Source of the DNA: Mucilaginibacter galii
GTDB taxonomy: Bacteria > Bacteroidota > Bacteroidia > Sphingobacteriales > Sphingobacteriaceae
Reading direction: 5' to 3'
Assembly: GCF_014635825.1 (NCBI RefSeq)
Contig: NZ_BMDO01000006.1
Span: forward strand, 1 to 64,000
Length of the DNA: 64,000 nt
The position numbers and the translations under genes are program-made. Below the pieces are notes generated by a model. It did no database searches and had not been told where the DNA came from. It was given only the letters and a program-made list of their open reading frames with translations. Of this stretch, positions 1 to 64,000 are shown in pieces (the stretch's first letter is position 1; each line of letters opens with the position of its first letter).

Positions 1-79
1 TATCAATAACCACTTTTAATAACTAACTTTGAAAACGCTTTTACAGCTCTCGCTGCTATCGTTCGCCAGCTAATCGCCT

Positions 80-121
80 GGTCACTTTGCCACGGAATTA
101 GGTGGTCAACATCCCCGGAAT
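80..121. mobile_element. IS21-like terminal repeat remnant
   Basis: Two copies of the module GGTCA-N8/9-GGAAT lie here in tandem (80-98 with a 9-base spacer, 104-121 with an 8-base spacer). The same two-module arrangement, with the same spacers, recurs at 46528-46591. Repeated modules of this type are typical of ends of IS21-family elements in Bacteroidota. No istA/istB gene is present, so this is only an end or scar. It abuts the point where the recombinase homology begins, so it probably marks the truncation. Confidence 0.5.
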
Positions 122-123
122 AT

Positions 124-843
124 CAAGGCAGGTCGAAAATCTTAAAAGGACTGGCGATTGCTACGCCTAAAGATCTGCCCTTACGTAATTTCATTAAGTG
201 TAACCGATGTCCAAGAATGTTAACGGGGAGCGCCTCAAAGGGTCGTAACACCTACAGAGTGTATTATCATTGCCGCTCATCATGCGGAATACGATACAAG
301 GCAGAAGATGTCAATAACGCTTTTATGGATGAACTGACAATGCTGCTGCCACGTTCAGGTTATCCCGAATTGTTTGTCGTTAGTATTGCCGAAGCCTATA
401 ATAACCAGCACCGCGCAGTAAAGGAAGAAAGCGACGAATTAATCAGGCTGATTGGCGATGCCAATAGAAAAGTGGACAATGCACGGGAGCTGTTGCTCTT
501 GCATGAGTTGGAAGCGGGTGAGTACCGGAAAATAAAAGAGGAGAACGGTTCGACAGTTGCTCGTTTGGAGATGCGGCTAAATGAAGTAAACGTACAGAAG
601 TCGACTCATGTGAACATCAAAAAGCTGGCTCAAATGGCTGTAAATGCACTTTGTGAGGTGGACAAGCTTTATGATATTGCCAGTATTGAGGCTAAAAGGT
701 ATCTAGTAGGTATTTTGTTCCCTGAAAAAATGACTTATGTGGAGGGGGTATGTCGAACCGGAAAACTCAACCGGGCAGCCGAGTTAATATATCTGGAAAA
801 CAAAGAGTTACGGGCAAAAAAATGGGGCAAAAACCTCGTTTAA
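124..843 (+). pseudogene. large serine recombinase, C-terminal fragment
   Basis: This reading frame holds the recombinase zinc beta-ribbon (CNRC ... HC ... C between about 190 and 290, with the typical LTGSASKGR stretch) followed by a long charged helical region, as in the C-terminal half of large serine recombinases. The N-terminal resolvase domain with the catalytic serine and the recombinase helix domain are missing. The frame is open upstream of the first ATG at 217, where the family sequence (KGLAIATPKDLPLR) is still recognisable to about 136, so the gene is 5'-truncated rather than short. The upstream DNA is an IS21-like end. Large serine recombinases integrate or excise mobile elements; this copy cannot be active alone. 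Start given is the first codon after the IS remnant, not a true start. Confidence 0.8.
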
Positions 844-860
844 AGACTTTGCCCCATAAA

Positions 861-904
861 GGGTAAATGATGGGGCTCGAACCCACGACCCTCGGTACCA
901 CAAA
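861..904 (-). other. 3' half of a tRNA-His gene (possible att remnant)
   Basis: Read on the minus strand this segment gives the anticodon loop TTGTGGT (anticodon GTG, His), the 3' anticodon stem ACCGA, a variable loop, a T arm with GTGGG/TTCGAGC/CCCAT, and an acceptor 3' strand CATTTACCC. No matching 5' half follows downstream: the expected TCGGT stem is absent. Such 3' tRNA halves are left when an element integrates into a tRNA gene. It lies 18 bases after the recombinase fragment. It is not a functional tRNA. Confidence 0.55.
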
Positions 905-1116
905 CTCATGGCACTCTATTCTAATATCCTATACTACAGCAACTTGACTATCAACACGATTATTCTGTAAAACATTTGTAAAACATAAGCATGAAGTACT
1001 GCCATGTTGCTTACATATGATAATCGGTGTCAATTAATCAAATATAGTAATTTATTGTCTTTCTAAGCTTGGTTAACAAGCCTAAACAATTCTTATCAAA
1101 TTTTTCTTTTCTCATA

Positions 1117-1506
1117 ATGGAAATCAATGAGTCAGAAAAATCCAAATCTTCGCCAGGTGATCATTTAGCCAATGAACGTACTTTTTTGGCTTGGATCAGA
1201 ACAAGCATAGCCATGATGGGATTCGGATTTGTAGTGGTCAAGTTCACTTTGTTCATCAAACAGTTATCGCTGGTCTTGACCGACAAGGTTGTTTTGCCTG
1301 GTAAAGGATATTCTTCGATTATCGGAGTACTTCTGGTTGCCTTGGGGGCACTAATAGCGCTATTCTCGTTCATCCGGTATAGGATTACCGAGCGGCAGCT
1401 GGCTGACAAGAAGTATGCGCCATCTTATATGCTTACTATGTTAGTCACCATTACCATTGTTATAATCAGCGTGCTACTCATCATCTATTTGTTGCCAGGA
1501 TTATAG
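1117..1506 (+). CDS. DUF202 (YidH-like) membrane protein
   Basis: About 129 residues. The N-terminal part contains the family signature LANERTFLAWIRTSIAMMGFGFVV around residues 17-40, followed by three predicted membrane helices (about 30-50, 67-90 and 105-128). This matches DUF202, small inner-membrane proteins of unknown biochemical role. I chose ATG 1117 (MEINESEK) over an in-frame GTG at 1069 because the extra 16 residues are not typical of the family. The gene stands alone; the next gene starts about 100 bases on. Function is not inferable beyond membrane location. Confidence 0.8.
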   Translation: MEINESEKSKSSPGDHLANERTFLAWIRTSIAMMGFGFVVVKFTLFIKQLSLVLTDKVVLPGKGYSSIIGVLLVALGALIALFSFIRYRITERQLADKKYAPSYMLTMLVTITIVIISVLLIIYLLPGL

Positions 1507-1610
1507 CGAGCGTTTGCCTTATTGTATTTGGCAATGCAATATTGCTGTTACAATCAAAAACGAATGTAAAATCTATTCAACTTTAGGCGTTAAATAAGTT
1601 ACTAATCAAT

Positions 1611-1982
1611 ATGCAGCGGATGCAGGTCTATAAATTAATCTTGTGTATAGCGGCGATGATCTTCATCGCCAAGCCGTTCATGGGATATGGTTTGTATGAG
1701 CAGTTGCAGAACAATAGTCAAGAAAATAGCATGATCGTCAAGATTTTCGCTAAGCGCAAACCTGAGTTCTTAGAGGAGGCAATTACAAGTGCGGTTGCGT
1801 TTCAAGCGCTGATAAAGGAAAAGAGTCAGCAGTTTATGCTGACGATCAGTGCCCTGCTTCTTTCCGTATTTCCAATTTTCATCTGTTTAAGTTTATTTCG
1901 TCGCCGGAACGTCAGCCTGGGTCCGCCTCTTCTGAACAGTATCGACCCTATCTATCTACTGACCTGCAGACTTACTATCTGA
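1611..1982 (+). CDS. hypothetical two-helix membrane protein
   Basis: 123 residues that I do not recognise. There is a hydrophobic segment at about residues 7-27 and another at about 79-97, separated by a polar, lysine/glutamate-rich stretch. A second ATG at 1620 is equally possible as start. The tail after the second helix is arginine-rich, then hydrophobic again. It lies between the DUF202 gene and an efflux operon on the same strand, with a 100-base gap to the latter, so it may be an independent gene. It could also be a fragment of a larger membrane protein. Confidence 0.5.
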   Translation: MQRMQVYKLILCIAAMIFIAKPFMGYGLYEQLQNNSQENSMIVKIFAKRKPEFLEEAITSAVAFQALIKEKSQQFMLTISALLLSVFPIFICLSLFRRRNVSLGPPLLNSIDPIYLLTCRLTI

Positions 1983-2082
1983 TATTTTCACTTGTCCGTT
2001 CCCTGCGGATAAACTAATTCTTTGCTGTCACAGCTGCGCTGTGAACTATTCTATTTTTATATCATTTTAGTATTTAATTTCG

Positions 2083-3474
2083 ATGCTACGTTTTAAACAT
2101 AGCTGGTGCCTGGCATTGTTGCTACTGGCAACCAGTTCGCTCTATGCCCAAGTCCCCGCTCAAAGCATTACCCTCAAAGACCTCCTAAAACAGGTAGCCC
2201 AAAATGCGCCCACCTTGCTTACCGATTCGTCGGCTATACTAATCAAGGAGGCACAAGCCAGAGAAACCGGATTTAACTGGCTTCCAAACCTAAAGCTAAA
2301 CTACCAAGCCGACATCGGTACGAACAACAATACCGGAGGCCCTTATTTTGGATTCGGCATTGTTCCCTCCAATAGTCGCGGAGTACGCGATGAAAGTAAT
2401 ACTACTGCCGTCTTAACCAACCTGGGAATAGCCGCCTTCGATATGGAGGTCTACAACTTTGGCGCCTATAAAGCCCAAAATATAGCAGCCGGTTCGGAAG
2501 TTGCAGTTCAGCAAAGGCAGTTCGAGACCTCCAAATACAATCTCCAGGCTTACACGATCGATAACTATTTGCAGCTGCTTCGCCTACAAGAGTATCTCAC
2601 TGTGCAATTGAGAAATATTGAACGCAACCAAGAGATCAGACGCTCGATCAGGGCGCTGGCGAAAAGCGGTATCAGGGCCGGCGTAGATACCAGTATAGCC
2701 GAGGCGGAGCTTTCCAAGTCCCGGTTGAACTACATTGAATTAAAAAACCAAGCCAAACAGGTCCAGCTAAAATTGTCAGCCATCAGCGGCATGCCATACC
2801 AAGCTATTATTCCCGACACTACAGCAGAAAGAAAGCTGTTTAGCCAATCAGCCGAACGCAGACTATTCTATGCAGACACGACCAATCACCCAATTATCCG
2901 CTACTATCAATCCTTATACGAAAATAGTTTGCAGCGGGAAGATTTGGTTAAGAAAAGCTACAATCCTAAAATCTCCTTACAGGCTGCTGCCTGGGGACGC
3001 GCGGCAAGTCTCGACGCCAATAACAACTTCACCAGCCTGCATAACGGATGGGGTTTCCAGCGGCAAAATTATTTGGTCGGCGTAGGAATTTCTTACAATC
3101 TGTTCGACCTGAAACGCCGACAACTTAAGCTCAATACGCAAAAGATCACCTCCCAATATACTATGCGCAAGCTTAATGAACAAAAAATCCTACTGGCAGC
3201 AAGCGCCTCACAGGCAGATGCGAATGTTGGTACCGCACTCGAACGCTTGCAGGAAATACCCAAACAACTGACTGCAGCCAATGCTGCTTACCGTCAAAAA
3301 TTCTCCCTGTATAAAAGTGGACTTACCGATATTATTGAACTTAATGCAGCTTTAGCCTTGCTTTACCGGGCAGAAGTTGATTTTATATCAGCAAAGTACA
3401 GTTACACACAGGCCCTTTTCCAAAAGGCAGTGACCGAGAACCAAGTCAATACCGTTATTAACCTTTTAAATTAA
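2083..3474 (+). CDS. TolC-family outer membrane efflux protein
   Basis: 463 residues with a cleavable signal peptide (hydrophobic core at 9-20, ending in LYAQ). The rest has the duplicated long-helix/strand pattern of outer membrane efflux proteins, with helical regions rich in Q, A, N and L around 170-250 and 380-450. These proteins form the trimeric outer membrane channel of tripartite export systems. It is first in an operon with the RND pump (8-base gap), the adaptor and a MarR regulator. OMF-RND-adaptor order is common in Bacteroidota, whereas Proteobacteria usually put the adaptor first. The substrate is unknown. Confidence 0.88.
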   Translation: MLRFKHSWCLALLLLATSSLYAQVPAQSITLKDLLKQVAQNAPTLLTDSSAILIKEAQARETGFNWLPNLKLNYQADIGTNNNTGGPYFGFGIVPSNSRGVRDESNTTAVLTNLGIAAFDMEVYNFGAYKAQNIAAGSEVAVQQRQFETSKYNLQAYTIDNYLQLLRLQEYLTVQLRNIERNQEIRRSIRALAKSGIRAGVDTSIAEAELSKSRLNYIELKNQAKQVQLKLSAISGMPYQAIIPDTTAERKLFSQSAERRLFYADTTNHPIIRYYQSLYENSLQREDLVKKSYNPKISLQAAAWGRAASLDANNNFTSLHNGWGFQRQNYLVGVGISYNLFDLKRRQLKLNTQKITSQYTMRKLNEQKILLAASASQADANVGTALERLQEIPKQLTAANAAYRQKFSLYKSGLTDIIELNAALALLYRAEVDFISAKYSYTQALFQKAVTENQVNTVINLLN

Positions 3475-3482
3475 TCTAAGCT

Positions 3483-6400
3483 ATGTCCATGGTTACCTCT
3501 GCACTGAAAAGGCCGGTTACAACAGTGATTATCACGATCAGCCTGTTGATATTTGCCGTACTCAGCGCGATCAAAATCCCTATCGATATTTTCCCTCAGC
3601 TCAACATGCCGACGATGTATGTGATCGAGTCTTATGGCGGTATGTCACCCCAGCAAATGGAGGGTTTCTTCTCTACCCGTTTGCAGGATCAGTTCCTATA
3701 CGTCAACGGGATTAAAAGCATCACCAGTAAAAATATACAAGGTCTTACGCTATTAAAGCTCAGCTTTTATGAAGGGACAGATATGGGTGAAGCCTCTGCA
3801 CAGGTGGCGTTACAGGTGAACAGGGCAATGAAGTTCTTCCCACCTGGGGCTTTGCCACCGCAGGTGCTGCGTTTTGATGCCTCCTCCTTACCTGTAGGGC
3901 AGCTGGTGTTATCCTCCAAGACACGCAGTTTGAAAGACATTTACGATCTGGCCACTACCCGTGTCAGGCCGATGTTCTCGTCCGTAGCCGGATTATCCGC
4001 GCCACCGCCGTTTGGCGCAAACAGCAGGTCGGTCATCATCAACGTCGACCCGAATAAGATGCGTAGCTACAGCCTCACACCTGATGAGGTAGTTGGTGCG
4101 CTGGCTAAATACAACGTCATGTCGCCATCCGGCAACCTGCGTATGGACAATACGATGTACGTAACTACCATGAATTCATTGATCGGGCAGGTAGAAGATT
4201 TTGGAAACATCCCCGTGATCAGCAAAAACGGCAGCCCTGTTTTTGTTAAAGATATTGCCAAAGTATCCGATGGCGCTGATGTGACGGTTAGTTATGCGCT
4301 CATTAACGGCAAGCGTTCGGTTTATATTCCTGCGGTAAAAACAGCCGATGCGTCCACATGGGCCGTGGTACAAGCCCTTAAAAAGAAGTTACCCGACATT
4401 CAAAGCTTACTGCCGGATGATGTAAAAGTTTCTTACGAATTTGACCAGTCTGTTTTCGTGATCAATGCCGTCGAAAGTCTGCTCACCGAAGGTGGACTGG
4501 GCGCTATACTTACCGGTTTGATGGTATTGCTTTTTCTGCGCGACTGGCGAAGCAGTTTGATCGTGGTCATCACCATTCCAGTATCCATCGTCATTGGAGT
4601 AATGCTGCTAGGCTTTTTTGGCCAAACCATCAATATTATGACATTAAGTGGATTAGCGCTGGCCATTGGGATTCTCGTCGACCAGGCAACGGTTACGATA
4701 GAAAACATCCACCAGCACCTGGAAATGGGGAAATCAAAAAAACTGGCTATTTATGACGCTTGTGAGGAGATATCCTTCCCACTGCTGCTCATCCTGCTGT
4801 GTATCCTGGCCGTGTTTGCCCCGTCGTTTATGATGTCTGGCGTGCCAAAAGCGATGTTCCTGCCTTTATCATTGGCCATCGGGTTAACGATGATCGTTTC
4901 CTATGTGATCGCGCAAACGTTGGTTCCTATCCTAAGCAACTGGATGATCGATGCTTCCCAATATCAGCACGGCCATCATGGCCAGCTGCATGCACACGCG
5001 GGTGAGGCACTGGATCACCGGGAAGAAAAACAGGTTAAAACTCATCTTGGGGCAGAACAGGAACATCCTGAAAAGAACGACCTGTTCGAGCGGGTAAAAA
5101 TGCGCTTTATGCATATTATTCAACGGTGGATGCCGAATAAGCGAATGATCGTCCCCGTTTATCTGGTTGTAGTCCTGGCTTTAGCATTAGGTGGTTTCCT
5201 TATTATTGGAAAAGACATGATGCCTAAACTCAATAACGGGCAATTTCAGATCAGGATCAAAGAGCCTGACGGTACCCGCCTGGAAAGAACGGAGAACAAA
5301 CTCAAGCAGGTATTGCAGATCGTTGACAGCACATCTAACCATCATGTGGCGATCAGCTCCGGGTATGTAGGTTTGATCCCCAGTAGTTATGGGGTAAGTA
5401 ACTTGTATGTATTCAATACGGGTACCCACGAGGCGATCCTACAGGTAAATCTGGACGCCGACTACCACGTAAATATGGATGATTTCAAGGAAGCGCTGCG
5501 TAAAAATATTACCTATGCCATGCCTGAATTGCGTGTCACTTTCGAACCTATAGATATGACCGAGAAAATTATGAGCCAGGGTGCTGCTACACCTATTGAG
5601 GTCACGGTTGCCGGAAAGGACATGGCGCAGATAGAGGCGTATAGTAATAAATTGGTAGCTAAGCTGAAGAAGGTAGATTACCTGCGTGACGTGCAGATCA
5701 ATCAGCCGCTGAAATTCCCGGTGGTTAAAATCACGTTGGACCGCCTCAAACTGGCCCAAATGGGTTTGAGTGTGAGTGAGATCTCGCGCTCAGTAACCGC
5801 CAGTACGTCATCGAGCCGCTTTTCGGAAAAGAACCAATGGCTGGATGAAAAAGCATCCAACACCTACCAGGTACAAGTACAGATCCCTGAATATGTAATG
5901 AACAACATGGATGAGATCAGGGAGATCCCACTGGTGAAAGGACAAAGCAGTCCTGTGCTTGGCGATGTAGCTTCGTTCAAGACAGTTTATGTGCCAGGAG
6001 AATATGACCGCATGGGACCAAGGCGTTATTTGACGGTTAGTGCCAATATCCATCATAAAGATCTGGGTACGGCTACCACTGCGGTACAAGCCGCCGTAGA
6101 TTCATTAGGCACCCCGCCAAAGGGTATCGTTACCCAGGTACAGGGTATGTCGAGCTTACTTACCGATACCTTATCCAGCCTGCAAAATGGTCTGATCTTC
6201 GCGATCCTGGTGATTTTCCTATTGCTCGCCGCAAATTACCAGTCGGTAAAATTATCACTAACCGTACTATCAACCGTTCCGGCGGTGGTGTTGGGTTCCA
6301 TAGCCGCACTGCTACTCACAGGTTCTACCCTTAACCTGCAAAGTTATATGGGTATGATCATGTCGGTCGGGGTTTCAGTGGCAAACGCTATACTGATCGT

Positions 6401-6728
6401 CACGAATGCAGAAAACCTGCGCCTGGACTACCGGGATGCAACCAAAGCTGCGGTAACCAGTGCATCCATCCGGTTGCGCCCCATTTTGATGACAAGTATG
6501 GCCATGATCGCGGGGATGATTCCTATGGCATCAGGTATGGGTGAAGCAGGTGAACAATCGGCCCCATTAGGCCGTGCCGTAATTGGAGGGCTGTTTGCAT
6601 CAACTATAGCAGCACTTTTTATATTGCCATTAGTGTTCGCCTGGGTCCAGGGAATGACTACCTATGATTCACCATCACTTATGCCCGAAAAAACAACCAA
6701 AGAAGACCTTATCTTAAATCATCAGTAA
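3483..6728 (+). CDS. RND efflux pump permease (AcrB/HAE-type)
   Basis: 1081 residues, the length and two-fold repeat expected of proton-driven RND pumps. It starts with the usual first helix (KRPVTTVIITISLLIFAVLSA), has periplasmic loops, and the fourth-helix motif GILVDQATVTIEN near residue 400, where AcrB has two adjacent aspartates and this protein keeps only the first. In the tenth helix (near 965-973) the sequence VSVANAILIV has alanine where AcrB has its relay lysine. The loop joining the two halves, at about 492-540, is histidine- and acid-rich (HGHHGQLHAHAG). It works in the inner membrane with the neighbouring TolC-like protein and adaptor. Substrate is not predictable; the changed relay residues place it in a divergent RND branch. 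Confidence 0.9.
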   Translation: MSMVTSALKRPVTTVIITISLLIFAVLSAIKIPIDIFPQLNMPTMYVIESYGGMSPQQMEGFFSTRLQDQFLYVNGIKSITSKNIQGLTLLKLSFYEGTDMGEASAQVALQVNRAMKFFPPGALPPQVLRFDASSLPVGQLVLSSKTRSLKDIYDLATTRVRPMFSSVAGLSAPPPFGANSRSVIINVDPNKMRSYSLTPDEVVGALAKYNVMSPSGNLRMDNTMYVTTMNSLIGQVEDFGNIPVISKNGSPVFVKDIAKVSDGADVTVSYALINGKRSVYIPAVKTADASTWAVVQALKKKLPDIQSLLPDDVKVSYEFDQSVFVINAVESLLTEGGLGAILTGLMVLLFLRDWRSSLIVVITIPVSIVIGVMLLGFFGQTINIMTLSGLALAIGILVDQATVTIENIHQHLEMGKSKKLAIYDACEEISFPLLLILLCILAVFAPSFMMSGVPKAMFLPLSLAIGLTMIVSYVIAQTLVPILSNWMIDASQYQHGHHGQLHAHAGEALDHREEKQVKTHLGAEQEHPEKNDLFERVKMRFMHIIQRWMPNKRMIVPVYLVVVLALALGGFLIIGKDMMPKLNNGQFQIRIKEPDGTRLERTENKLKQVLQIVDSTSNHHVAISSGYVGLIPSSYGVSNLYVFNTGTHEAILQVNLDADYHVNMDDFKEALRKNITYAMPELRVTFEPIDMTEKIMSQGAATPIEVTVAGKDMAQIEAYSNKLVAKLKKVDYLRDVQINQPLKFPVVKITLDRLKLAQMGLSVSEISRSVTASTSSSRFSEKNQWLDEKASNTYQVQVQIPEYVMNNMDEIREIPLVKGQSSPVLGDVASFKTVYVPGEYDRMGPRRYLTVSANIHHKDLGTATTAVQAAVDSLGTPPKGIVTQVQGMSSLLTDTLSSLQNGLIFAILVIFLLLAANYQSVKLSLTVLSTVPAVVLGSIAALLLTGSTLNLQSYMGMIMSVGVSVANAILIVTNAENLRLDYRDATKAAVTSASIRLRPILMTSMAMIAGMIPMASGMGEAGEQSAPLGRAVIGGLFASTIAALFILPLVFAWVQGMTTYDSPSLMPEKTTKEDLILNHQ

Positions 6729-6732
6729 GCAT

Positions 6733-7824
6733 ATGAAACTTAAAATAATTATTGCCGCAGCAATTGCTGCTTCCCTATACAGCTGTTCAGGTTCAGAAAA
6801 ACCGGTGGATATGACTGCGGAAAAAAAAGCCTCGAAAAATAAACTTGAAACCGGTATAGTATCCGAAAAAGCACTTTCGAGCTATGTACGTTTACCCGGA
6901 CAACTAAAGCCTTTCAATGAGGTGAACATCTTTGCCAAGATTAATAGCTTTGTCAAACAGATTTATGTGGATCGCGGCTCCGTCGTACACAAAGGGCAGT
7001 TATTGGCCGTGCTGGAAGCGCCAGAAATGGCATCACAGGTACAATCTGCCAACGCACGATTATTGCAGGCGCAGGAATCAGCGACTGCCAGCCGGGAGAA
7101 GTATCGACGTTTAAAGGAAGCAGCCAAAGAAGAAGGCGCCGTTTCGCCGTTGGACCTGGACAATGCCCTATCCAAAATGAAGGCTGATGAAGCCGTCGTG
7201 TTGTCCGAGAGATCTACCGCCACATCAGTTAGGGACATCCAATCATATTTAAACATCCGCGCACCCTTCGACGGCATGATCGTCCAGCGCAATGTTTCCG
7301 CCGGAGCCCTCGTAGGGCCTGGTAAATCGACAGATCAGCCAATGCTGGTCTTGCAGGATACACGCAGGCTACGCCTGGAAGTAATGATACCGGAAAATTA
7401 TGTAGATAAGGTCGACTTAAAACAACAGGTTTCCTTCGTTTTCAATGCCTTACCGGGAAAAGACAATAAAGCTTACATCAGCCGTTCTGCGAACGCTTTA
7501 GGTACACAGCGATCTGAAGCTATCGAGGTAGATGTGATGAATAAAGATCAGCGGCTAAAACCCGGGATGTATGGCGAGGTTAAAATCCCTATTGTTTTTG
7601 GCGCCAAATCGCTTTTGGTTCCGAATAATGCGATCGTCAGATCGACCGAAAGAGAATATGTGATTAAGGTAAAAGATGGAAAAGCAGTGTTTGCAGATGT
7701 TAAAGAAGGTATTGCAGGTGAGGAATTTACTGAGGTTTTTGGTAATTTAAAGTCAGGGGACCACATCGTATTACATGCGGGAGATGATACCAAAGAAGGG
7801 CAACTCATTCCACTAAACAGGTAA
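6733..7824 (+). CDS. RND periplasmic adaptor (membrane fusion) lipoprotein
   Basis: 363 residues. A lipoprotein signal peptide ends in the lipobox SLYSC (Cys18), so the mature protein should be lipid-anchored. A HlyD-type architecture follows: barrel-sandwich strands (VNIFAKINSFVKQIYVDRGSVVHKG), a helical hairpin of about 100-160, the second half of the lipoyl-like domain (IRAPFDGMIVQRNV), then beta-barrel and membrane-proximal domains. It links the RND pump to the TolC-like channel. The start is 4 bases after the pump stop and the next gene follows by 2 bases, so co-transcription is very likely. Confidence 0.9.
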   Translation: MKLKIIIAAAIAASLYSCSGSEKPVDMTAEKKASKNKLETGIVSEKALSSYVRLPGQLKPFNEVNIFAKINSFVKQIYVDRGSVVHKGQLLAVLEAPEMASQVQSANARLLQAQESATASREKYRRLKEAAKEEGAVSPLDLDNALSKMKADEAVVLSERSTATSVRDIQSYLNIRAPFDGMIVQRNVSAGALVGPGKSTDQPMLVLQDTRRLRLEVMIPENYVDKVDLKQQVSFVFNALPGKDNKAYISRSANALGTQRSEAIEVDVMNKDQRLKPGMYGEVKIPIVFGAKSLLVPNNAIVRSTEREYVIKVKDGKAVFADVKEGIAGEEFTEVFGNLKSGDHIVLHAGDDTKEGQLIPLNR

Positions 7825-7826
7825 AG

Positions 7827-8276
7827 ATGCCAGCTGACGAAATAACCATAGAGTTTGCAGGCGATCTGAGCCTGCAACTCATGATGACCTATCGCTCGTT
7901 ACATTACTTATTCAATAAGTTCCTGGATAACGCAGAGCTGGCACAGCACTACCAATTATTGTTTATACTAACGAGGATGGGCGGATGGGCTACTCAAACT
8001 GACTTAGTCCGGTATCTGAAGGTCGGTGAATCAACCACGCGGGCTTCGATCAATGTATTAGAAGAAAAAGGCTACGTGACCAGGGAGAAACACAACAAGC
8101 ATAATAGAACGCATGTTATCAAGATGACACGAAAAGCAGTAACCGCGATGACCAGCTTACGAGATGCCATGAAAAATGTTGAACTGGTTGCATTTCGCAA
8201 TCTTAACGAAGACCGTTTATTTTATCTTTGGTCTACCTTGATAAAGATCAACAAAAACATTGAAAAGAGCTTTTGA
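7827..8276 (+). CDS. MarR-type winged-helix regulator
   Basis: 149 residues with a winged helix-turn-helix between about 45 and 110 (GWATQTDLVRYLKVGESTTRASINVLEEKGYVTREKH then a wing and HVIKMTRKAV), flanked by dimerisation helices, as in MarR-family regulators. It starts 2 bases after the adaptor stop and is the last gene of the efflux operon, so it most likely autoregulates the pump. The inducing ligand is unknown. A strong terminator follows at once. Confidence 0.8.
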   Translation: MPADEITIEFAGDLSLQLMMTYRSLHYLFNKFLDNAELAQHYQLLFILTRMGGWATQTDLVRYLKVGESTTRASINVLEEKGYVTREKHNKHNRTHVIKMTRKAVTAMTSLRDAMKNVELVAFRNLNEDRLFYLWSTLIKINKNIEKSF

Positions 8277-8310
8277 ATCAACGCTGTTCCTGAACAAGAA
8301 CAGCGTTGAT
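8277..8310. terminator. bidirectional terminator
   Basis: Perfect 13-base stem (8277-8289 with 8298-8310) with an 8-base loop, followed on the plus strand by a short T run. It sits between the convergent marR-like gene and the SDR gene and can serve both. Confidence 0.85.
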
Positions 8311-8322
8311 CCAGCTTTTTGA

Positions 8323-9069
8323 TTAATATAGTCCCTGATTGAATTTTGCAATGGCTGCTTTAGGGTCAGCAAAATAATCGGCATATTGCTGGGCGGCTTC
8401 GCCAACAAAAATATCATAACGGTCTTCTGTGATGCCGTTATAAATATCTTCGGCCGCTACCTCCGGTGGTAATCCATGTTGCTCACCACCCATATCTTTA
8501 GTGGCATCTGTGTTGATAAGTGATGGCATCACCTCAAAAATTTTAATATTAGTGTCTGTTGACAGCGTTAAACGCAATGCCACAGAATGAGAATGCAAGG
8601 CAGTTTTAGCATCCGAATAGGTTGGTAAAACCACCAGCGGATGAAATGCCACGTTAGATGTAAGGTTGACAATGGCTGCTTCAGGTTGTTTTTTCAATAG
8701 CGGTAGCAAAGCTTCAATTAACCTAACCGGCGCGAAATAATTGGTCTCAAACTCTTGCCTGGCTTTGTCAACAGCGTTTGCACCTTCACCCAATTTGTAT
8801 ACGAAGCCTACTCCGGCATTATTGATTAATACACTCAGATCATTGTAATCAGCTTCCAGCTTTGCAATCAGGTTATTAACCGCGGTGGCGTCAGTAACAT
8901 CACAGGCAATATAAGCAGCGCCTAATTCATTTGCTGCTTTGGCTAACTTTTCTTCATTACGACCTGAAATAATTACTTTATTACCTTTTTCAATTAACAA
9001 TTTAGCTGTTGCATACCCGATACCGGAACCACCACCGGTTACCAGTACTGTTTTGTTTGTAATGTTCAT
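8323..9069 (-). CDS. SDR-family oxidoreductase
   Basis: 248 residues, a classical short-chain dehydrogenase. The cofactor-binding motif TGGGSGIG is at residues 11-18, NNAG at about 87-90, the catalytic serine lies in LTSNVAF and the YSDAK motif follows (YxxxK). An acidic residue after the second strand is not evident (SGRNEEK), which favours NADP(H). The gene is divergent from an HxlR regulator at 9178, and the 108-base gap holds a long inverted repeat, so it is probably the regulator's target. Its substrate is unknown; DltE-like SDRs in such pairs often act on reactive carbonyls, but that is inference. Confidence 0.85.
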   Translation of the reverse strand: MNITNKTVLVTGGGSGIGYATAKLLIEKGNKVIISGRNEEKLAKAANELGAAYIACDVTDATAVNNLIAKLEADYNDLSVLINNAGVGFVYKLGEGANAVDKARQEFETNYFAPVRLIEALLPLLKKQPEAAIVNLTSNVAFHPLVVLPTYSDAKTALHSHSVALRLTLSTDTNIKIFEVMPSLINTDATKDMGGEQHGLPPEVAAEDIYNGITEDRYDIFVGEAAQQYADYFADPKAAIAKFNQGLY

Positions 9070-9095
9070 GATTTCTATTTGTTAATAATAATATT

Positions 9096-9155
9096 TAAAT
9101 TTGCTTGCTATTTGCAAGTAAACAAAGGTAAGGGTAATTACTTGCAAATAGCAAG
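9096..9155. promoter_or_regulatory. divergent promoter with 18-bp inverted repeat operator
   Basis: An exact 18-base inverted repeat is present: 9104-9121 (CTTGCTATTTGCAAGTAA) and its complement at 9138-9155, with a 16-base spacer. Each arm is itself a palindrome, CTTGC-N5-GCAAG, so there are two dimer-type sites 37 bases apart. A TAnnTTTG box for the plus strand is at 9096-9103 and one for the minus strand at 9123-9130, between the arms. This arrangement suits repression of both the SDR gene and the HxlR gene by the HxlR protein. Confidence 0.7.
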
Positions 9156-9177
9156 TGTTATTTAACATTTTTATGTC

Positions 9178-9609
9178 ATGAAAGAAATTTTGCACCGATC
9201 TGATTGCCCGATAGGCTATTCATTAGATTACTTAGGCGACAAATGGGTACTTTTAATCTTAAGGGATCTGATTTTTACCAATAAATCGAGTTATGGTGAT
9301 TTTCTCGCCTCTGATGAAAAGATCGCTACCAATATTCTTGCCGACCGGCTTAAGCTGCTCGAAGCAAACGGCTTTATAAAATCTACCGTATCTGCGGAAA
9401 AGAAGAACAAGTTTATCTACAGCCTTACAGAGAAAGGCATCGACTTGATTCCGGTAATTATTGAGCTGATGATTTGGGGGTCAAAGTATGATTCACACGA
9501 TGTAAAGGACGTGGTCAAAAAATTGGAAAAAGACAAGGAGGGCACCATAAAGCAACTCCGGGATAAGCTATCAGCACGCATCAATAGCGATGTTCCTTCG
9601 GGTGAATAA
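9178..9609 (+). CDS. HxlR-family transcriptional regulator
   Basis: 143 residues with the HxlR winged-helix signature: an N-terminal cysteine (SDCPIGYSLDYLGDKWVLLILRDL), then the recognition region KIATNILADRLKLLEANGFI and a wing (KNKFIYSLTEKG). HxlR/YodB/HypR regulators often sense reactive electrophiles or thiol stress through that cysteine and control a neighbouring oxidoreductase. The divergent SDR gene and the palindromic sites between the two fit this. The C-terminus carries a charged extension of about 35 residues. Confidence 0.87.
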   Translation: MKEILHRSDCPIGYSLDYLGDKWVLLILRDLIFTNKSSYGDFLASDEKIATNILADRLKLLEANGFIKSTVSAEKKNKFIYSLTEKGIDLIPVIIELMIWGSKYDSHDVKDVVKKLEKDKEGTIKQLRDKLSARINSDVPSGE

Positions 9610-9765
9610 CGTAATTTGAGATAAATACGGAAACGCCATGCATTTGATAAGTTCGTTTCAGTTGCCAGATCGCCGCGTTCAACCTGATATATGCCGCGTT
9701 CAAGGCTTTCCCCTTTATATTAAGCAAGTTAAACTGTTAGTTTACCTAAGTTATTAAAATGGTAT

Positions 9766-10695
9766 ATGAAAAAATTCATGTTTATCGCAGCATCGGCAAT
9801 TATCATTGTGTTGATATCCCTTCAGTTTTTCAGGCCGGAGATCAGTCATCCACCTGTAACCGGAGATTTGCAGGCGCCAACAAATGTAAAGGCTATTTTG
9901 GTGAGGGCTTGTTATGATTGCCACTCTAACCAAACTAATTTGCGCTGGTATGATCAAGTACAGCCTGTATATTGGCAGGTAGCCGAGCATGTTCGCCAGG
10001 GGCGTAAGGGTTTAAATTTTTCTAATTGGGATAAGTTATCTCCAATGGACAGGAAAGGTAAACTGTGGGAAGCTGTAAATCAGATTGAACAAGGTGCTAT
10101 GCCTATTAAAAGCTATGCATTTGTACATACCGATGCGAAGGTGTCAAAACAGGATTTAGAAGTTCTGAAAAACTATCTGATCGGTATGGTACACGAAACG
10201 CCCGATGACACCGCAAAGATACATGCCCGTAACAAGCAATTACAGGCTAAGACCAACCAAACTCAGCAAAACCTGCCTGAGAGCTTAAATGGGATAACTT
10301 ATATTCCGGATTACAACAACTGGCAAGTGATAAGCACCTCAGACAGATTTGATAACGGCACCATGCGCGTAATATACGGCAATGATGTTGCTGTAAAAGC
10401 CGTTAAAGAGCATCACATTAACCCATGGCCCAACGGTACAATTTTCGCTAAAGCCGCCTGGGACAAGCTGGAAGACAAACAAGGCAACGTGACTACCGGC
10501 GCATTCAAGCAGGTGGAGTTCATGATCAAAGATAATGTGAAATATCGGACAACCAATGGTTGGGGCTTTGCGCGGTTTAAGACCCCTAAACTCAAGCCCT
10601 ACGGCAAAGACGGTATGTTCACTACAGAATGTATCAACTGTCATAAACCAATGAAAGATAACGACTTTGTTTTCACCTTTCCCATCAAAAACTAA
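9766..10695 (+). CDS. haem-binding / cytochrome P460-domain protein
   Basis: 309 residues with an N-terminal membrane anchor or signal (residues 4-22). The first half is a haem-binding domain with CYDCH at 49-53 and the surrounding SNQTNLRWYDQVQPVYWQV typical of Bacteroidota haem-binding-domain proteins. The second half resembles cytochrome P460 (DNGTMRVIYGN, then WGFARF) and ends with CINCH at 289-293. Two CxxCH motifs imply covalent c-type haem on the periplasmic side. It is first in a four-gene operon with a lipoprotein and a two-component pair (gaps or overlaps of 2, -4 and -20). An oxidase or haem sensor role is possible; the substrate is unknown. Confidence 0.8.
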   Translation: MKKFMFIAASAIIIVLISLQFFRPEISHPPVTGDLQAPTNVKAILVRACYDCHSNQTNLRWYDQVQPVYWQVAEHVRQGRKGLNFSNWDKLSPMDRKGKLWEAVNQIEQGAMPIKSYAFVHTDAKVSKQDLEVLKNYLIGMVHETPDDTAKIHARNKQLQAKTNQTQQNLPESLNGITYIPDYNNWQVISTSDRFDNGTMRVIYGNDVAVKAVKEHHINPWPNGTIFAKAAWDKLEDKQGNVTTGAFKQVEFMIKDNVKYRTTNGWGFARFKTPKLKPYGKDGMFTTECINCHKPMKDNDFVFTFPIKN

Positions 10696-10697
10696 CC

Positions 10698-11177
10698 ATG
10701 AAAGTGATATTCAAAATTCTGCTCGCTTCCCTTGCTATATTCAGCGGTTGCAAGCCTTCGCCCGGGGCAGATGTATTAATCAATCAGAAAGCATCCTTGC
10801 CAGAAAGCTTTAAACTTTCAGAACTGCATCAAAAGGTAATTACTTCCTTTATCAATAATCGTAAACATACCACGAGTATTTTATATGGCAATAATCAGGC
10901 GTATGCCGCAGCAAATGGAGGTACGTCAATTAGAAGTTCAGGCCAATCGTTTACATTGGTAACCTGGCAACAGCAGGATGACGCTCATTGGTTTGGCGCA
11001 CGCATACCCGGAGATCTGATCTCGGCAGAAACACTCCATTTGGCTGATTCCTGTTCGCGGATTATTTATCATTACCAAAAGTTTAAAGGCAAAGAATTAG
11101 CTAAGTTAGCCGATACAACAGGAAACGCTGCCCGTGTGAAATTCATATTATCGCAACAAGCGTCTATTATGCCATGA
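10698..11177 (+). CDS. P460-like small lipoprotein
   Basis: 159 residues with a lipoprotein signal ending in FSGC (Cys18). The mature part contains TSILYGNNQAYAAA and FTLVTWQQQDDAHWFGARIPG, which echo the strand-turn of the upstream P460 domain (TMRVIYGN...), but no CxxCH is present. I infer a P460-fold protein without covalent haem or with another ligand; this is weaker than for its neighbour. It starts 2 bases after the haem protein and overlaps the kinase gene by 4 bases, so it belongs to the same operon and probably the same periplasmic function. Confidence 0.6.
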   Translation: MKVIFKILLASLAIFSGCKPSPGADVLINQKASLPESFKLSELHQKVITSFINNRKHTTSILYGNNQAYAAANGGTSIRSSGQSFTLVTWQQQDDAHWFGARIPGDLISAETLHLADSCSRIIYHYQKFKGKELAKLADTTGNAARVKFILSQQASIMP

Positions 11178-12217
11178 TTTTTGAAAGATACATACGGCCT
11201 GAAAGCTCCAGGGTATTCGCCATTTCACCAAGGGTGATCTGGCTGTCTGCCCTTTTTATGGGTATACTGGCTTCCATTCCAAAGATATTGCAATTACAGG
11301 TAAGCCTAAATGAAGTTATTGTAGACTGTATCATTGCTTTCTTCTACTCACTATACGTGTGGTTTTATAACTTATATACCCTCCCGAAATACACCAACCA
11401 AGCAATTACCACCAAATTTTTTGGAGCGCGTTTGACCAGGAGCCTTATACTTGGTGTTTTGGTTATGGGCATACTGGTCATCATTAATCAGCTGTTATTT
11501 AAAGACCGTTTAATTGGCGCCATGATACTGATGTACCAGTTTAGAGGGATCTTGATCAACCTGACCATCTACATGTTCATATACCTGCTTTACCAAAGTT
11601 ATAAGAACCAGCTCATAGCCATAGAACTGGAACGTACAAAGGCCGACCATCTGGAAGCCAGGTACGAGCTATTGAAGCAACAGGTTAACCCACACTTCTT
11701 GTTCAATAGCTTAAACACGCTCAAATCTATGGTGGAGATCGGTGATGCGCATTCGGCAGATTTTATCGTGAAGTTATCTGACTTTTATCGCTTTTCTTTG
11801 GAAACCCGGCAAAAAGACGTTGTATCGTTACAGGAAGAACTTAAAATATTAGAAGCCTATTTTTTCCTCATACAGGCACGCTTTGAAGATGGGGTATCCT
11901 TAAAAATAACTATCTCGCCTGAACATTACAAAGCTATGATTCCAACGTTCACCCTTCAATTATTGGCAGAGAACGCTGTGAAGCACAATATTATTTCCAT
12001 TGATCAGCCATTGCAGGTGAGCATTAGTTCTTTAGCAGATCGGATCATCGTTCAGAATAATTTGCAGTTGAAAAATATGCCGGAACCTTCAACCAGGATT
12101 GGTTTGGAAAACATTAACCAACGTTACCTGCACTTAACCGGACAGCCCATAGAGGTGATTGCCGATGATCGATATTTTACAGTAAAACTTCCGGCTTATG
12201 AATATCCTGGTCATTGA
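11174..12217 (+). CDS. LytS/YehU-type sensor histidine kinase
   Basis: 347 residues with four predicted membrane helices in the first 140 residues, a short coiled linker, then the His_kinase signature QQVNPHFLFNSLNTLKSM (phosphorylated His at about residue 174) and a C-terminal ATPase domain (FTLQLLAENAVKHNI, RIGLENINQRY). It lacks a large extracytoplasmic domain, so the signal may be sensed in the membrane or through partner proteins. It overlaps the upstream lipoprotein by 4 bases and the response regulator by 20, so the four genes form one transcript. Confidence 0.88.
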   Translation: MIFERYIRPESSRVFAISPRVIWLSALFMGILASIPKILQLQVSLNEVIVDCIIAFFYSLYVWFYNLYTLPKYTNQAITTKFFGARLTRSLILGVLVMGILVIINQLLFKDRLIGAMILMYQFRGILINLTIYMFIYLLYQSYKNQLIAIELERTKADHLEARYELLKQQVNPHFLFNSLNTLKSMVEIGDAHSADFIVKLSDFYRFSLETRQKDVVSLQEELKILEAYFFLIQARFEDGVSLKITISPEHYKAMIPTFTLQLLAENAVKHNIISIDQPLQVSISSLADRIIVQNNLQLKNMPEPSTRIGLENINQRYLHLTGQPIEVIADDRYFTVKLPAYEYPGH

Positions 12218-12965
12218 AGACGAGTTGAAAACGGCGAGGGCTCTGATTAAGCTAATTGAAACTGTTCGCCCGGGAAGTAGAATAGATGGCCCTTTGCAAC
12301 GGGTGTCATCAGCGGTTGATTTTCTATCATCGCACCCCTCTCCCGATCTGATCTTTATGGACATTCAACTCGCAGATGGTTTATCGTTCGAAATCTTTGA
12401 AAAGATAAAAGTTGAAGCGCCGGTCATATTTTGTACTGCTTTTGACGAGTATGCCCTTAAAGCATTTAAAGCCAATGGTGTCGACTACATTTTAAAGCCG
12501 TTCTCAGAAGAAACCATTAAGGCCGCTTTTGCTAAGCTCGAAAAAATCGGCAGCGCTTTAGGAGCCCACTCCGTACCAACATCTTTAATAACGCAACTCC
12601 TTCAGGCAAACCAGCCAAAAGCCGAAAAACAAAGTTTTTTGGTTTTTAAGAGTGGAAGCTACAAAACGGTGCCCATTCCTGATATAGCTTACTTTTTTAT
12701 CCGCAATGAACAAACTACCCTGATCACGTTTGAAGGCGAGATGTTTGGTATTGATCAATCCTTAGAAGAAACGGCTAATCAGTTAGGCGACAAAAGCTTT
12801 TTTAAGCTAAACAGACAATATCTGATCGCCTTTAAAGCCGTTAAGGAAGTTGAACACTATTTCGCCCGTAAATTATTCATCAAACTTACCGTGCAAACAG
12901 AAGAAAAGCTATTAGTTGGAAAAGACAAAACAACAGCCTTCCTGCAATGGCTTGAAGAGCGTTAG
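12198..12965 (+). CDS. LytTR-family response regulator
   Basis: 255 residues. The receiver domain covers about 1-120 with the acidic pair at the start (VIEDE), phospho-acceptor Asp55 in LIFMDIQL, Thr in FCTAFDEYA and Lys in YILKPF. The LytTR DNA-binding domain covers about 150-250 (FLVFKSGSYKTVPIPDIAYFFIRNE ... FFKLNRQYLI). It pairs with the overlapping LytS-type kinase. Likely targets are its own operon or cell-surface/redox genes; no binding site was identified. Confidence 0.9.
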   Translation: MNILVIEDELKTARALIKLIETVRPGSRIDGPLQRVSSAVDFLSSHPSPDLIFMDIQLADGLSFEIFEKIKVEAPVIFCTAFDEYALKAFKANGVDYILKPFSEETIKAAFAKLEKIGSALGAHSVPTSLITQLLQANQPKAEKQSFLVFKSGSYKTVPIPDIAYFFIRNEQTTLITFEGEMFGIDQSLEETANQLGDKSFFKLNRQYLIAFKAVKEVEHYFARKLFIKLTVQTEEKLLVGKDKTTAFLQWLEER

Positions 12966-13083
12966 GTTATCAATGATAGCGGCATTGGAACCCCCGGGTC
13001 GCGGCCCGAAGTATTACGATAAATCTGCCGCCACTTAGGTTATTCCAACTAATCGGCCCTTCCACCAGCGAGCGTTATAGGCA

Positions 13084-14064
13084 TCAAGCCAGGTGCATGA
13101 CCGCGTATAACGCAGAACCGCTGATCGCTATCCAAAGCACAATGGCCTGGATCATGGGTTTTAAGCCTACTGCCGCCAATACCTGCCGGGATAAGCCGGC
13201 ACCAATCAAAAATAGTGTTAAGGTTAAGCCTGCTTTGGCCGCTGCAACCATATAATGGCTGATGCCGGCTACGGCATGTATATAAGTATTGGTAATCATA
13301 GCAAGCACAAACAAACCTATAAAGTAAGGGACGCTGATCTTTTTGGACTTGTTGTTAAAGATAAAGGTAGATAGAAAGGCTACCGGTATGATCCAAAGCG
13401 CCCGCGCCAGCTTTACGGTAGTCGCTACCTCCAGCGCATGCGGCCCATATTTGCTCGCCGCGCCTACCACCGAACTGGTATCATGTATGGCAATGGCGCA
13501 CCATAAACCAAACTGTGACTGGCTTAAATGCAAATGATGACCAATCACCGGAAAGATGAATAACGCAACAGAATTCAGAATAAATACGCAACCTAAAGCA
13601 ACAGAAATCTGCTTTTCCTCGGCCTTGATAACCGGTGAGATAGCTGCAATGGCACTGCCCCCGCAGATAGCTGTTCCGGCAGAAATTAAATAAGAAGTTT
13701 TCTTTTCAATACCGAGCCACTTGCCCATCAGATAACCGGATATCAAAGTACAAGAAATGGATGCGACCGTGAAGAGGATACCTTCTTTACCTGCTTGCAG
13801 GGCACTGTGTACATTCATGCCGAAGCCCAGCCCTACGACCGAAAATTGGAGCAAAATATGCGTTGCTTTATGGTTCAAATGCAGGTAAGGATGTCCCGTA
13901 CACTGCGCAATGATAAGTCCCATAAGTAAAGCAATGGCAGGACTCACCAGTGGGGAAAGGCACAGGGCGATGCATGCCATGAAGATAATTTTGCGTGACG
14001 GTTCACTGACCTGTAATAATAAACCTTGTCCTTGATGGGTAAATGGATAGTTTGAAGTTGCCAT
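13084..14064 (-). CDS. YeiH-family putative sulfate exporter
   Basis: 326 residues with about ten membrane helices and the family motifs (GLIIAQCTGHP, VVGLGFGMN, SAGTAICGGSAIAA, HDTSSVVGAASKYG). UPF0324/YeiH proteins are inner-membrane transporters linked to sulfite/sulfate or cysteine-related export. It lies downstream of a LysR gene on the same strand, the usual context for YeiH, with sulfur genes farther upstream. Substrate assignment comes from the family and context. Confidence 0.85.
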   Translation of the reverse strand: MATSNYPFTHQGQGLLLQVSEPSRKIIFMACIALCLSPLVSPAIALLMGLIIAQCTGHPYLHLNHKATHILLQFSVVGLGFGMNVHSALQAGKEGILFTVASISCTLISGYLMGKWLGIEKKTSYLISAGTAICGGSAIAAISPVIKAEEKQISVALGCVFILNSVALFIFPVIGHHLHLSQSQFGLWCAIAIHDTSSVVGAASKYGPHALEVATTVKLARALWIIPVAFLSTFIFNNKSKKISVPYFIGLFVLAMITNTYIHAVAGISHYMVAAAKAGLTLTLFLIGAGLSRQVLAAVGLKPMIQAIVLWIAISGSALYAVMHLA

Positions 14065-14162
14065 ACGTTTCTTTTGATATCCAAAGGTCTATCAGAACGC
14101 CGGTCAATTTTCATCATCAATTTGAATGATTGATAACTTTAAGTTATGGATTTTGTACCTCT

Positions 14163-15059
14163 CTATTGGGGGCGGTAAGCCAGCGCAAAGCGTATGAAAA
14201 GTTCCACCAGCGAAGTTGGCTGGCCATGAGGCTGAATAAAATAGAATGGCCGCACCATTGACAAGTCTTTCACGTCGATAATTTTAAGAGAGCCCGTTTT
14301 TAGTTCGTTGATGATCGATTGTACCGACAGGAACGCAAAACAATTGCTGCTTTGCAGATACGATTTGATGCTTTCCGTGCCGCCCAGCTGCATTTCCGGC
14401 TGGAGGTCAGAAAGCTTAAGGTGCAATGGTTTGAGTGCGTGGGCAATGACATCCAGCGTACCTGATCCCGGTTCGCGAAGCAGCATCGGTAACGATTTTA
14501 GTTCGTCGGGTTTGATGGTGTCCTTTTTGACTAAACTATTGTCAGCACGGCATACCAGTACCAGTTCATCCTTTAAAAATTCCTGGTAGCCGATCTGCGG
14601 GTTGCGGTGTATACCTTCTACAATGCCCAAGTCGATCTCCTTTGCGAGCAAAGCCTCTTCTATTTGCTCTGTATTGCCGGAGATCAGCTTGATCTGCACT
14701 TCTTTAAACTTTTTGCGAAACTGTGCCAGTACCGGAGGAATTACATACTGCGCTACGGTATTGCTGCCGCCAATGCGCAGGATGCCTGCATGCTGCTTTA
14801 CCAGTTGATGCATGTCAAAATCCAATTCATTGTAAGTACCGCTAAGCTGCTCCGTATATCGTAAAAGCAAGGTACCAGCCGGTGTCAGGCTAATCTTTCT
14901 ATTGCCGCTTCGCTCAAACAGTGTAGTTTTGAAGTGCGTTTCTAGCTCCTGGATGTGTTTAGTTACAGCCGGCTGGCTGATATACAATTCTGCAGACGCC
15001 TTAGTAAAGTTAAGCCTTTTAGCAACAGTGTAAAAAACCCGAAGACGGAAATCAAGCAT
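14163..15059 (-). CDS. LysR-family transcriptional regulator
   Basis: 298 residues. The N-terminal winged helix-turn-helix covers about 1-60 (YTVAKRLNFTKASAELYISQPAVTKHIQELETHF), followed by a periplasmic-binding-protein-like effector domain with GTESIKSYLQSS near 225. It resembles CysB/YeiE-type regulators found next to yeiH, so it likely controls the adjacent exporter 98 bases downstream. The ligand is unknown, perhaps a sulfur metabolite given the neighbourhood. Confidence 0.87.
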   Translation of the reverse strand: MLDFRLRVFYTVAKRLNFTKASAELYISQPAVTKHIQELETHFKTTLFERSGNRKISLTPAGTLLLRYTEQLSGTYNELDFDMHQLVKQHAGILRIGGSNTVAQYVIPPVLAQFRKKFKEVQIKLISGNTEQIEEALLAKEIDLGIVEGIHRNPQIGYQEFLKDELVLVCRADNSLVKKDTIKPDELKSLPMLLREPGSGTLDVIAHALKPLHLKLSDLQPEMQLGGTESIKSYLQSSNCFAFLSVQSIINELKTGSLKIIDVKDLSMVRPFYFIQPHGQPTSLVELFIRFALAYRPQ

Positions 15060-15251
15060 ACCGCAAAACTAACCGGAATAATTTAAATTAAGTTGAGGAA
15101 GTAATTGAAATAATTTCAACCTTTAAACTCTTATAATTGTGTTATCGAACTAGTGGCACTTCAATTAGCATGGTAACCGATCTTAATTAAAGGGCAGCCC
15201 TTTAGTAAGCAATTGAAAGGTTCCTGTTTAAATAAGTAATGAAGTTGTAGG

Positions 15252-16583
15252 CTAAAGAAATAAGCTTACCGCTTCGCCCATATCCAGCACCTTTACCTTG
15301 CCAGACAATGCCTTTTGCAGGATGCTACTGCCAGCCGCACTACGGTAACCACCAGCGCAGTGTACGACCACAGATTTGTTGGTCGGAATTTCTGCTACCC
15401 TTTCCCGCAACTCCGGCAAGGGAATAGTCAAAGCGTTTTCAAATAAAGGATGTTCTCTCACCTCGGTGCTATTTCGCATATCAACAATTGTATAATCACC
15501 CTTATGTGCACTGAAGTTTTCTACATCAAAGTTGCCCGTGAATTCGCTTCCCCCGTCAGAAACGAAAGCACCGCCAATAAATTTCTCATAACCTATTTTG
15601 GCTGTGCGGCGGATTAAATCCCTCAAAACCTGTTCATTTTCTGCCAGCAGATAAAATGGCTCCCCCGGAGCAATAATGCTGCCCAGCCATGTTTCAAACT
15701 TCGCCCCGTTTTGAATATTAAGTGCACCCGGCAGATGCCCTTGCTTGAATTGCTGTTGCGGCCGCGTATCCACGATGGCCATATTGGCATTCAGTCGGTG
15801 CGGCTTTTCCTGAGGAACAGTCGCTATAGCTGCCATGAATGCTTCTGCACCCTGTTTGTTAAGATCTACATCGTAGGGAAAATACTTAGGAATAAACGGC
15901 TGGTCTTCCAGCAGCGCTTGTATAAATCGATCTTCCGCCATTTCCTGCAGAGACCAGTTAGCTGATTTTTCAGCACCTATTGTACTTTCGGTAGCATCAC
16001 TCAACGACTTGCCGCATAAAGTACCTGCGCCATGTGCCGCGTATACGAGTACCTCATCATTCAGAGTAGCCAGTCTGCGCAGTGACCGGTACATCGCAGC
16101 TGCCAGTTCTTCTCTTTTTACAGTCAACGTTCCGGTGGTCTCCCTAAGATCAGGCCGGCCGCAGTCACCAATAAATAAGGTGTCACCTGTAAAAACGGCT
16201 ACATTTTTTCCTTCATGTTCTACGACTACAGAAATACTGTCCGGCGAGTGCCCCGGCGTATTCCAGGCCTTGAGCCTGACCTTTCCCAGGGTAATAACAT
16301 CACCATCATCAAATGTCTGATGCGGGTAAGCGGCTTTGACCAACTTTGAGCTGTAAATCGTCGCCCCGGTAGTTTGGTGCAGTTCCAGGTGACCGCTTAC
16401 AAAGTCGGCATGGGGATGCGTCTCAATGATGCCAGTAATTTGCGCATGCTGTTTGGCCGCATAGTCGAGGTATGGCTTAATGTCCCGGGCAGGATCAATC
16501 AATATCATGCTACTTCCCCATTCGCTTAGAATAGCGTACGAAAACTGGGATAGATTTTCATCAACAAACTGTTCGATTTTCAT
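15252..16583 (-). CDS. MBL-fold hydrolase with rhodanese domains
   Basis: 443 residues. The metallo-beta-lactamase domain (about 1-240) has THPHADF at the metal site; the last histidine of the HxHxDH motif is replaced by phenylalanine, as in mononuclear persulfide-dioxygenase-like enzymes. Later ligands are in NTPGHSPDS and FTGDTLFIGDCGR. Two rhodanese-type domains follow; the second has an active-site loop CAGGYRS with Cys409, while the first (about 260-345) has no cysteine in its loop and is probably inactive. The family handles glutathione or protein persulfides. It is the last gene of a minus-strand sulfur operon with YeeE/YedE and TauE proteins. Confidence 0.87.
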   Translation of the reverse strand: MKIEQFVDENLSQFSYAILSEWGSSMILIDPARDIKPYLDYAAKQHAQITGIIETHPHADFVSGHLELHQTTGATIYSSKLVKAAYPHQTFDDGDVITLGKVRLKAWNTPGHSPDSISVVVEHEGKNVAVFTGDTLFIGDCGRPDLRETTGTLTVKREELAAAMYRSLRRLATLNDEVLVYAAHGAGTLCGKSLSDATESTIGAEKSANWSLQEMAEDRFIQALLEDQPFIPKYFPYDVDLNKQGAEAFMAAIATVPQEKPHRLNANMAIVDTRPQQQFKQGHLPGALNIQNGAKFETWLGSIIAPGEPFYLLAENEQVLRDLIRRTAKIGYEKFIGGAFVSDGGSEFTGNFDVENFSAHKGDYTIVDMRNSTEVREHPLFENALTIPLPELRERVAEIPTNKSVVVHCAGGYRSAAGSSILQKALSGKVKVLDMGEAVSLFL

Positions 16584-16643
16584 TGGATTATTTTAATGAG
16601 TGCTATTGCATTTGGGAGTTGGTGTGTCAAGTGGCTTACCTGA

Positions 16644-17054
16644 TCAATGCGGGAGCTTTTCACGGAGCTTTCCGTATAACCAGGTGCCTGCAAGGGCACT
16701 TAGCAGGGTTACGATCGTGACCAGATAGCCGCTGCTAATCTGTGCGAAGATCGGCCCCGGGCAAGCGCCGGTAACGGCCCAGCCAAAACCGAAGATTAGT
16801 CCACCATATACATTTCCCCAGTGGAACTTTTTGTCCGGAATAACGATTGCTTCTCCCTGAATGGTTTTCAGGTGTAAACGCTTAATTAACAAAACAGAGA
16901 TCATACCGACAGCAATGGCACTTCCGATAATGCCATACATATGAAAGGACTGAAGACGAAACATTTCCTGAATGCGGAACCAGGATAGCACCTGAGACTT
17001 GACCAGGATGACGCCGAACAGCAGCCCGGGAAGCAGATATTTCAAATTTCTCAT
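16644..17054 (-). CDS. YeeE/YedE-type (DUF6691) membrane protein, small half
   Basis: 136 residues from ATG 17054 (MRNLKYLLPGLLFG), which follows the upstream stop by 2 bases; an earlier in-frame ATG would overlap the neighbour. Four membrane helices are predicted. The motif FGWAVTGACPGPIFAQ carries the conserved cysteine of the YeeE/YedE family. This family moves thiosulfate or similar sulfur compounds across the inner membrane; here the protein is split in two halves encoded side by side (PmpA/PmpB-like), with this one as the second half. Confidence 0.8.
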   Translation of the reverse strand: MRNLKYLLPGLLFGVILVKSQVLSWFRIQEMFRLQSFHMYGIIGSAIAVGMISVLLIKRLHLKTIQGEAIVIPDKKFHWGNVYGGLIFGFGWAVTGACPGPIFAQISSGYLVTIVTLLSALAGTWLYGKLREKLPH

Positions 17055-17056
17055 AG

Positions 17057-17620
17057 TTATAGGAGAAGCAGGTAAGGTAGAATAAACCAGGTCATTAAAA
17101 AGCCGCCAAGCATAAAGCAGCACGTAGCTACCAGTGACGGCCACTGCAGGGAAGAAATGCCCATGATGGCGTGTCCTGAGGTGCAGCCACCTGCGTATCG
17201 GGTGCCAAAGCCCACCAGAAAGCCGCCCAGGACCGTAAAAATGAATCCCCGCAGCGTGAGGAGTTGACTGAAACTAAAGATGTCCTTTGGCAGCATTCCA
17301 CTGAAATCTCTTACGCCATGGGCCTGCAGCAAGGCTGCGGTTTTCGGGTTAATGGCTACCGGCCCGGGACTGGATAAGTAGTAAGTGGCCACAAATCCGC
17401 CCAGGATAATGCCGGCCATAAAAAACAAGTTCCAGCTTTCTTTCTTCCAGTCATAATTGAAAAAGGGTATCCCTGCAGGCAGGCAGGCGGCACAAATGTG
17501 CCGGAGTGAGGAAGAAATACCAAAGGTTTTGTTACCCAACAAGAGCAAGGCCGGTACGACCAGGCCGATCAGCGGCCCTGCGATATACCAGGGCCAGGGT
17601 TGTTGAATGTATTCGATCAT
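17057..17620 (-). CDS. YeeE/YedE family membrane protein, large half
   Basis: 187 residues with about five membrane helices. It contains [17 protein letters not shown], the family's conserved cysteine-containing loop, and a second cysteine motif ([13 protein letters not shown]). It pairs with the small half encoded 2 bases downstream and overlaps the upstream TauE gene by 4 bases. Together they would form a sulfur-compound importer. Exact substrate (thiosulfate, sulfide or polysulfide) is not visible from sequence. Confidence 0.82.
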
Positions 17621-18426
17621 ATATTTATTTGATTTAATTTGAGGATAGTGGTGATCAAAATAAAGGTACCCATACCTAAAACGAACCAGCCGAAAGCAGG
17701 CTTCAATTTCTCATTGGCGAGGTACCTGCTGAGATAGGTTCCCACAAGGATACCTGCGATAGCGAACGCTGAAAATTTACTCAGAAAGTGGTAATTCAGC
17801 CCGCTTTGCCTGGTCAGATCACCAAGGAAGCCCGAAAGGGAGCTGATCGTCATGATAGATAGTGACGTACCGACCGCCTTTTTCATACTTAGCCCGGCCA
17901 GAAACACCAGTGACGGAATGATCAGAAAGCCGCCGCCAACACCTACAAAACCGGTTATCAAGCCAACAAGTAAGCTTTGCAGGATGAGCTTGGCATAACC
18001 AGGCTCTTTTTTCTGTGTATGGAACTGCTCAGGTCTGCCCTTGATCATCGAATAGGAGGCGGTCAGCATCAGTGCACCAAAAGTGAGCATTAGCAACACC
18101 GGTTTTGAAAGTTCGAAGGACCCAACATGGAACAAATGCTGTGGTATGGCCGGCATGACCCACTTTCGCATGATAAATACAGCGATCAGGGAGGGCAGGC
18201 CAAAAATCAGGGTGATCGTCAAGTCAACGTTGCCTTTGCGATAGTGGCTAAATGTGCCTGTCAAACTGGTGATACCAACTATAAATAGAGAATAACTGCC
18301 AGCCACCAATGCGTCCATCCCGAAGAGGTAGACCAGTATGGGTACGGTGAGAATCGAGCCGCCGCCGCCGATCAAACCCAGAGAAAGTCCGATTAAAACT
18401 GATGCTGAATATCCTATTAGTTCCAC
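17617..18426 (-). CDS. TauE/SafE-family permease
   Basis: 269 residues with about eight membrane helices in two repeats, each with the glycine-rich motif of the family (GLSLGLIGGGGSILTVP near the start; GLITGFVGVGGGFLIIPSL in the second half). TauE/SafE proteins transport sulfite, sulfoacetate or related organosulfur anions. It is the first gene of the operon that continues into the YeeE/YedE pair and the MBL-rhodanese enzyme. A TAnnTTTG promoter box on the minus strand is at 18446-18453. Confidence 0.85.
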   Translation of the reverse strand: MELIGYSASVLIGLSLGLIGGGGSILTVPILVYLFGMDALVAGSYSLFIVGITSLTGTFSHYRKGNVDLTITLIFGLPSLIAVFIMRKWVMPAIPQHLFHVGSFELSKPVLLMLTFGALMLTASYSMIKGRPEQFHTQKKEPGYAKLILQSLLVGLITGFVGVGGGFLIIPSLVFLAGLSMKKAVGTSLSIMTISSLSGFLGDLTRQSGLNYHFLSKFSAFAIAGILVGTYLSRYLANEKLKPAFGWFVLGMGTFILITTILKLNQINI

Positions 18427-18445
18427 GTTGTTTAAGATTGTGAAA

Positions 18446-18453
18446 CAAAGGTA
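18446..18453 (-). promoter_or_regulatory. Bacteroidota -7 box for the sulfur operon
   Basis: TACCTTTG on the minus strand matches the TAnnTTTG consensus, 20 bases before the TauE/SafE start. No convincing -33 element was placed. The nearby GGTTAAC/CCGTTAAAC sequence at 18458-18476 could be a regulator site. Confidence 0.45.
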
Positions 18454-18486
18454 GGCTGGTTAACAACCGTTAAACGGTGACTTATG

Positions 18487-19095
18487 TTACAGAGCGGAAA
18501 TAAGGCTCACTTTATTTCTGGATAAGGTGACCATTTGCCGTTTTTCCATCTGCTTTAGCAAGCGGGAGATCACTTCCCGGGTCGTACCCAATTCCTCGGC
18601 TAATTGCTGATGGGTGATCGTGATGTCCTTTGAACCATAAATGGCCGACTTCTTTTTCAGCAGTTCGACGATCCGGTCATCCAGCTTTTGGAAAGCTACG
18701 GCATTGATGACAGACAAAAGTTCTTCAAAACGCCGGTGATAGAGTTTAAATATGAAATCAGCCCATTCAGGATATTGCTTGACCCATTCATTGGCTTTGA
18801 CAATAGGCAGCATCAGGACCTCGGCATCTTCTTCTACAACTGCCCGGACTTTGCTCGTATCGTCATGTATACCGGCCAGAAAAGACATAATGCAGCTTTC
18901 ACCGGGTTTAATATAATAAAGCAGGATCTCTTTACCGTCTTCATCCTCGCGAATGACACGAATACTGCCAGACAGGACAATAGGCAACGAGCGGATGTAA
19001 CTGTTTGATTGTACCAATACCGTTTCAGCCGGCAGATTCCTTCGCTGGCTATGGGCAGTTACTTCATTTGCTAGTGTTGTACCGAAGAGTTGCAT
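18487..19095 (-). CDS. Crp/Fnr-family regulator
   Basis: 202 residues. An N-terminal cyclic-nucleotide-binding-like beta-barrel covers about 20-120 (GSIRVIREDEDGKEILLYYIKPGESC) and a C-terminal Crp-type helix-turn-helix about 150-195 (ITHQQLAEELGTTREVISRLLKQME). There is no N-terminal cysteine cluster of the FNR type, so an iron-sulfur oxygen sensor is unlikely. It lies just upstream of the sulfur operon on the same strand (60-base gap) and probably regulates it. Confidence 0.86.
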   Translation of the reverse strand: MQLFGTTLANEVTAHSQRRNLPAETVLVQSNSYIRSLPIVLSGSIRVIREDEDGKEILLYYIKPGESCIMSFLAGIHDDTSKVRAVVEEDAEVLMLPIVKANEWVKQYPEWADFIFKLYHRRFEELLSVINAVAFQKLDDRIVELLKKKSAIYGSKDITITHQQLAEELGTTREVISRLLKQMEKRQMVTLSRNKVSLISAL

Positions 19096-19279
19096 TTACG
19101 AAGATAGGAACATAGTAAACAACGTCTTGTTATCTTAATGACACAACTTTTAAATGTATCAAGTTATGTTATTTAGATCTAATTATGCCTACCAATGAAG
19201 GAAAATCCTTTAATAACTCTTCGTACTTTTAAACAGGTGCAGAAGTGGTCAAGAAATTCCGACTTCATACTAGACAATA

Positions 19280-19957
19280 TTACTGACTTGTGATTTGATC
19301 AATAGACTTTCGACAGTGTTCTTTTGTGAGGCGATAAATTGCATAGCTACCCGGTATCATAGGCAGGATGGCCGTATACATGCCTGCAAAATAAAACCGC
19401 CCTGTTGTCTTGTAATAGTAATTTGGCATGTTCTCAATCATCGTTCCTTTGATGTCCTGACTAATAGTGCTGGCTATTGCCGGGTCGATACCGGGGCGAA
19501 TCAACGGAAAAATAAAATGCGTGAATTCGGCTATACCGGGACCAATAAAAATAAACCAGGCAACAAAGCCCGCAAGCGGTATTTGCCTATAAAGGCCATA
19601 CGTGGTCAGGGTATATAAAGCAGGGCCTACAAGGGCAAAGATCATCAGGAAACTGCGCTCGCTCCATGGAATGGCAAACAAGCGGCTCATGGCCGGGCCG
19701 AAGCCGGTTAAGTATTCTTCGGTAATATGAATTTGCAACGCGGCAACGGTAAATATAAAAAGCGGTAAGATCAGGGAGGGTCTAACAGGATTGTGCAGGT
19801 AAGTAAAATACCAGAAAATAAAGGCGGTAATGGCGGATCCCCCGACAATGATGACGGGTGGCCATCCGATTTTCTGGTAACCGATTATTGGTGACAAAGT
19901 GCAGAACAATGCGGCTATAATTAAGCTGAATGTACGACTGAGTTTTGATGGGGGCAT
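19280..19957 (-). CDS. HXXEE-domain membrane protein
   Basis: 225 residues with six or seven predicted membrane helices. The motif HITEEYLTGFG near residue 78 is the HxxEE signature of a small membrane family, and a second conserved histidine lies in FTHFIFPL near residue 150. The function is unknown; the conserved H and E suggest a metal or catalytic centre in the membrane. It is monocistronic with its own gap on both sides. Confidence 0.7.
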   Translation of the reverse strand: MPPSKLSRTFSLIIAALFCTLSPIIGYQKIGWPPVIIVGGSAITAFIFWYFTYLHNPVRPSLILPLFIFTVAALQIHITEEYLTGFGPAMSRLFAIPWSERSFLMIFALVGPALYTLTTYGLYRQIPLAGFVAWFIFIGPGIAEFTHFIFPLIRPGIDPAIASTISQDIKGTMIENMPNYYYKTTGRFYFAGMYTAILPMIPGSYAIYRLTKEHCRKSIDQITSQ

Positions 19958-20022
19958 AATTTGAAGATGAGCTGCAAATCTTCAAACAATAGATGATGTA
20001 ATTTTTAACAAATGATAAATAA

Positions 20023-20577
20023 TCACTTTTTAGCTCTGATACGGCTCAGTGATACCTGTGTAATCCCCAGATAGCTGGCCAGATCACCTAAGCTTATTCG
20101 GTTAACTAACTGGCCGTTCAATGCTAAAAAGTGAGCGTACCGTTCCCCTGCATTTTCTTCCAGCATCTCGCTGACGCGCTCCATCATATTCATGGAAGCT
20201 TGCGTGACTAATTTTCGTAAAGCGCGTTCGGCGCTGTGATTTTCATTGCAAAGCCTGTCCAAATCTGTTTTGGATATGCAGGCAACGGTAGTTTGCTCAA
20301 GTGCGAGTACATCATAAGCCGAAGGTGACTGCTTAAAATAGCTGTCAATAACCGTTACAATGCCGTTTTCGGCAAAGAAACGCATAATGAATTCCCTCGT
20401 CTCATTTGTGAAACAAATTTTGACAAGACCTTCTTGAATAAAAAAAATATAACGGCATACTTGACCCTTTTTGAGCAAGTACTCGCCTTTTTTGAACTTC
20501 TTCAGTTTAAGGTAACGTTGAATCTCCTGATTTGCGGTCTCATTCAGTTCGGCAAGTAGGTTAAAATTGGTGTACAT
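20023..20577 (-). CDS. Crp/Fnr-family regulator
   Basis: 184 residues with a cyclic-nucleotide-binding-like domain (residues about 10-115, KGEYLLKKGQVCRYIFFIQEGLVKICF) and a C-terminal helix-turn-helix ending in SLGDLASYLGITQVSLSRIRAKK. The domain ends right after the recognition helix, as in many Bacteroidota Crp-like regulators. It is transcribed after an AraC gene on the same strand with a 26-base gap. The target is not evident. Confidence 0.85.
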   Translation of the reverse strand: MYTNFNLLAELNETANQEIQRYLKLKKFKKGEYLLKKGQVCRYIFFIQEGLVKICFTNETREFIMRFFAENGIVTVIDSYFKQSPSAYDVLALEQTTVACISKTDLDRLCNENHSAERALRKLVTQASMNMMERVSEMLEENAGERYAHFLALNGQLVNRISLGDLASYLGITQVSLSRIRAKK

Positions 20578-20603
20578 GTCGTGTAGGTATTATTAGAGGA
20601 GAT

Positions 20604-21386
20604 TCACTGTATGATTTTACTTACATGGCTTGCGTCGGTTAACCCGAACTCAGCGGCGATCTGTTTAAGGCTATAATTACCGCTATCCAGCCTTTGGTGA
20701 ATAATCTTTTTGCGATAGTTACTTATGTAATCCCTCAGTGTAATGCCTGTATTTCTTTTAAAATAGGGCCCAATATAGTCTGGTGTCGTATTGAAATGCG
20801 ATGCCATAACCCGGGACTTAAGCTTGGCGGGGTTATAAATATGTTTATGCACATAACAAAAAACGGCTTGCATGTCTTTGCTGCGATGTGCTGCTACCTT
20901 TAACTCCGGCATGTTGCGTTGTAACAATGCGGCCAGCGCCAGTACCTGAAGCCAGATCAATTGCTCGTTGGAAAGGAGGTCTTGTTTTAAAGATAGTATT
21001 ACATTAATGACCGATTCAGCAGTGAGCTGATCGGCTTCGTTTAAATGAAAACCGGCTAAATGTGTTTCCCGGCTTTTAATCAAATATTCCAGTTGCTGCA
21101 AACCAAAGGACGAACCGGAGTTGACCTGATGGATATAGGCATCTGTGAATTTTATAAATATAAATTGGGTACGCTCCGCGATTTCAAAGAAATGTTCCTC
21201 ATCAGGGCCTACCAGGAAAATTGCTGAGCCATTATAAGTAATCTCATTCCCGTTGATATGGTGTACACCGCTTCCCTGCCGGATCATGATGAGCTCAAAA
21301 TGATTGTGTTTATGAACCGGATGCTGCCAGACAGCTGCCTCAAATTCCGAGATCGCCAAAGGCTGAAACTGTTTGTAACGCTTCAT
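20604..21386 (-). CDS. AraC-family regulator, short C-terminus
   Basis: About 260 residues from ATG 21386 (MKRYKQF). The N-terminal cupin domain (HPVHKHNHFELIMIRQGSGVHHINGN) is followed by an AraC-type double helix-turn-helix starting near 175. The second HTH ends at LKQIAAEFGLTDASHVSKIIQ, immediately after the recognition helix; the usual closing segment (K.F.K..G.TP..YR) is missing and no frame continues it. It may still bind DNA, or it may be a decayed copy. It could act on the divergent PRISE-type SDR gene at 21502. Confidence 0.8.
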   Translation of the reverse strand: MKRYKQFQPLAISEFEAAVWQHPVHKHNHFELIMIRQGSGVHHINGNEITYNGSAIFLVGPDEEHFFEIAERTQFIFIKFTDAYIHQVNSGSSFGLQQLEYLIKSRETHLAGFHLNEADQLTAESVINVILSLKQDLLSNEQLIWLQVLALAALLQRNMPELKVAAHRSKDMQAVFCYVHKHIYNPAKLKSRVMASHFNTTPDYIGPYFKRNTGITLRDYISNYRKKIIHQRLDSGNYSLKQIAAEFGLTDASHVSKIIQ

Positions 21387-21501
21387 GTCGGAAATATACA
21401 ACTATATAGTGTTGTTTTACAGAAAATCCGCCTGGCTATAGCTCAACTTTGCTCCTGTTGATCTTGATCAACGCTTTACGAAATTAATTAAATACATTCC
21501 C

Positions 21502-22566
21502 ATGAACACAACAACCGTTAACACCGCGCTCGTAGTGGGTGCCAATGGTGTCATTGGCACTAATCTTATTCATTATCTTTCATCCTTACCCGGCTGGGAT
21601 ATTATCGGGCTGTCGCGCCGAGGTGGCCAAAACACAGATGCAGTCAGGTATATTGCAGTTGACGTGCTCAATCCTGAAAGTTGCCGGTCACAACTGCAAT
21701 CGCTTACAGCCGTCACCCATATTTTTTATGCTGCGTACCAGGACCGGCCGACCTGGGCCGAACTGGTGCCGCCGAACCTGGCAATGCTGGTCAATGTGGT
21801 GGAAACGATTGAACCTATCGCTCCAAAACTTCAGCATATCAGTTTAATGCAGGGCTACAAGGTATATGGTGCGCATCTTGGTCCGTTTAAAACGCCTGCT
21901 AAGGAAAGTGATGGAGGTCATATGCCGCCGGAGTTTAATGTTGACCAACAGGACTTTCTGGAAAAGCGGCAAAAAGGTAAAGCATGGAACTGGTCTGCTA
22001 TCCGCCCGTCGGTTGTTGCCGGTACGGCGTTGGGTAACCCGATGAACCTGGTTATGGTGATCGCCATTTATGCGTCGATGTCCAAAGAACTCGGCTTGCC
22101 TTTGCGTTTCCCCGGCAAACCGGGTGCATATGATAAATTACTCGAAATGACGGACGCGGGCTTACTGGCCAAAGCAACCATCTGGGCGGCTACAAACGAG
22201 CAATGTGCTAACCAGGCCTTCAATATTACGAATGGTGACTTGTTCCGATGGAACGACTTGTGGCCTAAGATAGCCAGCTATTTCGGGATGGAAACCGCAG
22301 CGCCCTTGTCTATGTCTTTAACAACTGTAATGGCCGACAAGGAACCTTTATGGAAAAGCATACAGGAGCAATACGGATTAGCACAGCATACCTATCAAGA
22401 GCTTTCCTCCTGGCCATTCGGTGATGCAGTTTTCAGTTGGGATTATGATTTCTTTGCCGATGGAACGAAAGCTCGGCGGTTAGGCTTTCATGAGTTTATT
22501 GATACCGAGCAAATGTTTTATGGCCTATTCGATGAACTGAAAGCAAAAAGAGTAATTCCTAATTAG
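21502..22566 (+). CDS. PRISE-like NAD(P)-dependent SDR
   Basis: 354 residues. The extended Rossmann fold begins with ALVVGANGVIGTNLIHYL (GxxGxxG), and the sequence continues with the pattern of progesterone 5-beta-reductase/iridoid synthase-like proteins (HISLMQGYKVYGAHLGPFKTPAKE, then WNWSAIRPSVVAG, then AFNITNGDLFRWNDLWP). In this family the tyrosine of KVYG is catalytic for reduction of activated enones. It stands divergent from an AraC regulator and ends at a strong terminator. The physiological substrate is unknown. Confidence 0.82.
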   Translation: MNTTTVNTALVVGANGVIGTNLIHYLSSLPGWDIIGLSRRGGQNTDAVRYIAVDVLNPESCRSQLQSLTAVTHIFYAAYQDRPTWAELVPPNLAMLVNVVETIEPIAPKLQHISLMQGYKVYGAHLGPFKTPAKESDGGHMPPEFNVDQQDFLEKRQKGKAWNWSAIRPSVVAGTALGNPMNLVMVIAIYASMSKELGLPLRFPGKPGAYDKLLEMTDAGLLAKATIWAATNEQCANQAFNITNGDLFRWNDLWPKIASYFGMETAAPLSMSLTTVMADKEPLWKSIQEQYGLAQHTYQELSSWPFGDAVFSWDYDFFADGTKARRLGFHEFIDTEQMFYGLFDELKAKRVIPN

Positions 22567-22587
22567 CGGAGCCTTGTTTAGATAAGC

Positions 22588-22627
22588 AAATAAGAAGCCT
22601 TTACAATACTATAAAGGCTTCTTATTT
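22588..22627. terminator. bidirectional terminator
   Basis: Perfect 16-base stem (22588-22603 with 22612-22627) and an 8-base loop, A-rich on the left and T-rich on the right, between the convergent PRISE-like and NmrA-like genes. Confidence 0.9.
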
Positions 22628-22634
22628 TGTTAGC

Positions 22635-23612
22635 TTAATAAGTAAGCTTTTGTCCCTGCCAGCCTGTGGTGCGAAGGAATTGTTCCCAGCTCAGGCTACC
22701 CGGGTTTATCTGACGGCTCCAAAACAGGTTACGATCCTTTTTAAAGTAACCATACTCAACAGCGTACTCGGCCATACCCAAAATCTCTTGTACTAATAAG
22801 TCATTCGAGCTAAAATCTGGGAAATGAAGAAGGAAATCTTCCCGTGTGTATGCGGAACTGTATACCGCTTTTTTGCCGGTGACCCGAACGAAAGTATCGA
22901 CCATTTCCTGAGGCGAGATCATCTCGCCGATGACCGGCAAGGCTTTACCTGCATACTGATCTGGATGGGAAAATATCTCCAGCACTGCCGGCCCGGTAGC
23001 GGTAAGAGGATCAACAAATGGGGCACGAAAATCCTTTGGTAAATAAATTGGAAATACCAGCGTATCACCTTCCATTTTAGGCGTATAAAACTCCAGCAAA
23101 TTTGTGTAAAAGAAGGCCATATAGATAAACGAACTTTTGATGGGAAGTGTACGGATGTATTGTTCGATCCGCGCCTTATCTGTAAAATGAGGTGCAAACT
23201 TCTTCCCACCAGTAATTTCGTCGACGTTTTCCAAGCTGCTGAATACAAGGTATTGTACTCCCGCTTCAACTGCGGCATCCGCAAGCTGCCTACCTAGTTC
23301 CGTCTCGTACAAGAGTGGCGGGGCAATGCCCGGCGTCATCAAAAAAACGCCGTGTGAGCCACGGAATGCTTCTACGTAATCTTTATGGTACCCTAAATCC
23401 AATGGTAAGTTCACCAATTCAGCGCCTTGTTCCACAAAATTACGCGCCTCTGGTGAATCAAGCCGGCGAGTAATACCGCGAACGCGATAACGTCCGCTTT
23501 GTAATAACGTACGCGCAGCGCTTTGCCCCTGCTTGCCTAATACGCCGACGATTGTAATAAGTGGTTTGTCATTTTGTGTGCTATCCTTCAGTTTATTGAT
23601 GTCATGTACCAT
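22635..23612 (-). CDS. NmrA/HSCARG-family NAD(P)-binding protein
   Basis: 325 residues. A Rossmann motif GVLGKQGQSAARTLL lies at about residues 23-37 and an RxxR stretch follows (GITRRLDSPEA), typical of NADPH-binding NmrA-like proteins. The core continues with GVFLMTPGIAPP and QYLVFSSLENVDEITGGK. These proteins are redox-sensing or quinone/azo-reductase-like. It is divergent from an HxlR regulator (23722) with palindromic sites between them, so it is the likely regulated target. Confidence 0.84.
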   Translation of the reverse strand: MVHDINKLKDSTQNDKPLITIVGVLGKQGQSAARTLLQSGRYRVRGITRRLDSPEARNFVEQGAELVNLPLDLGYHKDYVEAFRGSHGVFLMTPGIAPPLLYETELGRQLADAAVEAGVQYLVFSSLENVDEITGGKKFAPHFTDKARIEQYIRTLPIKSSFIYMAFFYTNLLEFYTPKMEGDTLVFPIYLPKDFRAPFVDPLTATGPAVLEIFSHPDQYAGKALPVIGEMISPQEMVDTFVRVTGKKAVYSSAYTREDFLLHFPDFSSNDLLVQEILGMAEYAVEYGYFKKDRNLFWSRQINPGSLSWEQFLRTTGWQGQKLTY

Positions 23613-23634
23613 GTTTGATTTATCTATATAATTG

Positions 23635-23704
23635 AACTATAAAAAGTATAGTTGCAAACGTATTGATAGCTTGATATATTTGCAATAACTATCCATTTGG
23701 ATAG
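23635..23704. promoter_or_regulatory. divergent promoter with two palindromes
   Basis: Between the NmrA-like gene and the HxlR gene are two inverted repeats: AACTAT-N7-ATAGTT (23635-23653) and CTATCC-ATTT-GGATAG (23689-23704). Their centres are about 52 bases apart, close to five helical turns. A plus-strand -7 box TATATTTG is at 23675-23682, so the second palindrome would cover the start of hxlR transcription. Probable HxlR operators. Confidence 0.6.
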
Positions 23705-23721
23705 CTTGATTAAACATAGCT

Positions 23722-24105
23722 ATGCGCATAGAATGTCAAAATGATTTTATAAAAGTCAACCAAAAAGTGTATCCCTGTACCGTGAGTGTTGCTATGGACC
23801 TCATTGGCGGTAAGTGGAAAGCGGTTATTCTTTACCACTTAAAAGATGCCAATAAACGCTATAGTGAGCTTAACCGGGAAATGCGTAGCGTTACTGAACG
23901 CACACTCAGTTTGCAATTGAAGCAATTGGAGGAAGATGGTTTAATTTCCAGACAGGTATATGGCGACAAGCCGCCGATCAAGGTGGTGTACAGCTTAACC
24001 GACTTTGGTAAGTCCTGCAGACCCCTACTTGATGCAATTTTGGGTTGGGGCAATGAGGTTGCCGCACAAAAAGGCGAATTTGTTGGTCACCCCTTTTTAG
24101 ACTAG
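23722..24105 (+). CDS. HxlR-family transcriptional regulator
   Basis: 127 residues with the full HxlR pattern: N-terminal cysteines (a Cys at residue 4 and YPCTVSVAMDLIGGKWKAVILYHL), the winged-helix recognition part SVTERTLSLQLKQLEEDGLISRQVY and a closing helix. Probably a thiol-stress or electrophile-responsive repressor of the divergent NmrA-like gene. It is followed by the convergent UvrA-like gene. Confidence 0.87.
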   Translation: MRIECQNDFIKVNQKVYPCTVSVAMDLIGGKWKAVILYHLKDANKRYSELNREMRSVTERTLSLQLKQLEEDGLISRQVYGDKPPIKVVYSLTDFGKSCRPLLDAILGWGNEVAAQKGEFVGHPFLD

Positions 24106-24187
24106 TGTTTTACATGTAAAGGTTCTACCTCCTTCCGTGTGAAGGAATTTCCATGGTTTTTTAACATAAGTATTCTTACTATGATTT

Positions 24188-26710
24188 TCATAAGTGTTTA
24201 GCAAGATAAGGTGCCGTCCTGCTATGTTTACTTTTAACGATGTCTGCAGGTATTCCTTCTGCAACGATATTACCGCCAGCTTCCCCCGCTCCCGGCCCGA
24301 TGTCGATTACCCAGTCGCTGGCAGCGATGACGTCCATATCGTGTTCAACCAATATTACCGTATTTCCGGCATCAACCAGCCGGTTTAGTTGAAGGAGCAA
24401 ACGCTCCACGTCGGACGGGTGTAGACCGGTGGTAGGCTCGTCCAATATGTAAAGCGTTTGGCCGTTTTGGGCACGTTGCAATTCGGTCGCCAGCTTAATA
24501 CGCTGCGCCTCGCCGCCGCTTAGTTCGGTAGCGGGCTGTCCCAGCCGCAAATACCCTAAACCTACCTCGCGCACCACTTCCAAAGCACGGCTAATAGCCG
24601 GTTCCTCATCAAAAAAGCTGGCTGCCTCATCAACCGTGAGCCCCAATACCTCTGCAATGTTCTTATCCTTATACCGCACCTCCAATGTTTTGGGATTGTA
24701 ACGGGTACCACCGCAAGTTGGACAAGGCGTGTAAACACTTGGTAAGAACAGCAGTTCCACCATAACCATCCCTTCTCCTTCACAATGCGGGCAGCGGCCT
24801 TTTGCCACGTTAAAAGAAAATTGTCCGGCGTCAAACTTACGGGTTTTGGCCATCTGCGTAGCTGCGAACAGCTTGCGTACATGGTCGAACAAACCTGTAT
24901 AAGTGGCCAGGTTTGAACGCGGTGTGCGGCCAATAGGTTTTTGATCTACCACCACCAGTCGTTTAATGCTTTTCATTCCGCTAACGATCTTACCGCCCAG
25001 CGTCTGCACTTCCGATTGCTCCAGCGGGTCCTCATCCTTATCAGCAGTAATATCGACTTGTAACCCTAACTGTTCTGCTGCCAGTTCCACCAGTACCTGG
25101 CTAACCAGACTACTTTTACCGGAACCTGATACACCGGTCACACTGGTTAACACACCTAACGGAAAGGATGCGGTTAACTCTGAAAGATTATTCCGGGTAA
25201 TCCCTTCCAGCTTCAACCAGTCTTTAGGTGTTCTTGGTTCGTTACTATTGCTAACCACATTATCGTAAACATATTGGCGGGTTAATGATTCCTTTATGTT
25301 GCGCAAGCCTTCCGGTAAACCACTGTACAAGATATGCCCTCCTTTTTCACCTGCAGCCGGACCAACATCCACAATCCAGTCGGCATGGCGAATCACATCT
25401 ATTTCGTGCTCTACCACAAATAAGGAATTGCCTGCAGCTTTCAATTTATCCAGTGCCCGCAATAGCGCCTCGGTATCCGCCGGATGCAAGCCTGCCGAGG
25501 GCTCGTCCAACACATAGACCACCCCAAACAGGTTAGAGCGGACTTGTGTAGCCAGCCGCAGGCGCTGTAGTTCGCCGGGAGATAAGGTTGGCGTGCTTCT
25601 TTCAACGGTGAGGTATCCTAAGCCCAAATCCAGCATAACCTGCAACCGTGCAACAAAGTCTTCGGCTATGCGCTTGGCTACCTCAACTTTTTCGGGGTAA
25701 GCCGTTTCTATCTTTTTTAATGCAGTTGCTTCGCCGGTGGCATAGGGTGCAAATATCGTTGCCAGCTTATTCAGTGCAAGCCGGGACAATTCGGCAATAT
25801 CATAACCCGCAAACTTTACCGACAAAGATTCCTGCCGGAGGCGCTTACCTTTACAGAGCGGGCATTCGCTGCTGATCATATATTGTGAAACGCGCTTTTT
25901 CATTAATGCGCTTTGAGAGTTGGCAAACGTATGCCGCACATAGCGGCGCGCACCGGTAAAGGTGCCCATATAATCGGGCTGGCGTTTGTTCTTGATAAAA
26001 TTTTTAATTTCCTCGTGCGAATAGCCCGAATAGACCGGTACCACAGGCTGTTCTTCGGTGAATAAGATCCAGTCCCTGTCTTTTTTAGGCAAGTCTTTCC
26101 AGGGCACATCAATGTTGTAACCCATTGTGGTCAATATATCGCGCTGGTTTTGCCCTTGCCAGGCCGATGGCCATGCAGCGATCGCTTTTTCACGGATAGT
26201 AAGCGTATCATCGGGAACCATCGTTTTTTCCGTGATCTCGTAAACGCGGCCTAAACCATGGCATTCTGTACAGGCACCTTCGGGCGTGTTGGGTGAGAAA
26301 GATTCGGCGTAAATGATGCCTTGTCCCTTGGGGTAATCGCCGGCACGGGAATAAAGCATGCGCAATAAATTAGACAAGGTGGTTACGCTGCCCACAGAGG
26401 AGCGGGTGCTTACCGCGCCTCGTTGCTGCTGTAAGGCCACCGCCGGCGGCAGACCTTCAATTTCATCCACTTCCGGGATGGCCATTTGATTGAACAAACG
26501 CCGGGCATAGGGCGAAACCGATTCCAGGTAGCGCCGCTGCGCCTCTGCGTATAAGGTACCGAAAGCCAGCGAGGATTTCCCTGAACCGGAAATGCCTGTA
26601 AATACCACCAATGCATTGCGCGGAATGTCCAGGTTTACATTTTTGAGGTTGTGCTCACGTGCGCCGCGTACTTTCACAAACCCTGTAAATTCCGTATCAG
26701 ATTTAGCCAT
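24188..26710 (-). CDS. UvrA-like ABC ATPase (UvrA2/DrrC class)
   Basis: 840 residues, about 100 shorter than housekeeping UvrA. Both nucleotide-binding domains are intact: Walker [13 protein letters not shown] (about 37-48) and [13 protein letters not shown] (about 520), signature motifs [11 protein letters not shown] and [12 protein letters not shown], and two zinc-module cysteine groups ([16 protein letters not shown] with CPTCGG). The region between the first Walker A and the zinc module is shorter than in UvrA1, as in UvrA2/DrrC proteins linked to drug or DNA-intercalator tolerance. It is a single-gene unit, so it is probably an accessory paralogue rather than the repair excinuclease subunit itself. 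Confidence 0.87.
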
Positions 26711-26970
26711 GGATTTTAAACGGGAAAAGGCAGCCTAAGTTTGAAGGTAAATTCAAGAATGAAATTTTTTGAAGCCACTCTTCAATTAACTTTCCTGAAA
26801 TTGATAATCAATTAGCACGCTATACACCTACTGGCGGAAATTATCATACAGACCGGAGGCATCATGTTGTTTAACAACAGTTAGTCTGAGGATGTTTACT
26901 CTTGCTTCTTTCGGTTTTTAGGTTTCGGAGAAGCTCCGTTAATTATTACATCCCTCCAGAATCGTCTAGT

Positions 26971-27143
26971 TTACTTTTTTAAATGCTCACGTACCGCATC
27001 GGCGGACGTACCTACCGTGTTAACAGCCGCAACTAATTCTTCTTCGCTTACACCGAGCTGCTGGATCCAATACTCAACCTCGTAATTTTCATGATGTTGA
27101 TCCTGTCCCGGTCCGGGCTTCCAATGTTTTGTTTACTGTCCAT
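26971..27143 (-). pseudogene. DUF3606 protein gene, frameshifted
   Basis: The start (MDSKQNIGSPDRDRIN) is in one frame from ATG 27143. The rest (HENYEVEYWIQQLGVSEEEL ... EHLKK) is in another, ending with the stop at 26971. Together they read as a complete DUF3606 small protein of about 57 residues. The coding span is 173 bases, one short of a multiple of three, and the break lies at about 27090-27097. A single-base deletion or a sequencing error explains it. DUF3606 proteins are small and of unknown function. It lies 8 bases before the downstream end of the next SDR gene. Confidence 0.75.
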
Positions 27144-27151
27144 TGTAATGT

Positions 27152-27934
27152 TTATTTTGATTTGATTGCGAAATTGATTCCGCTAATGTCTTCGCAGCCT
27201 TTGAGAAAGCGCTCCTGGGTTCCTTCATCTGACGCACCACTTAAAAAATTCTTTTCCCGCTGATGATAAAAATACCTTCCACTCACTTTTGTGGCAACAT
27301 CTTCACTAACTGCCAGCCAGGATTGTGTCTCGGCACCTTTTTGTAAGTTATCAGGGGCATTGGGTCCACCCATCTTGGTGGCTACCCAGCCGGGTTCAAC
27401 CGCGTTAGACAAGACATCAGGCCAATGGCGGGCAACAGCCAGCGATAGGATCAGGTCATGCAATTTAGAATCGGCATAAGCCGCATACCCGCTCCACCTG
27501 CGCTCTTTCCAAGTTAGGTCCTTGAGACTGACATCTCCTTGCGTATGCAGACCGGAACTCATATACACCAGCCGTTGTGGCTGTTTGATGAGGCAGGTCA
27601 GGACATAAGGCGCCAGGCTGTTCACTGCAAAGACGGATGGCAGACCGTCCGGTGTATTGCCACGTCCCTGCTCTTGGTAGCCCAAGGCAGCATTATGTAT
27701 GACCGCATCAAATGCGCCTAATGCATTGACGTCTCCAGCAAGCTTTTTCATTTCCGCGATGACTGACAGGTCTGCACTTAATACCGTTTCTGCTCCTGGA
27801 ACTGCCGCCATCGCTTCCCGGCCACGTTTTTCATTGCGGGCGTGCAGCACGACCCCATGGCCCTGCCCTACCAGTATTTTGGCTGCCATCTGTCCTAGTC
27901 CGTCGGCTGAGCCGGTAATGAATATTCTTGCCAT
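27152..27934 (-). CDS. SDR-family oxidoreductase
   Basis: 260 residues with the cofactor motif GSADGLGQMAAKIL near residues 7-20, NAALGY at about 86 and a catalytic YAAYADSK motif near 175 (YxxxK). Belongs to the retinol-dehydrogenase-like branch of short-chain dehydrogenases. It shares the strand with the small DUF3606 pseudogene downstream (8 bases) and may have been co-transcribed with it. The substrate is unknown. Confidence 0.82.
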   Translation of the reverse strand: MARIFITGSADGLGQMAAKILVGQGHGVVLHARNEKRGREAMAAVPGAETVLSADLSVIAEMKKLAGDVNALGAFDAVIHNAALGYQEQGRGNTPDGLPSVFAVNSLAPYVLTCLIKQPQRLVYMSSGLHTQGDVSLKDLTWKERRWSGYAAYADSKLHDLILSLAVARHWPDVLSNAVEPGWVATKMGGPNAPDNLQKGAETQSWLAVSEDVATKVSGRYFYHQREKNFLSGASDEGTQERFLKGCEDISGINFAIKSK

Positions 27935-28033
27935 AAAAAGATTAACAATTTGGAGCGCTGAGAGTTCGCATTTCCCCCCTTAAAATTCATGGTGAATTCA
28001 CAAACGTTTACCATCTTGCAGCATAATTAGCTT

Positions 28034-29137
28034 ATGAGAAAATATTCATTTTTATCCGGCGGCATCCTTTTGGCCGCTTTAGGTTTGGTCTCTTGGGGAT
28101 TTAAAGGGCACCGCGCTGTAGCCACCATTGCACAACACCATCTGACTTCCAACATTGCTTATACCGTTTCGGCTTACCTGAAGGGGGAACAGATGGAAGG
28201 AGTAAGTACCTGGGCCGATGAAAACCGTGATCCCAAAACAGCACCCTGGCACTATATTAACTTACCGCTAGGCCTTTCGCGGGACGCCTTTGTCAAAGCG
28301 GTACAGGAAAGCGATAACAACGTGTATTCCGCCATACTCAAAATGGAATCGACGTTAAAAGATGTGAACGCGTCTGCGGATGCTAAGAATGAGGCGTTAA
28401 AATACCTCATCCATTTAGTTGGTGATGCGCATCAGCCGATGCACGTGAGCCGGAAGGAAGACAAGGGTGGCAACACGATCCAGCTGCGCTTTGACAATAA
28501 AGGAACTAATCTGCACAGCTTGTGGGATAGTAAACTGATCGACCACGAAGGATTAAGTCAGGAAGAGATCGTGAAGACTTATGATACGGCCACACCGGCT
28601 GAGATTAAAAAATGGGAAGCGGACAGCCCGATCGAATGGCTGTGGGAAAGCTACCAGATCACCACTGAACTATATGCGAATGCCAAACCGGGCCAAAACA
28701 TTGACGAGATCTATTACCAGAAATATATACCGGTGATCCGCAAGCGGATTGACCAGGCTGGTATCCGCCTGGCTGGGGAACTGAACCGGGTTTTGGCCGG
28801 TCAGAAAATAACTGCCGTTAAAGCTCCTGCCCCTCCTACCCCGGCTGTAACAGCTATAACGACAACCGTCAAACTGGAGGAAGTCAAAAATTATACAGGC
28901 AAGACTGTAACCGTTAGCGGCAAGGCGTTCAGCAGTCGGGATATCGGCAGTATGGTTTTGGTCAATTTAGGTGCAGCCTATCCCAACCAGTTACTCACGT
29001 TGGCGCTAAAGGGAGAGGCCAAGGCATTAGGTAGCAGCATTGAGGGTAAAGAGGTGACGATCACCGGTCAGGTCATCGATTATAAAGGCAAGCCGGAGAT
29101 CATTATTACCGATCCGGCATTATTGATTGTTAAGTAA
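28034..29137 (+). CDS. S1/P1-type nuclease with C-terminal OB-like domain
   Basis: 367 residues with a signal sequence (about 1-21) that leaves tryptophan (WGFKGHRAV) at or near the mature N-terminus; in S1/P1 nucleases this Trp and the following His bind zinc. Further ligands appear in WADENRD, WHYINLPL, HLVGDAHQPMHV and TNLHSLWDSKLI. These enzymes cleave single-stranded DNA/RNA and remove 3' phosphates, here in the periplasm or outside. Residues from about 275 add a proline-rich linker and a beta-rich domain (GKTVTVSGKAFSSRDIG ... GKEVTITGQVIDYKGKPEI) resembling an OB fold, not part of the core enzyme. A terminator follows. Confidence 0.87.
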   Translation: MRKYSFLSGGILLAALGLVSWGFKGHRAVATIAQHHLTSNIAYTVSAYLKGEQMEGVSTWADENRDPKTAPWHYINLPLGLSRDAFVKAVQESDNNVYSAILKMESTLKDVNASADAKNEALKYLIHLVGDAHQPMHVSRKEDKGGNTIQLRFDNKGTNLHSLWDSKLIDHEGLSQEEIVKTYDTATPAEIKKWEADSPIEWLWESYQITTELYANAKPGQNIDEIYYQKYIPVIRKRIDQAGIRLAGELNRVLAGQKITAVKAPAPPTPAVTAITTTVKLEEVKNYTGKTVTVSGKAFSSRDIGSMVLVNLGAAYPNQLLTLALKGEAKALGSSIEGKEVTITGQVIDYKGKPEIIITDPALLIVK

Positions 29138-29180
29138 CCACCTAAAGCAGCAAGTAAAGTCCCAACTATTATTTCAAATT

Positions 29181-29216
29181 AAAAGCTATCGGGCTGACCG
29201 ATGCCTGGTAGCTTTT
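29181..29216 (+). terminator. terminator after the S1/P1 nuclease gene
   Basis: Stem AAAAGCTA (29181-29188) with TAGCTTTT (29209-29216); the loop can pair further, and a T run closes the right arm. The remaining 29217-29353 shows nothing recognisable. Confidence 0.6.
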
Positions 29217-29353
29217 GATCTAACTGTGCCCAAACCGAACTTGATCAACAATTCATTTTCAGAAATTAGCAATTGCTCGCCTATTTCAAACCTTAGGTAT
29301 TGCCTTTGTCAGTTTTCATCAGTTAAAGTAGTCCTTCATAGAGAATTAGGTTC

Positions 29354-29587
29354 TTAACTACTCTGGCCAAGATAAGGCGCGAGCTGATCAATTTTGGTGA
29401 AAGAACGGATACGCGCTAATCTATTTGCATTCGCGTCATAATAAACCTCCACATAGAAATTTTCCAGGCTGTAACACTGGATCCAAAGGCCGGCTTCCCT
29501 CCGGTCACCCAGAAAGGTCCCTTTCCAGACTGCTGCATACTGCTCAGCTTCGTTCATATTCAGGAAATCGTAATGGGTGATCATCAT
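29354..29587 (-). CDS. hypothetical small acidic protein
   Basis: About 77 residues from tandem ATGs at 29587/29584 (MMITHYDFLNMNEAEQYAA). I do not recognise a characterised family. The sequence is aromatic-rich with a strand pattern (LENFYVEVYYDANANRLARIRSF) and a final helix. It starts 14 bases after the AlkB stop codon and ends the minus-strand operon that begins at 30967, so it travels with AlkB and the Cdd1-type protein and is probably induced with them. Confidence 0.6.
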   Translation of the reverse strand: MMITHYDFLNMNEAEQYAAVWKGTFLGDRREAGLWIQCYSLENFYVEVYYDANANRLARIRSFTKIDQLAPYLGQSS

Positions 29588-29600
29588 TGCAAAATAGGAA

Positions 29601-30209
29601 TTATTTGACAACACGAAAAGTCAAGTTCACCCTTGCCTGCATCGTCCTGGCGGATTTAGCGATCCGATGCTCCCAGTTTTCCTGTAAGCCCGCTTTCATT
29701 AACAAAAAGGAACCATGTTCCAGCTTTACTGAGTAATGTTCTTTATGGTTGTGTTTGTTACGTATGTCAAAACTCCGTACCTGACCAAAGGAAACCGATG
29801 CAATCACTGGATTCCTGCCCAATATCTCTTCCTTATCGCTATGCCAGGCCACTGAGTCATTACCGTCCCGGTAATAATTCAGCAGCACACTATTGAATTG
29901 AACCCCGGCCATAGGTTCGACCAGTTCTTTGATCATCAGCAGTTCGCGTGTCCACCTCAAAGGAATGGTCTTCTTTAATGACTGGTAGTCGTACGCATCC
30001 GGATCACCGTACCAGGCGGTCAGGCGTGGCGTGACCACTTCTTTGGTATACATCATTCTTACCTGTTGTTTCCAGGGTGTCTCTTCAATGAATTTTTCCA
30101 GAAATTGCCGGCCGATGAACGGCTCGATCAGTTTCGGGATGTACTCCAGGTATTTTGTTGGCAATCCCTTACTTTGCCCGGCTTCCGCAAATAACGCTAG
30201 TTGTTCCAT
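29601..30209 (-). CDS. AlkB-type 2-oxoglutarate dioxygenase
   Basis: 202 residues. The Fe(II)-binding motif is HSDKEE (HxD) near residue 125, with a distal histidine (ENWEHRIAKS) near 180 and the oxoglutarate-binding arginine in ARVNLTFR at the C-terminus. NYYRDGNDSVAWHSD is the usual family core. AlkB enzymes repair alkylated bases in DNA/RNA by oxidative demethylation. It lies in a four-gene minus-strand operon that is divergent from an imuA-imuB-dnaE2 operon, which fits a DNA-damage role. Confidence 0.88.
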   Translation of the reverse strand: MEQLALFAEAGQSKGLPTKYLEYIPKLIEPFIGRQFLEKFIEETPWKQQVRMMYTKEVVTPRLTAWYGDPDAYDYQSLKKTIPLRWTRELLMIKELVEPMAGVQFNSVLLNYYRDGNDSVAWHSDKEEILGRNPVIASVSFGQVRSFDIRNKHNHKEHYSVKLEHGSFLLMKAGLQENWEHRIAKSARTMQARVNLTFRVVK

Positions 30210-30213
30210 CTTT

Positions 30214-30708
30214 TTACTTTTTCAAATGCGCTTTGGCTTTTGGGTATTGATCCGTTTCGTACCAGGCCATTACCGGCCGGTCTGCCGGAAAGCCAAACTC
30301 TGCACGGTAAGCTTTTCGCTCTTTAGTAAAATCCCACCAGCGTTTGCTTTCGTCTTTATGCTCAATATAATGAACCAAAAGCCGGTAAGAATCTTCCACA
30401 CACGGATCAGCCCAGCAACCGCAATGCTTTTCATAGGCATCGAATAACTCAACCGCACCTTTGCCTTTCAATTGCTCCAGTGCATAGTACCCCTGGGCAA
30501 TCAGTTCCTTCGCAAAACCGATCCCAAGCGACGGGATACGCTGAAATTCAGCGAGCGCCGATAATTCTCGGGCACGTTCCGGCGAAGCCTTCAATAACGT
30601 CGAGATCTCATCCGGTGCATAGTCACGCAGCGCTTTCAAGCTTATCTTGCGTTCCTTCAGTTGTTGTTTTTCAACAGCAGTCAGCTCCAATTCAATATTC
30701 TTTTTCAT
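30214..30708 (-). CDS. Cdd1-type helix-hairpin-helix protein
   Basis: 164 residues. A helix-hairpin-helix core covers about 45-90 (LAEFQRIPSLGIGFAKELIAQGYYALEQLKG), as in 'pathogenicity locus' Cdd1 proteins, followed by a CGCWADPCVEDSYRLLVHYIE region and an aromatic C-terminal part (RWWDFTKERKAYRAEFGFP). HhH domains bind DNA backbone non-specifically. Its role is unknown; between an unknown gene and alkB, within a damage-type operon, it may be a DNA repair accessory. It overlaps the upstream gene by 17 bases. Confidence 0.7.
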   Translation of the reverse strand: MKKNIELELTAVEKQQLKERKISLKALRDYAPDEISTLLKASPERARELSALAEFQRIPSLGIGFAKELIAQGYYALEQLKGKGAVELFDAYEKHCGCWADPCVEDSYRLLVHYIEHKDESKRWWDFTKERKAYRAEFGFPADRPVMAWYETDQYPKAKAHLKK

Positions 30709-30967
30709 AGAGGCCTCTGATCAGATTATCCATTTCCTTATAATTTCCACTGATTGATCCGGCTATGTGTTCCTGCTCATCAATGTTTAGTGCCGTACCA
30801 TCATAGATCCAGTTACCATCAGCATCGAACAAAATGCGTCCGACATCGCGTTCCTGCAAAGCATCATAAAGCTGATAGCCGTCGCCCTGATCCGGAAAAA
30901 TGCGGACCCATCTTTCAGCGCTTGTTTTGGCAGTTACTGTCTTCTCCTCGAACAACTTACTTTTCAT
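30692..30967 (-). CDS. hypothetical protein, first gene of the alkB operon
   Basis: About 91 residues from ATG 30967 (MKSKLFEEKTVTAKTSAERW). No known family recognised. The middle part (GYQLYDALQERDVGRILFDADGNWIYDGTALN) suggests a small beta-rich domain and the end is helical and charged. It is the first gene of the operon Cdd1-AlkB-hypothetical and its start region contains the shared 17-bp palindrome at 31011-31027. It is a candidate for an undescribed damage-inducible function. Confidence 0.6.
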   Translation of the reverse strand: MKSKLFEEKTVTAKTSAERWVRIFPDQGDGYQLYDALQERDVGRILFDADGNWIYDGTALNIDEQEHIAGSISGNYKEMDNLIRGLYEKEY

Positions 30968-31010
30968 TAAAACAAATGTGGAGAAAAAATTGTAAAAAAG
31001 CATATAAAAA

Positions 31011-31027
31011 TACTAAAAATATTAGCA
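31011..31027. promoter_or_regulatory. palindromic operator, copy A
   Basis: TACTAAAAATATTAGCA lies between the divergent alkB-type operon (start 30967) and the imuA-type operon (start 31058). A plus-strand -7 box TAGATTTG follows directly at 31028-31035, so a bound regulator would cover the promoter. The motif, ACTAA-N5-TTAG(T/C), recurs at 38025 and 40677. Confidence 0.65.
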
Positions 31028-31057
31028 TAGATTTGTGGTTCCAAAAATCTGACAGGC

Positions 31058-31402
31058 ATGGTACCATTTAATTTAGAATTCGAATTTAAGGAAGGTCAGG
31101 TAATCGGCACTGCCGAACAGCTGGATCAATTGACTGATACAGTAGGCTTTATGCGTTATCAGATTGTTGCCGGTGAACGGCGGTCAGTCATCTGTATGAA
31201 CATGGAAGAGGAGCCGCCGACGCCCGTAACTGTCCCCGATGCGGAAAATCAGTATGAAGCTATTCATTACCCCGAACAGTTGTCAGATTTCGATGAAGAT
31301 GAAGTTTTTACCCCCGAAGAGGTCGGCGCGATCGCAGCAACAATCAAAGCATACAATAGCAGCCGTGCGTTGAAATTTGACCAGATGCATTTCGACTTTT
31401 AA
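31058..31402 (+). CDS. hypothetical acidic protein upstream of imuA
   Basis: 114 residues, unrecognised. The first 50 residues are beta-like (FNLEFEFKEGQVIGTAEQLDQL ... MRYQIVAGERRSVICMNMEEE); then comes an acidic linker and a helical end (TPEEVGAIAATIKAYNSS). It is the first gene of the imu operon, 2 bases before imuA and about 20 bases after a -7 box. Its position before imuA is distinctive: the usual cassette starts with lexA or imuA. Possibly a mutasome accessory or regulator. Confidence 0.65.
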   Translation: MVPFNLEFEFKEGQVIGTAEQLDQLTDTVGFMRYQIVAGERRSVICMNMEEEPPTPVTVPDAENQYEAIHYPEQLSDFDEDEVFTPEEVGAIAATIKAYNSSRALKFDQMHFDF

Positions 31403-31404
31403 AA

Positions 31405-32139
31405 ATGGCAACCATGAAAGCAACCAAAGAAGAGATCGTCAGCAAGCTCCGGCAGGATATGCTCCGCTGGGAAGGTTTCCGCCCACCAAAGCCCGGCGCT
31501 GACAACGACCTGGGGCTGGGCCCTGTAGCGGCCGCTTTTCCCGATGGTGTATTCCCGACCGGTGCCATTCATGAGTTTATCAGCAGCAAACCGGAAAGTA
31601 CGGCAGCTACCGGCGGTTTTATCGCGGGATTGGTTCAGAAGTTATTGCTCAGCGGCGGTGCCTGTTTGTGGATCAGTTATACACGGCGGCTCTATCCGCC
31701 TGCGCTCAAACTGTTTGGTGTTGACCCTGACCGGGTAATTTTTATTGATGTGCCTTTGCAGAAAGATGTGCTTTGGGTGACTGAGGAGGCCTTGAAATGT
31801 GAAGGAGTGGCCACGGTGATCTGCGAAACCAAAGACCTGAGCTTTATGGAATCGCAGCGTTTACAGTTGGCAGTGGAGAAAAGCCATGTGACCGGTTTCG
31901 TGCTGAGAAAGGATGTGAAGAAGGTGAACACGACCGCCTGTATAACGCGCTGGCAAATCAGCCCGGTGCGTAGCCAGCTCCGAACCGGCATGCCCGGCGT
32001 CGGGCATCCACGCTGGCAGGTAGAACTGGTAAAAGTCCGGAACGGCAAGCCTGGTAACTGGATCATCGAATGGAAAAAGCAAAGTTTCCAGACCATTATC
32101 GCACCTCGAATCATTGAACCGGCCCGCCGTTATGCCTAA
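31405..32139 (+). CDS. imuA: ImuA-type mutasome protein
   Basis: 244 residues, RecA/SulA-like in outline. The N-terminus (FPDGVFPTGAIHEFIS) and the core (GACLWISYTRRLYPPALKLFGVDPDRVIFIDVP) match ImuA proteins. The usual P-loop is degenerate here (SSKPESTAATGG), as in ImuA proteins that do not need full ATPase motifs. ImuA works with ImuB and DnaE2 in damage-induced translesion synthesis. It overlaps the next gene by a few bases, and the three genes form one operon. Confidence 0.83.
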   Translation: MATMKATKEEIVSKLRQDMLRWEGFRPPKPGADNDLGLGPVAAAFPDGVFPTGAIHEFISSKPESTAATGGFIAGLVQKLLLSGGACLWISYTRRLYPPALKLFGVDPDRVIFIDVPLQKDVLWVTEEALKCEGVATVICETKDLSFMESQRLQLAVEKSHVTGFVLRKDVKKVNTTACITRWQISPVRSQLRTGMPGVGHPRWQVELVKVRNGKPGNWIIEWKKQSFQTIIAPRIIEPARRYA

Positions 32140-33634
32140 GCGTTTTGCATCCATATGGTTCCGGCGTCTGCTTACCGATCAGAAAGCGATCCGCCAGCCT
32201 GAGCTGAAAGGGAAGGCTTATGTCTTTGCCGAACCGGATCATGGCAGAATGCTTATCACCGCGTTAACGGATGAAGCCCGAAAATTTGGGGTCACGGAAG
32301 GAATGACCGTGGCAGATGCAAGGATCATAGCCCCTGACCTGCAGGTCTTTGACGGCATACCAGGTCGCAACCTGAAATTGCTGACCGGCCTGGCAGAATG
32401 GTGTTTGCGATATACGCCATACGTCCAGCTGGATCCACCGGACGGTTTACTGCTGGATGTGACGGGCTGCACCCATCTGAAAGGAGGCGAAAAAGCGTAT
32501 TTACAGGAGATCGTGTCCCGGTTGAAAGCGGCCGGTTATCATATCCGTCCCGCGATTGCCGATACCATCGGTTCCGCCTGGGGCGTCGCCCGCTTTGCGA
32601 CCTCCGGTCTCATTGTACCAGAAGGTGCGCACCGGAATGCACTGATGCCTCTCCCCCCTTCCGCGTTGCGGTTGCCTGCTGACCTGCTGATCAAACTACG
32701 CAACCTGGGTCTGCACCAGATCAGCAGTTTCATCTACATGCCCGATTCGGTATTGCGCCGCCGCTTTGGCAAGAACATGGTCTTGCGTTTAAAACAGGCA
32801 CTTGGCCAGGAAGCGGAATATTTGTTCCCGCTCAAAGAACCCGTTCCTTATACCGAACAGCTGGCTTGCCTGGAACCCATCAAGACAAGGCCCGCCATCG
32901 AGATCGCATTGAACGACCTGCTCGAAAGATTATGTAAACGGCTTTATGGCGAAGGCCTTGGCCTGCGTTCGGTTTTGTTCTCCTGGTACCGGATCGATGG
33001 GAAGAACGGTAACATTAAGATCGGGACCAACCATTCCAGTAACCGGGTGCCCCACCTGTTCAAACTGTTTTTCATCAAGATGGACACGGTTGCCCCCGGA
33101 ATGGGTATTGAATTATTTGTTCTGGATGCGCTCAAAACAGAACCTGTGAGCGACAAACAAAGTGAGATCTGGACATTGAAGGGTGGCGCAGATAACGAAG
33201 AAGTGGCGGAGCTGCTTGACCGGGTCGCGGGACGGATCGGGAGTGCTTACATTCAACGTTACCTGCCCGGCGAACATTACTGGCCGGAACGCACACCGAA
33301 ACCTGATCCGGATATTAAAAAAGCACCCGAAAGCGAATGGCGAACGGACAAACCGCGGCCGATGCAAATACTTGATCAGCCGGAACCAATAGAGACAATG
33401 GCCCTGACACCGGATTATGCGCCCAAACTATTTATCTGGAAAGGAGAGCAACATCTCATCGTCGGTGCCGATGGACCTGAACGCATTGAGCGCGAGTGGT
33501 GGGATGATCCGGGCGAGCACCGGGATTACTATATCGTCGAAGACGAGGCCGGAAGCCGTTACTGGCTTTTCCGTTCCGGGCACTACAACGCAGAGAATAA
33601 TCAGCACTGGTACTTACATGGCTTTTTCGCATGA
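32132..33634 (+). CDS. imuB: ImuB, Y-family polymerase-like mutasome protein
   Basis: About 500 residues from ATG 32132 (MPKRFASIWFRRLL); an ATG at 32114 inside imuA is less likely. The fold resembles Y-family polymerases, but the first catalytic carboxylate segment is replaced (ASIWFRRLLTDQK instead of D.DAFFASVE), as in ImuB, which is inactive and acts as a scaffold for DnaE2 and the sliding clamp. Finger and thumb regions are recognisable up to about 250. It overlaps imuA and dnaE2 by 4-8 bases. Confidence 0.85.
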   Translation: MPKRFASIWFRRLLTDQKAIRQPELKGKAYVFAEPDHGRMLITALTDEARKFGVTEGMTVADARIIAPDLQVFDGIPGRNLKLLTGLAEWCLRYTPYVQLDPPDGLLLDVTGCTHLKGGEKAYLQEIVSRLKAAGYHIRPAIADTIGSAWGVARFATSGLIVPEGAHRNALMPLPPSALRLPADLLIKLRNLGLHQISSFIYMPDSVLRRRFGKNMVLRLKQALGQEAEYLFPLKEPVPYTEQLACLEPIKTRPAIEIALNDLLERLCKRLYGEGLGLRSVLFSWYRIDGKNGNIKIGTNHSSNRVPHLFKLFFIKMDTVAPGMGIELFVLDALKTEPVSDKQSEIWTLKGGADNEEVAELLDRVAGRIGSAYIQRYLPGEHYWPERTPKPDPDIKKAPESEWRTDKPRPMQILDQPEPIETMALTPDYAPKLFIWKGEQHLIVGADGPERIEREWWDDPGEHRDYYIVEDEAGSRYWLFRSGHYNAENNQHWYLHGFFA

Positions 33635-36600
33635 GCTACGTCGAACTACAGCTGACCAGCAATTTCAGCTTCCGGCGTGGCGGCAGCCATCCGGAGGAGC
33701 TCGTCGACCAGGCGGCCGACCTGGGCTATGATGCCATCGGAATTACCGACCGCAATACTTTTGCCGGTGTCGTCCGTGCTTACCAGGTGGCTAAAGACCG
33801 CAACATCCGGCTGCTCCCTGGTGTGCGTCTGGACCTGCTCGATGGCCCCAGCCTGCTGGCCTATCCCACCGATAAGGAAGCCTATGGCCGGCTTTCAGCC
33901 TTACTGACGCTCGGCAACCTACGTGCGGAAAAAGAAAAATGCTTTATCTCCAAAAAGGATGTTTACCAGCACGCGGAAGGCAGCTATTTTATCATCATGC
34001 CGCCTGATAAGCTTACACAGGACTTTGAATTCGAGTTCGTTTTTCAAACGCATGTACGCGATTACCAGCAGTACCTGCCTAACCTGTATATAGCCGCTAC
34101 CAAATACTATACCGGTGATGATGCCAAGCGCCTTTTCTTACTCGCGGAACTGGGCGTACCACTTGTTGCGACGAACGATGTGCATTACCATGATGTGTCC
34201 AGGCGTGAACTGCAGGATATTCTGACCTGCATCCGGGAGAAGTGCACCATTTTCAATGCTGGCTATAAACTGCACCAGAATGCCGAGCGGCATCTTAAAG
34301 AGCGAGTGGAAATGGAGCGTTTATTCCGTAACTATCCGGAAGCGATCGCTAATTCACAGGTTATTGCGGATGCCTGCCGATTCGACCTGAAATCGCTGAA
34401 ATACAAATACCCCAGTGAACTCACGACAGAAGGCCGCACGCCTCAGCAGCAACTGGAATACCTGACTTGGAAAGGTGCTAACAACTTTTATGAGAACAAT
34501 GTACCACCTAAGGTCAAAAAAGCAATCGAAGATGAACTGGAGATCATTGCAGAACTGGATGTTCCAGACTATTTTCTCACGGTAGAAGATTATGTGACGT
34601 GGGCACGCGGACAAGGGATCCTCTGCCAGGGCCGTGGATCAGCCGCTAATTCCGCCGTGTGTTTTGTACTGGGCATTACCTCGGTTGCCCCGGATAAATC
34701 TAACCTGTTATTTGCCCGCTTCCTTTCCAAAGAACGCAACGAACCGCCGGACATCGATGTCGACTTCGAACACGAGCGGCGCGAAGAGGTGATCCAATAT
34801 GTTTACAACCGCTTTGGCCGCGACCGCGCAGCAATCCTGCCGACGGTTTTTATGCTGCATTATAAAGGGGCGGTCAATGACGTTTCCCGTGCCATGGGAC
34901 TATCGGTAGATACTACTAAAACACTATCCGATGCTTTCGGCGAGCTTTCTGATGAAGAAATAACCGCTGAGCAGGTCAGTAAATTGGGCCTTAATCCCAA
35001 AGACCCGCACCTGTTGAAAGTAATCGAACTGACTTCGCAGCTGATCGGCTTCCCCAGGCAGTTGGGCCAGCATACCGGGGGCTTTGTCATTACCGACGGC
35101 AAGCTTAGCGACCTGTGCCCGATCTTCCATGCCCGGATGGAGAACCGCACGAATATCGAATGGAACAAAGATGATATCGATGCGCTTGGTTTCATGAAAG
35201 TGGATGTTTTAGGTTTAGGGATGCTCACCTGTATTCGCAAGGCTTTCGACCTGGTGAAGAGCCATTATGGTGAAACACTTACCCTGGCTAACATCCCGCA
35301 GGATGACCCGAAGGTTTACGAGATGATCACAGAAGCCGATACGCTCGGCGTTTTTCAGATCGAGAGCAGAGCCCAAATGTCCATGCTGCCCAGAATGAAG
35401 CCCAGCTGTTTTTATGATTTGGTGATCGAGGTAGCTATTGTCCGGCCGGGACCGATCCAAGGCGACATGGTGCACCCCTATATCCGGCGAAGGAATGGTG
35501 AGGAAGCCGTAGAATATCCATCCGAAGAGATCCGTTCAATTTTGGAACGGACACTGGGCGTGCCTTTGTTCCAGGAACAGGCGATGGAACTGGCTATAGT
35601 GGCTGCCGGGTTTACGCCGGGCGAGGCTGACCTGCTGCGCCGTACCATGGCGACCTTTAAGTTCAATGGCATGGTCAGCAAGTTCGAGCACAAATTGATC
35701 AGCGGCATGACCTCGCGCGGCTACAGCGAGGAGTATGCCCGCCGTATTTTCAGGCAGCTGGAAGGATTCGGGAGTTACGGTTTCCCGGAAAGCCATGCCG
35801 CCAGTTTTGCGCTCCTCGTCTATGTATCCTGCTGGCTGAAATTCTACTACCCGGATGTATTTGCTACGGCCTTGCTGAACAGTCAGCCGATGGGATTCTA
35901 CCGGCCGGCACAGATCGTACGGAATGCCGAGGAACATGGTGTTAAAATGCTGCCGATCGATGTGAACCGATCGCAATGGGATAATACGTTGGAAACTAAA
36001 CAAGGCCGATATTTTGCCATACGCCGGGGCTTCCGGGAAATCACCGGCATTCGCCAGGAGGAAATGGAAAAACTGATCGCCTGCCGGGTTAAGCCATATA
36101 CCGAACCACACCAGCTTTGTGATGCCGGTGTGAGCGTAGCGACTATGGAAATACTGGCGAATGCCGATACTTTCCGCTCGATGGACCTGGACCGCAGGCG
36201 TGCACTCTGGGAAGTTACCGCCCTGCATGACCGGCCTGTACAATTAATGAAGGGGCAGCCGTCTGAAAGCTTGCATGAGCCTGAGGTCTGTTTACCCGAG
36301 TTAAGGCTCTCCGAACAGGTGGTGCAGGATTATGCAACGACTGGTCTTTCGATCAAGGGTCACCCATTGACCTTTATCCGGCATACACTTGAACTGCTGC
36401 GCATAGTTCCAGCACAGGAAATTATACAGGCCGAGAATAAAACGACAATTAAAACGGCTGGACTGATCCTGATCCGGCAACGACCAGGGACGGCTAAGGG
36501 CGTATGCTTTATCACCCTGGAAGATGAGACCGGGACGACCAACCTGGTGGTTTTTCCCAAGATCTTTGATCAGTATCGTAAAGAGATCCTTCGTGCGCGC

Positions 36601-36834
36601 CTGTTGATGGTCGAGGGTGTTGTGGAACGGACGGAGGTGACGCATATCATCGTGCGCAGAATATTTGACGTGACCAAACTACTGGGCGATCTGACCGCTG
36701 TTCGCAATGAACAGCAACCGGTGCTCACCTTATCCAGGGCAGATGAAAAAGCCGCACCTTTTATTCCAATGGATAAGCCGCTAAAGACGCAGCAGCCTGA
36801 GGACAATTTCCATAAAGGAAGAAATTTCAAATAA
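33631..36834 (+). CDS. dnaE2: error-prone DNA polymerase DnaE2 (ImuC)
   Basis: 1067 residues, the normal length of DnaE2. An N-terminal PHP domain (residues 1-about 200) precedes the C-family polymerase core; the catalytic aspartates are in NEPPDIDVDFEHERREE near 370-385, and the QHTGGFVITD and GSYGFPESHAASFALLVYVS motifs follow. A helix-hairpin-helix and an OB domain end the protein. It performs translesion synthesis with ImuA and ImuB. The start overlaps imuB by 4 bases (ATGA). Confidence 0.92.
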   Translation: MSYVELQLTSNFSFRRGGSHPEELVDQAADLGYDAIGITDRNTFAGVVRAYQVAKDRNIRLLPGVRLDLLDGPSLLAYPTDKEAYGRLSALLTLGNLRAEKEKCFISKKDVYQHAEGSYFIIMPPDKLTQDFEFEFVFQTHVRDYQQYLPNLYIAATKYYTGDDAKRLFLLAELGVPLVATNDVHYHDVSRRELQDILTCIREKCTIFNAGYKLHQNAERHLKERVEMERLFRNYPEAIANSQVIADACRFDLKSLKYKYPSELTTEGRTPQQQLEYLTWKGANNFYENNVPPKVKKAIEDELEIIAELDVPDYFLTVEDYVTWARGQGILCQGRGSAANSAVCFVLGITSVAPDKSNLLFARFLSKERNEPPDIDVDFEHERREEVIQYVYNRFGRDRAAILPTVFMLHYKGAVNDVSRAMGLSVDTTKTLSDAFGELSDEEITAEQVSKLGLNPKDPHLLKVIELTSQLIGFPRQLGQHTGGFVITDGKLSDLCPIFHARMENRTNIEWNKDDIDALGFMKVDVLGLGMLTCIRKAFDLVKSHYGETLTLANIPQDDPKVYEMITEADTLGVFQIESRAQMSMLPRMKPSCFYDLVIEVAIVRPGPIQGDMVHPYIRRRNGEEAVEYPSEEIRSILERTLGVPLFQEQAMELAIVAAGFTPGEADLLRRTMATFKFNGMVSKFEHKLISGMTSRGYSEEYARRIFRQLEGFGSYGFPESHAASFALLVYVSCWLKFYYPDVFATALLNSQPMGFYRPAQIVRNAEEHGVKMLPIDVNRSQWDNTLETKQGRYFAIRRGFREITGIRQEEMEKLIACRVKPYTEPHQLCDAGVSVATMEILANADTFRSMDLDRRRALWEVTALHDRPVQLMKGQPSESLHEPEVCLPELRLSEQVVQDYATTGLSIKGHPLTFIRHTLELLRIVPAQEIIQAENKTTIKTAGLILIRQRPGTAKGVCFITLEDETGTTNLVVFPKIFDQYRKEILRARLLMVEGVVERTEVTHIIVRRIFDVTKLLGDLTAVRNEQQPVLTLSRADEKAAPFIPMDKPLKTQQPEDNFHKGRNFK

Positions 36835-36835
36835 A

Positions 36836-37762
36836 TTAACTGAACAGATCACCCTGCTTGTTTATCCTGGGCGGGTAATAAGCTGGGATTGTTTCTCCAG
36901 CCAGAACCATTTCCTCCTTTTGATCGGACAATTGCTCCAGTTCCATAGGCCAATGATTAAATTTCAGTTCTTCTGTATCGATGAAAGCGGTATCGATCGG
37001 TGCCAGTTCAGGATAATCCAAAGGTGTAGCTTCCAACGTCGTCCGGTAATTACGGTCAACCGTACAAAAGTCCAGCAGCCTGGAAGGGATCTGTGTCCTG
37101 GCAATCTGAGAGAGACGTTCTTCACTTGGTTTCTCCATGAGCCATTCCCAGGCCAGTTCATCGGTTAAAATGGCCGGCATGCGTTTTTTGGAATTGTGGA
37201 TCTGCGACATTACCTGATTGGAATCCGTAATACCGAATGCTACGGTTATCACGAATTGGCTGGTTTCCGGATCCAGCCACTCGTTATAAAGCCCTGGCAA
37301 GTAGAAATATTCCTGGCCTTTTAAACTGATTTGGTAGGGATATTTGATCATTTCCTTGAGCTCCTGCCCTTTCTTGCCAATTTTGGGGACATGACGTGAT
37401 TCTACGATACCGGTTGATAACACGAGGCAACGGCGGTTCTTAGCCGCATCAGCCCACATCGAGCGATCGCCATTTTCTTTCACGAATAGGTTTTCCGACT
37501 TGAAATTGAGTGTGGTATATTTAGCACGAAAGATATTGGCTTCGGTCCGGGTCTTCACAAAGCCGGGTACATAACCCCATTCGGCCTGTACGATGTCGAA
37601 GTCCTTTCCGTTAGCTGAGGGAATCAAAATCGCGCAGGGCGCGTAATTGAAACCATTATGTACGCCAACGTTCAGAAAGTTATATCTCTTGATCGCTTTC
37701 TCTATGCCTTTTAACCGAATAGATTCGGCGCGGGTAACTTTTTGTCCGTTGTAGTAGCACAT
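36836..37762 (-). CDS. SOS response-associated peptidase (HMCES/YedK)
   Basis: 308 residues, longer than YedK (about 220) but within the range of Bacteroidota members. Cys2 (MCYYNG) is the residue that crosslinks abasic sites in single-stranded DNA. The catalytic glutamate is in STGIVESRHVP, and the final histidine segment is QIHNSKKRMPAIL. HMCES/YedK proteins shield abasic sites by forming DNA-protein crosslinks. It is convergent with dnaE2, its stop lying one base beyond dnaE2's. Its start overlaps the upstream small gene by 52 bases, indicating one transcript. Confidence 0.87.
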   Translation of the reverse strand: MCYYNGQKVTRAESIRLKGIEKAIKRYNFLNVGVHNGFNYAPCAILIPSANGKDFDIVQAEWGYVPGFVKTRTEANIFRAKYTTLNFKSENLFVKENGDRSMWADAAKNRRCLVLSTGIVESRHVPKIGKKGQELKEMIKYPYQISLKGQEYFYLPGLYNEWLDPETSQFVITVAFGITDSNQVMSQIHNSKKRMPAILTDELAWEWLMEKPSEERLSQIARTQIPSRLLDFCTVDRNYRTTLEATPLDYPELAPIDTAFIDTEELKFNHWPMELEQLSDQKEEMVLAGETIPAYYPPRINKQGDLFS

Positions 37763-38013
37763 AACTGGTTCCTCCTGTATTCACGAATATAAGCAGCAAT
37801 AACCTTGCCTGCAAGTTCCGCTTCTTCCTGGCGTCCTTCGGGAACCGATGTCCAGAACTTTTCGCCGTCCTTGTTCTCCGCAATAGTAATATTTAACGGC
37901 TGTTTACTTCCGGGTTGAACGACATGAAAAATCTTAGCGGATTTGATCAGGTGAACGCTTACGTTTACCATCCGGCCGTTCAACTCAACCTCGAATAAAT
38001 TAGGATCATCCAT
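37711..38013 (-). CDS. hypothetical protein upstream of yedK
   Basis: 100 residues, unrecognised. The sequence MDDPNLFEVELNGRMVNVSVHLIKSAKIFHVVQPGSKQPLNITIAENKDG is beta-like and followed by a helix (EEAELAGKVIAAYIREYRRNQ). It is the first gene of the yedK transcript; the operator-like palindrome lies only 12 bases before its ATG. Its 3' end overlaps yedK by 52 bases. A role tied to single-stranded DNA or abasic site protection is only inference from position. Confidence 0.65.
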   Translation of the reverse strand: MDDPNLFEVELNGRMVNVSVHLIKSAKIFHVVQPGSKQPLNITIAENKDGEKFWTSVPEGRQEEAELAGKVIAAYIREYRRNQLCATTTDKKLPAPNLFG

Positions 38014-38024
38014 GAATGCAATAC

Positions 38025-38041
38025 TACTAAAATAATTAGTA
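38025..38041. promoter_or_regulatory. palindromic operator, copy B
   Basis: TACTAAAATAATTAGTA, the most symmetrical copy of the motif, ends 12 bases before the minus-strand start at 38013. On the minus strand it reads ACTAA-N5-TTAGT. It probably controls the small gene plus yedK. Confidence 0.65.
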
Positions 38042-38213
38042 AATATTGAAGTTTTCGCTCCTTCCGAAGTGGTAAGTTGAACTGGCCAGTAACCATTTCC
38101 AAAAATCAGAGCGCTGGTGATGGCACCAGCTAAATGTATGGATTGATGAGGTCAGGCTATGTTCTATGGAAAAAATTAGGGATAAGTATAATATGTAGCT
38201 ATTTTTATCCCCT

Positions 38214-39653
38214 ATGAGCTCAGCGGACAACAATCCCATCACCTTATCAGAACTTGCGGGGCTGGTCAGGGAGCTCGTGGATCAGGCGCTGGGAAAGCAG
38301 TCTTTTTGGGTAATCGCTGATGTGGCTAACCATAACCAGAAAAATGGACGGCATTATTTTGACCTGATCGAGAAGGATGCAGCCGGTATCGCCATCATTG
38401 CCAAACTGCCTACGCGTGCCTGGGCGGAAGGTGCTCAAAAGATCAGCGCTTTTAAAACGGTGACCGGGCAGGCTTTTACAACCGGGCTAAAGGTATTAAG
38501 CCTGGTGAGCATCTCCTACAATCCGGTTTACGGCTTACAGCTCACACTGTTGGATGTGGATCCGAATTTCACCCTGGGCGTGTTGGAAAAGCAGCGGAAA
38601 GACACGCTCCTCCGATTGGTCGCAGAGAACCCGGAGCTTGTACGGTTACAGGACGGATTTTATGTGACTTTTAATCAGGGACTCCCCTTACCTAAGGTCA
38701 TTCAGCGTATTGCGGTCATTTCCTCAACCGTCTCTGCAGGCCTGGAAGATTTCCAGCACACCTTAGACAATAACGGCTTCGGATATCGTTTTGAGGCAGA
38801 TATCTATTATTCTTATGTCCAGGGAGAAACGAATGCACAATCTATCGTAGACCAGTTCATCACCATCTATAAATCCGGGATCAGCTATGATGCGGTCGTG
38901 CTTATTCGGGGCGGCGGTTCACAAACAGACCTGCTGATCTTCGAGCAATATGGTATTGCCCGGGCAATCGCCCGGTTCCCTATACCCGTCCTGACCGGCA
39001 TCGGTCACCAGAAAAATGAGACGATCGCGGATCTGATGGCCCATACGGCACTCAAAACGCCGACCAAGGTTGCTGAATATCTGGTGGCACATAACAGGGC
39101 TTTTGCAGACGAATTGCTTTCGCTTGAAAAAAGCATCCTGATCAAAACGCAGCAGTTACTGGCGCGGCACCACCACTTATTATCAGCCAGGAAGTTTGAG
39201 ATCAGCATGATCTGTGAAACGTATCTAAACCACCATAAACGGCGGCTTCAGGACAAGAGCCAGGGCATTACGCGGCTCGGTCAATCGTTGCTGATGGCTC
39301 AACAACACCGGCTTCGCCTGTTAAGCAGCGGGATAACCGGCCGCGCTCAGCTGGTTTTGTATGGTCACGAACGGGATCTGATGCAGCAGCGCACAGCGAT
39401 TATACAGCAGGTCAAAGGTTGCCTGGAAGACCTGGGAACAAGCCTGGCGCGTTACCAGTCGGAACTGGAACTGATATCCCCGGAACGCCTGCTCAACAGG
39501 GGTTTTGCCCTGATCAAAAAAGGAGGAAAGATCATTAGCCGGGGTGATCAGTTAGCGCAGGGTAATGAAATAGCTATTATATTAGCGGATCGCGAAATTA
39601 AGGCGACGGTAGACGAAATCAAAAATTATGACGGAAGAGAAGTTAACCTATGA
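38214..39653 (+). CDS. xseA: exodeoxyribonuclease VII large subunit
   Basis: 479 residues. The N-terminal OB-fold domain covers about 1-110 (SFWVIADVANHNQKNGRHYFDLIEKD). The catalytic domain follows with ISYDAVVLIRGGGSQTDLLIFEQYGIARAIARFPIPVLTGIGH, the family signature (GGGS, and GIGH near 260). A coiled-coil region covers 290-420 and a C-terminal domain closes with RGFALIKKGGKII. The enzyme degrades single-stranded DNA in both directions with XseB. This copy sits inside an accessory element, so it is likely a second copy. It overlaps xseB by 26 bases. Confidence 0.9.
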   Translation: MSSADNNPITLSELAGLVRELVDQALGKQSFWVIADVANHNQKNGRHYFDLIEKDAAGIAIIAKLPTRAWAEGAQKISAFKTVTGQAFTTGLKVLSLVSISYNPVYGLQLTLLDVDPNFTLGVLEKQRKDTLLRLVAENPELVRLQDGFYVTFNQGLPLPKVIQRIAVISSTVSAGLEDFQHTLDNNGFGYRFEADIYYSYVQGETNAQSIVDQFITIYKSGISYDAVVLIRGGGSQTDLLIFEQYGIARAIARFPIPVLTGIGHQKNETIADLMAHTALKTPTKVAEYLVAHNRAFADELLSLEKSILIKTQQLLARHHHLLSARKFEISMICETYLNHHKRRLQDKSQGITRLGQSLLMAQQHRLRLLSSGITGRAQLVLYGHERDLMQQRTAIIQQVKGCLEDLGTSLARYQSELELISPERLLNRGFALIKKGGKIISRGDQLAQGNEIAIILADREIKATVDEIKNYDGREVNL

Positions 39654-39855
39654 TGAGGCGTTCCAGGAACTGGACGAAATTCATAGCTCACTGGTGAAGG
39701 GGGAAGTTCCGGTAGATGTGCTGGCTGAAAAGCTGAAGCGTACGGCATTTTTGGTGAATTACTGCAAAGACAAACTGCAGGGTGCCGACCGTGATGTGAG
39801 TGCGATCATTAGTGAAATGGAACAGGATAACGGGAAGACCAACACCAACATTTAA
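39628..39855 (+). CDS. xseB: exodeoxyribonuclease VII small subunit
   Basis: 75 residues with the XseB pattern: TYDEAFQELDEIHSSLVKGEVPVDVLAEKLKRTAFLVNYCKDKL, two helices of a hairpin, then a polar tail. It is the non-catalytic helical subunit that binds XseA. The gene overlaps xseA by 26 bases and is followed by a strong stem-loop, so the pair is a self-contained operon. Confidence 0.86.
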   Translation: MTEEKLTYDEAFQELDEIHSSLVKGEVPVDVLAEKLKRTAFLVNYCKDKLQGADRDVSAIISEMEQDNGKTNTNI

Positions 39856-39938
39856 TACACCGTGATCACGGCAACGCTGTGGTCTTTTCACGATCAGGAG
39901 CCGGTTTGGTTCTGATCTGGAAGTAACCTTACATAAAA

Positions 39939-39969
39939 AAGCCTTCCCACACTCGCTGCAGGAAGGCTT
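39939..39969. terminator. terminator after xseB
   Basis: Perfect 9-base stem AAGCCTTCC/GGAAGGCTT with a 13-base loop; an A run precedes it, so it can also act on the minus strand. It closes the xseAB transcript. Confidence 0.75.
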
Positions 39970-40059
39970 CAACCTAAACCTTATCACAATTAGCAGGCTT
40001 AGTGGCCTGCCTTTACAAATTACGTAAGAAACGGGGAGACGGATTGTCTTTAGGGCGTC

Positions 40060-40320
40060 ATCTCATCAGGCAACGTATATTTAAACCCCTTATCTGACAA
40101 AACTCTGTTAGTGTATACCTCCCTTTAAATGCAGACAGGGTAATTCCGATCTTCCTGACCATATCGGGCAGCGTTAACCCCGGTTCATAACGAACGAGGA
40201 CAGCGGCGATGTCCGCAAATATCCCGAACCGATTTCCCGCAATGCAAAAGTGCCTTTTCCGCTATACCGGCCGCAGGATCGTAGCTGGTAAAATACTCTA
40301 CCGCTGCGGGTTTAGGGTGC
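40060..40320 (-). pseudogene. decayed gene with frameshifts, family unknown
   Basis: The minus strand holds protein-like stretches in different frames: PKPAAVEYFTSYDPAAGIAEKALLHCGKSV near 40230-40315, then GIFADIAAVLVRYEPGLTLPDMVRKIG and ITLSAFKGRYTLTEFCQIRG from about 40230 down to 40085. They read smoothly as one protein if two frameshifts are allowed, so I infer a broken gene. I cannot name the family. It lies in the 570-base gap between xseB and a small membrane-protein gene. Confidence 0.4.
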
Positions 40321-40426
40321 AGTCATCGGGAAGTTGTTCTTCAGGAACGAGGTAGCTCTAGGATGATTAAGGTCATTGAAGGCCGTGATGAGGTTTTGGA
40401 GCTGAATGAGCCGCAGGGGCTTTGCC

Positions 40427-40657
40427 TTAACGGTAGCGGCTACGTGGCTGTGCACGCATATAATCGCGAAACATCGCCTGTTCGAAGTGTTTTTTAGAAG
40501 CATCCCGTTTGAGCCGGCGATGGTAGCGCCAAAAGAACAATGCCCATACGGCCAGGACTACGCCATAGCACGGCCATGGGTTTCCCTTACCCAGGGTACC
40601 CCATAGGGCAAGTGTGGAAACAACAAAAGTAGCGATCAGATGCAGGAATGTTCTCAT
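40427..40657 (-). CDS. small two-helix membrane protein
   Basis: 76 residues. Two hydrophobic helices (about 4-22 and 31-46) are separated by a short loop (GKGNPWPCYG), followed by a strongly basic tail (RYHRRLKRDASKKHFEQ). The family is unknown to me. An operator-like palindrome at 40677-40693 lies 20 bases before its ATG, the third copy of the motif, so it may belong to the same regulon as the repair genes. It is the last gene of the minus-strand transfer block. Confidence 0.6.
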   Translation of the reverse strand: MRTFLHLIATFVVSTLALWGTLGKGNPWPCYGVVLAVWALFFWRYHRRLKRDASKKHFEQAMFRDYMRAQPRSRYR

Positions 40658-40676
40658 AACGTTTAGTACTTAAATT

Positions 40677-40693
40677 TACTAAATTTTTTAGTT
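40677..40693. promoter_or_regulatory. palindromic operator, copy C
   Basis: TACTAAATTTTTTAGTT; on the minus strand it reads AACTAA-N5-TTAGTA, matching copies A and B. A second half-site, TTTAGTA, at 40662-40668 pairs with TACTAAA at 40677-40683, so there is an overlapping palindrome. It precedes the small membrane-protein gene. Confidence 0.55.
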
Positions 40694-40770
40694 CTGCGCA
40701 AATATTTGTCAGGCATTTTTAAGCCTTTAAAATCACCTGATTCTCTGAAAGACGGGAGAACCAGCACAAG

Positions 40771-41367
40771 CTAAGCTGATTGCCCATATTTCAACTGGTC
40801 TAAAAATGTGGAAGCGACAGGCGGTTTTCGGGTCCGTATGCCCATCCGTAGCCCGAAAGCCTTTTCAAAAGCATACAAGCTGACCTGCGGAACGGATAGG
40901 ATGCGCATCTGTGTTTTCATTTGAATACGTACATCATCCCCGGTCAACAGCAGCCTGGTGTCCTGCCCTTTCAAACCGGCGGCCACTTTAATATCTGTTA
41001 GGGCACCCAGCAGATCATTACCGAAAACGAGTGTGAATTTTCGCTTTTTGAAGTTTTGCCTGATCCATTGTAACTGGGCCATGCCGGGCAGGTTGCCCGT
41101 TGCGATAAACGACAAGGTATCCCGCCGGGGGTAATGGCCAGCATGCAAAGTCAGAAAGGCTATCGCTTCCATGACAGAATGGGTGATCACCACTTCTGAG
41201 GCGGAGCGGTTCCCGCCCAGCCACAGGTTCACCGTAGTAGGTACCTTATGAAAGCCCGCTGCAAAGATCTCCTTTGCACCACCATAATCAAAGACGGTCT
41301 CTTTTTCACAGTCAAACCAGGCTTGCAGTGCCGGGGGCACCCCAAGCCTGGTCAGCAATTCGTTCAT
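40771..41367 (-). CDS. Toprim-like mobile-element protein
   Basis: 198 residues. The middle part, SEVVITHSVMEAIAFLTLHA ... LSFIATGNLPGMAQLQWIRQNF ... FTLVFGNDLLGALTDIKVAAGLKG, follows the strand-helix pattern of Toprim-like domains in conjugative elements (acidic residue after the first strand, then a D in the later strand), but without a perfect E...DxD signature. The assignment is therefore tentative. It overlaps the upstream gene by one base and belongs to the transfer block. Confidence 0.5.
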   Translation of the reverse strand: MNELLTRLGVPPALQAWFDCEKETVFDYGGAKEIFAAGFHKVPTTVNLWLGGNRSASEVVITHSVMEAIAFLTLHAGHYPRRDTLSFIATGNLPGMAQLQWIRQNFKKRKFTLVFGNDLLGALTDIKVAAGLKGQDTRLLLTGDDVRIQMKTQMRILSVPQVSLYAFEKAFGLRMGIRTRKPPVASTFLDQLKYGQSA

Positions 41368-42131
41368 TAACGAGACATCCGGTTAACGGTTAATGCTTCC
41401 ACATTTAATGAACTTGCCTGCTCCTCCATATCGGTTAACGCATTATGATAACCGGCGCTAAGCTTTTCTGCCTGCTCGTCATGTTTTTGATTGAACAGAG
41501 CATTCAGTCCCTTGTACAGGGCATAGCTTAAACCACCATCGATCAGGATTGAGGCAATCAAAGCGAGCTTGTTCGCCCTGATCCCCTGCGGGTCAATGGC
41601 CGTATAAGCGAACCGGGTATGATCGGGCAGTTGTACTTCTTTACCTTTACGAAAAGCCTCCTTCTGGGCAGGGATCAAAAACTCGCCGTTCACCATATCC
41701 GGAGCCAGTATCCTGGCGGAATCCGAAATGATGAATTCACGGGTATCTGCATCAAATTCTACAATCAGCTGTTTGTGACGACCGGTTCCGTCGGGCACAA
41801 TTTTAAGCAAATTGGCAAACTCCCCTTGCTGTAATTGCCTCGCTTCATCCCCTTTCAAAAACTCCGGCGCAACCGCTTTGCGGTAGACCGGGTGAATGAG
41901 CAGGTTGACCTTACCTTTGGCATCGGGCTGCAGCGATAATTTGGCATCCATGGATTTGATCCTGATGTTTTCGGCTTCGAGGTTGCTGAGTTGCAGCAAA
42001 CTGGTGCGCCCGCCGGACAGCAATGCTTTCAGATCATCAACATTTAACAGGAGCTGGCCACCTGCGGCCAGTCCGATGGTTTCCAGATCCTCCATGGGGA
42101 GTTGCTGCTCTTTAAATTTTCTGAAGTTCAT
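41367..42131 (-). CDS. DUF4099/DUF3945-like protein of conjugative elements
   Basis: 254 residues. The start (MNFRKFKEQQLPMEDLETIGLAAGGQLLLNVDDLKALLSGGRTSLLQLSN) matches the DUF4099 type domain, and the centre (APEFLKGDEARQLQQGEFANLLKIV ... TREFIISDSARI) matches DUF3945-type repeats found in Bacteroidota conjugative elements. The C-terminal part includes a hydrophobic helix near 190-210. Role unknown, probably in element transfer or establishment. Gap of 3 bases from the ArdC-like gene. Confidence 0.7.
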   Translation of the reverse strand: MNFRKFKEQQLPMEDLETIGLAAGGQLLLNVDDLKALLSGGRTSLLQLSNLEAENIRIKSMDAKLSLQPDAKGKVNLLIHPVYRKAVAPEFLKGDEARQLQQGEFANLLKIVPDGTGRHKQLIVEFDADTREFIISDSARILAPDMVNGEFLIPAQKEAFRKGKEVQLPDHTRFAYTAIDPQGIRANKLALIASILIDGGLSYALYKGLNALFNQKHDEQAEKLSAGYHNALTDMEEQASSLNVEALTVNRMSR

Positions 42132-42134
42132 GGT

Positions 42135-43325
42135 TTATCTTCCTCCTCTTGAATAAGTTTGCTGCTGGCCTTCCTCCTGCTTCTGTACTTCGGCGACCTG
42201 CAATGCTACCGGGTTGTTCTTAGCCTCCAACAGCTTGCCGTAAAGCGCATCCGTAGGTTTGAGCTTGAACTTCTCCCCGGTATCGGCTTTTTCCATATCC
42301 AGCGTTTTACCCTTTTTGTCCAATACGTTGTAGATGGTATTATTGTACACGATGGCATCGCCTTTGGCCAGGGCAGTGCTTACGGTGGCAGCTTTATCCT
42401 GGGCCACTTCCCGCTTTTGGCCTGTACCTAATATGGTATTGGCGATACGCTGTGCATCCTTAGCTACGCGGGCGATCTCATAGGGTTCCTCCTTAAGCAT
42501 CTTAACCCAGTTCCCGGTGTACGCCTTGTGCGGACCGAAATCATGGCCGAGTTTGATTTCGCCGCCGATGATCATGGCCGCCATGGCAGCACGGAACTCT
42601 TCCCTCGCATACTCGGCTGAACCGAACTTACCTTCCATCGGGCGTTTCTGACGGCTTTCGTGGCCCGTCCAATGGGCAAGCTGATGGATAGCTACCTGGT
42701 AATAGGCGGTCTCGCTGGGGAACTGGTCCTTCTCGGGCATGAAGATAGCATCCCTTTTATGGTCATAGTAGGCTTCCTGTCCGCCATCAATGATCACGGC
42801 TTTACTGTTTTTAAGCAGTTTTTCCGCCTTTTCGATGGGCGAGAGCGTTTGTCCTTCGTTTTGTTTGGCGAGGTATTCCGCTAAAGGCTCAATTTTATCG
42901 ATCTGCGAGCCGTTGAATAAGAAAGCCACCCCTTTCTCCGGCTTCTCGAATTCTACCAGTTTGGTCTGGGTCACGCCGGCCTCGTCCGTAATTTTGGAGC
43001 CGTCCGGCTTACGGATGGCCTGGATGTCGCTGGTCTTTGGGAAGGTGATCATTGTTCCTTTGGAATCCTTCTTGACGAGGTAACCAGCGAAGCGGGCAGC
43101 TTCAGCGGTCATCCACCTGGGGTCTTCATGTCCCTTGAGGGAAAGCGCCAGGGCATTAAGCGCACTGTAGCCCTTGCCGGTCGTCGGGTTGATGGGCTTA
43201 ATGAAAGCAGGTTGTCCGTTTTCCCTCACCGGCTGCTGGAACGGCGAGGTACCTGCGCCAAGGGAAGCAATGATCTTATCTGCCACCTGGGCATAAAAAG
43301 GTTTATAATTTTTGGATTTTTCCAT
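42135..43325 (-). CDS. ArdC-like antirestriction protein, HExxH altered
   Basis: 396 residues. An N-terminal ssDNA-binding ArdC domain (FYAQVADKIIASLGAGTSPFQQP ... INPTTGKGYSALNALAL) is followed by a zincin-like domain near residue 220. The metal motif reads HQLAHWTGHESR: the expected HELAH glutamate is glutamine (codon CAG, one change from GAG). ArdC proteins bind single-stranded DNA and protect incoming plasmids from restriction. The substitution suggests lost peptidase activity while DNA binding may remain. It overlaps the M23 gene by 23 bases. Confidence 0.82.
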   Translation of the reverse strand: MEKSKNYKPFYAQVADKIIASLGAGTSPFQQPVRENGQPAFIKPINPTTGKGYSALNALALSLKGHEDPRWMTAEAARFAGYLVKKDSKGTMITFPKTSDIQAIRKPDGSKITDEAGVTQTKLVEFEKPEKGVAFLFNGSQIDKIEPLAEYLAKQNEGQTLSPIEKAEKLLKNSKAVIIDGGQEAYYDHKRDAIFMPEKDQFPSETAYYQVAIHQLAHWTGHESRQKRPMEGKFGSAEYAREEFRAAMAAMIIGGEIKLGHDFGPHKAYTGNWVKMLKEEPYEIARVAKDAQRIANTILGTGQKREVAQDKAATVSTALAKGDAIVYNNTIYNVLDKKGKTLDMEKADTGEKFKLKPTDALYGKLLEAKNNPVALQVAEVQKQEEGQQQTYSRGGR

Positions 43326-43740
43326 GATGAATAATGGTTTGATATAAGAATTGTAGAGGATCGATGTAACGATCCCGGTAACGGATACTTAAATGAAGGT
43401 GTTCGCCGGTTACCCGGCCGGTCGCGCCGGTAATGCCGATAGCCTCACCCGCCTTGACTGAATCCTGCTGACCGATAAAGACACGGCTCAAATGTCCGTA
43501 GACGGAACTAAGCGCGCCATGCTGCAACCGGATATGAATGCCCAGTCCGCCATCATAACCGGTATAGGTCACCAGCCCATCCATAATGGCATAGACCGTA
43601 TCCCGGCGGGCGTGCAGGTCAATGCCTTCGTGAAGCTTACGGGTACCGGTCAGCGGATGGTTACGGTAGCCGAAGGCAGAATTGAGCCGGAGGTATTTCA
43701 GGGGAAGGCAGACCAGGCACAGGCTGATCAGCAGTTTCAT
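43303..43740 (-). CDS. M23-family peptidoglycan endopeptidase
   Basis: 145 residues with a short N-terminal hydrophobic segment, then the LytM/M23 core: FGYRNHPLTGTRKLHEGIDLHA (HxxxD zinc motif), YTGYDGGLGIHIRLQHG, YGHLSRV and GEHLHLSIRYRD (HxH). M23 enzymes cut peptide crosslinks in peptidoglycan; in a transfer block this may open the wall for the conjugation apparatus. It overlaps its upstream neighbour by 4 bases. Confidence 0.85.
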   Translation of the reverse strand: MKLLISLCLVCLPLKYLRLNSAFGYRNHPLTGTRKLHEGIDLHARRDTVYAIMDGLVTYTGYDGGLGIHIRLQHGALSSVYGHLSRVFIGQQDSVKAGEAIGITGATGRVTGEHLHLSIRYRDRYIDPLQFLYQTIIHHGKIQKL

Positions 43741-44147
43741 CGCGTGAAGGCCTTGTTCAGTTCAACACTGCGGTTCTGCTTGGGCGCTTCCAAAGCACGC
43801 GCCCAGGTGCCCGGGTTATCCCGTGCAATTTCTAATGCCTCCCAATTCGCTTTAGGCGTCTCGCGTTCTTGAAGCAGCATAATTTTATAGAGCGCTTTAA
43901 AATCGTTGGGCGCCATGGCAGATCCATTCGTCATCAGGTCATTGAACACCTCCTGTTTATCTTTCAGGCGAAGCAGTTCTGCGGGATGATAGACGGCATT
44001 CTGTCCGTTTTCAAAAGCCACGTATACTTCGTGGTTCAGGTCACGGTCATAGTTGACCATGGCGATCTTGCCCTGATTTTGCAGGGGATCGTTCTTCAGT
44101 TCAGGATGCACCATCACCAGGGTGGCGTGCAAATTGTCGTTGTTCAT
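43737..44147 (-). CDS. hypothetical protein, paralogue of the next upstream gene
   Basis: 136 residues from ATG 44147 (MNNDNLHATLVMVHPELKNDP). An earlier in-frame ATG adds an unlikely 16 residues. The pattern VHPELKNDPLQNQGKIAMVNYD ... VYVAFENGQNAVYHPAELLRLKDKQEVFNDL matches the protein encoded at 44199-44621 over most of its length. The family is unknown; it occurs within a mobile-element block and starts about 50 bases after its paralogue. Confidence 0.65.
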   Translation of the reverse strand: MNNDNLHATLVMVHPELKNDPLQNQGKIAMVNYDRDLNHEVYVAFENGQNAVYHPAELLRLKDKQEVFNDLMTNGSAMAPNDFKALYKIMLLQERETPKANWEALEIARDNPGTWARALEAPKQNRSVELNKAFTR

Positions 44148-44198
44148 AATTAAAAATGAATGATGGTTCGGCCGATGCAGGCAAGCACCGGCCATTGG

Positions 44199-44621
44199 TT
44201 ATCGCCCGGTCTTCAGGCCCCTGCCCAGTTTCAGTTTATCTTCGATACTGATCAGAAAGGCGTTGCAAAGCGAAGGATATTGCAGGGCAATCTTAAAGGC
44301 TTCCTTCTGGTAGCCCGAGTCTGCTGCATAGATTTCCAGTAAGGCCACATTGGTGATGGCATTCATTTCGTATTCGTTCAGCGTAGCACCATGATCTTCG
44401 ATATATTGAAACAGCGCATCGGCGTTTTTCAGCATCAACAGGTCGGCAGCGCCATAGACGCGTATTTTCACATCGTCGAAGCCGATATAGAATTCGTTCC
44501 AGTTGATAATGGCATAGGTAAGGCGCCCGATCTCACCGCCCCTCAGACGCGGGTCGTCAGCCAGTGCCGGATCGACCATGATGTAATCCGGCAGGTTGAA
44601 TAGTTCTTTTTGGTTCTGCAT
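44199..44621 (-). CDS. hypothetical protein, paralogue of the next downstream gene
   Basis: 140 residues. VDPALADDPRLRGGEIGRLTYAI ... FYIGFDDVKIRVYGAADLLMLKNADALFQYI aligns with its neighbour at 43737-44147, and both have a helical C-terminal region of about 60 residues with YKEAFKIA-like spacing. They look like an old tandem duplication. It overlaps the coupling ATPase gene by one base. No function is known to me. Confidence 0.65.
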   Translation of the reverse strand: MQNQKELFNLPDYIMVDPALADDPRLRGGEIGRLTYAIINWNEFYIGFDDVKIRVYGAADLLMLKNADALFQYIEDHGATLNEYEMNAITNVALLEIYAADSGYQKEAFKIALQYPSLCNAFLISIEDKLKLGRGLKTGR

Positions 44622-46135
44622 TAAGTTCTGTTAAAAGTGGTGGCAGGTGTTTCCGGGGCAGGCGGTTTGAAGGCCAGTACCATTTCCTGAACCTGCCGGG
44701 TAATGCGGTCATAGTTCTGCCGCAGCTTTTCGTCGGCCTTTCCGCCGAAATCATAATAAGTGGGCAGGGGTTTGTAATTCTTTTCCTCCTCCCCGATGGC
44801 CTTCATATCGAGGTTGATCCGGCAATTCACGGCGGATGTTTCAAATTGCCCGGTATAAACTTCCTGTGCATCGGCCGCGATGACGCCGACCATTTCCCCG
44901 GCATTGAGGGACGCAATTTTACCGGCCGGAATGAGTGCCTCTAACTTTTCATTAAGGGACGTAGAGGTCTTATTACGGTCAATGGACAGCCCCTCCCCTA
45001 ACTGTTTGGACTTACCGAACAGCCGTTCGAGCCATTCCAGCGTTTCCTTGTTGCGAACGGAGCCGGAAAGGACGTTGCCGATCACCGCCGTGATGGTCGC
45101 TGCGGTGTCCTTGCCATATTGCTGATTGAACTGCGGCAATTCCTGTAAGCCCATAAGCACGGCCACTTTATTACTGCGGGCGGTCGCGATCAGGTTTTCC
45201 ACCTTATGCACGAACAACGTGGGCACCTCATCGACGATCAATGCGGAAGGCAGATTGCCTTTGGTGTTGATCAGCTTGGTCAGGCGGTTAATAATGATGG
45301 AATAACAGGCCGAGTTGATGTTCTGCGTATTCGGGTCATTGGCCAGTACCAGAATACCGGGATTCCCCTTCGCCGAAATTTTCAGATCAAAATCATCACC
45401 CGAAAACACCCAATACGTTTCTTTGGTGGCCAGGCGGCTGATAAAGATCTTGAGCGTGCCGATCTGTCCTTCGAGCTGGTCGAATGCCTTGGCATTGAAG
45501 GCCGTCATAAAGGGAGATAACAGGGCCCGGAGTTCCTGCTCCGAGGTCAGGGTATTAAATATTTCCTCGTAAGAGCGGTTCAGCAGCGAAAGCACGTGCG
45601 GCAGGCTCGAATATTTACCGCCCTGGTATTTGCTCATAAAATAGATACAGGAAGCTAAGAAATTGATAGCCGACTGGGTGAAGAACTGATCGCTCCCGCC
45701 AGACTTGTCCCCTTTTTTGAGTGCCTCAACCAGTGCTTCTGCCGTTTCCGAAGCATCCGCCAGCGAGCGGATATAATCTGCCCGCCAGGGGTTGATGCGC
45801 CTGCTTTTCTCCACCTCGTTCAGGTTCAGCACATGAAAGGTGTAACCCTTCATCTTACCCTGACCACGGGCCAGTAAGTAGTGATAATAAGCGATCTGAC
45901 CAAGGTCGGGGAACTTAAAATCATAAAGACAAACCGCGAATTCCTTGGCAATCAGCTGCCGGATAAAAGGGTTGACGATAGAAAAGCTTTTACCTGAGCC
46001 GGGGGTACCAATGACCATGGTGCCGCGAAAGACATTACAGATATTGATCCACCCATGCCGTACCTTTTTGTCGAAGTAGAACAGCATCGGGATATTGACC
46101 GAATAGGGCGTTTCCTTCTTCTGAAGCGGCTGCAT
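44621..46135 (-). pseudogene. TraG/VirD4-type coupling ATPase, 5'-truncated
   Basis: 504 residues from ATG 46135. Walker A is GTPGSGKSFSIVNP near residue 45 and Walker B lies in LPSALIVDEVPTLF near 300. The ATPase core of type IV coupling proteins is complete. The usual N-terminal membrane helices are absent. In the same frame, upstream of this ATG, codons read FFKPTGKKNSEAESF before a stop at about 46189, which looks like the end of the lost membrane region. The gene is therefore probably cut and the element immobilised. Confidence 0.75.
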
Positions 46136-46185
46136 AAAGCTTTCCGCCTCCGAATTCTTTTTACCCGTTGGCTTAAAAAATAGTC

Positions 46186-46611
46186 ATCCAGACAAAACTT
46201 ACCCACCGGAGAACCGCAAAAGGCAGGAATGCAGACGAACGAAAGCCTGCCCGGCTGAGCAAAGCGGCGCGTGGCAGGCGAAAGTGAAGGCGAAATGAAG
46301 GCGTTTTGAAAACGTTGGGCAGGTCAATCTTGCAGCGCAGCTAAAGTTTGCCTGGCTTGATGAGAAGCATCAGGAATAACAGTGGTTGCCTTCGATAAAA
46401 GATTTAGCGTATAGCGTGGCCTGGTGGAGATTCCGCATGGCTTGACCATACCATTCCGTAGGATTTAGAGCACCGATTTGTGTAATCTGATTTTCAATTT
46501 AATTTTATTCAGTCAATAAATTAGCCTGGTCAAAGTGTTGTGGAATCGATTAATTACATTCCCGGAATGAGGTGGTCAATGGCCTCGGAATTTCCATCTA
46601 GTTTGTCCTAC
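46186..46611. other. scrambled junction region
   Basis: No intact gene. It contains a GC-rich stem (GGCAGG 46222-46227 with CCTGCC 46246-46251) and a stretch similar to the group II intron insertion site (46340-46415). A minus-strand reading frame at 46370-46498 (LNPTEWYGQAMRNLHQATLY) has no start codon. IS21-like end modules lie at 46528-46591. It joins the broken transfer block to the DUF5694 gene. Confidence 0.6.
46528..46591. mobile_element. IS21-like terminal repeat remnant
   Basis: GGTCA-N9-GGAAT at 46528-46546 and GGTCA-N8-GGAAT at 46574-46591, with an extra GGAAT at 46564-46568. The same modules occur at 80-121. No transposase genes are nearby, so this is a scar or end remnant. It lies about 20 bases from the DUF5694 stop codon. 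Confidence 0.5.
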
Positions 46612-47472
46612 TTATTTTAGTTTGTCAAATTCTACAAATTCATATTCTGGGGAGCTTTCCAGTAGTTGCCTGAGAATGGAACCATGTCCATTTCCAAATA
46701 TGACTAAAATCCTATCTTTTGAACTTTCGGTTATTCCTTGAAGGTTTCTGAATATCCGCAAATTTCTACTGTACCAGTTCATAGCAAGCGCATCTGCACC
46801 TCTTTTATGATTTAATTTGAAATCTCCTATTAAATAGGCTCCGTGCCCTGCCTGGTGGTAACTTCTCGAATTGGTATGTTTAAAATAATCAAGCAAATTT
46901 AGTCTTAGCCGCAATTTGTCGTCGTAGGCATACCATTCTTCATATATCTTACTATAAGGGTCATCGCTTTTATAGTCATAATCTTTGAACAGGTTTTTAA
47001 CGTAAACCGGGTCTAACTTTCCTGGGTCTGATACCAATGGAACATCGTCAATTGCATAGATCGTATCTAAATTGAGTTCATCTGCAATCCGCAGCCCGAG
47101 CTGATATCTTTCATCACGTTCCATTCTGTATGCACCCTTTTTGTAATCCCTTAATTTTTCAGTCGGCTCCCATTTCGGAAAAGCCTCAATGGCGATTTTT
47201 GTAGGTTTGAATCTCTTGATATAGTTGACCAGTTCTGTAACTTCTTTTTTTCTGGATTCAGAAAGCACATCAACTTTGTTACTATCGGCAATAACATGGG
47301 CATCTAATCCCGGATAGTGAAAATGAAAGGTTCCAACGAATAATACCTTTACCGGCTTTGGAAAAAACGACGACAGCGGTAATATTTCGGATTTATTCTG
47401 TGCGAAAGCCAGGGAAGCGCTAAGTAAAAATAGGGAGAGAAACATTAATTTCTTTGAGTAGGCATTTTTCAT
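46612..47472 (-). CDS. DUF5694 (TraB-like) secreted protein
   Basis: 286 residues from ATG 47472 (MKNAYSKKLMFLSLFLLSASLAFAQ), which gives a clean signal peptide; an earlier in-frame start would add 21 untypical residues. The core begins VLFVGTFHFHYPGLDAH and continues KIAIEAFPKWEPTEKLRDYKKGAYRMERDERYQLG. It ends with ILVIFGNGHGSILRQLLESSPEYEFVE, the TraB/PrgY-like pattern with GTFHFH and GNGH histidine motifs. The family may be metal-dependent hydrolases, but that is not proven. It stands alone. Confidence 0.75.
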   Translation of the reverse strand: MKNAYSKKLMFLSLFLLSASLAFAQNKSEILPLSSFFPKPVKVLFVGTFHFHYPGLDAHVIADSNKVDVLSESRKKEVTELVNYIKRFKPTKIAIEAFPKWEPTEKLRDYKKGAYRMERDERYQLGLRIADELNLDTIYAIDDVPLVSDPGKLDPVYVKNLFKDYDYKSDDPYSKIYEEWYAYDDKLRLRLNLLDYFKHTNSRSYHQAGHGAYLIGDFKLNHKRGADALAMNWYSRNLRIFRNLQGITESSKDRILVIFGNGHGSILRQLLESSPEYEFVEFDKLK

Positions 47473-47587
47473 AATAATCATCATGTTTATCACTATAAGA
47501 CAATGTAAAAAAGGAAACGCTGCATGAAACGTCATTTAAAAGAAGGCAGCACTTGCTACAGGAGAAGGCATAGTTAAAAACAGGTAA

Positions 47588-47782
47588 ACTATCAATTATA
47601 ACATCGATTTGGTTTGCCTTGTCCTATTGCTGAAGGTAGTACCTATAGCCTTTCTTTCCTTATTAGAAAGGTTTCAACAGTTTGGCTTTGAACAGCCGAA
47701 CACGGCACTGGGCTACTTACCCTTTTTATTACTGCCGACTTGTTTAGTTCCAATGGTCGTATTGTCAACATCAGGCAACTAA
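47588..47782 (+). pseudogene. membrane protein C-terminal remnant
   Basis: An open frame without ATG encodes about 63 residues: LVLLLKVVPIAFLSLLERFQ, then FGFEQPNTALGYLPFLLLPT, then CLVPMVVLSTSGN and a stop. It looks like the last two helices of a larger inner-membrane protein whose 5' part is gone. A TTG at 47609 could start a short version. I do not recognise the family. The rest of 47473-47845 shows nothing else. Confidence 0.45.
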
Positions 47783-47845
47783 TTTTAAAGCAGTAACCTC
47801 ATTCACTTAGCACTGAAGATCATAATATCAATCAGCAGTGATGTT

Positions 47846-48748
47846 TTGGAAATCTCCCTGTGTCCATACCTTTCAAGTACTTTGATTGCTCGAAAGGCAA
47901 ATTTAAAAATGGGTGGTATGGAACCTCCTACTAATGCATTACAGATAATGTTCCGAGGTAAAAAGCTCGAATTTATTAATGTAACTGGGTTGATATTGCA
48001 CGGAAAATTCTATTTCGGCTCAGAAGGAAACTTGGAATTTAATCATTGTGCAGTTGATAACCTTAAATGCCGTGAACTGGACATCCCTCGTTTGTCTTTC
48101 GAAAACTGTTCAGTTCGCAATATTCAAATTGCCAATTCAGATATAAGTGGCTGGCTTTTCGTTACAAGTTTAGTCAGCGGTATAATCTCAGATAGCAAGC
48201 TGTTTCATTTTCGTGTATATGGTAGAAACTTCACACCCACCTTTGTAAATAGTGAGTTAGACGAGTGGAAGGTCATTCATAACGGTTTGCATCATGAAGA
48301 AGATTTTGAAAAAACCTATCGGACTTTGTCCAAAGCAGCAGATGATTCTGGTAACAGGAAACTTGCCGCCGATTATAAAATAAGGGAACTTGATTTTATC
48401 AGAGAAAAGAAAAAGGGGCTTGACCGGTTTTGGATGACGCTAAACAGAGCTTATTGGGGATATGGGCAGAAGCCATTTCAACTCATCAAAGTCTCACTAA
48501 TCTCCATTTTCTTACTTGCAATTGTCTACTCATTTTTCCCATCTTCATTTGCGAATAATGCGCTAGCAGGCAAAAATTATTTCGCGGTTCTTTTCAATGC
48601 ATGCTATTTCAGTATCGTGACCTTTACAACTCTTGGATATGGTGACCTAAGTCCTATAGGTGGTCTAAAGATACTCGCAGCAATTGAAGCGTTATTCGGA
48701 GCAATCACATTAGGTTTTTTAGTTGCAGGATTGACAAAAAACAGTTAA
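47846..48748 (+). CDS. potassium-channel-like protein with pentapeptide-like N-terminus
   Basis: About 280-300 residues; the start is uncertain (TTG 47846, or ATG 47909, MGGMEPPT). The first 140 residues are short strand-rich repeats (FINVTGLILHGKFYFGSEGNLEFNHCAVDNLKCRELDIP), suggesting a right-handed beta-helix. A two-helix pore domain follows at about 220-300 with the selectivity filter TTLGYGD in SIVTFTTLGYGDLSP. It would form a tetrameric inner-membrane ion channel gated or anchored by the N-terminal domain. Pentapeptide-like plus ion-channel fusions occur in bacteria; the ligand is unknown. The 5' end may be missing. Confidence 0.72.
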   Translation: MEISLCPYLSSTLIARKANLKMGGMEPPTNALQIMFRGKKLEFINVTGLILHGKFYFGSEGNLEFNHCAVDNLKCRELDIPRLSFENCSVRNIQIANSDISGWLFVTSLVSGIISDSKLFHFRVYGRNFTPTFVNSELDEWKVIHNGLHHEEDFEKTYRTLSKAADDSGNRKLAADYKIRELDFIREKKKGLDRFWMTLNRAYWGYGQKPFQLIKVSLISIFLLAIVYSFFPSSFANNALAGKNYFAVLFNACYFSIVTFTTLGYGDLSPIGGLKILAAIEALFGAITLGFLVAGLTKNS

Positions 48749-48980
48749 TGAATTTAACGAAGTTTAACCACGAACTCACCCCCACACAAGTCCCCTTCAG
48801 CCGTATGCGTGCGCAGGAACTGCCAGGTTAAGCGGAGCGTACGGTCGGTTCCGGCCTGCGGATGGGTATTCGGCAGAAGGGGGCTTGCGGTGCGGCCCGG
48901 GATGTGGTGAAGCCATGCAGCGGAGCAAATGCCTGAACCTGATCCCGGGCATGGGGCAGAATCAGGGATAGCAGCGGCAT

Positions 48981-51317
48981 GTGTGACTTGTTGTCCGTGA
49001 GTAAAGTAAGCGGACATTACAAATGTTCTTTGTAATAACTGATATCTGGTGAATGGAAACACCATTCCATCTATTTGAACAGATGAAAACACTTTCCTCA
49101 TTTATGCAGGTGGCATCTGCATGAGTGCAGCAGGGAAGAAAGCAGGTAAGAATGGAATCTGACATTCAATCCTTTGCAAGTGTAGAGGTATGCGTAGGCA
49201 ACGAACCTATGTTTGAATCACCGTCACGATCAACAAGCCTACTCAGATTACTCAACCACGGTTGTAAGGCTTGCCCAAAATGGGAACGGTTACAGGATTG
49301 ATGGTTATGTCGTCCATCGATCGTTCAAACAATTGTAATCCGGTGAAGAATAGGACGCTAACCCTTAGTCAATTAAGACCATACAGATAATCGGAACAAG
49401 GTAATCTTATTAAGGCTCTGCAATAGCAGAGGGAAGCCATCCTTATGCCTTAGTAAGAAGAGATTGGTTAAAAAGCAAATGCCTTTGGGAAAGCCAAAGG
49501 ATAAGCAGACGTACCCACGACGTTAATGATAGATTTAGTAAGTAGCAACTTAAGACGATGAACACGGCAATACGACCGATGTATGAATGGAACACAATTA
49601 ACTGGACGAAGGTTCAGCGTAATGTTTTCAAGCTGCAAAAACGGATTTATCAGGCAAGCATGCGCGGAGATATAATATCTATGCGAAAACTGCAAAAACT
49701 GTTATTGAAATCTAATGCCGCCAAGCTATTGGCGGTTAGGAAAGTAACACAGGACAATCAAGGCAAGAAAACAGCGGGTGTTGATGGTGTAAGAAAACTA
49801 ACGCCGGTGCAGCGAATGAAACTTAGCAACCAAGACTTATTGGAAGCAAAGGTTAAACCAACGCGCCGAATATGGATTCCGAAACCAAACAGCGATGAAA
49901 AACGCCCTTTGGGCATACCCATTATGAAAGACCGTGCTGCATAGGCATTGGTTAAATTAGCCCTTGAACCCGAATGGGAAGCGAGGTTTGAACCCAATAG
50001 TTATGGGTTTAGGCCTGGTCGCTCAGTCCATGATGCTATTGAAGCAATCTTTTTATCAATCAAAAGTAAGCCTAAGTATGTATTAGATGCCGATATCGAG
50101 AAATGCTTTGATAAAATCAGTCATGAAAAACTGTTAACAAAGTTAAATACCATTCCCAGCCTAAGAAGATTGATTAGGGCTTGGTTAAAAGCCGGGGCGT
50201 TAGAGGATGATGTATTTAATCAGACTGAACAAGGCACGCCGCAAGGCGGTGTAATTTCTCCACTATTGGCTAACATTGCATTACACGGCATGGAACAAAT
50301 CGTTAAAGAGAAATTCCCTGTTCGTGGCGGCCCAATACTTATTAGATATGCTGATGATTTCTTAGTCTTTCATAAAGATCTCGCGGTTATAAATCACTGT
50401 AAAACAGCTATAGAATTATGGCTTGCAGATATTGATTTAAATCTGAAAGAGGAGAAGACGAGAATTGCACACACCCTACTACAGGATGAACATGGCAACC
50501 GAGGATTCGACTTTTTAGGTATGCACATTGGCCAATACAATGTTGGCAAAACACATACAGGAAAAAGCAACTACGGAAAACCTCTCGGCTTCAAAACTTT
50601 TATTAGGCCATCGAAAAAGTCTCAAAAGAAACAACATAAAGCCATACAAAACATTGTACGCCGCAACCGTACAATCGAACAAGAACGCCTGATAGAACAA
50701 CTTAATCCTGTCATTAGGGGATGGAGTAAATTTCATTCAACAGTTGTATCAAAGAGGGTGTTCAGTAATATGTCACACAAGTTGTTTCAATCTTTGAGGC
50801 GATGGGCGAATCGAAGACACCCGGATAAGACCCAGACTTGGGTAAATCGCAAATACTGGCGATTGGAAACCGGTCGTTGGACATTTGCTGCTCGTAAAGG
50901 GAAGCCTCTTAGGCTCTATAGTGAAACTCCAATCATCAGGCACGTCAAAGTTAAAGAGAACCGCTCACTATATGATGGTGACTGGTCTTATTGGGGCGCA
51001 AGGCTTGGTCGATACCCTACGTTATCAAACAGAAAAGCCATGCTTTTGAGGAAACAAAAAGGTCGATGTTCAATATGCAAATTGCAGTTTACGTTAGGGG
51101 ATGATATGGATACCGATCATATTATTCCTTTGCATTTGGCAGGAAAAGATATATGGGCTAATGTGCAATTATTGCACGCTCATTGTCATGTCACCAAAAC
51201 GAGGAAAGATAGCTTGCTTCATATAAATGATTAACGGACGAGGAGCCGTGTGAAGGGAAACTTTCACGCACGGTTTTGAAGACCAGCCGTAGAGGCGACT
51301 CTACGGCTGAGTTTAAT
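48981..51317 (+). mobile_element. group II intron with broken reverse transcriptase
   Basis: The 5' end GTGTGAC matches the GUGYG consensus. The 3' end has domain V at about 51243-51277 (GAGCCGTGTG ... ACGCACGGTTTTG) and a domain VI stem (AGCCGTAGAG...CTCTACGGCT) followed by GAGTTTAAT. Removing 48981-51317 joins flanks whose combined sequence resembles the intron-free stretch at 46340-46415, which supports the boundaries. The encoded protein has an amber codon, so mobility would need suppression or help in trans. Confidence 0.72.
49558..51234 (+). pseudogene. ltrA: group II intron reverse transcriptase/maturase, amber-interrupted
   Basis: 558 codons. The RT domain starts with VQRNVFKLQKRIYQA and GVDGVRK and carries the YADD active site (RYADDFLVF) near residue 265; the maturase domain (NPVIRGWSKFHSTV) and a C-terminal HNH endonuclease (CSICKLQ, then DMDTDHIIPLHLAGKD) follow. 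At 49942-49944 a TAG replaces the glutamine expected in RAMQALVKLALEPEWEA (CAG to TAG). Both halves are in the same frame with no other defect, so the inactivation looks recent. The protein would normally splice and mobilise the intron. Confidence 0.85.
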
Positions 51318-51738
51318 CCTTCGTCAGAAGATATAGCGTATAGCCCGCCCGCAGGGGATGCCCAGTGCTACTATCACGTGGAGGTTAGTTCCAACTCACA
51401 GCCAATAACGTTCATGCAGCAATTGAACAGCAACCATTTTATGGCAGCAACCGATACAGGCTATAGACTTTCAAGGAATTACCGGGTAAAAAGGTACACC
51501 AACAACCAGAGCAACAAAACCCCTAAGGCAAAAACCACTTGCTCCCTTTTCCGGTTCCCTTTCCCTTTTTTCTTTAAAACCATGGTGAAATCAATCATTT
51601 ATGCATTGATAAAAGTCGGAATAGCTATACAACCAACTTACGAGTACTTGAATTAGTCAAATAAAAATACAAAGTGTGGGTTTATAAACCAACACTTCTA
51701 AACAGCTAATAAACAATTTTCGCTATCGAATACGGTAC
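51318..51738. other. intron 3' flank, no supported gene
   Basis: The region after the intron continues the insertion site sequence (27 bases at 51318-51344 match 46389-46415 at 23 positions). A plus-strand frame runs to about 51656, but it begins inside the intron and shows no known domain, so I do not call it a gene. A near-perfect 26-base palindrome lies at 51672-51697. Confidence 0.5.
51672..51697. promoter_or_regulatory. 26-base palindrome before the XRE gene
   Basis: Arms of 13 bases (51672-51684 and 51685-51697) pair with one mismatch (AAGTGTGGGTTTA against TAAACCAACACTT) and no spacer. It ends 41 bases before the XRE start, so an autoregulatory operator is likely; a terminator is less likely without a T run. 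Confidence 0.5.
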
Positions 51739-51963
51739 ATGTATAGCGAAGCGCAACAAGAAAATCTGGTTAAATTCGGCAAGCACCTGGAAATGCTGCG
51801 GAAACGCGAAGGACTATCCTTTCGTAAACTGGCGCAGCGCTGTGACATTGACTATAGCAACCTCAAGAAATACGAAAAAGGAGAAATTAATATCTCCTTA
51901 CTTACCCTGATCGATCTGGCTAGTGCATTGGGTGTTACTCACCAGGAATTGATGGATTTTTGA
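51739..51963 (+). CDS. XRE-family small HTH protein
   Basis: 74 residues, essentially one helix-turn-helix domain: FGKHLEMLRKREGLSFRKLAQRCDIDYSNLKKYEKGEINISLLTLIDLASALGV. The length and lone domain are typical of small repressors in mobile elements or toxin-antitoxin contexts; no toxin gene is adjacent. The upstream palindrome probably binds it. It marks the end of the accessory region. Confidence 0.83.
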   Translation: MYSEAQQENLVKFGKHLEMLRKREGLSFRKLAQRCDIDYSNLKKYEKGEINISLLTLIDLASALGVTHQELMDF

Positions 51964-52422
51964 CAGGTTAAATATTCTCCTTACTCCCCGTAAAGTTTCT
52001 GCGACAAATAAGAGCTAATTAATCAAAGGAATTAACTGATCCCAAATTAGATGTTATCTTTTGTACAAATACCTAATCAACAGAGAACTCCACCAAAACA
52101 AATTCTTACAGATAACGTAAAAATCGGCAACTAATAAATTTTAGTAATTTTGATGGTTGTTATTTTACATATTCGTTAAATATTCATTTAGTAAGGATTA
52201 TTCATATTTGTGATGGTAATGAATTAAACCTTAAAAGAAGCATTTCCCTGCGAGCTTGGATTTATATCATTATCTATATTATCCAACTTTAACTAATTAA
52301 CGTACTATGAGCCCGTTATGTTCATTACTTAGCCGTTTAGCTTAAAGCTGGTGAATTGCTTTTTTTAAAATTCAAAATCACACTAATTCATTGATGATTT
52401 TTTAGCCAATCCTATTGTTGAA
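51964..52422. other. intergenic region, no gene seen
   Basis: AT-rich, about 460 bases. I found no tRNA, convincing ORF or hairpin. Promoter elements for the downstream kinase probably lie here. Confidence 0.5.
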
Positions 52423-52443
52423 TTGGCTCTTAAAGCCAGTATT

Positions 52444-54453
52444 TTGAAAAAACATCTTACTTGCCTTCTGGCATCAAGTTTATTTTTGACGGCAATCTTA
52501 ACATCTTGCAGCCGCCATGTCCCAGCTAACAACCCAAATTTCAGTGAAAAACTGAAGATAATCGACAGCTTGGTCATAGTGGGACAGAATGAGATTGCCA
52601 TTCGTCTTTTAGACACATTAAGATCGGCCATACCTCCGGAAGATCCGTTTATCTCCGAGTATTACTGTTACCAGTCCTCTCTTGATTTCTTCGGGCCTGA
52701 TCATGGTAATACCTACGCGGACAGTGCACTAGCTTACTTTAAAAATTCCTCCCGTAAGTCATCCTATCCGGGAAATTTCAGACAGGCGCTTTTTATCAAG
52801 GGAGACGCCTGTTTTAAAAATAAAAAGTATCTGGCGGCAATAAGTTATTATGCCCAGGCCAAAGAACTCAAAAAGGCGGGCGATTGTGATGATGGTGATC
52901 TTGCAGTGAAAATAGCAGGTGTTTATTACGAGCAAGGCAATTACCGCATTGCGGCAAGATACTTTATCGAGAAGTACCAGCAGGTAATTTCATGTCCTTC
53001 TAATCTTACGCCTGAAAAAAAGTTTATCACACTGCAAGCAAATCTTAACAATGCCGGCTTCTCTTACGAACGGGCAGGTTTATTGGATAGTGCTATGTTC
53101 TATTATAGAAAGGACCTTAACCTTATTGACAGTGCTGATCGTCTGAATTTAGCGGCCAAAAGAAATATAGATGCCGCCCGCTCCGTGGTCTTTGATAATC
53201 TGGGTGGTGTTTTTATTCAGCAAAGGAAGATTGATGCGGCTGTTAATTACCTGTCCAAAAGCATTGACCTGTCCAACGAGGAAACCAACCCTACAAAGGT
53301 AACGACCTACATCAAGCTAGCCGATGCCTATGTAATTTCGGGGAAATTAGACATGGCAAAAGCGGCATTAGACCATTGTGTCTTGCTGTTGAAACGTTAC
53401 CCGAACGACGAATTCAATGCCAGGCGGTTTAAGGTGCTGGCTGCTTATTTGTTTAAGCGGAACCTGCTAAGCGAAGCTTATAAGGTTCAAAGCCGCTATA
53501 TGCACTTGCAGGATTCACTCGGCCTTTCAAAGTCTGAACTGTACAAAACAGATATTGCCAGGCAAGTGAATAACCTCCAAGAACAGGCCAGAGTTTCGGA
53601 CCTGGAACAGAAGGCAAAATACCGGAAGCTATATCTTGCCGTCATCAGTGCTGCCCTCCTATTTGCAACCATGATTATTATACTCATTGTACGCAGTCTT
53701 CGTCGTACACAAAAAGCCAGGGAAAATGCAACGATCCAAAATCAAAAACTGGAACAAGCGCTTGCTGAGCTTGAGCGGGTCAACCAGAACTATATCAAGA
53801 TCATGCGAATTATGGCACATGACCTTAGAAACCCGCTCGGTGGCATCAGTGGCCTTGCGCAATTACTGCTTGATGATGATGAGTTAAATGAGGAAAGCCG
53901 TCATATGCTCAGGCTGATCGAAACTACGAGTATCCATTCCTTAGAAATGATCAATGAATTACTTAAATCTGATCTGGGCGACAGCGGACCATTGCAAAAG
54001 GACCTAACTGACCTTAATGCCTTACTGTATGAGTCTGTTGAGCTATTGCAATTTAAAGCCAATGAAAAGGAGCAGCAAATTAGTTATACCGGCAAATCGG
54101 GACCGGTAATGGTCAATCTTCATTATGAAAAAATGTGGCGTGTAATTAACAATTTGGTTATGAACGCCTTGAAATTCAGCCATGTGAAAGGCACTGTTGA
54201 GGTGGCTTTACTGCAAAAAGAAGATCATGTAATCGTGACTATAGCGGATCGGGGTATCGGTATTCCTGAAAAACACAGCGAATTAATCTATGAGATGTTT
54301 ACGCCCGCAAAAAGAGTTGGCACTAACGGAGAACAGCCATTCGGCTTAGGATTATCGATTTCTAAAAACATTGTGGAACGACATGGTGGAGAGATCTGGT
54401 TTGAGAACCGAAGCGGTGGCGGTACTATCTTTTCAGTGAGGCTTCCTATATAA
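52444..54453 (+). CDS. TPR-containing sensor histidine kinase
   Basis: About 669 residues from a TTG at 52444 (KKHLTCLLASSLFLTAILTSCS, a lipoprotein-like signal); a TTG at 52423 is another option and no ATG fits. The periplasmic part (about 30-390) holds TPR-type helical repeats (YYAQAKELKKAGD, NYRIAARYFIEKYQQ, AAVNYLSKSIDLS). One membrane helix lies at about 395-420, followed by a coiled-coil linker and HisKA (IMRIMAHDLRNPLGGISGLAQLL). The ATPase domain has NLVMNALKFS, DRGIGIP and FGLGLSISKNIVERHGG. No response regulator gene adjoins, so its partner is elsewhere. Confidence 0.85.
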   Translation: MKKHLTCLLASSLFLTAILTSCSRHVPANNPNFSEKLKIIDSLVIVGQNEIAIRLLDTLRSAIPPEDPFISEYYCYQSSLDFFGPDHGNTYADSALAYFKNSSRKSSYPGNFRQALFIKGDACFKNKKYLAAISYYAQAKELKKAGDCDDGDLAVKIAGVYYEQGNYRIAARYFIEKYQQVISCPSNLTPEKKFITLQANLNNAGFSYERAGLLDSAMFYYRKDLNLIDSADRLNLAAKRNIDAARSVVFDNLGGVFIQQRKIDAAVNYLSKSIDLSNEETNPTKVTTYIKLADAYVISGKLDMAKAALDHCVLLLKRYPNDEFNARRFKVLAAYLFKRNLLSEAYKVQSRYMHLQDSLGLSKSELYKTDIARQVNNLQEQARVSDLEQKAKYRKLYLAVISAALLFATMIIILIVRSLRRTQKARENATIQNQKLEQALAELERVNQNYIKIMRIMAHDLRNPLGGISGLAQLLLDDDELNEESRHMLRLIETTSIHSLEMINELLKSDLGDSGPLQKDLTDLNALLYESVELLQFKANEKEQQISYTGKSGPVMVNLHYEKMWRVINNLVMNALKFSHVKGTVEVALLQKEDHVIVTIADRGIGIPEKHSELIYEMFTPAKRVGTNGEQPFGLGLSISKNIVERHGGEIWFENRSGGGTIFSVRLPI

Positions 54454-54746
54454 CATCCAAGTATAACGGAAAGCTGAACGAAATGAAAACTGTTTCCAAA
54501 ACATTCGGTCTAAATTATTAGGTAGCAGGTGCTATTTCGCGTGATATTCTGCTGTCAGCTTACCTAAGTTAGGCAGCAATGTGCAAACGAAATAAATTTG
54601 GCTATACTCGTCAATGACGAATGCCGGTTCAATTAATTAAAGACCGCACTAATCGCGATATGGAACATTTAACACACGAAGTAGGTAATGTTATGTAATA
54701 TTCCTTATATGGTGGATTAATCAATCCAATTGTTTTTCAAAAGTTA

Positions 54747-54773
54747 AGCGCCTGCTTCTTCAGGGCAGGCGCT
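54747..54773 (-). terminator. terminator of the M16 peptidase operon
   Basis: Perfect 9-base stem AGCGCCTGC/GCAGGCGCT with a 9-base loop; on the minus strand it is followed by a T-rich stretch. The rest of 54454-54825 shows nothing recognisable. Confidence 0.75.
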
Positions 54774-54825
54774 ATATTAACTAAATTATTAACTGAAAGA
54801 ACGAAGAAGTCTATTAAAATAATGC

Positions 54826-57612
54826 TTACTTACTTGCTTCCGGCAGTAAGACCATCCGTATATAATTTTTGCCATTGAGGTATTTATTAGCTATTGCTTT
54901 GATATCCGTAGTGCTTATCTTGTCAACCTCCTGAACATATTTATTTGCATCGTCAAGCGGTTCTTTATTCTGGATCTGGTTAACCATATAACTTTGCCAA
55001 AAGTTGTTGGATTTTAGTTCTAGCTCAATGGAGCGCTGCGTTTCTGCTTTGAATTTATCCAGGTTAACTTGTAAAGGACCGTTATTTTTAATTTTATTAA
55101 CTTCATCAAGGGTAGAGGCAATTAATTTCTCAACATTTTGAGGGGCGCAGCCAAATAATACTGATAAACTGAACCTGCCCTGTGGTAATTTGGTTGTGGT
55201 TGCGCGAATGCTGGGCGAGTAAACCCCTCCTTCTTCCTCCCTCAAACGCTCTATCAATCGTATCTGGATAGTTTCCTTCAGGGCATCCATTTTCATATTA
55301 TTAGCTAAGGAGTAGTCAAACAATCCCGAAAACACCAGTATCACGTTGGCTTTGGCCTCTGTCCCTTTATAAACCGTCTTAGCTATTTGACCTGCGGGAA
55401 TATTTATATGCAGATCTTTAGCCTCTTCTTTTTTATTACGGGCAGGCAGGCTGGCGATATATTTCTCTAGCAAAGGCTTTATTGCTGTAGTATCGATGCT
55501 GCCTGTAAATACAAAAGTAAATCCTGAGGCATCGGAAAAACGTTCTTTATAAATAGCATATGCCTTATCGAGGTTAATCTTATCCAGTGTGGCTAATGTT
55601 TGAGGAGCCCTGCGGACGTTATGACCCGACATCACCGCAATAACCGTATCGTTGAAAACACTTGCAGGGTCATTCTGCCTGTTTGCCAATGCTGCCTTGG
55701 CACGTGAGATATAGTTTTTAAACAAGATGGTATCCTTGCGCGGCTGGGTAACGTACGCATACATCAATTGCAACGCCTGTTCCAGACCGGTAAGGTTGCT
55801 GCTGCCACTAATACTCTGCTGGCGTTCGCCAATAGATGTGCGAACACCAAATTGCTTACCCGACATATATTTTGACAACGCAGCATTATTGTAATTGCCC
55901 GCTCCAAAGGACGGAATGAGGTTGGCTGCGTCGGCTGATGGAAAATCAGCATCGCTATACAGTGAAGTGCCGCCCGCCGATATGCCGCTAAACAAGATCT
56001 GGTCGTTCCTGAAATCAGTGGGTTTCAACAAAACTTTAATACCATTGCTTAAAACTAAGGTTGTAATATTAAGTGTTCTATCGTATTGTGTTTTAACAAT
56101 CTTTCCAGGTGCCGGTGTTTTATTTAACAAACTTAAAGTATTTGTTTCTTCGTGATAAGCCGTTAAAGTCTCACCCTCTACTGACTTAATCCAGCTCATA
56201 AAAACCTGTTGCGAGGGAAAAGATCCCTTTTCTTTATCAGGGCCGGTAATGAGTACGTCCCTGCCAGTTCCTTTAATAATGGTTTTAATATAAGCATTCA
56301 AATCGTCAGCCTTTATTTTTGAAAGTTCATCTTTAACCAGTGTATATTCGAACTCTATGCCCGGCGATGCCGTACCATGTAAAAAGTATTGTACGTATTC
56401 ATTTACGTAGCTGTCAGACCGGGTTTTGTTTTTTTCTTTCAAGGCCGCCTCTGTACGATTTAAATAAGTAAGTTTCGCACGTTCCAGTTCATTAGTTGTA
56501 AAGCCATACCGTTTTGCCTGTTCGCTTACGCGCCATGCAGCTTTAAAGCCTGTTTCTAATTCTCCTGGTTTAGGTGTTACCGACACGGAGTAATTGTCCA
56601 GATCAGCTAAAAAGCTACTTACCCCACCTCCGGCACCCAAATAAGGAGGGTTAGCCTGACGTTGCAAATCGGCATACCTTTCGCCTAACATCCTGTTCAT
56701 CAACTCGCGAATAATGAACTCCCGGTAATTTGCTGCAGTATGTAATTCCAATTTTGGCAGCTTGATCGTTACCTCTGCGCGTGTAGCGGTAACTTCCGGG
56801 TCAGTAACTACAATGAACTGATCTTTCCCGGTAAGCGGGATTTTAAATATTGGCCTTGGCTTTTCGTTTTCGGGATTTTTAAGGTCACTGAATTTCCCCT
56901 TAATAGCTTTCTCCATGGCATCTACATCAATATCACCTACCACGATGAGCGCCTGCAGGTTGGGCCGATACCAGTCATGATAAAAACGTTTGATGGTTTC
57001 AGGCTTGAAATTATTTAATACTTCCTCTGAACCTATCGGCAAACGATTAGCATAAACAGAGTTGTTTAACATTATCGGGAAATATTTGATACGCATTCTG
57101 TCCGCTGCACCTTTTCCAAGGCGTTTCTCTTCCAATACAACGCCGCGCTCCTTGTTTATCTCGGCCGGGTCAAGTGTGGCATCCTGCGCCCAGTCACGCA
57201 TGATCTGCAGACCGTTCTGTACAATTTCGGGCTTGTCCGAAGGAAGAGGTAGCTCATAAACAGTTTCATCAAAACTCGTATATGCGTTCAGGTCGGCACC
57301 GAACCTGACCCCAGTTTTCTGAAGATAGTTTACCAATTCGCTTTTAGGAAAATTTTTGGTTCCGTTAAAGCTCATGTGCTCCATAAAGTGAGCAAGGCCC
57401 TGCTGGTCATCATCTTCTAATACCGAACCTACTTTGTTGGCCAGATAAAATACCACCCGGCTTTTAGGTTCCTCATTATGGCGGATGTAGTAAGTAAAAC
57501 CATTAGGCAGTTTCCCGGTACGCACAGCCCCATCAAAGGGTAAGTTTTGTCCCTGGCTCGTGTAGCACAATACCGCTGCAATGGCTGTGGAAAAGATTTT
57601 TTTAAAGTTCAT
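54826..57612 (-). CDS. M16-family metallopeptidase
   Basis: 928 residues from ATG 57612 (MNFKKIFSTAIAAVLCYTSQGQ, a signal peptide); an earlier in-frame start adds 24 unlikely residues. The inverted zinc motif HFMEH (HxxEH) is near residue 79, with the downstream glutamate in the region EINKERGVVLEEKRLG. Two pitrilysin-type N/C halves are present, the second inactive as usual. It is a periplasmic oligopeptide-degrading enzyme. It is the last gene of the minus-strand run after the MutS-like pair. Confidence 0.9.
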   Translation of the reverse strand: MNFKKIFSTAIAAVLCYTSQGQNLPFDGAVRTGKLPNGFTYYIRHNEEPKSRVVFYLANKVGSVLEDDDQQGLAHFMEHMSFNGTKNFPKSELVNYLQKTGVRFGADLNAYTSFDETVYELPLPSDKPEIVQNGLQIMRDWAQDATLDPAEINKERGVVLEEKRLGKGAADRMRIKYFPIMLNNSVYANRLPIGSEEVLNNFKPETIKRFYHDWYRPNLQALIVVGDIDVDAMEKAIKGKFSDLKNPENEKPRPIFKIPLTGKDQFIVVTDPEVTATRAEVTIKLPKLELHTAANYREFIIRELMNRMLGERYADLQRQANPPYLGAGGGVSSFLADLDNYSVSVTPKPGELETGFKAAWRVSEQAKRYGFTTNELERAKLTYLNRTEAALKEKNKTRSDSYVNEYVQYFLHGTASPGIEFEYTLVKDELSKIKADDLNAYIKTIIKGTGRDVLITGPDKEKGSFPSQQVFMSWIKSVEGETLTAYHEETNTLSLLNKTPAPGKIVKTQYDRTLNITTLVLSNGIKVLLKPTDFRNDQILFSGISAGGTSLYSDADFPSADAANLIPSFGAGNYNNAALSKYMSGKQFGVRTSIGERQQSISGSSNLTGLEQALQLMYAYVTQPRKDTILFKNYISRAKAALANRQNDPASVFNDTVIAVMSGHNVRRAPQTLATLDKINLDKAYAIYKERFSDASGFTFVFTGSIDTTAIKPLLEKYIASLPARNKKEEAKDLHINIPAGQIAKTVYKGTEAKANVILVFSGLFDYSLANNMKMDALKETIQIRLIERLREEEGGVYSPSIRATTTKLPQGRFSLSVLFGCAPQNVEKLIASTLDEVNKIKNNGPLQVNLDKFKAETQRSIELELKSNNFWQSYMVNQIQNKEPLDDANKYVQEVDKISTTDIKAIANKYLNGKNYIRMVLLPEASK

Positions 57613-57646
57613 GAATTTAAGAATTGAATATTTTTTTGTTAGGCTA

Positions 57647-58984
57647 TTATTTTGTTTCGGACGTAGTCCCTCTGATAATTTCAAGGATACCCTCGTTTTC
57701 TATAATCATCATTCCGTGCCTGTCGGCGGTTATACCTTCTGTCAGGCGGTAAGTATATCGCGGAACAGAACCTTCCATGACTGTTGGCAGGTAGGTGAAC
57801 CGAAAGTTCTGGCATCTTTCCCTTAGCGCTTCACCCACTTCAACAATGTGGGTAGAGATTATAAAGAAACAGTTGCGGTTATTGGAAAATGCTTCGGTTA
57901 TACTCAATGTAGCATCATACGCATCCTTGACGTTAGTACCCTTAAAAAGCTCATCGAATATGACGATCAGGTCTTTATCTGCTGCAACTTGTTCTGCAAC
58001 AGTTTTCACGCGCATCACTTCTGCATAAAAGTGGCTGTAACCCATTTCCAGATTATCAGAAACATTGATAGAAGAGAATAACCCGTCTTTTACGGAAAAG
58101 GTCATCTCATCCGCAGCGACCGGAAAACCCATATGTGCGAGGTAAAGGCTGATCCCAAAGGCCTTCATGAGGGTTGATTTGCCTGCCATATTAGCCCCTG
58201 TAAGGAAAATAACATTCCTGCTTTCATCCATGGAAAGAGAATTCCCTATTGCGTTACGCACCGTTGGATGAAACAGCCGCGAAACTGATAGAGTATTGCT
58301 ATGTTTTGGCAATGCTGTTGCATAGCAGAACCCCATCCGGGACGCTACGTTAGCTACGGCTATATATACATCCAACTGAAACAGTAATTCCAGGAGTTGA
58401 TTCATTTGCTCATGTAAGCGAGTACGTAACAAATGATCATATTTCACTATCTTCAATAGGGTAAGGTTAGCAATGCCGGTTTCCTGCTTAAGCCAAATCA
58501 AATCTTTGTTATTAAAAATGGTCTTTACATTTTCGATCTGTTGCTTATACTGGCTTTCTTCAACAGGTAGCGTTGCGGCAAAGGCACTGAAGCGATTTAA
58601 CAGTGCTATAGTTTGGCATACATCGTCGTTAAGCAGTTGATAGGCGGTATCCTGCGCTGCTATTTGCATGACCTTTTTTGAAATAACACCTATGCCAACT
58701 GCCAGCCTGTTACTATTGCTGCCGGAAGCCAGGTAATTTTCCATGATGCCAAACTCGGCCTGTGTAAACGGAAACTGAATGTTATTGCCGGTAAAATATT
58801 TAAAGATGCTGCTGCGCTTATTGATAGCGTCGTAATCTGTAAGCGGGTACTGAAACATTTCGTCCATCAGCTTTCTGCCGCCTGCTGTTATCACCTCATC
58901 AAATAGCCGCGAAATCGAATTATTTTTATGCCTGCCCGGAATATTCAGGTCGTTCAGCGTTTGTTTATCTGCAAAAAAACTCAT
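57647..58984 (-). CDS. MutS-like protein, copy 2
   Basis: 445 residues. The ATPase domain is complete: Walker A TGANMAGKSTLMKAFG, Walker B VIFDELFKGTNVKDAYDAT and a STHIVEVGEAL segment. The lever/clamp region is short and the mismatch-recognition domain is missing, so this is a MutS-related ATPase and not a repair MutS. It is about 40% similar by eye to the adjacent copy (448 residues), with the stop/start of the two overlapping by one base. Function unknown. Confidence 0.8.
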   Translation of the reverse strand: MSFFADKQTLNDLNIPGRHKNNSISRLFDEVITAGGRKLMDEMFQYPLTDYDAINKRSSIFKYFTGNNIQFPFTQAEFGIMENYLASGSNSNRLAVGIGVISKKVMQIAAQDTAYQLLNDDVCQTIALLNRFSAFAATLPVEESQYKQQIENVKTIFNNKDLIWLKQETGIANLTLLKIVKYDHLLRTRLHEQMNQLLELLFQLDVYIAVANVASRMGFCYATALPKHSNTLSVSRLFHPTVRNAIGNSLSMDESRNVIFLTGANMAGKSTLMKAFGISLYLAHMGFPVAADEMTFSVKDGLFSSINVSDNLEMGYSHFYAEVMRVKTVAEQVAADKDLIVIFDELFKGTNVKDAYDATLSITEAFSNNRNCFFIISTHIVEVGEALRERCQNFRFTYLPTVMEGSVPRYTYRLTEGITADRHGMMIIENEGILEIIRGTTSETK

Positions 58985-60330
58985 TATACTGCTTTTTTAT
59001 TTTTGCGGCTACCAATAATTTCCAAGATCCTTTCATTGTTAATAATGATCATTCCATGCCTGTCGGCAGTAATGCCCTGCTTCAGTTTGTAGGTATATAC
59101 CGGCGAATTTCCTTCCATAAGCGTAGGCAGGTACACAAAGTTGATGTTGCTGCAATCTTGCCGCAACACTTCCCCGGCTTCTATAATATGGGTTGATACG
59201 ACGAACATACAGTTGCGCTTTTCGGCAAAGGCCTTCGTAATGGCAATTGTGCCTTCGTAAGCGTCTTTTACGTTGGTCCCTCTGAACAGCTCATCAAAAA
59301 CGACAAACAGTTTTTTGCCCGCACCCAACTCTTTGGCTATCTTTTTAACCCGCAGCACTTCCGCATAAAAATGGCTGTTGCCGCTCCCAAGATCATCAGG
59401 TAGGTTGATAGTGGTAAATAAACCATCCATCACCGAGAATTCCATTTTTTGGGCGGCCACCGGAAATCCCATGTGGGCCAGGTAAAGTGCTATGCTTACA
59501 GTTTTCATAAAAGTTGATTTCCCTGCCATATTAGCCCCGGTTAGAAAAACAACGTTATTATGAGGAGTGATGTCAATGCTGTTAGCAAGGGCATTTTTAA
59601 CCAAGGGATGGTAAACACCGGCCAACTTTACGGAGTACTGTTCGCCTGTTAAAGCTACCGGGAATACATAGTTAAGTTTAAACGCCACTTCTGCAATAGC
59701 TATGTATACATCCAACTGGTAGATACAGCTAAGCAATTTTTTTATTTTAAAACCGAAGGTAAAGCGTAGCAGGTGGTCTAAGTCTACTATTTCCCTGTGG
59801 GATAGTTTATCTATTCGCTTCAGGGCCACCAGCGGAGATATGTCGGGATCAGTCAACAAGGCCAACATTTGCGCCAGGTCCTGATCATAAGGGGTATTGA
59901 ATGCCGAAGATCCAATCTCTTTTACAAAGTTATTCAGGGTATGCAGAAGCGTAACGATAGCTATTATGCCGTTGTATATTACTTTATAATCACCATCAGC
60001 AGAAATCAGATTGCCTATTTTACGACCGATGTTGTTCTCATCGTGCCTGAGCTTAGTGCGCTGATCGGTCATAGCCATATAAATCTCGGCACTATCAAGC
60101 AAATCTGTTTTAAATGGAAACTTGGCCTGGATATTTTTGAAGTACTGAATAGTTGCGCTTCGGTTATTAATAGCCTGGGCGTCACTAAGCGGGTAGAGGA
60201 ACATCTGCTCCAGTATATCTGCGCCACCTTTAGTATAGGTGTTGTTATACAGACCGTATACCGAATCGGTGCCGGGCTTGCTTAGGATTTTCAGGTCGTC
60301 GAGTGTTTGTTTATCGGTATTAAAACCCAT
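58984..60330 (-). CDS. MutS-like protein, copy 1
   Basis: 448 residues with the same layout as its downstream neighbour: LDDLKILSKPGTDSVYGLYNNT, a clamp-like middle, Walker A LTGANMAGKSTFMKTVS, Walker B VVFDELFRGTNVKDAYEGT and STHIIEAGEVL. No mismatch-recognition domain. The pair probably forms a homo- or heterodimeric ATPase. It is transcribed after the GldF-GldG fusion gene with a 73-base gap. Confidence 0.8.
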   Translation of the reverse strand: MGFNTDKQTLDDLKILSKPGTDSVYGLYNNTYTKGGADILEQMFLYPLSDAQAINNRSATIQYFKNIQAKFPFKTDLLDSAEIYMAMTDQRTKLRHDENNIGRKIGNLISADGDYKVIYNGIIAIVTLLHTLNNFVKEIGSSAFNTPYDQDLAQMLALLTDPDISPLVALKRIDKLSHREIVDLDHLLRFTFGFKIKKLLSCIYQLDVYIAIAEVAFKLNYVFPVALTGEQYSVKLAGVYHPLVKNALANSIDITPHNNVVFLTGANMAGKSTFMKTVSIALYLAHMGFPVAAQKMEFSVMDGLFTTINLPDDLGSGNSHFYAEVLRVKKIAKELGAGKKLFVVFDELFRGTNVKDAYEGTIAITKAFAEKRNCMFVVSTHIIEAGEVLRQDCSNINFVYLPTLMEGNSPVYTYKLKQGITADRHGMIIINNERILEIIGSRKNKKAV

Positions 60331-60403
60331 GGAGTTATGTCTAATTTTTAGAAAGCGGTACAGGGAGACAGTTGCGTCTCAACAGCTCCCTGTATCATCC
60401 ACC

Positions 60404-62848
60404 TTATTTTCTTCTTCTTTTAAACAATACGATGGCACCCATTATCGTAATAAGAGCTGGGATGACCGCCTTGCATAGCCACATTAACCCCGTTATTTGC
60501 CCGCGGGATATTTTGATGTCCATGTCCCTTGCCGGCGGACGACTCACATCGCTCGGGAACGCCCCGTTGCTGAACCACCTGAAAAGGCCTTGCAAATAGT
60601 ATTCATTAAACCTGCTTCTTGGCCTCGATATTTCGCCGTTGCTTGCAAAATCCGCATCGCCTGATACGACTATGCGCTGCTGTTTTCCATTAATCACTCT
60701 GCTAAGCGCTACGCTAACCGGGAAGATCCCTTTTTCATCGCCTTCTTCTGGTTTAAAACTCAGGTCGGCAGTTGAGAGATCAAGCGAACCAACATTAACG
60801 GGCGCATGCATATCAGCAGCAGTTGCCGGATCCGCAGATGCTGCTATCAATCCACCGCCGCTAGTTAAAGATTGTACTGCACCTTTAGCATTGGCGGGAG
60901 CAGTTTTCTCTTTTATAGTACCAGGAGCAAACACTTTATTCCAGCCACCTGCCGAGCTCATTAACAAAGGAGTAGCTTTAAAACCTCCGGAAGGGTCATA
61001 TTCGATTGCAGCAGCGCCCTGAACTACTACAGGAACACTACCTTTTTGCATCCTTGCCAGGTTTGAGTCTATGCTGGCAGCCTTTACATTTAGTTGGGCA
61101 TTGATCAAACCAGGTGTAAGTTTTCTATCCGTTTTAACTAATATTCCACTCTTCAACCGGACGCCTAATTGCTGCAGTAAAGGGTTAAGTATTTGCTGTC
61201 TGCCCGGTTCGCCTTCAATCAGCATGTTTCCGCCCTTATTAATGTAAGCTGTAAGTTTTGCCAATTGCTCGGGGGTAAATGGAATGGTCGGGTCTCCAAT
61301 CACGAGGATGTCGGTTTTGCCTGGGATGTCCTTTATGTTAAGGTTTATCGTATCAACATCAAAACCTTGATTTATCAGTGCATTACGACGGGTTTTTAAT
61401 GCGCTTACCATCTGGTAATCCCGGTCTACCGGGCTGTCAGTGCCCCGTTCTTTGTTTCCGGTTATAAACACCACCTTTGAGGCCGGCGTTACTAACCTCT
61501 TCAAAGCGGCGTTCATCTCCGCCTCACTTGCATAGGGATCCGACTCGTTCATAAAAAAACGCAGGTAGGTACTTTTGCCCTGATATTCCAGTTTCCTCAC
61601 CAGCAGGAAACCTTCGTCTGTAAGATCGATCTGTTTTTTTAATTCACCAGGAGGCATAAACCGATCGCCGTTAATACCCATAGTTGTTGCCGACTGGTCG
61701 GCAATTTTGTCAACGTTAGTTACTCCTTTAAGGAGGGGATTGAATTTAAAAGTATAATAATTGCTATCAACCGGCTTTTGATAGTAGTAAACATATTTCA
61801 CATTCATTCCTGGTATAAAACGCTGATAATTTTCCAACTTGCCCAAATCCGAATTTCTTGATTGCGGCAAAACTTGATAAAGGTTTGGTGCCAGCATATT
61901 TACATAAGTTGTAACCTTTAACGGTCCATCAAGCTTTCTAGCAATTTCCTGGCTCGGCTTAGCAATGGTAAGTGATTTGAGATCGGTAGTATCCAGATAA
62001 CCCGTTAACATTGGTCTGGATGTAATATATCCAAGCGTTAAAGCGACAGCTGCCAGCGCTACATAACGACCAACCTTAACCGTCCAGGGCTTTAGCTCCC
62101 TTTCTGTTTTCAAGCGCAGTACGCACAATGATAAAAAGGATGCGATGATGATGAGGTAGTAAAATACATCTTTGGTAGTAATCAGCCCTGCAACCATCTT
62201 TTCGGTACGGCCCGATATAGAAAGAAAATAAGTAAGGTCACGCACAAAATCATATTCCTGGCCTAAAGAACCAACATAGCGCATTACTGCAAATACGGCT
62301 AGTGTACTGATTGCTGCCACCACTTGGTAGGTCGTAAGGCAAGACATAAACAGTCCGATGGCGGCATAGGTGCAAATCAGCAGATAAAGTCCGATAAGAC
62401 CTGAACAGATCAGCCCAAGATCGGGATGAACAATGAAAAGAGAGCCAATGATTCCGAATATCGCCAATACAGCGATGAGCGTTAACCCGTATCCTATTAT
62501 AGCAAAGTATTTACCTAATATGATCTCCCTTAGTTTTACCGGCGATGACAGCAAAAGTTTGATGGAACCACTGCTGGTTTCCCGGCTCATAAGGCCCATA
62601 GTCAATATGGGCAGATACAGGTAAATATATCCCTGCATTGCGCTAAACAGACCCAACTGACCACTGAAGAGGGTGCCGGTGATGGGCAAGGTTTGGTAGC
62701 CTAAAGATAGTGTGGTACGCGTTTGTTGCAGGTTATCTAAAAAGGTGATTCCACACTGGATCATGAATATGGTGAGCACCAGCCAGGCCACCGGCGAATA
62801 AAATAGAATGCTCAGTTCTAACCTGGCTATTTTAAATATTTTTCTCAT
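60404..62848 (-). CDS. GldF-GldG-like ABC transporter fusion
   Basis: 814 residues. The N-terminal part (about 1-250) is an ABC-2 type permease with six helices (PVAWLVLTIFMIQCGITFLDNL ... YLPILTMGLMSRETSSGSIKLLLSSPVKLREII). The rest is a GldG-like, mostly periplasmic substrate-binding/auxiliary domain (TDILVIGDPTIPFTPEQLAKLTAYINKGGN) with a C-terminal helix. In most gliding Bacteroidota GldF and GldG are separate. It pairs with the ATPase encoded 3 bases upstream. The transported substrate is unknown, and gliding itself cannot be inferred from this gene. Confidence 0.85.
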   Translation of the reverse strand: MRKIFKIARLELSILFYSPVAWLVLTIFMIQCGITFLDNLQQTRTTLSLGYQTLPITGTLFSGQLGLFSAMQGYIYLYLPILTMGLMSRETSSGSIKLLLSSPVKLREIILGKYFAIIGYGLTLIAVLAIFGIIGSLFIVHPDLGLICSGLIGLYLLICTYAAIGLFMSCLTTYQVVAAISTLAVFAVMRYVGSLGQEYDFVRDLTYFLSISGRTEKMVAGLITTKDVFYYLIIIASFLSLCVLRLKTERELKPWTVKVGRYVALAAVALTLGYITSRPMLTGYLDTTDLKSLTIAKPSQEIARKLDGPLKVTTYVNMLAPNLYQVLPQSRNSDLGKLENYQRFIPGMNVKYVYYYQKPVDSNYYTFKFNPLLKGVTNVDKIADQSATTMGINGDRFMPPGELKKQIDLTDEGFLLVRKLEYQGKSTYLRFFMNESDPYASEAEMNAALKRLVTPASKVVFITGNKERGTDSPVDRDYQMVSALKTRRNALINQGFDVDTINLNIKDIPGKTDILVIGDPTIPFTPEQLAKLTAYINKGGNMLIEGEPGRQQILNPLLQQLGVRLKSGILVKTDRKLTPGLINAQLNVKAASIDSNLARMQKGSVPVVVQGAAAIEYDPSGGFKATPLLMSSAGGWNKVFAPGTIKEKTAPANAKGAVQSLTSGGGLIAASADPATAADMHAPVNVGSLDLSTADLSFKPEEGDEKGIFPVSVALSRVINGKQQRIVVSGDADFASNGEISRPRSRFNEYYLQGLFRWFSNGAFPSDVSRPPARDMDIKISRGQITGLMWLCKAVIPALITIMGAIVLFKRRRK

Positions 62849-62851
62849 TTA

Positions 62852-63784
62852 TTATCTATTTGATGTTTTGTTGGATAATTGTGCAAATACCTCATCAAGT
62901 GAGCCTTTTTCCAGCGTGATCTCTTTGAGCTCCCAGCCTTTTTGCACACTCATGGTGATTATTAGTTTCGATATATCCGGAGAGGTATTAAAGCGCAGTC
63001 TGATGCTGCGGTCATTCAATGGATCTACACCGGTAATGCCCGGTATAGCGGCCAATTCCTCCGTAGGTGGCGGGTTATCCATGAACACCAGCATGGTGTC
63101 CGGCATAATATAATTGTTAAAGGCGTCCATGGTGTCGGCAAATACCATGCGGCCATTTTCTATCATTCTGATGTCCCGGCATATGGCCTGCACTTCCGAC
63201 AAGATGTGTGTTGAGAATATTACGGCGCGTTCTTCGGCAATTTCTTTGATTAATTTGCGTACTTCCAATATCTGGTTAGGATCCAGGCCATTAGTTGGCT
63301 CGTCCAGCACCACCAGTTTGGGCTTGTGTATAATGGCCTGAGCTATGCCCACGCGCTGGCGGTATCCGCCGGAAAGATTTCGTAGCAACCGGTTGGCAAA
63401 ATGCGTAAGTCCGCATTTCTCCATCACTTCGGCAACGGCCCGGGCTATGTTACGTTTATCAATATTACGGATCTCTGCGCAATAAGTCAGGTATTCATTA
63501 ACCGTAAGTTCCAAATAAAGGGGTGCATTTTGCGGCAGAAAACCCAGTAGTTTTTTGGCTTCCTCGGGTTGTTGTCTAATATCTATACCATCTATATAAA
63601 CATTTCCTTCAGTTTGGTTGAGCACTCCGCATAAAATGTTCATGGTCGTTGATTTACCTGCGCCATTTGATCCCAACATGCCAAGAATACCGGTTTGGTC
63701 TATCTCGAAATTAATATCGCGAATGGCCCAGTCCCGGCTGTAACGGTGCGACAGATTTTCTATTTTAACGATGCTTTGTTTCAC
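62852..63784 (-). CDS. GldA-like ABC transporter ATPase
   Basis: 310 residues. Walker A GSNGAGKSTTMNIL near residue 40, signature LSGGYRQRVGIAQAI near 135 and Walker B PKLVVLDEPTNGLDP near 160; an H-loop segment (IFSTHILSE) follows. It belongs to the ABC-2 exporter ATPases with a C-terminal regulatory extension. It partners with the GldF-GldG fusion encoded 3 bases downstream. Confidence 0.9.
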   Translation of the reverse strand: MKQSIVKIENLSHRYSRDWAIRDINFEIDQTGILGMLGSNGAGKSTTMNILCGVLNQTEGNVYIDGIDIRQQPEEAKKLLGFLPQNAPLYLELTVNEYLTYCAEIRNIDKRNIARAVAEVMEKCGLTHFANRLLRNLSGGYRQRVGIAQAIIHKPKLVVLDEPTNGLDPNQILEVRKLIKEIAEERAVIFSTHILSEVQAICRDIRMIENGRMVFADTMDAFNNYIMPDTMLVFMDNPPPTEELAAIPGITGVDPLNDRSIRLRFNTSPDISKLIITMSVQKGWELKEITLEKGSLDEVFAQLSNKTSNR

Positions 63785-63816
63785 TTTTATAAATCTTTAA
63801 TGTATAGTTTTCCAGT

Positions 63817-63842
63817 CCGGAATGGTTTTACGACCATTCCGG
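63817..63842. terminator. stem-loop between the SusD-like gene and the ABC operon
   Basis: Perfect 10-base stem CCGGAATGGT/ACCATTCCGG with a 6-base loop; a T run follows on the plus strand and a weak one on the minus strand. It could end the SusD-like transcript or lower readthrough. Confidence 0.55.
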
Positions 63843-63869
63843 TGGCATTTTTCCTCGGGTTATGAATCC

Positions 63870-64000
63870 TTATGGATTGTTCACCATTCCCGGATTTTGA
63901 ATAACATAACTTGGGGGTAAGCGTAAGGTGAGCCTGTTCGGTGTCAGCGTATAGGTAGTTGCTTGCGTGGCATCAGTGTAAAGAAAGTGCTGTGCCGCTG
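63870..64000 (-). CDS. SusD/RagB-like protein, C-terminal end
   Basis: Only the last 43 codons are visible; the gene continues beyond the window. The sequence YTLTPNRLTLRLPPSYVI and then QNPGMVNNP, followed by stop, matches the usual C-terminus of SusD/RagB outer membrane lipoproteins (hydrophobic strand ending in N-P). SusD proteins bind glycans at the cell surface together with a SusC transporter. The assignment rests on a short tail, so it is tentative. Confidence 0.5.
   Translation of the reverse strand, partial: AAQHFLYTDATQATTYTLTPNRLTLRLPPSYVIQNPGMVNNP

Follow-up and report, generated by a model that had tools for sequence, protein, structure and literature searches.

The gap between a short-chain dehydrogenase/reductase (SDR) gene and a divergent hxlR gene of Mucilaginibacter galii carries two 17-bp dyads, which are very probably the two-site operator of the HxlR/DUF24 repressor encoded beside them. 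From the sequence, the families of both genes, and the conservation and placement of the sites, we infer that this repressor binds the dyads and silences both promoters by occlusion. The window, that is, the whole stretch of DNA analyzed, is 64,000 nucleotides long, and the features of the locus are collected in Table 1.

Table 1. Features of the hxlR-SDR locus and its putative operator (positions are those of the window)
Feature	Position	Strand	Details
hxlR (HxlR/DUF24 winged-helix regulator)	9178-9609	+	143 aa, Cys10; PF01638, E 7.4e-18
SDR gene, divergent candidate target	8323-9069	-	248 aa; adh_short, E 1.9e-41
MarR-family gene	7827-8276		near the SDR gene and convergent with it
Left arm of the exact 18-base inverted repeat	9104-9121	+	CTTGCTATTTGCAAGTAA
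Right arm of the exact 18-base inverted repeat	9138-9155	-	TTACTTGCAAATAGCAAG
Operator site 1, putative HxlR dimer site	9103-9119	.	GCTTGC-TATTT-GCAAGT; covers both predicted start points
Operator site 2, putative HxlR dimer site	9140-9156	.	ACTTGC-AAATA-GCAAGT
-7 box of predicted hxlR promoter	9096-9103	+	TAAATTTG; predicted start 9108
-7 box of predicted SDR promoter	9123-9130	-	TACCTTTG; predicted start 9118
TTG, candidate -33 element of SDR promoter	9152-9154	-	outer half of site 2, 21 nt from the -7 box

The 9060-9180 region spans the gap between the minus-strand SDR gene and the plus-strand HxlR gene. The HxlR protein belongs to PF01638 (64.6 bits against a curated cut-off of 20.8), and its nearest relative among the named genomes is that of M. 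aquariorum, with 90% identity. By direct reading, the two arms of the inverted repeat are exact reverse complements, and each holds CTTGC-N5-GCAAG (9104-9118 and 9141-9155) at a distance of 37 bases, both of which agree with the initial annotation. No perfect inverted repeat in the window (loop of at most 60) is longer than this 18-bp arm, and 60 dinucleotide shuffles gave a maximum of 15 bp. The next longest lie at 8277-8289/8298-8310, between the convergent MarR-family and SDR genes, and at 22588-22603/22612-22627; both resemble intrinsic terminators, the latter as judged by eye only. With zero or one mismatch, CTTGC-N5-GCAAG occurs at only these two places in the 64 kb, where 2.91 matches are expected; therefore, the bare motif count is by itself no evidence.

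Sampling within the genus, the family and the phylum, together with a named genome collection, yielded the loci with HxlR relatives. After removal of five duplicates (L036, L037, L038, L039 and L040), 72 distinct upstream regions of 230 nt were scored for the 12 fixed letters of ACTTGC-N5-GCAAGT, with nulls from shuffles, and a pair was defined as two sites, each with at least 9 of the 12 letters, 28-40 bases apart. Paired dyads over the promoter region, conserved with the regulator as in an autoregulated divergent operator, were found at 57 of the 72 loci, compared with 0.025 expected. At least one site with at least 9 letters was present at 69 loci (6.82 expected in shuffles), and a site with at least 10 letters at 64. 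In the control, 14 paralogous HxlR loci, no pair and no site with at least 10 letters was found, and three had a single site of 9. The pair was absent from 15 of the 72 loci, some of them within the window's genus. Eight further loci (L045-L052) stood outside the 72-locus count, as did relatives without a returned locus; these eight had no exact site within 220 nt upstream, and including them gives at worst 57 of 80.

Outside Bacteroidota, assemblies labelled Nevskia and Nitrosomonas have pairs at spacings of 31 and 32, respectively; both are metagenome-assembled, so that mislabelling is possible. Of 26 records of plasmid relatives, 12 were fetched, and five of these have two sites with at least 9 letters: L107, L108, L111, L115 and L116, with spacings of 35, 41, 31, 35 and 37 (the 41 of L108 is beyond the 28-40 range used for the 72 loci). 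In the remaining seven plasmid relatives, the half-sites are weaker, altered or absent. The pairs persist beside differing divergent enzymes, as a Pfam scan of the neighbors indicated, which argues that they follow the regulator.

Two -7 boxes of the Bacteroidota type, given as TAnnTTTG at -12 to -5 in PMC9723704 and PMC6847099, face each other on either side of site 1, and the predicted starts of both genes fall within this site. The sites flank the minus-strand box and site 1 abuts the plus-strand box, just as had been proposed. Among the 57 paired loci, a plus-strand TAnnTTT(G/A) ending on the first base of site 1 was found at 42 (1.54 expected) and an exact minus-strand CAAAnnTA between the sites at 40 (3.42 expected); 34 loci have both boxes, and in all 34 both predicted starts are inside site 1. 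The first position is G in 32 of the 57 copies of site 1 versus 3 of the 57 copies of site 2, as expected if that base also closes the plus-strand -7 box. The two HxlR dimer sites controlling both genes, as put forward in the initial annotation, are thus well supported by their presence at 57 of 72 loci and none of the 14 paralogues and by their placement over both -7 boxes; the looping that accompanied this proposal is not.

At the 40 loci with an exact minus-strand box, the position of the outer-half TTG of site 2 is 18-21 nt from that box. It is plausible that this TTG serves as the -33 element of the SDR promoter, although it belongs to the half-site itself and its presence is not independent promoter evidence. 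The -33 element is given as TTTG in PMC2483708 and PMC6847099; in Flavobacterium johnsoniae, however, a -33 motif stands out far less clearly than the -7 box (PMC6847099), which weakens the role assigned to site 2. A scan for sigma-70-type promoters found six, compared with 6.1 expected. A TTG is usually located 17-23 nt upstream of the -7 box, and direct reading of the hxlR promoter revealed none in that range.

The exact 18-base repeat is present in the window as annotated, but the conserved objects are two separate 17-bp dyads. In an alignment of the 17 loci with a spacing of 37 or 38 (the window and 16 relatives), all 18 arm pairs form in the window alone. Each site's own dyad is kept (82/85 and 76/85 pairs), whereas the spacers pair between the sites in 49 of 85 cases, close to the 47.0 (sd 2.4) obtained with shuffled partners, and in both L041 and L061 one site is a direct, identical copy of the other. 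These observations argue that two dyads, not one hairpin, were selected, and the long repeat appears to be an incidental by-product of two palindromes with chance-matching spacers. They also bear on the idea that the repeat acts not as DNA sites but through the hxlR leader RNA, where it would be an attenuator, a terminator or a determinant of stability. The predicted leader from 9108 does fold into a 14-bp stem (-17.9 kcal/mol, z -2.93), and the small stem of site 2 (9139-9157), with its T-rich tail, is terminator-like in a pattern scan, where it is one of two found versus 2.1 expected in shuffles. However, the hxlR start codon stays unpaired in the predicted leader stem, Rfam gave no match at the gathering score in 8900-9400, and no stem kept by covariation was found across the 17 loci. 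The hairpin or attenuator was rejected on the absence of long-arm covariation and of an Rfam match, and we consider a role in the leader RNA extremely improbable.

A mechanism in which cooperative assembly or a short loop of two HxlR dimers 37 bp apart is essential is also unlikely in our view. Two sites are indeed present at 57 of the 72 loci, and in the window's own 14-row clade the spacing is exactly 37 in 13 rows and 38 in one. Against this, the spacings over all 57 paired loci range from 30 to 38: 30 (4 loci), 31 (4), 32 (18), 33 (7), 34 (1), 35 (5), 36 (1), 37 (16) and 38 (1). They tend to follow lineage on the HxlR tree, which omits L098, L102 and L094, and include values in helical phase as well as others offset by roughly half a turn. 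A 37-bp distance, itself offset in this way, is very short for a DNA loop. In L056, an additional base separates site 1 from the -7 box and brings the spacing to 38, yet the distance from TTG to the -7 box is still 21. The spread of spacings, with the TTG to -7 distance kept at 18-21, favors promoter occlusion over looping or a fixed contact between dimers. We therefore rejected looping as the main mechanism; flexible or cooperative contact between the dimers may occur but is not required by the data. Binding by a regulator other than this HxlR, for example the MarR-family protein encoded nearby or a global factor, seems very improbable, as the sites stay beside hxlR relatives through enzyme swaps and in other phyla, and the second neighbors vary in strand and length among several relatives.

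In the organism's own genome, exact CTTGC-N5-GCAAG occurs at nine places (18 strand matches), two of which are the present pair. A search for the pair elsewhere had been suggested at the outset, and no second operator was found among the exact matches inspected (four of the nine places). The exact match at 145264-145278 of contig 9 (the L105:2268-2282 region) makes up the stem of a hairpin that resembles a terminator and follows an aconitase-like gene; this serves as a warning against naive motif counts. The exact match in contig 1 lies just beyond the stop-codon end of a lytic transglycosylase-like ORF; the identities of both neighboring ORFs were judged by eye.

We compared residue 51 of the recognition helix with the half-sites. 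A canonical site accompanies Thr in 65 of 70 cases and Ser in 2 of 11 (p 3.7e-7, uncorrected); however, this association is not significant once relatedness is counted, there being too few independent changes on the tree. Altered half-sites such as GCAACT, GCAATC and GCAACC lie upstream of hxlR in six distant relatives (L096, L101, L019, L110, L113 and L114), five of which have Ser instead of Thr at position 51, again not significant on the tree. A second HxlR-like gene in the window (31% identity; match from 23773, plus strand) is preceded by CTATCC-ATTT-GGATAG (23689-23704), whose TATCC-N4-GGATA core is the core of the DNA with which Bacillus subtilis HxlR was crystallized. HxlR paralogues may use different half-sites.

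Several known proteins are related to the window HxlR. The closest solved chain is PA1607 of Pseudomonas aeruginosa (PDB 2f2e, E 2.2e-14), which shares the GD-W and NILA-RL segments; among the literature matches listed, its name string occurred only in a paper on fungal giant transposons. The second-best solved relative is HypR (YybR) of B. subtilis (4a5m, E 1.2e-10), a member of the HxlR/DUF24 family that regulates a nitroreductase gene. The quinone-sensing repressors YodB of B. subtilis and QsrR of Staphylococcus aureus, which belong to the same Pfam family as the window HxlR, control nitroreductase- or quinone-type enzymes, and YodB is a moderate sequence relative (E 4.2e-8). The QsrR site is reportedly the palindrome GTATA-N5-TATAC, the same 5-N5-5 geometry as in the window's dyads. 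In contrast to YodB and QsrR, the half-site of the window is CTTGC, and two dyads are arranged around a -7 box. The N-terminal Cys6 of YodB senses quinones and diamide (PMC8063818). B. subtilis HxlR is described in PMC7835342 as a formaldehyde-responsive activator, crystallized on a palindrome with a TATCC-N4-GGATA core, in which formaldehyde crosslinks Cys11 to Lys13, two residues on. It is of the same family but is a positive regulator with a different half-site, whereas the window sites overlap predicted promoters, as expected for a repressor.

The window HxlR has an N-terminal cysteine (Cys10), as do 68 of 70 family rows and also 12 of 14 paralogues; thus, the cysteine does not identify the signal. 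Its translation reads C10-P11-I12 and lacks the Cys-X-Lys pair of the B. subtilis formaldehyde sensor. Because Ile occupies the position two residues after Cys10, aldehyde sensing by a crosslink of the Cys11-Lys13 type is not suggested, and a thiol-based electrophile or quinone signal, which would fit better, is the favored reading.

The Pfam scan covered 30 neighboring ORFs (29 nearest neighbors and one second gene), three of which were without a Pfam family. Besides SDR, the families at paired loci were nitroreductase (L041, L060, L062 and L078), FMN oxidoreductase (L067 and L072), enoyl-CoA hydratase (L079), polyketide cyclase-like (L083 and L017), FAD-binding (L097), SnoaL-like (L103 and L104), zinc alcohol dehydrogenase-like (L014), GST (L044) and NmrA-like (L016); a ketoacyl synthase neighbors hxlR in L070, an unpaired locus with a single site. 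In the paired plasmid loci, the annotated divergent neighbor is an SDR (L107 and L115), a GST (L108), an F420 reductase (L111) or, in L116, a nitroreductase followed by a putative quinol monooxygenase. The plasmid loci without a clear pair have SRPBCC, SDR, dihydrofolate reductase-like, GST or aldo/keto reductase neighbors, L118 being unannotated.

In L060, L078 and L116, a nitroreductase, a monooxygenase and an SDR related to that of the window stand in a row opposite hxlR. All three are present in L041 and L042, with the SDR further off, and L062 has the nitroreductase and monooxygenase within the available stretch. The monooxygenase of these six loci resembles antibiotic biosynthesis monooxygenases, and five of the six have the window-related SDR. 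In L009:875-1388 and L038:3375-3888, a nitroreductase gene located between hxlR and the SDR gives matches in separate pieces only and appears broken; the SDR and the operator pair are retained there nevertheless. Given the recurring clusters and the broken nitroreductase, the window SDR may be a remnant of a longer electrophile-reducing cluster, and the enzymes of the related clusters suggest electrophile or quinone detoxification. Of 399 sampled family genomes, 11, counting the organism's own, have a close HxlR relative (at least 76% identity); these belong to two genera. Two rows of the second genus, L054 and L055/L036 (L036 being Pedobacter sp. Leaf216), are placed on the tree amid rows of the window's genus. 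The distribution of hxlR looks patchy, and the hxlR-SDR pair was perhaps transferred between genera.

Overall, we propose a putative mechanism for the control of this locus. An HxlR dimer on site 1 would cover the predicted hxlR and SDR starts and turn both genes off. A second dimer on site 2, which lies in the hxlR leader, would cover the SDR promoter's candidate -33 region and so tighten the repression. Modification of Cys10 by an electrophile or a quinone-like compound would then release the dimer from DNA; the SDR enzyme would be produced, and HxlR would readjust its own level. Judged from the sequence, this is a known kind of control, namely, autoregulated divergent control by HxlR/DUF24 proteins, and the ACTTGC/GCAAGT operator itself is new; no published operator of this form for this HxlR subfamily was found among the matches listed, most subscription papers lying outside the search.

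For an HxlR subfamily that has received little study, in Bacteroidota and some other phyla, a concrete operator is now at hand that can be put to the test; its start points are predicted, and nitroreductase, monooxygenase and SDR enzymes are found among the neighbors. Many such loci could be annotated with the pattern. The compact two-promoter operator could also serve as an inducible switch in this phylum, where genetic tools are scarce. We give even credence to a broader reading, in which the paired ACTTGC-N5-GCAAGT would be an undescribed code, shared across phyla, of a PA1607-like HxlR subfamily, with a shared site blocking two face-to-face promoters and serving as a portable front end. 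If this is true, a single binding event would block both starts, and the half-sites would double as promoter parts. From lineage to lineage, the spacing would have shifted by roughly half a turn of the helix (32 to 37) with the promoter geometry kept, and the regulator and its operator would form a portable unit onto which different electrophile-detoxifying enzymes are swapped.
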